From a virus, in the IMG/VR virus record IMGVR_UViG_3300040801_001555, positions 1-21,426 of that record: a stretch of DNA of 21,426 nt, one strand, 5' to 3'. Below, piece by piece: positions 1-21,426 of this stretch (its first letter is position 1; every line of letters starts with the position of its first letter). The position numbers and the translations under genes were made by a program. Below the pieces are notes generated by a model. It made no database searches. It was not told the origin of the DNA and was given only the letters and a program-made list of their open reading frames with translations.

Positions 1-3
1 TTT

Positions 4-80
4 CTCCCGGTAGCTCAGCAGGATAGAGCGACAGATTCCTAATCTGTAGGTCAGAGGTTCGAATCCTCTTCGGGAGGCCA
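4..80 (+). tRNA. tRNA-Arg (CCT anticodon)
   Basis: A full cloverleaf can be folded. The 7-bp acceptor stem pairs 4-10 with 70-76 (last pair G-T), the discriminator is G77 and an encoded CCA lies at 78-80. The anticodon stem is ACAGA/TCTGT around the loop TTCCTAA, giving anticodon CCT (38-40), which reads AGG. The T-loop is the normal TTCGAAT. It is the first of eight tRNA genes interleaved with coding genes. Confidence 0.95.
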
Positions 81-87
81 GTTATGG

Positions 88-116
88 TTGATTTGATTTT
101 CACTTAATGATACAAT
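88..116 (+). promoter_or_regulatory. Possible sigma70-type promoter before the ligase gene
   Basis: TTGATT (88-93) is followed after exactly 17 nt by TACAAT (111-116). This matches the bacterial -35/-10 consensus at 4/6 and 5/6 positions. The ligase ATG begins only 6 nt after the -10 box, so a transcript from here would have almost no leader, and no Shine-Dalgarno is visible. In AT-rich DNA such a match can arise by chance. Confidence 0.35.
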
Positions 117-122
117 ACCTTA

Positions 123-1433
123 ATGGAAAACATATACGATATCATCAAGCAATTGGAATCCACGCCGGGGCGCAATGACAAGATTTCCATTCTGGAAAGC
201 AATAAGGATAATGAGCTATTAAAAATGGTTCTTAATGCGGCACTGAATCCTTATCGCCAATACTTCATCAAACAATTCCCCAAGGTGGATAATTTCTCAG
301 GAGACTCCGATCTCTTTATATTTCTTTACGCCTTGGCTGACCAGATCGAAAGTCGAGCAGTCACTGGAAATGCGGCTAGAGACCTTTTGACTAAACTTAC
401 TGAATCACTTACTCCAGAAGATGCAGAAGTTGCCAAGCGAGTAGTTACTAAGGATTTAAAATGTGGGGTTCAGGCATCGACCGTCAATAAGGTATGGAAA
501 GATTTTATCCCTACCTACCCCTGTTTATTAGGTAAGGCATATAACGAAAAGACTATCCAGAAGATTACGTTCCCTTGCTATGCGCAACTTAAAGCTGATG
601 GTATTAGAGCGAACATTATCGTTAATGAAGAGGGTAACGTGAGTGTGCGTGGACGCAGCGGTAAGTTAATTGATTTACTTGGTAAGCTTGAGAATGAAAT
701 TCCCGTAAATGATTCTGGATATGTTTTGGATGGTGAGCTTCTGGTTCTTGATGATGACGGAAACTCACTCCCTCGTAAACAGGGTAACGGCATTTTGAAC
801 AAAGCCATTCGCGGAACCATTTCGGAGAAAGAAGCTGACGCCGTAGTTTTCCGGGCATGGGATTATATTCCACTGGATAAGTTTAAGGGGAAGAAAGACG
901 ACACCCCTTACTGTGAACGAGTTGATAACACAATCCTCAAGGTTGGTAATATCAATTCATCCAAAATAACCATGATTGAATCAATGATTGTCAGCGACAT
1001 GGATGAGGTCAACACATACTTTCAGTCAATGCTTGAAAAGGGTGAAGAAGGGTGTATGCTTAAGAATTTGGATCATCCTTGGGAAGATAAGCGTTCGCCC
1101 CACTTGGTTAAAATGAAAGCGGAAAAGGATTGTGACTTGATTGTAACTGGTTGGAACCGTGGGAATGAAGGCACTAAGTTTTCTGACCAAATGGGTTCAC
1201 TGATTTGCGAATCATCCGATGGTAAGATTAGTGTTTCAATTTCCGGGTTCAGTGAGGAACAACGACTGGAGATTACTCAGAACATTGATGAATGGATGGG
1301 CCGCATTGTAACGGTGCTGTATAATGAACGAATTGAAAGTAAGGATCGTGAAGCTGATAGCTTATTCCTTCCGAGGTTTGCGGAGCTTAGAGAAGACAAG
1401 ACCGAAGCTGATAGTTCGGAGAAGATAAAATGA
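123..1433 (+). CDS. 30: ATP-dependent DNA ligase (T4 gp30-like)
   Basis: This enzyme seals nicks in duplex DNA using ATP, through a lysyl-AMP intermediate, during phage replication and repair. The 436-aa product has the nucleotidyltransferase motifs in order: motif I KADGIR with nucleophile Lys157, then RGRSG near 176-180, motif III LDGELLV near 202-208, motif IV EEGCMLKN near 308-315 and motif V LVKMKAEK near 328-335. A C-terminal OB-fold region follows (about 336-430) and includes FLPRF near 415-419. Residues 1-130 would be the N-terminal DNA-binding domain. The length is a little below that of T4 gp30. The gene follows tRNA-Arg, and its stop overlaps the DHFR start in an ATGA, so the two are probably translated in coupling. 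No Shine-Dalgarno is visible before the ATG. Confidence 0.95.
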   Translation: MENIYDIIKQLESTPGRNDKISILESNKDNELLKMVLNAALNPYRQYFIKQFPKVDNFSGDSDLFIFLYALADQIESRAVTGNAARDLLTKLTESLTPEDAEVAKRVVTKDLKCGVQASTVNKVWKDFIPTYPCLLGKAYNEKTIQKITFPCYAQLKADGIRANIIVNEEGNVSVRGRSGKLIDLLGKLENEIPVNDSGYVLDGELLVLDDDGNSLPRKQGNGILNKAIRGTISEKEADAVVFRAWDYIPLDKFKGKKDDTPYCERVDNTILKVGNINSSKITMIESMIVSDMDEVNTYFQSMLEKGEEGCMLKNLDHPWEDKRSPHLVKMKAEKDCDLIVTGWNRGNEGTKFSDQMGSLICESSDGKISVSISGFSEEQRLEITQNIDEWMGRIVTVLYNERIESKDREADSLFLPRFAELREDKTEADSSEKIK

Positions 1434-1951
1434 TTAGTTTAATTGTAGCAATGAATTCGCAAAACATAATTGGAGTAGATGGTCGGCTACCATGGCATCT
1501 TCCGGAGGACATGAAGTTTTTCAAACATGTTACCGAGGGCAAAACTGTTATTATGGGTAGAGCTACTTGGGATAGTTTACCTAAAAAATTCAGACCTCTA
1601 CCCAACAGGCAGAACATTGTCGTATCTGGAAGCATGATTAAAGAAAGAATCCCTCTACATCCTATAAGAAAGGGTGTTGACCCTGATATAGTTTGCACTA
1701 ACGTGAATGTAGCAATGGAATGGGCAACCCATGATATTGTTTTTATTGGTGGTGAGGGGATTTATCGAGAAGCACTGAACCACGTTACTGACATGTTTAT
1801 AACCCATGTTAAAAACTCTTTTATTGACGAAAGAGAATATGGACATGTGGCTAAATTTCCAGCGAAAGAGGTTAATTGGCAGGATTGGTTAACAGTTGAC
1901 GTTACCCATTATCCTACCCATGTATCTTGTCATTATAGGAGAGAAGTATGA
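1430..1951 (+). CDS. frd: Dihydrofolate reductase
   Basis: Reduces dihydrofolate to tetrahydrofolate with NADPH and so supports thymidylate synthesis during phage replication. The 173-aa product is of normal DHFR length. It begins MISLIVAMNS, followed by the Met20-loop region IIGVDGRLPWHLPEDMKFF. Trp22 and the catalytic acid Asp27 fall at the same numbers as in E. coli DHFR. The NADPH-binding motifs GKTVIMGRATWDSL and VFIGGEGIY are present. The start overlaps the ligase stop (ATGA) and its own stop overlaps the next start (ATGA), so it is the middle gene of a tight operon. T4 also encodes a DHFR (frd). Confidence 0.95.
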   Translation: MISLIVAMNSQNIIGVDGRLPWHLPEDMKFFKHVTEGKTVIMGRATWDSLPKKFRPLPNRQNIVVSGSMIKERIPLHPIRKGVDPDIVCTNVNVAMEWATHDIVFIGGEGIYREALNHVTDMFITHVKNSFIDEREYGHVAKFPAKEVNWQDWLTVDVTHYPTHVSCHYRREV

Positions 1952-2151
1952 GTTTTGGTGGAATGCCATTATCCACATTAAGAGGAATGGTTAACGGTAA
2001 GAGGGGGATTAATGTGGTGAGAGTCGGATGCGATAATTGTCATTATACATTTCAAGCTAACGAAACTGGCAGGAAGGGCAATACAGTTGATGGTCAACCC
2101 AGAGTATGCCCTAAATGCAGAAAATGTACTGCGAATGTTATTGAGGACTAA
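1948..2151 (+). CDS. Small zinc-ribbon protein, function unknown
   Basis: A 67-aa protein with two cysteine knuckles, C28xxC31 and C54xxC57 plus C60, separated by about 22 residues. This is the pattern of a zinc ribbon. The spacer is rich in Gly, Asn and Lys. The ATGA overlap with the DHFR stop indicates translational coupling. Small zinc ribbons of this type often bind nucleic acids or protein partners, but no specific family is recognised. The last codons and the downstream junction (2143-2155) are nearly repeated at 3008-3020, before another leader-bearing gene. Confidence 0.75.
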   Translation: MSFGGMPLSTLRGMVNGKRGINVVRVGCDNCHYTFQANETGRKGNTVDGQPRVCPKCRKCTANVIED

Positions 2152-2155
2152 TTCC

Positions 2156-2163
2156 AATAAATA
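2156..2163 (+). promoter_or_regulatory. Late-promoter-like box AATAAATA
   Basis: AATAAATA matches 7 of 8 bases of the T4 late consensus TATAAATA. It lies exactly 5 nt before the ATG at 2169. In T4 the late box spans about -13 to -6, so the expected transcript start would be the A of the ATG. No Shine-Dalgarno lies between the box and the ATG. Confidence 0.5.
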
Positions 2164-2168
2164 GCAGT

Positions 2169-2636
2169 ATGAAACTGCAACAATTATTTGAAACAAGAAC
2201 AGTTAAGGGTAAAAAGCCTGAAGGATTCGTAGAATACCTGCGTTCCCCGCAGATGGTAAAAGACGCCCTTGCTGAGCATTATCCCGGAAAAGCTACTATA
2301 GACAACATTGTCAGGCTTTTCTCTGAACATAATATAGCAATAGCAGATAACGTGGTTCTCAATGGGACGCCGGAATCCCTTGTTCCATATAGAGAATATT
2401 CCAGAGAATCTACAAATGATTGGGGCTGGACTGGCAAATTATCGGGCGAAGAGTTTGAAGCGCTAAAGGCGGATATAAAAGAGAACGGAATAAAAAATCC
2501 CGGAATATTTTACATGGAACGTAACCGCAATGATGGTTCCGTTAAAGCTTATCTTGGTGAAGGAAACCATCGACTAAGGATTGCGTTAGAGCTTGGGCTC
2601 AAATCATACCCTCTAAAATTTAGTTACTACAAATGA
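2169..2636 (+). CDS. ParB/Srx-fold protein with capsid-targeting-like leader
   Basis: A 155-aa protein. The first eight residues, MKLQQLFE, form a leader shared with the three following genes. It resembles the capsid-targeting sequence of T4 internal proteins, which gp21 cleaves after a [L/I]xE triplet; cleavage here would fall after LFE8. The C-terminal half (about 90-155) has the ParB/sulfiredoxin-like pattern: 'IKENGIKNPGIFY' and then the conserved GEGNHRLRIALELGL. That domain is found in ParB proteins and in some nucleases and ATPases, and the exact activity cannot be told. A late-like box lies 5 nt upstream and there is no Shine-Dalgarno. The inference is a late protein packaged into the head, perhaps delivered to the host with the DNA. 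The stop overlaps the next start (ATGA). Confidence 0.75.
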   Translation: MKLQQLFETRTVKGKKPEGFVEYLRSPQMVKDALAEHYPGKATIDNIVRLFSEHNIAIADNVVLNGTPESLVPYREYSRESTNDWGWTGKLSGEEFEALKADIKENGIKNPGIFYMERNRNDGSVKAYLGEGNHRLRIALELGLKSYPLKFSYYK

Positions 2637-3016
2637 AACTCAATGAACTATTTTTAATTGAAGGTGATTTGTCTCACTGGGATCGTGACGGTAACGGCTT
2701 TCTTATAGGGTATCGTGTGGTTAATGTTGATGATGATGGAAATCTCGTATCTCAGGCAGATTCAAGAGTTAAGTTACCGGCAAGAGTTGGAGTAATGCAC
2801 GAGATACCCGGTGGGGGTATGTACGTGTCCAATAGTAAGGATTATGTGAAAGATTATTATTGGCACGGCAACGAAGACCCCGATGATCCTATACAGGCAT
2901 TGATGACATATTCTTTTAGCCTTGAGGATATATTGGAAGGTAACCCCCATGATCGTGAGCCAGAATTGAGTATTAAACGGGGGAAAGTCCTAAATATACA
3001 AAGGCTAGAGGATTAA
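2633..3016 (+). CDS. Unknown protein with capsid-targeting-like leader
   Basis: A 127-aa protein starting MKLNELFLIEG, a variant of the leader shared by the neighbouring genes; a gp21-type cleavage would fall after LIE10, before Gly. The rest is acidic and soluble, with segments such as 'YRVVNVDDDGNLVSQ', 'LPARVGVMHEIPGGGMYVSNSKDY' and a C-terminal 'KRGKVLNIQRLED'. I recognise no domain. It starts inside the stop of the previous gene (ATGA), so it is translated in coupling and expressed in the same late operon. An inferred role as head-packaged cargo rests only on the leader and the context. Confidence 0.7.
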   Translation: MKLNELFLIEGDLSHWDRDGNGFLIGYRVVNVDDDGNLVSQADSRVKLPARVGVMHEIPGGGMYVSNSKDYVKDYYWHGNEDPDDPIQALMTYSFSLEDILEGNPHDREPELSIKRGKVLNIQRLED

Positions 3017-3020
3017 TTCC

Positions 3021-3371
3021 ATGAAACTGCAAAAATTATTTGAAGAATTTAACACTGATGATGACCGTTTCATGCACGGGTTTGATTCGAAACCAAAACT
3101 TTCGCCATCAGATCGAAGAAAAATTATTAAGAAAAAGGTTGTGGATGCTTCTAAAAAGATTGACTTAAAAGATGCAATGTCCGTAGACCCGGCTACATTG
3201 GAACTTTATGATAGAAAAGTATATCAACCCGACCCCAGTAAATTTATACCAGTGATTTCCAAAATGACAGGCGTGGAGCCCAACATTATAAAGACAATGA
3301 AAGGAGTTGTGGATGATGTAGAGGAAATTATATATCAGCGCCACCAAAGAGCCAAAAGGGGTGAAAAATAA
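3021..3371 (+). CDS. Small basic protein with capsid-targeting-like leader
   Basis: A 116-aa, lysine-rich protein beginning MKLQKLFEEF, so the same leader with a possible cleavage after LFE8. The central part (DRRKIIKKKVVDASKKIDLKD) is strongly basic, as in T4 internal proteins that accompany DNA, and the C-terminus is also basic (YQRHQRAKRGEK). No enzymatic motif is recognised. A Shine-Dalgarno-like GAGGA (3008-3012) precedes the ATG by 8 nt. The DNA from 3008 through the first codons nearly duplicates that at 2143-2192, minus a 13-nt insert. Confidence 0.7.
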   Translation: MKLQKLFEEFNTDDDRFMHGFDSKPKLSPSDRRKIIKKKVVDASKKIDLKDAMSVDPATLELYDRKVYQPDPSKFIPVISKMTGVEPNIIKTMKGVVDDVEEIIYQRHQRAKRGEK

Positions 3372-3372
3372 A

Positions 3373-4269
3373 ATGAAATTACAAGACTTATTTGAAAAAT
3401 ATAGTGAAAGGCTTGATCAAAATAAATTTAATGATTACCTAAAAAAGCATTACCATAAGTATAAAGAGGGTGAAAGATACCTTAATGCACTTGAAAATGC
3501 CAAGCACAATTATTATAGACAAGCCAGTTACGTGAATAATGTTAATGACATAGAAATTCATTGGGGTAGAGTTACTTTAGAAGACACTAACCCAGAATAT
3601 ATTACTTTCAATATCCCCATGATCACATATATTGAATATAATGCAGACCATCAAAATGAGCGTGAAATAAGTAGAAAGTTTGTAGTTTCAGTAGATTTTA
3701 GGTGGTATGATGACAACACCACGTTCGATCTACATATTCATAATGATGGCTCTGCCTATAATTATGATGATTTTTATTCTGTTGCAAATGATAAAGATTA
3801 TAGAGACTTTATTAAAACTATGCGCGAAGATTTGCCACGAGCAGCCGCAAATTTGATACTTGATAAGAAGCTATTTGAAGCCAAGAAAAAGAAACTTGAA
3901 AAGGACAGTGACGATCCATGCTGGGATGGTTATGTTCAAGTTGGAACCAAAAAGAAAAATGGTAAAGAAGTGCCTAATTGCGTACCACTTGAAGAAGCTA
4001 TGGTAATGGAGGGAGTTGAACTTATTGTAGAGGGTGGTCGTTGTGATGGACCAACCAAAAAAGCCTCATCTACTCGTAAAGACAAGAAGTGGATGCAGTG
4101 CGTAAAACAGCCTGATGGTAGCTATAAGCGCGTACACTGGGGTGATCCCAATGCCAAGGTTACGGGCAAGAGCGGTGACACTAAACGTAAGAAATCCTTT
4201 AGAGCCCGTCATAACTGCGATAGTGCAAAGAAAGGATCAGCACAGGCTCAGGCTTGTAAAGACTGGTAA
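3373..4269 (+). CDS. Multi-part head-cargo candidate with leader and internal protease-like sites
   Basis: The chosen start is ATG 3373, because it begins with the shared leader MKLQDLFE and has GGGGTGA (3358-3364) as Shine-Dalgarno; a GTG at 3361 would add only four residues. The 298-aa product has an N-terminal region of unknown fold (9-165), a motif CWDGYVQVGTKKKNGKEVPNCVP (183-205, split here as CWDGYVQVG and KEVPNCVP), and a basic Cys-containing C-terminal module (223-298) with RCDGPTKKASS, VHWGDPNAKV and a CDSAKKG...ACKDW ending. Both modules are familiar from aquatic T4-like phage proteins; the second looks like the DUF5872 type. Three gp21-type sites appear inside: LFE169-A170, LEE208-A209 and IVE220-G221. 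I infer a precursor that is cut during head maturation. Confidence 0.8.
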   Translation: MKLQDLFEKYSERLDQNKFNDYLKKHYHKYKEGERYLNALENAKHNYYRQASYVNNVNDIEIHWGRVTLEDTNPEYITFNIPMITYIEYNADHQNEREISRKFVVSVDFRWYDDNTTFDLHIHNDGSAYNYDDFYSVANDKDYRDFIKTMREDLPRAAANLILDKKLFEAKKKKLEKDSDDPCWDGYVQVGTKKKNGKEVPNCVPLEEAMVMEGVELIVEGGRCDGPTKKASSTRKDKKWMQCVKQPDGSYKRVHWGDPNAKVTGKSGDTKRKKSFRARHNCDSAKKGSAQAQACKDW

Positions 4270-4280
4270 AATATAATATT

Positions 4281-4358
4281 CGGGGTATAGGAAAGCTTGG
4301 TTAATCCGCCACTCTGGGGGAGTGGAGATCGCTGGTTCAAATCCAGCTACCCCGACCA
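4281..4358 (+). tRNA. tRNA-Pro (GGG anticodon)
   Basis: The acceptor stem pairs CGGGGTA (4281-4287) with TACCCCG (4348-4354), with discriminator A4355 and encoded CCA (4356-4358). The anticodon stem CCACT/AGTGG encloses the loop CTGGGGG, giving anticodon GGG (4316-4318), which reads CCC. The T-loop is a normal TTCAAAT. It lies 11 nt after a stop codon and 17 nt before a membrane-protein gene. Confidence 0.93.
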
Positions 4359-4362
4359 CTTT

Positions 4363-4370
4363 GCTAAATA
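4363..4370 (+). promoter_or_regulatory. Late-promoter-like box GCTAAATA
   Basis: GCTAAATA matches the T4 late consensus at 6 of 8 positions, including the TAAATA core. It lies exactly 5 nt before the ATG at 4376, and no Shine-Dalgarno is present. The position fits a leaderless late start, but the match is weaker than the TATAAATA boxes elsewhere. Confidence 0.35.
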
Positions 4371-4375
4371 ACTAT

Positions 4376-4636
4376 ATGAATAAAACTTTAGATGTTTTAG
4401 GTATGGTACTTCTCACCTTCCTGCTAATATTCTTTGCCCCATTTGTGGTAGTGCTATTAGCCGAAGTTTTCTCTATGCTTGCGGCAGGAATGGCGGTATT
4501 GATTGCGGCAATGGTGGGCACTTTCGTGGTAATGTTTGCATTATCAATACCCATCTTATTGATAGGTGGGCCACTATATGCTATAGTATGGGGAATTTCC
4601 TTGTTAGTTGGCAGGGAAGAACCAGAAGCAGTTTAA
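4376..4636 (+). CDS. Small hydrophobic membrane protein
   Basis: The 86-aa product from ATG 4376 is almost entirely hydrophobic, with two or three predicted membrane-spanning stretches (about 8-33, 34-60 and 56-78) and a short acidic C-terminus REEPEAV. An upstream in-frame start would run back through tRNA-Pro and is rejected. Holins and superinfection-type proteins are of similar size and character, but nothing specific identifies either one. It sits between two tRNAs, and a hairpin begins immediately after its TAA. Confidence 0.65.
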   Translation: MNKTLDVLGMVLLTFLLIFFAPFVVVLLAEVFSMLAAGMAVLIAAMVGTFVVMFALSIPILLIGGPLYAIVWGISLLVGREEPEAV

Positions 4637-4667
4637 GATTCCAAAATATTTTTCTAATTTTGGAATC
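4637..4667 (+). promoter_or_regulatory. Hairpin ahead of the HNH gene
   Basis: GATTCCAAAA (4637-4646) and TTTTGGAATC (4658-4667) form a perfect 10-bp stem around an 11-nt loop. The stem starts directly after the stop codon of the membrane protein. The only Shine-Dalgarno-like GGAA before the HNH starts lies inside the right arm (4662-4665), so folding would hide it. No T-run follows, so it is not a classical terminator. Confidence 0.7.
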
Positions 4668-4676
4668 CCACTAAAT

Positions 4677-5156
4677 ATGTACATGAAAGAATGTACGAAG
4701 TGTCATATCGCAAAAAATGAAGAGGACTTTAACTGGAAGATAAAGCCCAAAAGGAGACGATCAACTGTTTGTAAATCTTGCCATCGTCAGTATCGCAGAA
4801 AGCATTATGAACAGAACAAAGAAAAGTATATAGACAAAGCCAAAAAATGGAATGATGCCCACAAAGCAGATTACATGAATAACTTACGATTGATCGCACT
4901 AGAGCAGCTTGAACATGGGTGCGAAATGTGCGAGGAAGATGATGTAGTTGTTTTGGAGTTTGATCATGTTGATCCGAGCACCAAAAAGGCAAACATAGCT
5001 AGCATGATTAGAGGCATAGTTAGTGAAAGAAGATTTAGAGAAGAACTGGGCAAATGTAGGGTTCTTTGCGCTAATTGCCATAGAAGAGTAACCGCTGAAC
5101 AAAATGACTCTAATTGGCGATTAAAATATATGAATAATGATAGATCGCTAGTTTAG
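4677..5156 (+). CDS. HNH homing endonuclease
   Basis: The product is 159 aa from ATG 4677; ATG 4683 is equally plausible because homologues typically begin MKxCxxC. Two zinc knuckles come first (CTKC and CKSC), then a basic region (YRRKHYEQNKEKY). The HNH core follows: CEMC, FDHVDP (catalytic His) and CANCHRRVT. It is a free-standing DNA-cutting mobile gene, probably non-essential to the phage. Its 3' end runs 15 nt into tRNA-Trp, and its TAG stop lies in the tRNA D-arm. Expression may be limited by the upstream hairpin. A TTG start at 4608 would overlap the previous gene and is not preferred. Confidence 0.88.
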   Translation: MYMKECTKCHIAKNEEDFNWKIKPKRRRSTVCKSCHRQYRRKHYEQNKEKYIDKAKKWNDAHKADYMNNLRLIALEQLEHGCEMCEEDDVVVLEFDHVDPSTKKANIASMIRGIVSERRFREELGKCRVLCANCHRRVTAEQNDSNWRLKYMNNDRSLV

Positions 5157-5216
5157 TCGGTAAAACAATGGGCTCCAAACCCATAGAGCGGGGATCGTAA
5201 CCTCGGCGGTCTGCCA
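5142..5216 (+). tRNA. tRNA-Trp (CCA anticodon), unusual T-loop
   Basis: The acceptor stem pairs AGATCGC (5142-5148) with GCGGTCT (5206-5212) with one T-G pair; discriminator G5213 and encoded CCA follow. The anticodon stem ATGGG/CCCAT holds the loop CTCCAAA, giving anticodon CCA (5175-5177). The T-stem CGGGG/CCTCG encloses ATCGTAA, so position 54 is A and 58 is T in place of the usual T54/A58. The same exchange occurs in tRNA-Val here. The first 15 nt are also the end of the HNH gene. Confidence 0.9.
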
Positions 5217-5222
5217 CTTTAA

Positions 5223-6167
5223 TTATTCCCCATCTTCAAATACGATATAAGAGTTGACCTCTTCCTCTACGTACATACCACCTCTAGTCATAGCTGGAAC
5301 AACCGGCTGAAATGTTTTTGGGTTCATGACAACTCCTGCTGACATAAATGGAATATATGGTGCATAGATAATGTCATGCCTTATCTCACTTCCATTCTTA
5401 TCGAAGGTTAAAATTCCCCTCATTCCCTTAGGTGCGTCAAACGGTATAATTTTTAGCGTTTTATCAGAACCCAGAGACATAGTTGTGGGTGATATGATAT
5501 ATTCTCCCTTAAACTTTTGACCATGAGGGAGAAACAAAAGCACATCAAATTTTTCTACATAACCATTAGTTTTTTTGACTATAGTAGCAAATGCGCTTTT
5601 AATTGAATCAATAGTTATCTCATCTTTTACTATTACCTTTTCAGATGTATTGGAGACGTAATCAATAATGTTGTGTTCAATTTCTTTAATATACATAGAA
5701 GCAATAGAATCAAAAAATCTCATGGCATCAGATTTGTTGAGTTTTTCGTCTGCGGTGTCAAGCATAATACTTTGCTGCATTCTATGAGTTCTCGCTTCTA
5801 CTGCATGTGTTTGTATATTAGCGTCAACAGGGGAAAAATCCGCATGTGAAACTAATCCTACCGGGCCACTTAATGGCTGGATTCCGACAAGCTCATTAAT
5901 AAAAGAGTCGGCCATTTTTGAATAAAGAACAGCATTCATAGTTGGGTCTAATCTCATTTTAACAGTCTTATCATGGGGATTGTTACTGGCGTATGAACTA
6001 TTTTGTATAGTCCATGCTATATCGATAGAGTTCTGTAAGAACTGCTTATTATTGCTGGTATAATAAGCTTTAATTTTTCTAGTGAAAAGCCATTTACGAA
6101 TTTTTTTGACAATAGTATTGTTTTTGTAATTGTAACGAATTAGTTTTCCGGGTATAGCTATATTCAT
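5223..6167 (-). CDS. gp23/gp24-family capsid protein paralogue
   Basis: A 314-aa protein clearly related to the major capsid protein at 18446. It has VGIQPLSGPVGLV (94-106) against VGVQPMSGPVGLV, and YAPYIPFMSAGVVMNP (269-284) plus QPVVPAMTRGG against YAPYIPLMSTGVIMNP and QPMVSLMTRYG. It is about 150 residues shorter, lacking the Ala/Gly-rich insert and the usual propeptide, and its N-terminus is basic (YNYKNNTIVKKIRKWLFTRK). T4 gp24, the vertex protein, is also a gp23 paralogue, so a vertex or minor capsid role is the leading guess. It is encoded alone on the minus strand with its own late box (6191-6198) and Shine-Dalgarno TAGGAG. It ends 6 nt from tRNA-Trp. Confidence 0.88.
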   Translation of the reverse strand: MNIAIPGKLIRYNYKNNTIVKKIRKWLFTRKIKAYYTSNNKQFLQNSIDIAWTIQNSSYASNNPHDKTVKMRLDPTMNAVLYSKMADSFINELVGIQPLSGPVGLVSHADFSPVDANIQTHAVEARTHRMQQSIMLDTADEKLNKSDAMRFFDSIASMYIKEIEHNIIDYVSNTSEKVIVKDEITIDSIKSAFATIVKKTNGYVEKFDVLLFLPHGQKFKGEYIISPTTMSLGSDKTLKIIPFDAPKGMRGILTFDKNGSEIRHDIIYAPYIPFMSAGVVMNPKTFQPVVPAMTRGGMYVEEEVNSYIVFEDGE

Positions 6168-6190
6168 GTTATTCTCCTATTCCTTATTAT

Positions 6191-6198
6191 TATTTATA
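6191..6198 (-). promoter_or_regulatory. Late promoter box TATAAATA (minus strand)
   Basis: On the minus strand this reads TATAAATA, a perfect T4 late consensus. It lies 23 nt before the ATG of the capsid paralogue (6167), and a TAGGAG Shine-Dalgarno lies in the expected leader. It stands back-to-back with a plus-strand late box at 6216. Confidence 0.85.
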
Positions 6199-6215
6199 TT
6201 TGCAAATTTTGAGTG

Positions 6216-6223
6216 CATAAATA
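6216..6223 (+). promoter_or_regulatory. Late promoter box CATAAATA
   Basis: CATAAATA (7 of 8 of the T4 late consensus) lies 22 nt before the ATG of the glycosyltransferase fusion at 6246. It faces away from the minus-strand box at 6191-6198, giving a divergent late promoter pair in a 78-nt gap. Confidence 0.7.
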
Positions 6224-6245
6224 AAGAAAAGAGTAGAATAAACCG

Positions 6246-8228
6246 ATGAAAAAGTTAGCGATCTGTATAGTAAATTATAATTGTTTAACCGATACCAAGG
6301 AATTGGTTAGTGACCTGACACGTCAGGATCATACTGACTTCAACATCTACTTCTATGATCAAAACTCGAAAGAAGGTGGAACTAAAGAATTTCTTGATAC
6401 TTTAGAATTATATAATAATTGCACCGTGATTAGAAATGATCACAACCGACCTTTAAATCATATATGGAATGATTTTGCTCAGAGTACTAAAAACGATTTT
6501 GACTACATCGCATTCTTGAATAACGACATAAGAATACCTTATAACTACCTTTCCGATTCAGTGGCTATTTTGGATAAGGATAAGCGCGTAGGCATCGCCG
6601 TACACGCCACCAATAACCGAAGATACTCTACTGCAACCGCACCTACGAGACACTTATTAGAAGCTGGGTTAGTTAAACAGGGATGGGAGTTTATGATGCG
6701 GCGCGAACATTGGAAGAATATTCCACCGCAATTAAAGTTTTACTGTGGGGATGATTTTATTTTCGGGGAAATACATAAAAATAATTTGAAGGTAGGGGTT
6801 ATTACGTCATCGCCAGTAATACACAAGTTGAGTAAAACTAGAAAAAATATGCCACCAGAAGAAGCCGCAAAAATTAAACAGCAGGCAAAAGATGACATTG
6901 CCATGTATAAGCAACTCGGTTTTAAGCATGTATGGAACAACATACCCAAGCAATCCAGACTAGAACCAGAGTTTAAAAAAATAACTGAAATAAACAAGAA
7001 GAGAAGTAGCAGTAAGCTAAAAGATTACAATGATCGACTAAGAATGCATCTCAGGGAAGTTGGGAACGTTGATGGGTGCATTATAGATTGCAATTCAGAA
7101 GATGTGGGCGTACTGGATACACTTAATGAAGCAGCCATTCATTTTGGTAGAAAATTGCATCTTGTGGATGGCCGAGGAGAGGGCATTGATGACACGGTAT
7201 CCACTCACAAAAACCAACTACGTTTAGGGAATAATTTTACCGGAAAAGTTTTTCGTCAATTAAAGGATGTAGATGAAAGTATATCTTTTGTGTTCTTGGG
7301 TGCATCTACTGGTATGCAAATGTTAAAGGACCTTGAGCAAGTATGGAGTAAGGTAATACCCGGTACTACATTATTCATACCATATTATCATTATAATAAA
7401 TCTCCAGAAATAAAAGCGGCGGTGGATAATTTTTTTGGCGACAAGGAACACTATATATTGAAATCAAGACCACAGACAAAAGTGGGCATTACTGATACTT
7501 ATTTGGCTATAAAGTGTTTCAAAGAACCAGTCCCCTTTGATAAAAATGATCGTCCTTTAGTGATCGCTTCAGTTTTGAAATCCGGCGGTGTGTACGATGA
7601 AAAATATGTGGATAGGTTAGCTTCGGCTATTAAACGACACTGCACAGTTGAGTATGAGTTTGTATGCTTAACCGATTTCCCTAAAGATTCCTTTAATGCT
7701 GATTTAGTGGATACAGTAATACCTCTAGAATACGATTTAAAGGGATGGTGGAGTAAGCTGGAACTATTTAGACCCGAACTATTTAAAGACAAGCAGGTAT
7801 TATACTTTGACTTAGACACACTTATAGTGGATAATATAGATGACTTCGCCAGCTACGGCGGCAATTTTATGGCGCTTAGGGATTTCAACATATTGACAGG
7901 ATTGGGGAGCGGAATATTGAGTTGGAGGGGTGGGAACTACGACCACATATTTCATAAATCCATAAATGGTCTGATCAATAATACATTACGACTCGCATCT
8001 TATAACGGCGGCGACCAACAGGTAATAGAAATGCTAGTGGGAAGCCGGGTTGAATGGGTCCAAGACCTGTTCCCCAATAAAATGGCAGCATTCAAGATTC
8101 AGTGCTATAATGAAAAAAATAAAAGTGTCTCAATTCCCGAGGATACTTCAATAGTATGCTTTCATGGGAGTCCTAAAATGAGAGATATAAAAGAAGACCC
8201 AGTTATAAAGGAACATTGGAAAGTTTAA
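6246..8228 (+). CDS. Three-domain glycosyltransferase fusion (GT2 + SAM-like + GT8-like)
   Basis: A 660-aa protein with three parts. Residues 1-240 form a GT-A, family-2-like transferase: AICIVNYNC nucleotide-binding start, LNNDIRIP (91-98) as the DxD-type site and CGDDFIF (167-173). Residues 255-430 look like a Rossmann, SAM-methyltransferase-like domain (VDGCIIDCNSEDVG, KLHLVDGRGEG, FVFLGASTG). Residues 435-660 form a GT8-like transferase with YFDLDTLIVDN (520-530, DxD), NGGDQQ (587-592) and HGSPKM (640-645). It probably adds sugars to a phage or host glycan in the cytoplasm. It opens a four-gene glycan operon, and its N-terminal domain is paralogous to the next gene. The TAA overlaps the next ATG by one base. 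Confidence 0.85.
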   Translation: MKKLAICIVNYNCLTDTKELVSDLTRQDHTDFNIYFYDQNSKEGGTKEFLDTLELYNNCTVIRNDHNRPLNHIWNDFAQSTKNDFDYIAFLNNDIRIPYNYLSDSVAILDKDKRVGIAVHATNNRRYSTATAPTRHLLEAGLVKQGWEFMMRREHWKNIPPQLKFYCGDDFIFGEIHKNNLKVGVITSSPVIHKLSKTRKNMPPEEAAKIKQQAKDDIAMYKQLGFKHVWNNIPKQSRLEPEFKKITEINKKRSSSKLKDYNDRLRMHLREVGNVDGCIIDCNSEDVGVLDTLNEAAIHFGRKLHLVDGRGEGIDDTVSTHKNQLRLGNNFTGKVFRQLKDVDESISFVFLGASTGMQMLKDLEQVWSKVIPGTTLFIPYYHYNKSPEIKAAVDNFFGDKEHYILKSRPQTKVGITDTYLAIKCFKEPVPFDKNDRPLVIASVLKSGGVYDEKYVDRLASAIKRHCTVEYEFVCLTDFPKDSFNADLVDTVIPLEYDLKGWWSKLELFRPELFKDKQVLYFDLDTLIVDNIDDFASYGGNFMALRDFNILTGLGSGILSWRGGNYDHIFHKSINGLINNTLRLASYNGGDQQVIEMLVGSRVEWVQDLFPNKMAAFKIQCYNEKNKSVSIPEDTSIVCFHGSPKMRDIKEDPVIKEHWKV

Positions 8229-8974
8229 TGGATATATTAATAGTTAATATAAATTGCTTGGATCATACGAAAAACCTTATTAGTGACTTACTTGATCAAA
8301 TAGATCAAGAATTTACTGTAACTTTAGTTGATCAGAATTCACATGAACCGGGAACTGAAGAATATCTCAAAGATGTAGAAGAATTTGATAGATTCACGGT
8401 AACGAGGAACCCCTCGCCCAAGCCACTCAATCATACATGGAACAATTTTGTAAAGAAAGCAAAAAGTGACATTGTTTGTATTTTGAATAACGACATACGT
8501 ATTCCTAAAAACTTCACGAAAGATAATAGAACCATCTTGAATGATAATCCCGATATCGGAGCAGTTATGCATCCGACCAATCATCCGGACTACACCAAGG
8601 CCAAACACGAAACAGAGTTTATAGTATTACCACGGGATAGGTGTAAACAGGGGTGGGATATATGCATGAGGAAGAGTGCATGGTCACTTATACCCCCACA
8701 ATTACATCTGTTCTACGGGGATGATTATATATTTGAGAATATGTATGCGTGGAAACTAGACGCAGCAGTTGCAACTAGCTCTCCTATTATTCATTACCAA
8801 GGAGAATCACAAAATAATGACTATAATATACACATCAACAAGGATTGGAGTGTTGATGAAAGACATTTTCATGAAATGGGATACAAAAAATATTTAGGAC
8901 CACCAAGCGGATATACGATATTGAGATATCAAGATAGTCCAGTTAACCTTGAGGACATGTGGAAAGATGAGTGA
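8228..8974 (+). CDS. Family 2-like glycosyltransferase (paralogue of the preceding N-terminal domain)
   Basis: The 248-aa product from ATG 8228 uses the TAATG junction with the previous stop, with GGAAAG just upstream as Shine-Dalgarno. It aligns along its length with residues 1-230 of the preceding protein: VNINCLDHTKNLISDL against VNYNCLTDTKELVSDL, PLNHTWNNF against PLNHIWNDF, LNNDIRIP in both, and FYGDDYIFE against FYCGDDFIFG. The NND (87-89) and GDD motifs suggest an active GT-A enzyme. It is a tandem duplicate that presumably transfers a different sugar or acts at a different step. The last codons overlap the acyltransferase gene. Confidence 0.88.
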   Translation: MDILIVNINCLDHTKNLISDLLDQIDQEFTVTLVDQNSHEPGTEEYLKDVEEFDRFTVTRNPSPKPLNHTWNNFVKKAKSDIVCILNNDIRIPKNFTKDNRTILNDNPDIGAVMHPTNHPDYTKAKHETEFIVLPRDRCKQGWDICMRKSAWSLIPPQLHLFYGDDYIFENMYAWKLDAAVATSSPIIHYQGESQNNDYNIHINKDWSVDERHFHEMGYKKYLGPPSGYTILRYQDSPVNLEDMWKDE

Positions 8975-9440
8975 CATACATGTCGTAAACAGGGGGGCCA
9001 CCATACATGATACTGTTAAATTCATTGGAACTGGTAAAATTATATTGGGGCACGGGGCACAAATTAGACATTTTTCTATAATAGAGATGTGCGGAGGTCA
9101 CTTTGAACTGGGTGAAAGATCAGTTCTTGGTTTCCAGTCTATGGTGCAATGCACCGGCCAGATTAATATAGGTAAGGGGACATTACTTGGGCCACAGAAT
9201 GTATTGTTGGCATCATATCATCCCATGTCATCCGATCCCGAACAACAGAAGAGACTAATTAATAGTACCCTTACCATAGGTGATAATGTATGGAGTGGTT
9301 CTCATGTAACTTTTAATCACGGCATTGTGGTCGGTACAAACTCTGTCGTAGGCGCGAATAGTTTCGTCAATAAAGATGTTGAAGAAAATTCCATTGTAGT
9401 CGGCTCGCCCGCTAAACACTTAAGGTATAAAGATGAATAA
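8967..9440 (+). CDS. Hexapeptide-repeat acyltransferase (left-handed beta helix)
   Basis: The product is 157 aa from ATG 8967; an earlier in-frame TTG at 8949 lies deep in the previous gene and is rejected. It has successive hexapeptide turns: IILGHGA, FELGERSVLG, INIGKGTLLG, LTIGDNVWSGSHVTF, IVVGTNSVVGANS and the typical terminus VVGSPAKHLRY. The histidine of FNHGIVVG is placed like the catalytic His of this superfamily. It probably transfers an acetyl or similar group onto a sugar. It overlaps its upstream neighbour by 8 nt and its downstream neighbour by 8 nt, so it belongs to the glycan operon. Confidence 0.88.
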   Translation: MSDIHVVNRGATIHDTVKFIGTGKIILGHGAQIRHFSIIEMCGGHFELGERSVLGFQSMVQCTGQINIGKGTLLGPQNVLLASYHPMSSDPEQQKRLINSTLTIGDNVWSGSHVTFNHGIVVGTNSVVGANSFVNKDVEENSIVVGSPAKHLRYKDE

Positions 9441-10374
9441 AAAAATAATGATACATTGTGCGTCAGGAAATACTGACCGTCCCGGAAGATGGCACGGCAT
9501 CAATCCAGTATTCACTAATTTGGGTGAGGCATTAATTGATCTTGGACATGAGGTTCACATGATGCTTCATAGCGCAGCACAGAATCCATGCAATCACGGG
9601 TCGAGAATGAATATTAAAATTTCCGATACCGTGGACACTAATTTCATTGATGAAGTATCCCCTGATATGTGCATAACTTGGAATGGGAATAGTGATGGGG
9701 ACAGGGTATTCATTAATCATGTGGGTAAAGATAAGATGGTGTATGGAGAGCTTGGATTCTTTGGTCACTATGATCAAACATGCTATTGGGACAGGGGCGG
9801 TATTAATACTCGTTTTAGTATGATAGGGGAATCTATTTCAGGTGATCCGATAACTGAAGATGAATTCAAAGTAATTAAGATGTTGACCGACAGGTACATG
9901 AAGCCTCGACTATTTAACGACCGATATATTTTTGTTCCACTTCAAGACGAGACTGATACTCAAATTACCCAGTATTCCGGGTACAAAACTATGGACGAAT
10001 TTTTACGCGCAGTTCAAGATATCTACATAGCGGACAATAGAAAAATTCTGTACAAGGTTCATCCCCGCGCAGGATGTGCATTGAGTGACGATATAAAGAG
10101 TGATCCTAAGTTTATTCAGGTAACAGAGGACGTACATCATTATCTACCATATGCCGATCAGGTCTTTGGGCTAAATAGCACTGTAATGATTGAAACATTA
10201 CTTTATCATAGTAACTTAGTAACTTACGGTGCGGGTATTGCTTCAAGACATTTCGCAAATGACGCCCAAAGAATGAGATTTATAGCCACAATGTATAATA
10301 GGCAATTTAAGTGGGCAGACTTACGAAACGCTAACTTGGTAAGGGATTCTTACCTTTATAAATTTTTTGAATAG
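9433..10374 (+). CDS. Capsule-polysaccharide-synthesis-like transferase
   Basis: A 313-aa protein. The C-terminal part has the signature of capsule-synthesis transferases of the KpsS/LipB kind: YKVHPRAG near 212-219, an aspartate/histidine stretch VTEDVHHYLPYADQVFG, and NSTVMIETLLYHSNLVTYGAGI near 247-268. The N-terminal half (MIHCASGNTDRPGRWHG and LGEALIDLGHEVHMM) looks like a GT-B nucleotide-sugar fold. It may transfer an acidic sugar or extend a surface glycan. It is the last gene of the glycan operon, overlapping the acyltransferase by 8 nt. The assignment to this superfamily is fairly firm, while the substrate is unknown. Confidence 0.72.
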   Translation: MNKKIMIHCASGNTDRPGRWHGINPVFTNLGEALIDLGHEVHMMLHSAAQNPCNHGSRMNIKISDTVDTNFIDEVSPDMCITWNGNSDGDRVFINHVGKDKMVYGELGFFGHYDQTCYWDRGGINTRFSMIGESISGDPITEDEFKVIKMLTDRYMKPRLFNDRYIFVPLQDETDTQITQYSGYKTMDEFLRAVQDIYIADNRKILYKVHPRAGCALSDDIKSDPKFIQVTEDVHHYLPYADQVFGLNSTVMIETLLYHSNLVTYGAGIASRHFANDAQRMRFIATMYNRQFKWADLRNANLVRDSYLYKFFE

Positions 10375-10383
10375 GAGAAATTC

Positions 10384-10626
10384 ATGTTTTGGGTATATTT
10401 AATTTTATGGGCTGCGGCAATACCACTTTCCTCATTATGGCTTAGTTTTATGGGCACGACCTTATTCGCTTGGATTCTAACTATTTTAGTATCAATTTAT
10501 TGCGTTTACCGTATAAATGATACTTCAGGGGCAGACAGTTTGGGTTATGCAATGTTGTTGTTTTTTGGATTCATAGCAACGCTTATTGGATACGGATCGT
10601 TCATTGTGCTATACTATTGGAATTGA
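10384..10626 (+). CDS. Small membrane protein
   Basis: An 80-aa protein with three likely membrane segments (about 3-22, 24-44 and 56-78) separated by a short polar loop (RINDTSGADSLG). TAGGAGAA gives a good Shine-Dalgarno 6-10 nt before the ATG. It follows the glycan operon by 9 nt and is probably on the same transcript. It has no recognised family. Such small membrane proteins at the end of glycan clusters can serve as anchors or exclusion factors, but that is speculation. Confidence 0.65.
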   Translation: MFWVYLILWAAAIPLSSLWLSFMGTTLFAWILTILVSIYCVYRINDTSGADSLGYAMLLFFGFIATLIGYGSFIVLYYWN

Positions 10627-10647
10627 CATTAAATAGGAGATTTAAAT

Positions 10648-11016
10648 ATGTGCGTAGTTTCAAATATAGGAGACAGTATTGGTCACGTCCCATGGGAAAA
10701 CCCACACAAAAAAACAAATCCGTGGGAAACGCCGCCCTCACCTTATAAGGATGATTGGTGGCCATATGTAAAGCCAAATGATATCATAACCATCCCCGAA
10801 GCTCCCGAAATGCCATCATTTGACGCAGACTCTGACCTAATACGGCTACAAGTCAAGGCGGTTAAAGAATGGTTGAAAAAGATTGATAAAATTCTCATTG
10901 CTGCCCGTGATTTCGATGAGGCTACTGGCCAACCTGATTGTGAAACTGATGAGAAGATGGCCAAGCTTAAAGAGTTGGCCGATGCATTTGGCGTTGACAT
11001 GAAATTCTTTTCTTGA
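10648..11016 (+). CDS. Conserved phage protein of unknown function
   Basis: A 122-aa protein. The N-terminal half is rich in Pro and Trp (VPWENPHKKTNPWETPPSPYKDDWWPYV). The C-terminal half is helical and ends with an RDFDEATGQPDCETDEKMAKL...LADAFGVDMKFF pattern; the sequence is quoted here in pieces because the middle is helical filler. I associate this C-terminal pattern with small uncharacterised proteins in other myoviruses, from memory only. A strong Shine-Dalgarno TAGGAGA (10634-10640) lies 7 nt before the ATG. It ends 8 nt before tRNA-Thr. Confidence 0.7.
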   Translation: MCVVSNIGDSIGHVPWENPHKKTNPWETPPSPYKDDWWPYVKPNDIITIPEAPEMPSFDADSDLIRLQVKAVKEWLKKIDKILIAARDFDEATGQPDCETDEKMAKLKELADAFGVDMKFFS

Positions 11017-11024
11017 TAATATAC

Positions 11025-11100
11025 GCCCTCGTAGCTCAGTTGGTAGAGCACACTCTTGGTAAGGGTGAGGTCGGTGGTTCAAATCCACCCGTGGGCACCA
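11025..11100 (+). tRNA. tRNA-Thr (GGT anticodon)
   Basis: The acceptor arms GCCCTCG (11025-11031) and CGTGGGC (11090-11096) pair except for a T-T mismatch at the fifth pair (11029/11092). Discriminator A11097 and encoded CCA follow. The anticodon stem CACTC/GGGTG holds the loop TTGGTAA, giving anticodon GGT (11058-11060), which reads ACC. The T-loop is a normal TTCAAAT. Confidence 0.92.
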
Positions 11101-11117
11101 TTTATGGAAAATAAATC

Positions 11118-11876
11118 ATGATGAATAATAAACTTTACAATGTTAGGCGAGAAATCCGACACTCACTTATTACTGCACGTCACAAATTCAGGGATGTTCG
11201 CAAGAAAATAAAGAACCACTTCGACTGTAAAAGAATAAAGAAGTACATTAAAGAAGGTGACTTTGATCTTTTCGCTACTCATCAATATATGGGCGAAGAT
11301 AGTCATTGGTGTGATTTTTACTTTGTTAGTAATTACCGTGGCGAATTAATTCCTTGGAATGCAACTATCATGACTACAAAAATGGCATATCATGATAAGG
11401 TTATGGCCATTTCTCATACCGAATCATGGGAAGCTTTTAGAAATCCTCCGGGAGAAATTTTCGAGTTCGTGCCCACAGATAGTACAAAAAAATATTTTAC
11501 TATGCTTGATAAGCACCCCGAGTTATCCGAAAAGCGTAGAGTATACGAAATTAACCGACAAATAGAATTATATGAATCTGGGCAGGTGAGAATGTCCCCA
11601 TGGAATTACGAGATTGACGAAAGTTATGAATTTGGTTATGGACTAGAGGTAAGAGTCAATGTCCCATTCATTACCACTGATGTAATTAATGATTTTATTA
11701 GAAGGTTTTCCGAAAAAGAGCACGATGTATTTTCCGATAAAGACAATACCCCCATTTCATTTACCATGGAACAGTTGGGTCTAAAGATTTCGGACAGTGG
11801 AAAATACCTTATTTGGGATGATGGTACATTGGGGTCAAGCGTATCCCTTGATATTAATATTGACAAAGCCGAGTAA
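11118..11876 (+). CDS. Hypothetical protein
   Basis: A 252-aa soluble protein of unknown function. The first 45 residues are very basic (RREIRHSLITARHKFRDVRKK). The remainder is mixed and acidic, with 'HWCDFYFVSNYRGELIPWNATIM', 'WEAFRNPPGEIFEFV' and a C-terminal part of alternating beta-like stretches (YGLEVRVNVPFITTDVINDF). GGAA (11106-11109) lies 8 nt before the first ATG; a second ATG follows at once (11121). It lies between tRNA-Thr and the late box at 11913. I recognise no motif. Confidence 0.7.
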   Translation: MMNNKLYNVRREIRHSLITARHKFRDVRKKIKNHFDCKRIKKYIKEGDFDLFATHQYMGEDSHWCDFYFVSNYRGELIPWNATIMTTKMAYHDKVMAISHTESWEAFRNPPGEIFEFVPTDSTKKYFTMLDKHPELSEKRRVYEINRQIELYESGQVRMSPWNYEIDESYEFGYGLEVRVNVPFITTDVINDFIRRFSEKEHDVFSDKDNTPISFTMEQLGLKISDSGKYLIWDDGTLGSSVSLDINIDKAE

Positions 11877-11912
11877 TCTCCGGGGGCAGAATCCGGGCTA
11901 CTAACTTTTTCA

Positions 11913-11920
11913 TATAAATA
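11913..11920 (+). promoter_or_regulatory. Late promoter box TATAAATA
   Basis: A perfect T4 late consensus. It is followed by only 5 nt (CTCCC) and then the ATG of the nucleotidyltransferase at 11926. With the T4 geometry the transcript would begin at the A of that ATG, and no Shine-Dalgarno exists in the 40 nt upstream. This is the clearest case of a possible leaderless late mRNA in the window. Confidence 0.8.
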
Positions 11921-11925
11921 CTCCC

Positions 11926-13104
11926 ATGAAAATAAAAACCCTAATCGAATCAACCAAGCAAATAGATTTGTCTTCAGTCATGAATGACGATCTTAGGCGA
12001 TTAGATAAACTGTTTCAAAGTAAGGGGTTCGAACTTAGAATCGTGGGAGGTGCTGTGCGCGATATTCTTTCGGGAAAGGAACCTAAAGATATAGACCTTG
12101 CATCTGATGCCAATCCTCAAGAGGTAGTGAATTTACTGAAGTCTGAAAATATTAGGGTAATTGAAACTGGCTTACAACATGGCACAGTTACGGCTAACAT
12201 GAATGACGAAGACTACGAGTTTACCACCCTTAGAATTGATAAAGAAACTGATGGTAGACACGCCGAAGTTGAGTATACACGAGATTGGGAAATAGATGCC
12301 GAACGTAGGGATTTGACTTTCAATGCCATGAGTATGGATTTCGAAGGCAATCTTTACGACTATCATGGCGGACATGATGACCTTAACTCAGGCACCGCGA
12401 AGTTTGTAGGAAATGCGGATAAAAGAATGCAGGAAGATTATTTAAGGATTCTTCGCTACTTTAGATTTCAGGGAAGAATGGAATCCCCCAATTTTGATGA
12501 ACATACATTAGACGCCATAGCTGCAAATTCAGAAGGACTTAAAAGAATAAGCGGTGAAAGGATTTGGTCTGAAATGGGCAAAATACTTTCCGGAAATAAT
12601 CTTAACAAGGTTATGAGCCAGATGAAAAAAACTGGGGTATTGGATGTTATTGGAATTGATGGCCCTAATCGTGAGCTACTACGAGTCAAAGGTAACACCG
12701 ATGATAAAAATTTACTGCTTGCCTCCCTACTAAATTCCGAAAGTGACTTGGATGTGTTGAGAAGTAAGTGGAAATTCAGCAACCCTGAATACAGTGTAAT
12801 GAAATTCATCATTCGCAATAGGGGCAAAAATTACTCTCTTAGTGATATTAAGAAGATGGTCTCCGTTGATCGTGTACCCAGAGAAATGGTGGAAAAGCTT
12901 ATGGAGTATGAAGGAAGAACTGAAGTACTTGGGCAGTTGCAAAAGTGGACTACTCCGGAATTTCCAATAAATGGTAATGATCTTAAAGGTGTGGGCATAT
13001 CTCCGGGACCTGAAATGGGAGAAACCCTTTCAATACTTAGAAATAAATGGGCCCAATCAGGCTATAAGCTAAGTAAGGAAGAATTACTGAGCGGTCTCCA
13101 ATGA
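11926..13104 (+). CDS. cca: tRNA nucleotidyltransferase / poly(A) polymerase family protein with leader
   Basis: A 392-aa class II nucleotidyltransferase. The active-site motifs are complete: GGAVRD (41-46), DID (55-57, metal-binding carboxylates), RRDLTFNAM (127-135), DLNSG (152-156), the QEDYLRILRYFRFQGR segment (169-184) and GERIWSEM (about 209-216). The likely reaction is addition or repair of the 3' CCA end of tRNAs, although poly(A) polymerases share these motifs. All eight tRNAs here already encode CCA, so repair of damaged ends is more likely than maturation. It starts MKIKTLIES, which resembles the capsid-targeting-like leader with cleavage after LIE8. The stop overlaps the methyltransferase start (ATGA). 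Confidence 0.9.
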   Translation: MKIKTLIESTKQIDLSSVMNDDLRRLDKLFQSKGFELRIVGGAVRDILSGKEPKDIDLASDANPQEVVNLLKSENIRVIETGLQHGTVTANMNDEDYEFTTLRIDKETDGRHAEVEYTRDWEIDAERRDLTFNAMSMDFEGNLYDYHGGHDDLNSGTAKFVGNADKRMQEDYLRILRYFRFQGRMESPNFDEHTLDAIAANSEGLKRISGERIWSEMGKILSGNNLNKVMSQMKKTGVLDVIGIDGPNRELLRVKGNTDDKNLLLASLLNSESDLDVLRSKWKFSNPEYSVMKFIIRNRGKNYSLSDIKKMVSVDRVPREMVEKLMEYEGRTEVLGQLQKWTTPEFPINGNDLKGVGISPGPEMGETLSILRNKWAQSGYKLSKEELLSGLQ

Positions 13105-13745
13105 GCGGGGAACGGCAGGAAGGTAGCAGTATAGGTGCGATTCGTAAGGATCATGTGAATCGCTATCAATTCGTAGCCGATTACTTGAAGGACTATGGAG
13201 TATTACGAGGAATAGACTGCTTTTGTGGGAATGGCTACGGTTCCAGTATATTAGCAACCGCCTTAAAAAATTCACATATAACCTCCTATGACGCCTCGCG
13301 GGAAGCTATTCGTAGTGCTAAGGAATTTTACCGTCGAAAAAATATAAAATTCATTAGGGATTCTTATCCTTTTGAAATTAAAAATTCGCATTATGATTTT
13401 GCTGTTTCACTGGAATCCATCGAACATGTTGAGATGTATGAAGATTTATTGGCGAATTTAATTTCGTCATTAAAAGATAATGGCTTACTGTTTATTTCGG
13501 TACCCAATGAGGATAAGATACCGCACCATTTAAATAGGAACCCTTATCACGTTAAACACTTCATGAAGAATGAGGTTGAAGATTTAATACGCAATAATGG
13601 TGGTGAAATTGTAGATATGTATGGTCAGGATTGTTACATAGTAGAGGATAAGATTATCAAAGGTACAATTTCGCCTGATGAAATGGATTTACATAAAGAT
13701 CATGATGGACAGTTTTTAATTTTTGTAATCAAAGAGATTGTATAG
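13101..13745 (+). CDS. Class I SAM-dependent methyltransferase
   Basis: A 214-aa protein with SAM-binding motif I GIDCFCGNGYGSS (37-49), an acidic residue at the end of strand two (SYDAS, Asp64), a motif near 103-113 (YDFAVSLESIEHV) and a later LLFISVPNED strand. This is the layout of the Methyltransf_11/23-type families. The substrate is unknown; small molecules, sugars, RNA or protein are all possible. It is coupled to the nucleotidyltransferase by an ATGA overlap, which might hint at an RNA-related role, but that is only positional. Its 3' end overlaps that of the convergent minus-strand gene by 17 nt. Confidence 0.82.
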   Translation: MSGERQEGSSIGAIRKDHVNRYQFVADYLKDYGVLRGIDCFCGNGYGSSILATALKNSHITSYDASREAIRSAKEFYRRKNIKFIRDSYPFEIKNSHYDFAVSLESIEHVEMYEDLLANLISSLKDNGLLFISVPNEDKIPHHLNRNPYHVKHFMKNEVEDLIRNNGGEIVDMYGQDCYIVEDKIIKGTISPDEMDLHKDHDGQFLIFVIKEIV

Positions 13746-14133
13746 AGTAGTTCTTAATCTTTCCCGAAAGCTTTGCGTTGAGGACTCCAGTTTTCGAATA
13801 ATCTAGGTCTATTTCACAGCATTCTAATTTCACTTTAAGGCGAACCGTATAATTTTTAGTACCATCACGATTTAAGTGATCAACGTCAATGTAAGTATTT
13901 GCATCACTTTCATAAGCAAACTGACGTAGCACGTCTTCAGTGTCGCCATTTGCACATAAAGGTATCGTAGATTCAAATTTCTTTTGTACTAGATCGTAGA
14001 TAAAATTAGTAGTTTGCTCAGCGAGAACTTTCCCCTCATATGCGCCGCTATAATAGCGCACAATGAAAGCATACTTCATCAGCGGCTGTCTAATCCCAAA
14101 ATTATCTAAATTTAATTCACTAAGTGACTCCAT
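13729..14133 (-). CDS. Unknown late protein
   Basis: A 134-aa protein encoded alone on the minus strand. It has a late box TATAAATA (14160-14167 on this strand) 26 nt before the ATG and an AAGGAG Shine-Dalgarno. The sequence alternates beta-like stretches (MKYAFIVRYYSGAYEG, YTVRLKVKLECCEIDLDYS), which would suit a small virion structural protein such as a tail or baseplate component. I recognise no family, so this is a guess from promoter type and composition. It is convergent with the methyltransferase gene and divergent from the HNH gene. Confidence 0.7.
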   Translation of the reverse strand: MESLSELNLDNFGIRQPLMKYAFIVRYYSGAYEGKVLAEQTTNFIYDLVQKKFESTIPLCANGDTEDVLRQFAYESDANTYIDVDHLNRDGTKNYTVRLKVKLECCEIDLDYSKTGVLNAKLSGKIKNYSIQSL

Positions 14134-14159
14134 AGTGGATTCTCCTTGTAGTTTGAATA

Positions 14160-14167
14160 TATTTATA
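14160..14167 (-). promoter_or_regulatory. Late promoter box TATAAATA (minus strand)
   Basis: Perfect TATAAATA on the minus strand, 26 nt before the ATG of the gene ending at 13729, with AAGGAG between. It forms a divergent pair with the plus-strand box at 14220. Confidence 0.82.
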
Positions 14168-14219
14168 CAAAGTGTGGGATTTTAAATTAGCCTATTATTT
14201 AATAGCTTATTACATGGAT

Positions 14220-14227
14220 GATAAATA
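14220..14227 (+). promoter_or_regulatory. Late promoter box GATAAATA
   Basis: GATAAATA (7 of 8 of the T4 late consensus) lies 22 nt before ATG 14250, with AGGGGA (Shine-Dalgarno) between the two. This position helps decide the HNH start: the in-frame GTG 14172 and ATG 14214 lie upstream of or within the box. Confidence 0.65.
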
Positions 14228-14249
14228 CCTTTATCGCAGGGGATATTTT

Positions 14250-14873
14250 ATGGATAAGAGTAAATGGGTAAATTGGGAAGATGCTGAGTTTTTACAGGAA
14301 GTATTAAATAGAAGTAAGAGTAGAGTTGACGCCCTTAAGAATATGGGATATAATCCCAAATCTTCTTCCAGTAGAAAGAAGCTAAATAATGCTATTGAAA
14401 AGTTTAACTTAGATATAAACAACTTTGAACTAAATGAAGCTAGATGGGAAGTACTACCGCAAATTATAAATGATTGCTTTTGCTTAGCGGATGTAGTCAG
14501 GGCGGTTGGATTGAAAGATGTTGGCGGTAATAGTGCTACCGCAAAGGCTTACATTAAAAAATTCAATCTAGATACATCTCACTTTGACCCCTATAAAAAT
14601 TCAAGGAGACAAAAAAGTTTAGAGTCTAGTCAAATATTTAAGGAAAATTCTACTACCTCTCGCTCTACTCTCAGGAGTAGAATGATAAAAGAAAAAGTGG
14701 TACCATACAAATGTGGTGAATGCGGTATACCACCAGAATGGAATGGTAAAGAATTAGTGTTACAGGTTGAGCATATTAATGGAGATAACTCAGATAATAG
14801 GATAAATAACTTGAAATTTTTATGCCCAAATTGTCATACACAAACCCCTACATGGGGTAGTAAGAAAAGATAA
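14250..14873 (+). CDS. HNH homing endonuclease with N-terminal DNA-binding repeats
   Basis: The start at ATG 14250 is chosen for its Shine-Dalgarno (AGGGGA, 8 nt upstream) and late box, giving 207 aa. The N-terminus holds two related helical repeats, VLNRSKSRVDALKNMGY...KFNLDINNFE and IINDCFCLADVVRAVGL...KFNLDTSHFD (quoted in part), of a type that recognises DNA in phage HNH enzymes. The C-terminal HNH domain has YKCGECG, the catalytic region LQVEHINGDNSDNRINNL and LCPNCHTQT. It is a free-standing mobile gene. It stops 1 nt before tRNA-Pro (14875), which may mark its insertion target. Confidence 0.9.
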   Translation: MDKSKWVNWEDAEFLQEVLNRSKSRVDALKNMGYNPKSSSSRKKLNNAIEKFNLDINNFELNEARWEVLPQIINDCFCLADVVRAVGLKDVGGNSATAKAYIKKFNLDTSHFDPYKNSRRQKSLESSQIFKENSTTSRSTLRSRMIKEKVVPYKCGECGIPPEWNGKELVLQVEHINGDNSDNRINNLKFLCPNCHTQTPTWGSKKR

Positions 14874-14874
14874 T

Positions 14875-14952
14875 CTCTGCGTGGCGCAGTCTGGCTAGCG
14901 CATCGCATTTGGGTTGCGAGGGTCGTAGGTTCGAATCCTACCGCAGAGACCA
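14875..14952 (+). tRNA. tRNA-Pro (TGG anticodon)
   Basis: The acceptor stem CTCTGCG (14875-14881) pairs fully with CGCAGAG (14942-14948), with discriminator A14949 and encoded CCA. The anticodon stem TCGCA/TGCGA encloses TTTGGGT, giving anticodon TGG (14910-14912). The T-loop is a normal TTCGAAT. This is the second proline tRNA in the window, after the GGG species at 4281. Confidence 0.93.
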
Positions 14953-14962
14953 AATTCAAATC

Positions 14963-15037
14963 GGGTCTGTAGCTTAATGGGAAAGCGCCACTCTTACAAA
15001 GTGGAGAGAGTAGGATCGTTACCTACCAGACCCACCA
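14963..15037 (+). tRNA. tRNA-Val (TAC anticodon), unusual T-loop
   Basis: The acceptor stem GGGTCTG (14963-14969) pairs fully with CAGACCC (15027-15033), with discriminator A15034 and encoded CCA. The anticodon stem CCACT/AGTGG holds CTTACAA, giving anticodon TAC (14995-14997), which reads GTA and GTG. The T-stem GTAGG/CCTAC holds ATCGTTA, with A54 and T58 exchanged relative to the normal loop, as in tRNA-Trp. Confidence 0.92.
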
Positions 15038-15052
15038 ATTTATTACAAAACC

Positions 15053-15268
15053 ATGAAAATCCTTCAACGTTTCAGAAAATGGATTAAATATAAGCGTGAA
15101 ATAAGAAAGTATTGGACTATTACTCCGGGCGGCACTGTAATTGTTGACCCCGCATGGTATGGAACAAATAAGAAACTAACTGAGAGGCTAAAGGCCGCAG
15201 CCTATAGAAGAACAGAACTAATAAGAAAGTATGGAGCAAAGGGCCATAAGGTCCATATAGATTTATGA
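15053..15268 (+). CDS. Small basic protein, unknown
   Basis: A 71-aa protein rich in Lys, Arg and Tyr (RFRKWIKYKREIRKYW at the start, AAAYRRTELIRKYGAKGHK near the end), with a short central turn TPGGTVIVDP. The charge suggests nucleic-acid or membrane-surface contact, but no family is recognised. It starts 15 nt after tRNA-Val and has no clear Shine-Dalgarno. The stop overlaps the next start (ATGA), so it is coupled to the sulfotransferase-like gene, which supports its being real. Confidence 0.6.
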   Translation: MKILQRFRKWIKYKREIRKYWTITPGGTVIVDPAWYGTNKKLTERLKAAAYRRTELIRKYGAKGHKVHIDL

Positions 15269-15861
15269 AATTTATTCTTTACACCGTACCTCACACGGGA
15301 ACGTTTTTCACTTTCAGGTTTCTAAACGAACTTGGGTTCCAGCGAGGCCAACGTATAAATGATGAGCACAGAGATTATTTCCATTTACACCCCGTTGAGC
15401 AACAAAGGAAGGAAAGACTTATACCACAACTAAGATCGGAAAAATTAGTAGTAACTGCTCGCCACCCTCACAGAACATTTTTATCCCATTTAGTTAGATC
15501 AGGCGAAAGGGCATTACAGGATAGAGTTATAACAAAGTTAACTAGGATTTATGATTTATTCTTCGAAGATTTAGAGAAAAATAAAAATCATACAATATTG
15601 ACTCTAGATGGTGATCCTCAACTAAGAGAGAGAAATTTATTTGATGTTGCGAACTTCCTAGATGTAGACCTTGACTTATATGGGGATAATATAGTAAAAT
15701 ACGCTAAGGAGTGGAAAAAGTTTCACTACTTCAGAAAGCCTGACGTTGATGGTAATCCACTACTGGCTGAATATGATGCGAACCCAGATATGATAAATGA
15801 ATTTAAGATGGAAGAGCTTCAATATGCAATAGATTGGTATGAGCGAGTGAAGATTAAGTAA
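15265..15861 (+). CDS. Sulfotransferase-like protein
   Basis: A 198-aa protein with the two nucleotide-binding signatures expected of a PAPS-dependent sulfotransferase. VPHTGTFFTFRFL (8-20) resembles the 5'-phosphosulfate loop, and VVTARHPHRTFLSHLVR (62-78), with Arg66 and Ser74, resembles the 3'-phosphate-binding helix. If active it would move sulfate from PAPS to a sugar, lipid or protein, which would suit the glycan genes in this window. The protein is short for the family and I cannot place its substrate-binding part. It is coupled on both sides (ATGA at the start, TAATG at the end). Confidence 0.55.
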   Translation: MKFILYTVPHTGTFFTFRFLNELGFQRGQRINDEHRDYFHLHPVEQQRKERLIPQLRSEKLVVTARHPHRTFLSHLVRSGERALQDRVITKLTRIYDLFFEDLEKNKNHTILTLDGDPQLRERNLFDVANFLDVDLDLYGDNIVKYAKEWKKFHYFRKPDVDGNPLLAEYDANPDMINEFKMEELQYAIDWYERVKIK

Positions 15862-16184
15862 TGTTTACAGATAAAGATCATATTCACACATATTACATAG
15901 AATGTGAGTGCACATCATTCGACCACTTAGTTAGACTTAATTGGTTCGAAGATCATAATGTTACCACAATTCAGGATATTGATGGCTGGATGTACCTTGA
16001 AGTGAAGTTGAATCATTACATTCCTTGGTATAAAAGAATATGGGGCGCAGTGAAGTATGTTTTTGGTAAAGATGAATTAACCTACTGTGACACAATTATT
16101 AGCGTTAATGAAGCAAAGAGAGTAGTCGCTTCACTTAATGAATTTATCGATTACAAAGAAGCTAAATACAAAGAGGCTGAATAA
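15861..16184 (+). CDS. Conserved small phage-type protein
   Basis: A 107-aa acidic protein. Its middle carries a W-Y-K-R-I-W...VKYVFGKDEL segment (about 56-74), which resembles a small uncharacterised protein common in phages; this is memory, not a search. The first half is beta-like with CECTSFDHLVRLNWFED. It starts inside the previous TAA (TAATG). The C-terminus (YKEAKYKEAE) is charged. No biochemical role can be given. Confidence 0.65.
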   Translation: MFTDKDHIHTYYIECECTSFDHLVRLNWFEDHNVTTIQDIDGWMYLEVKLNHYIPWYKRIWGAVKYVFGKDELTYCDTIISVNEAKRVVASLNEFIDYKEAKYKEAE

Positions 16185-16185
16185 A

Positions 16186-16290
16186 ATGCATATCTGTGGC
16201 GATGAACTTAATATAATTTTCAATTTGCTGAATAATTTCCCGTATATTACGCATTATATGCGTTCGGCATTACTTAGTATATTTGGCTAG
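16186..16290 (+). CDS. Possible 34-aa small ORF
   Basis: An ATG begins just after the previous stop (GAATAAAATG), with a GAGG Shine-Dalgarno 9 nt upstream. The 34 codons run to a TAG that lies 4 nt before the next ATG. The peptide begins MHICGDELNIIFNLLNNF and has a hydrophobic end (SALLSIFG). Its neat fit between two genes is the main support. The 6-bp inverted repeat ACGCAT/ATGCGT (16249-16254 and 16258-16263) lies inside it. Confidence 0.4.
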   Translation: MHICGDELNIIFNLLNNFPYITHYMRSALLSIFG

Positions 16291-16294
16291 TGTA

Positions 16295-16468
16295 ATGTCT
16301 GAGCTTTTTGGATGTGACCCAAACTGCAAATTCTACAAAAAGAATTATCCCAAAAATAGACCCAGTCCAACTTGCAGGTTAATAAAGGAATATCAAAAAA
16401 CTTCCAACCCCGTAACAAAAAGCGTTTTACGGGAGATAATACAAAAGAGATTACGGTGCAATGAATAA
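16295..16468 (+). CDS. Small cysteine-containing protein, unknown
   Basis: A 57-aa protein from ATG 16295, rather than the in-frame TTG at 16283. It has four cysteines (CDPNC near the start, TCRL in the middle and RCNE at the end) and many basic residues, so it may bind a metal ion. No Shine-Dalgarno is obvious, and translation may be coupled to the preceding small ORF. It overlaps the next gene by 8 nt. The family is not recognised. Confidence 0.55.
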   Translation: MSELFGCDPNCKFYKKNYPKNRPSPTCRLIKEYQKTSNPVTKSVLREIIQKRLRCNE

Positions 16469-16685
16469 TGTAATTAACTTAAAAGACCGAAGATACGATA
16501 ACTGGAACAAAGTGGTTCCGGACGACACCAGTACCTATCCGGACAATGGGTCGAATGTTACTTATCGTTTTCACCCGGATGAAGACTTTGATTCTGAATG
16601 GGAAGGAACTTACGAAGATGGAATATTTTTTAGCCGAGGTGGGTTCTGTGATGTTTATGACGTTACGCACTGGAAATATACATGA
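16461..16685 (+). CDS. Small acidic protein, unknown
   Basis: A 74-aa acidic protein rich in Asp, Tyr and Trp, with YRFHPDEDFDSEWEGTYEDG and a C-terminal GGFCDVYDVTHWKY. It resembles a compact beta-rich domain, but no family is recognised. It overlaps the previous gene by 8 nt, which points to coupled translation. It ends 10 nt before tRNA-Ser. Confidence 0.6.
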   Translation: MNNVINLKDRRYDNWNKVVPDDTSTYPDNGSNVTYRFHPDEDFDSEWEGTYEDGIFFSRGGFCDVYDVTHWKYT

Positions 16686-16695
16686 ATGAATGAAT

Positions 16696-16792
16696 GGATG
16701 GGTGGCAGAGTCTGGTTTATCGCACCTCCCTGCTAAGGAGGCGGTCCCGTATAACGCGGGGCCCGTGGGTTCAAATCCCACCCCATCCGCCA
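16696..16792 (+). tRNA. tRNA-Ser (GCT anticodon)
   Basis: A class II tRNA with a long variable arm (about 16742-16764). The acceptor stem GGATGGG (16696-16702) pairs fully with CCCATCC (16782-16788), with discriminator G16789 and encoded CCA. The anticodon stem CCTCC/GGAGG encloses CTGCTAA, giving anticodon GCT (16732-16734), which reads AGC and AGT. The T-loop is normal. Confidence 0.95.
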
Positions 16793-16795
16793 GAT

Positions 16796-16803
16796 TATAA
16801 ATA
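16796..16803 (+). promoter_or_regulatory. Late promoter box TATAAATA
   Basis: A perfect T4 late consensus, only 4 nt after tRNA-Ser and 6 nt before the ATG at 16810. A transcript from it would start about one base from the start codon. No Shine-Dalgarno precedes the ATG. Confidence 0.75.
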
Positions 16804-16809
16804 GAGTTT

Positions 16810-17091
16810 ATGGACATTATCGATTACGATGTAATAACACTAAATGAAAAACGACTAATATTCGTGAACGTCGAAGAATCCCCTACAAGGGAAACCAAGA
16901 TAAGCTACAAGACCCTTCACAACATGATCTATCCGGTAACCGATGGCTATTGTGTTACGGATAAGAAGGGTGTAGGATTGGCCATACGAGAAACACTTCA
17001 GGAATGTCAGGCGTTCTTGAATGAAGAGCTTGCTTTGAAATATAATCTAAAGAAAAATTTAGATATTCCCCCCGATGGTGAGGTAGCTTAG
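16810..17091 (+). CDS. Small protein of unknown function running into tRNA-Met
   Basis: A 93-aa protein with a beta-like N-terminal half (DIIDYDVITLNEKRLIFVNVEE) and a helical C-terminal half (LAIRETLQECQAFLNEELALK). No domain is recognised. The last five codons lie inside tRNA-Met, and the stop TAG is in the tRNA D-arm. A perfect late box 6 nt upstream of the ATG and the lack of a Shine-Dalgarno suggest a leaderless late mRNA. Confidence 0.68.
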   Translation: MDIIDYDVITLNEKRLIFVNVEESPTRETKISYKTLHNMIYPVTDGYCVTDKKGVGLAIRETLQECQAFLNEELALKYNLKKNLDIPPDGEVA

Positions 17092-17152
17092 TCGGTAAAG
17101 CGCATCCCTCATAAGGATGAAGTCGGCGGTTCAAGCCCGCCCCTCACCACCA
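17077..17152 (+). tRNA. tRNA with CAT anticodon (Met, or Ile2 if modified)
   Basis: The acceptor stem GGTGAGG (17077-17083) pairs fully with CCTCACC (17142-17148), with discriminator A17149 and encoded CCA. The anticodon stem CATCC/GGATG encloses CTCATAA, giving anticodon CAT (17110-17112). The paired first base rules out an initiator type. Elongator Met and lysidine-modified Ile cannot be separated by eye. The first 15 nt are shared with the end of the preceding gene. Confidence 0.93.
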
Positions 17153-17390
17153 ATTCATAACTACTACGAAACCTATCGCGACATTCTGTCGTGATAAATT
17201 AAATCCCACAAAAAAGTGCAACTTTGCGCAACTCATAAAATATCCCAAAATTAACAACTTACACACCTATTTGAATAATTACTAAAAACTATTATATCTA
17301 TTTTTCAAATTTATTTAAAAAAATAAATATAATAAAAACAATGAGTTATATTAATAGCACCTACCATTTTCGCTCACCTAATGCACTATC
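17153..17390. other. AT-rich intergenic region before the head operon
   Basis: No convincing ORF was seen. It contains a hairpin of 10 bp with a TTC loop (17174-17183 with 17187-17196, one G-T pair) not followed by a T-run. It also has an AT-only inverted repeat, ATTTATTT/AAATAAAT, at 17309-17316 and 17321-17328, and a second AATAAATA (17322-17329) that could be a distal late box. It may hold regulatory or replication signals, but none is recognisable. Confidence 0.5.
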
Positions 17391-17398
17391 CATAAATA
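17391..17398 (+). promoter_or_regulatory. Late promoter box CATAAATA for the head operon
   Basis: CATAAATA lies 42 nt before the scaffold ATG at 17441. The leader contains a strong AAGGAG Shine-Dalgarno (17427-17432). No other box was seen between genes 22 and 23, so it probably drives both. Confidence 0.72.
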
Positions 17399-17440
17399 TG
17401 TGTAACCCAATGATTTTTAATTAATTAAGGAGCATTAAAA

Positions 17441-18394
17441 ATGGACGAACTACTTCAGAAATTGCTGGAAAACGATCTTCTGACTGAAGACACAAGGGAT
17501 GAGCTTAAAGAAGCTATCCAGTCTCAGGTCAACGAAGCCGTTGAACAGGCAGTAAATGAGGCTAAGGAAGAAACGGAAACAGCGGTTCGTGCAGAGCTTG
17601 CCGAGCAGTTCGTTGTTGACAAAGAAGCTTTAGTCGAAGCAATTGACACAAAGCTCGATGTCTTTCTAGAGAAAGAGCTTGATGAACTTAAAGACGATAT
17701 TGAAAACTTTAGAGACTTGGAAGCTGAATTTGCTGCGAAGCAGGTAGAGATGAAAAAGCAACTCTCTGAAGTAGCAAAGAAAGATTTTGCAAAACTTGTC
17801 GATATCCTAGATGAGTATCTAAACGAAAGAGTGGAAGCTGAATTCGAAGAACTTAAGGAAGATATCGAAGAAGTACAGAAATTACGTTTCGGAGCTAAGA
17901 TTGTTGAATCCTTCAGGGAAGAGTACGAGCAACACTTCCACAATGCTGATGAGTTTAACTCTAGGACTGAAAAGATGAAGTCCGAACTTAGCAAAGTTAC
18001 AAAAGAACTCAATGAAGCCCGTGAGCAGCTAGAAAGCGCAGAGCGCGAAAAGGTTGTTAATGAAGCTTTGAGTAATCTCGAAGGCAAGCCACGCGAAATA
18101 ATGGAGGCTATTCTAGCTAAGGTGCCAACTGATAAGGTTGTACCTACCTACGAACAGTTCATTGATCGCGTAGTTGCAAAAGGGACGGTTGAAGATGAAG
18201 CGGAGAAGGAAAGTGAAGTACTAGCCGAAGACTCAAAACCACAATCTGATGAGGGCGAAAGCCTAACCGAAACCGTTGAGGTAAGTGGAGACACTGCTGG
18301 ACCGGATGTTGAAACCGTTGGTGACAATTCTGTAACCAAGCTGGATGAAAATGAAGTCTACAGACTCCGTGAACTCACAGGACAGTTAGGGTAA
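17441..18394 (+). CDS. 22: Prohead core scaffolding protein (gp22-like)
   Basis: A 317-aa protein made largely of acidic heptad-like helix, for example EEFEELKEDIEEVQKL and TKELNEAREQLESAERE. The C-terminal tail is disordered and acidic (about 245-295), followed by a short basic end, RLRELTGQLG. It has only one aromatic-poor hydrophobic region and no enzyme motif. Length, composition and position directly before the gp23-type capsid gene match T4 gp22, which forms the internal scaffold on which the capsid assembles and is then destroyed by the prohead protease. Several [L/I/V]xE triplets are present as potential cleavage sites. A late box and AAGGAG precede it. Confidence 0.9.
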   Translation: MDELLQKLLENDLLTEDTRDELKEAIQSQVNEAVEQAVNEAKEETETAVRAELAEQFVVDKEALVEAIDTKLDVFLEKELDELKDDIENFRDLEAEFAAKQVEMKKQLSEVAKKDFAKLVDILDEYLNERVEAEFEELKEDIEEVQKLRFGAKIVESFREEYEQHFHNADEFNSRTEKMKSELSKVTKELNEAREQLESAEREKVVNEALSNLEGKPREIMEAILAKVPTDKVVPTYEQFIDRVVAKGTVEDEAEKESEVLAEDSKPQSDEGESLTETVEVSGDTAGPDVETVGDNSVTKLDENEVYRLRELTGQLG

Positions 18395-18445
18395 CCCTTA
18401 ACTAAAGTCAATTTAAACACTTAAATTTATCAAGGAGTAAACATT

Positions 18446-19858
18446 ATGAGTGATAAAAATGATCTTTTAACAGAGAATTGGGGTGAGGCAAAGGAAGTAC
18501 TACTAGACGGCCTTTCTCACGCAAAGCGTAAGATTGTTGCACCCCTACTCGAAAACCAGAGGAATCACCTACTTAAGGAAACCGCTGCCGCTGGGTCCAT
18601 TCAGGCTCACGACATCGCCAATTTCCGTCAGGCGCTTCTTCCAGTAGTTCGCCGTGTAATTCCGGGAACTATGGCAACCGAAATCGTTGGTGTACAGCCC
18701 ATGTCTGGACCAGTTGGTCTTGTATACAGCATGCGCTACACCTACAATGAAGACGTAACTCACGATCCAACCAAGTCCCCATTCGGTGGTTTTGATATTG
18801 CCGACGGTGACGAAGCGTTTGGTAACAGCAAGCTTCTAAGGGCGTTCTACTCAGGTAACACTGGTACCGCTCAGGCTGCTGGTGCATCTGGTCTGGCACA
18901 CGATGCTGCGGCTGCTGCTGATATTGACGCAGCAACTGCTGACGGTGACGCTTGGGAAAGCTCCGCTGGTTCAGATTACGCTACTGGCGGAACTGATGGT
19001 ACTATGGACCTTAACAGCAGCGTTGATGTTGCTGGTACCCTTCTGGGTGGTTCTGGTTCCTTCATTGAAGGTTCCGGTGGTCGTAAGATGGGTCTAGAGC
19101 TACTCTCGCAGGCTGTTCAGGCTGGCTCTCGTAAGCTACAGGCTGGATGGACTCTTGAGGCTATGCAGGACCTAGACACACAGCACGGTCTCGATATTGA
19201 GAGTGAGATGACTCGTGGCATGTCCGCGCACATCACTCAGGAAATCGACGCAGAAATCCTATCCGACCTTCTAGCACTAGCTGGTACTGTTCGTGCATAC
19301 GACCACGCAGCTACGGCTGGCCCAACCTACGCTCCAGCGTTTGTTGGTGATCGCTTCGCTAACCTTCAGGGCACCATTAATGAAGTTGCGAACGAGATCG
19401 GACGTAAGATTCGTGTTGGCGTAGCTAACTGGATCGTTGTTAGCCCAATGATCGTATCTGTTCTTCAGACTGCTTCTAAAGCAGTATTCGCTCCTGCGGT
19501 TGAAGGCAGCTTCGAAGGACCTAACGACACCAAGCTAGTTGGTACACTTAACGGAAACGTTAAAGTATACAGCTACCTATGGAACGCAGAACAGCCCGGT
19601 GCTTCTAGCCCTGCTGGTGACGCGCAAATCCTAGTTGGTTACAAAGGTGGAAACGGTGAAAGTCAGGCTGGATACTTCTACGCCCCTTACATCCCACTAA
19701 TGTCAACGGGTGTTATTATGAACCCTGTTACGACACAGCCAATGGTCTCATTGATGACCCGTTACGGTAAGGTAGCCCTTACTGATCCAACGATCTCCCT
19801 AGGGAATTCAGCGGACTACTACGGTAAAATCAATGTTACCAACCTACAGTTCCTATAA
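18446..19858 (+). CDS. 23: Major capsid protein (gp23-like)
   Basis: A 470-aa precursor of the HK97-fold T4 gp23 family, which builds the hexagonal lattice of the head. The conserved block VRRVIPGTMATEIVGVQPMS (68-87) is followed by GPVGLVYSMRY. The C-terminal block is YAPYIPLMSTGVIMNP (412-427) with QPMVSLMTRYG. The likely propeptide cut by the gp21-type protease is at LKE45-T46, by analogy with cleavage after residue 65 in T4. Residues about 145-205 are an Ala/Gly/Asp-rich insert. AAGGAG lies before the ATG. GC content and codon choice are visibly higher and more uniform than in neighbouring genes, as expected for a very highly expressed protein. A strong terminator follows. Confidence 0.97.
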   Translation: MSDKNDLLTENWGEAKEVLLDGLSHAKRKIVAPLLENQRNHLLKETAAAGSIQAHDIANFRQALLPVVRRVIPGTMATEIVGVQPMSGPVGLVYSMRYTYNEDVTHDPTKSPFGGFDIADGDEAFGNSKLLRAFYSGNTGTAQAAGASGLAHDAAAAADIDAATADGDAWESSAGSDYATGGTDGTMDLNSSVDVAGTLLGGSGSFIEGSGGRKMGLELLSQAVQAGSRKLQAGWTLEAMQDLDTQHGLDIESEMTRGMSAHITQEIDAEILSDLLALAGTVRAYDHAATAGPTYAPAFVGDRFANLQGTINEVANEIGRKIRVGVANWIVVSPMIVSVLQTASKAVFAPAVEGSFEGPNDTKLVGTLNGNVKVYSYLWNAEQPGASSPAGDAQILVGYKGGNGESQAGYFYAPYIPLMSTGVIMNPVTTQPMVSLMTRYGKVALTDPTISLGNSADYYGKINVTNLQFL

Positions 19859-19888
19859 GCTAACAGCTTAAAAGTCTGTAAGTCATTG

Positions 19889-19919
19889 AAAACCCTCGCC
19901 TTGCGGGGGTTTTCTTTTT
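19889..19919 (+). terminator. Intrinsic terminator after gene 23
   Basis: AAAACCCTCGC (19889-19899) pairs with GCGGGGGTTTT (19903-19913) in an 11-bp stem with one T-G pair and a CTT loop. CTTTTT follows. It is the strongest intrinsic terminator seen in the window and would close the head operon. Confidence 0.92.
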
Positions 19920-19935
19920 ATGATAAAGTAATTCC

Positions 19936-19943
19936 GATAAATA
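19936..19943 (+). promoter_or_regulatory. Late promoter box GATAAATA
   Basis: GATAAATA lies 25 nt before the ATG at 19969, with AAAGGAG (19955-19961) as Shine-Dalgarno. The endonuclease downstream of the terminator therefore has its own late-type signal. Confidence 0.65.
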
Positions 19944-19968
19944 TTATGGAATTTAAAGGAGTTATAAT

Positions 19969-21426
19969 ATGACTAAACTAAAATACCCAGAATGCTTAAT
20001 GTCTGCGGGGCTAAGGGTTGTTGGAAAGTACAAAACTAGTAATGACCATGTAGATATAAAATGTTTGCTGTGTGGGGACGTATTTAACGCAACACCCAAA
20101 TCCAAAATGAGTAATTATAAAAAACATAAAACCAAGGGATGTCCTAAATGTACATGGGAGGCTCGTTATCAAAATATAAATGAATCCAATACAAAGAAAC
20201 TTAAGAATATGGGCTATAAGTTAATAACTCCATATACTGGACTTTATGAAGACATTGAGTTAGTTAACACGAATTGTGATTGCGGTAGGTCTTGGGTAAC
20301 TAAGCCATCTAGAATATTTACGGGAAGGTCATTTTGTAAGCCATGCAATGACGAAACTAAAGCTGAACGAATGCATTATTGGAACAATAAAAGGTCGGAA
20401 AAGGCTATTAAGAATCTTGAGGGGTTTGAATATTACAGAAAAAAAGTTCGCTTATTGTCAGAGCAGGTGTATAGAGATAATTTAGAATATTTCACAGAAA
20501 GTAATAAAAAAACAAGGGGAAGAAATAAACACCATTTAGATCATATATTATCTATATCGTTCTGCTTCCAATACAATATTCCCCCAGAAATATGCGCAGA
20601 TAAAACTAATCTACAATTACTGAAAGAATCCGTTAATATAAAAAAGCATAAAAATATAACCCATAAAATACCGAAAATTTTTGATGAATATTTAGATTCT
20701 TCTAAAATAATAAGAAATTTTACAAATACCATACACAGAGAAATACCGGTCAAATCTGAAAAATGGTACAGAGTTGAAAATATAGATATACCAATATATT
20801 TTCATGAGCAGAAATTGGCTATATTTTTGCTGACTTTTGATTTCTATAAAGAATCGAACTTAAAAAACAAAAAACATGCTCAAAATATAAGTAATATTCT
20901 CAATAACAAGGGTATCCGCTCAATCATGTTTACTGAAGATGAATGGATGGACAAAAGATCATTAATTATAAACAAGATTAATCATTTTGTCGGAAAAAAT
21001 ACTGCGCCAAAGGTCTATGCTCGAAAGTGTAAAATAAAAGACATATCCGCCACCGAAAAATCCAATTTCTTAAAAAGGTACCACATACAGGGTAATGATA
21101 GGAGTAATATACATCTGGGTCTATATTGTGGAGAAACATTAGTTTCCGTCATGACATTTAGTAGACCTAAAATTTTTATGAAAGGTGCCGATACCGATAA
21201 AAATAATGTTTATGAACTGTCCCGATTTGCGAATACTGATGATTATAGGGTAGTTGGGTCTTTCCCCAAGTTATTAAAATACTTCGTAAGAAATTACAAG
21301 TTTGAAAAAATATTCAGTTTTGCTAATTTAAAAATAAGTCGAGGTGAAATTTATGAGAAAAATGGATTTATACTATCAGAAATATTACCCCCGGATTATT
21401 CTTACATAGTCGAAGGCAAACTAAAA
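19969..21426 (+). CDS. Multi-domain homing endonuclease (partial, runs off the window)
   Basis: An ORF of at least 486 codons with no stop before the window edge. The N-terminus has two zinc-ribbon units: C32xxC35 with C58xxC61, and C103xC105 with C123xxC126. Residues about 183-230 carry an HNH-like core: HHLDHILSI (188-196), IPPEI and NLQLL, then N223. Residues 265-340 resemble the Vsr-like PD-(D/E)XK (EDxHD) domain, keeping TEDEW (322-326). The usual 'EfnGlyWH' core, however, is replaced by FLLTFDFYKE, so this part may be inactive. Residues 350-480 form the associated C-terminal module (RYHIQG, VSVMTFSRP, YELSRFAN, SRGEIYEKNGF). Its position right after gene 23 parallels segD in T4. It is visibly more AT-rich than gene 23. 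Confidence 0.85.
   Translation, partial: MTKLKYPECLMSAGLRVVGKYKTSNDHVDIKCLLCGDVFNATPKSKMSNYKKHKTKGCPKCTWEARYQNINESNTKKLKNMGYKLITPYTGLYEDIELVNTNCDCGRSWVTKPSRIFTGRSFCKPCNDETKAERMHYWNNKRSEKAIKNLEGFEYYRKKVRLLSEQVYRDNLEYFTESNKKTRGRNKHHLDHILSISFCFQYNIPPEICADKTNLQLLKESVNIKKHKNITHKIPKIFDEYLDSSKIIRNFTNTIHREIPVKSEKWYRVENIDIPIYFHEQKLAIFLLTFDFYKESNLKNKKHAQNISNILNNKGIRSIMFTEDEWMDKRSLIINKINHFVGKNTAPKVYARKCKIKDISATEKSNFLKRYHIQGNDRSNIHLGLYCGETLVSVMTFSRPKIFMKGADTDKNNVYELSRFANTDDYRVVGSFPKLLKYFVRNYKFEKIFSFANLKISRGEIYEKNGFILSEILPPDYSYIVEGKLK

Follow-up and report, generated by a model that had tools for sequence, protein, structure and literature searches.

The open reading frame (ORF) at 3373..4269 on the plus strand of the 21,426-nucleotide stretch of viral DNA analysed here (the window) encodes a 298-residue protein (P0001) in which several short motifs resemble the target of the T4 prohead protease. 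In phage T4, internal and core proteins carry an N-terminal targeting leader and are cut after L/I-x-E, the core proteins into several fragments (PMC9026906). The question raised by the locus is whether its product is likewise a head protein divided into smaller pieces.

Parts of the protein and candidate cleavage sites

The ORF begins with ATG at 3373 and its stop codon ends at 4269. An in-frame GTG at 3361 is an alternative start that would lengthen the protein by four residues; the ATG was preferred because the leader then matches those of neighbouring ORFs. This capsid-targeting-like leader, MKLQDLFE (3373..3396), is real, but the next residue (P1') is Lys and the position is not a canonical cut site. 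It is followed by an N-terminal region (residues 9-169, 3397..3879) for which no relative was found in a search of viral contigs, a CW module (DDPCWDGYVQVGTKKKNGKEVPNCVP, residues 180-205, 3910..3987) predicted to form a beta hairpin, and a basic Cys-rich C-module (residues 221-298, 4033..4266), all on the plus strand. Domain and family searches revealed these two small modules only and no enzyme domain. The full-length protein had no PDB match by sequence, a profile of the C-module gave only chance-level matches against PDB sequences, and comparison by fold gave no Foldseek match in the PDB at E<=0.001 and a best VIA Z of 2.3. The suggestion in the original prediction that cleavage would release small basic peptides, putatively DNA-binding, suits the C-module in size and charge (78 residues, pI 10.1) and applies only weakly to the CW piece (pI 8.0).

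Three sites had been proposed to separate the modules, LFE169/A170 (3871..3882), LEE208/A209 (3988..3999) and, at the C-module border, IVE220/G221 (4024..4035), where the slash marks the predicted cut; all are present on the plus strand exactly as described. A pattern scan for strict [LIV]xE/[AGS] identified an additional site that the prediction had not listed, VME213/G214 (4003..4014, plus strand), bringing the strict sites to four (169/170, 208/209, 213/214 and 220/221). The proposed placement between modules was borne out, with all four located in residues 163-226, outside the confidently modelled CW and C modules. In the AlphaFold2 model pLDDT is mostly about 80-90 for the CW hairpin (187-205) and for the C-module (231-298), and below 50 for residues 214-220; LEE208 is part of a short low-confidence helix, LFE169 is close to the end of a helix that is likewise of low confidence, and the N-terminal region is poorly modelled with low confidence. 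L/I-x-E sites at the expected places exceed chance in this ORF: shuffling the whole protein yielded a mean of 0.44 strict sites (P(>=4)=0.0006), and shuffling residues 163-226 alone yielded a mean of 0.26, with four never reached in 5,000 shuffles.

Leaders of neighbouring ORFs and the head genes of the phage

Leaders of the same kind begin the ORFs at 2169..2636 (MKLQQLFE/T; GNHRL motif and weak ParB-like matches), 2633..3016 (MKLNELFLIE/G) and 3021..3371 (MKLQKLFE/E), and a tRNA nucleotidyltransferase identified by domain match at 11926..13104 (MKIKTLIE/S), all on the plus strand. MKL[QN]xLF thus begins four consecutive genes, and neither their bodies nor that of the ORF at 11926 are significantly similar. 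T4 targets proteins to the head by such N-terminal sequences (PMC9026906). The leaders are supportive only, since the genome-wide count of N-terminal LxE leaders was 26 against a background of 14.5 but a reversed-motif control gave 29.

The tRNA nucleotidyltransferase of a related phage has the leader MKIIKLFE/A; the enzyme of Xanthomonas phage XacN1 is without one, so the leader is not universal. The enzyme may be packaged in the head. Some NMNAT-like proteins of T4-like phages begin with similar leaders (Melnitz, MKKFSEIIE/A), and NMNAT-like or cytidylyltransferase proteins have been reported in cyanophage virions. In several viral contigs (L271-L283) a tRNA nucleotidyltransferase is seemingly fused behind larger open frames with LNEE/A or INEE/S at the joint.

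The major capsid protein gp23 is encoded at 18446..19858 on the plus strand (PF07068, E=1.9e-86; predicted cut LKE45/T46) and is 65% identical to that of XacN1 and 85% identical to that of a 316,801-base sister contig. Among 54 distinct gp23 sequences, that of the window included, LxE at the likely maturation site is followed by T/S/A/N/E, mainly Thr or Ser and then Ala, the search pattern itself having demanded Glu or Gln at that site. Directly upstream, a gp22-like scaffold candidate (17441..18394, plus strand) was assigned by position and matches only phrog_10922, of unknown function. A gp21-type protease (Peptidase_S77) was found in 12 of 12 close relatives, XacN1 included. It was not found on the 21 kb window, as expected from the sister contig, in which about 40 kb separates gp21 from gp23. 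The lineage therefore appears to possess both gp23 and the gp21 protease, as expected for a gp21-processed T4-type head protein. A second gp23-like protein of 314 residues is encoded on the minus strand at 5223-6167 (PF07068, E=1.3e-10). Scattered through the window are genes for eight tRNAs (Arg, Pro x2, Trp, Thr, Val, Ser and Met), and the C-terminal part of an ORF that runs off the end of the window (19969-21426) weakly resembles Mom (PF25680, below cut-off).

The sister contig is syntenic from about 6.2 kb of the window on and lacks the 1-6 kb block that holds ORF 3373..4269. Among 42 phage records close by gp23, 4 had matches, to modules only, and the ORF was consequently considered an accessory gene. 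Its position in a block missing from the sister phage, together with an N-terminal region that has no relatives, would suit a protein located outside the head whose leader and sites are accidental. This explanation is very improbable given the same leader on four consecutive genes with dissimilar bodies and the nature of related module proteins, which include virion proteins, portal fusions and head-protease fusions. The CW-module protein of cyanophage S-SCSM1 carries a virion protein annotation, and the S-SCSM1 paper describes a virion proteome obtained by mass spectrometry. A literature search found no paper on the CW or KSFRARH module in a polyprotein or head-processing role.

Border sites in proteins that share the modules

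The C-module is mobile; it was found in at least 507 confirmed viral loci, stand-alone or joined to unrelated proteins. Its match to Pfam DUF5754 (PF19058) scored 17.8 bits, under the gathering cut-off of 27.4. Contexts were labelled T4-like when gp23, gp21 or a T4 portal was on the contig, or from a named phage's taxonomy or T4 portal. In these contexts [LIVMF]xE/[AGS] occupied the seven-residue slot directly before the C-module in 12 of 14 (0.8 expected), the exceptions being L175 and L176; when the 14 were shuffled no shuffle exceeded 4 border sites. The control motifs LxD, LxK/R, LxQ/N and polar-xE were absent before the C-module in all 14. No border site was present in the five contigs that lack gp20, gp21 and gp23 and measure at least 90 kb (Fisher P=0.0018 versus T4-like). 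It does occur in 4 of the 14 marker-free contigs that measure at least 40 kb, and these could be parts of fragmented T4-like genomes. Outside T4 contexts the P1 residue is mostly Ala or Gly, and several of these copies keep the small residue after it (ARAAEYQG, GKGSEYQG, ALGSEYQG), indicating that Glu is unnecessary for the C-module fold. Since the module also occurs in non-T4 phages, its function would not need cleavage.

A second sample consisted of loci chosen by DNA for EYQGKKV inside the C-module, blind to the residues upstream. The 79 distinct contexts comprised 56 fused with LxE/A or LxE/S, 12 stand-alone and 11 other, the site being present in 56 of 67 fused copies; contexts in both samples are partly related, and rough dereplication of the second leaves 23 distinct fused. 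T4 markers were on few of these contigs, most of which are short; of the gp21- or gp23-positive contigs, L301, L316 and L332 have the site, and L360, likewise positive, lay outside the checked contexts. The 12 stand-alone copies begin with M-A or M-S at the same residue as the cut position in fused copies, and Met removal and cleavage after Glu would therefore yield the same N-terminus, A-EYQG. The nearest architecture, a 149-residue protein (L242), consists of the leader MKINEILSE/A, a CW module, LDE/A and a C-module, and short proteins of the window's own subtype composed of a leader and the C-module have ILEE/S, ILEE/A or LLTE/S.

These comparisons bear on whether the protein is simply a leader-targeted, head-internal protein that remains uncut, its internal LxE motifs reflecting linker composition or forming part of the modules. 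The linkers are indeed Glu-rich and the small P1' residue also occurs in non-T4 contexts; however, the same linkers when shuffled give 0.8 of 14 rather than 12, control motifs give none, non-T4 contexts drop Glu yet retain the small residue, and stand-alone C-modules start exactly after the border. Such a protein is thus an unlikely alternative, and the comparisons strongly support IVE220 as a border cleavage site.

Relatives of the CW module were found in 72 viral loci by whole-protein search and in 354 records of a phage collection. A site within 22 residues upstream of the module was present in 7 of 15 T4-like proteins (1.2 expected; 0 of 1,000 shuffles as high) and in 5 of 38 other CW-module proteins (2.6 expected), results that give moderate support to LFE169 as a cut site. 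Sites downstream of the module were not enriched (3 of 15 T4-like proteins, 1.7 expected, P=0.22), leaving LEE208 without support beyond its presence here. The expectation that homologues would conserve the predicted sites thus held strongly for the border position IVE220, moderately for LFE169 and not for LEE208. In the several-module virion or structural proteins L258 and L259 of cyanophages, VSE/G precedes a region of the DUF6321 type (VSEGAAWTKK, VSEGAAWTRK). The principle of a site at the module edge may extend to these proteins.

The pattern of one well-conserved border and no enrichment downstream of the CW module would also suit the main rival explanation, in which the protein up to about residue 220 serves as a single long propeptide that gp21 removes and shreds, the C-module being the sole mature product and the CW piece and linkers leaving the head. 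A precedent is provided by SPN3US head proteins, the N-terminal propeptides of which comprise 111-254 residues, are cut several times and are mostly lost (PMC10052503). The C-border cut is common to this explanation and to a polyprotein. The CW module, however, is conserved in many proteins and occurs without the C-module, and probably has a role of its own; a single long propeptide is therefore judged rather unlikely.

Proposed processing and comparison with known systems

The explanation that we consider probable is that the product of ORF 3373..4269 is a polyprotein located inside the head of a T4-like jumbo phage, targeted to the prohead core by its leader and cut by gp21 in its linkers. 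The original prediction of a head polyprotein is partly supported, as regards the head context, a leader resembling a capsid-targeting sequence and the presence at module borders of sites like those of the prohead protease, with the exception of the unconserved LEE208. The leader would direct the polyprotein into the prohead core and, during maturation, the gp21-type protease would cut the linkers after [LIV]xE, at least directly before the 78-residue basic C-module and, probably, ahead of the CW module as well. Once released, the C-module would remain in the head or leave with the ejected DNA. More tentatively, and with somewhat less than even confidence, we suggest that T4-like phages share a cassette system in which small modules and enzymes are exchanged among head proteins, each accompanied by a prohead-protease site at its edge. 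A variety of head proteins could then bring them into the capsid and set them free with the N-terminus of the stand-alone form.

T4-like phages abound in the sea, and many of their head proteins are still annotated as hypothetical. A cut site at the module border that tracks T4-type head genes makes it possible to predict, by a simple rule, which pieces are set free inside the capsid; published virion proteomes, searched again for semi-specific peptides, could serve to test this rule. The rule further singles out enzymes, the tRNA nucleotidyltransferase and NMNAT-like proteins, as candidates for delivery into the host.

Among families in Pfam, the weak, sub-threshold match of the C-module is to DUF5754, and DUF6321 (PF19846) adjoins the CW module in cyanophage proteins; the function of both families is unknown. 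Like the polyprotein proposed here, the phage polyvalent proteins are multidomain, packaged in the head and built from mixed-and-matched domains (Iyer et al. 2017, PMC5512222), although in the portions of that report consulted their processing is ascribed to internal metallopeptidase domains rather than to gp21 sites between modules. In SPN3US and phiKZ, ejection proteins made as long chains are cut at several points by the gp21-related proteases gp245 and gp175, respectively; in contrast to this ORF, cleavage in SPN3US follows the motif AxE, and it is described as yielding a propeptide and one mature protein. The closest likeness is to the gp21-processed T4 proteins IPI-IPIII, Alt, gp22, gp67 and gp68, with which the protein shares a putative targeting leader and L/I-x-E sites, here known from sequence alone. 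Unlike in the T4 internal and core proteins, the pieces correspond to conserved mobile modules that recur in many unrelated proteins and retain the site at their edge. The processing proposed here is best read as a variant of that of T4 internal and core proteins, apparently new in this form.
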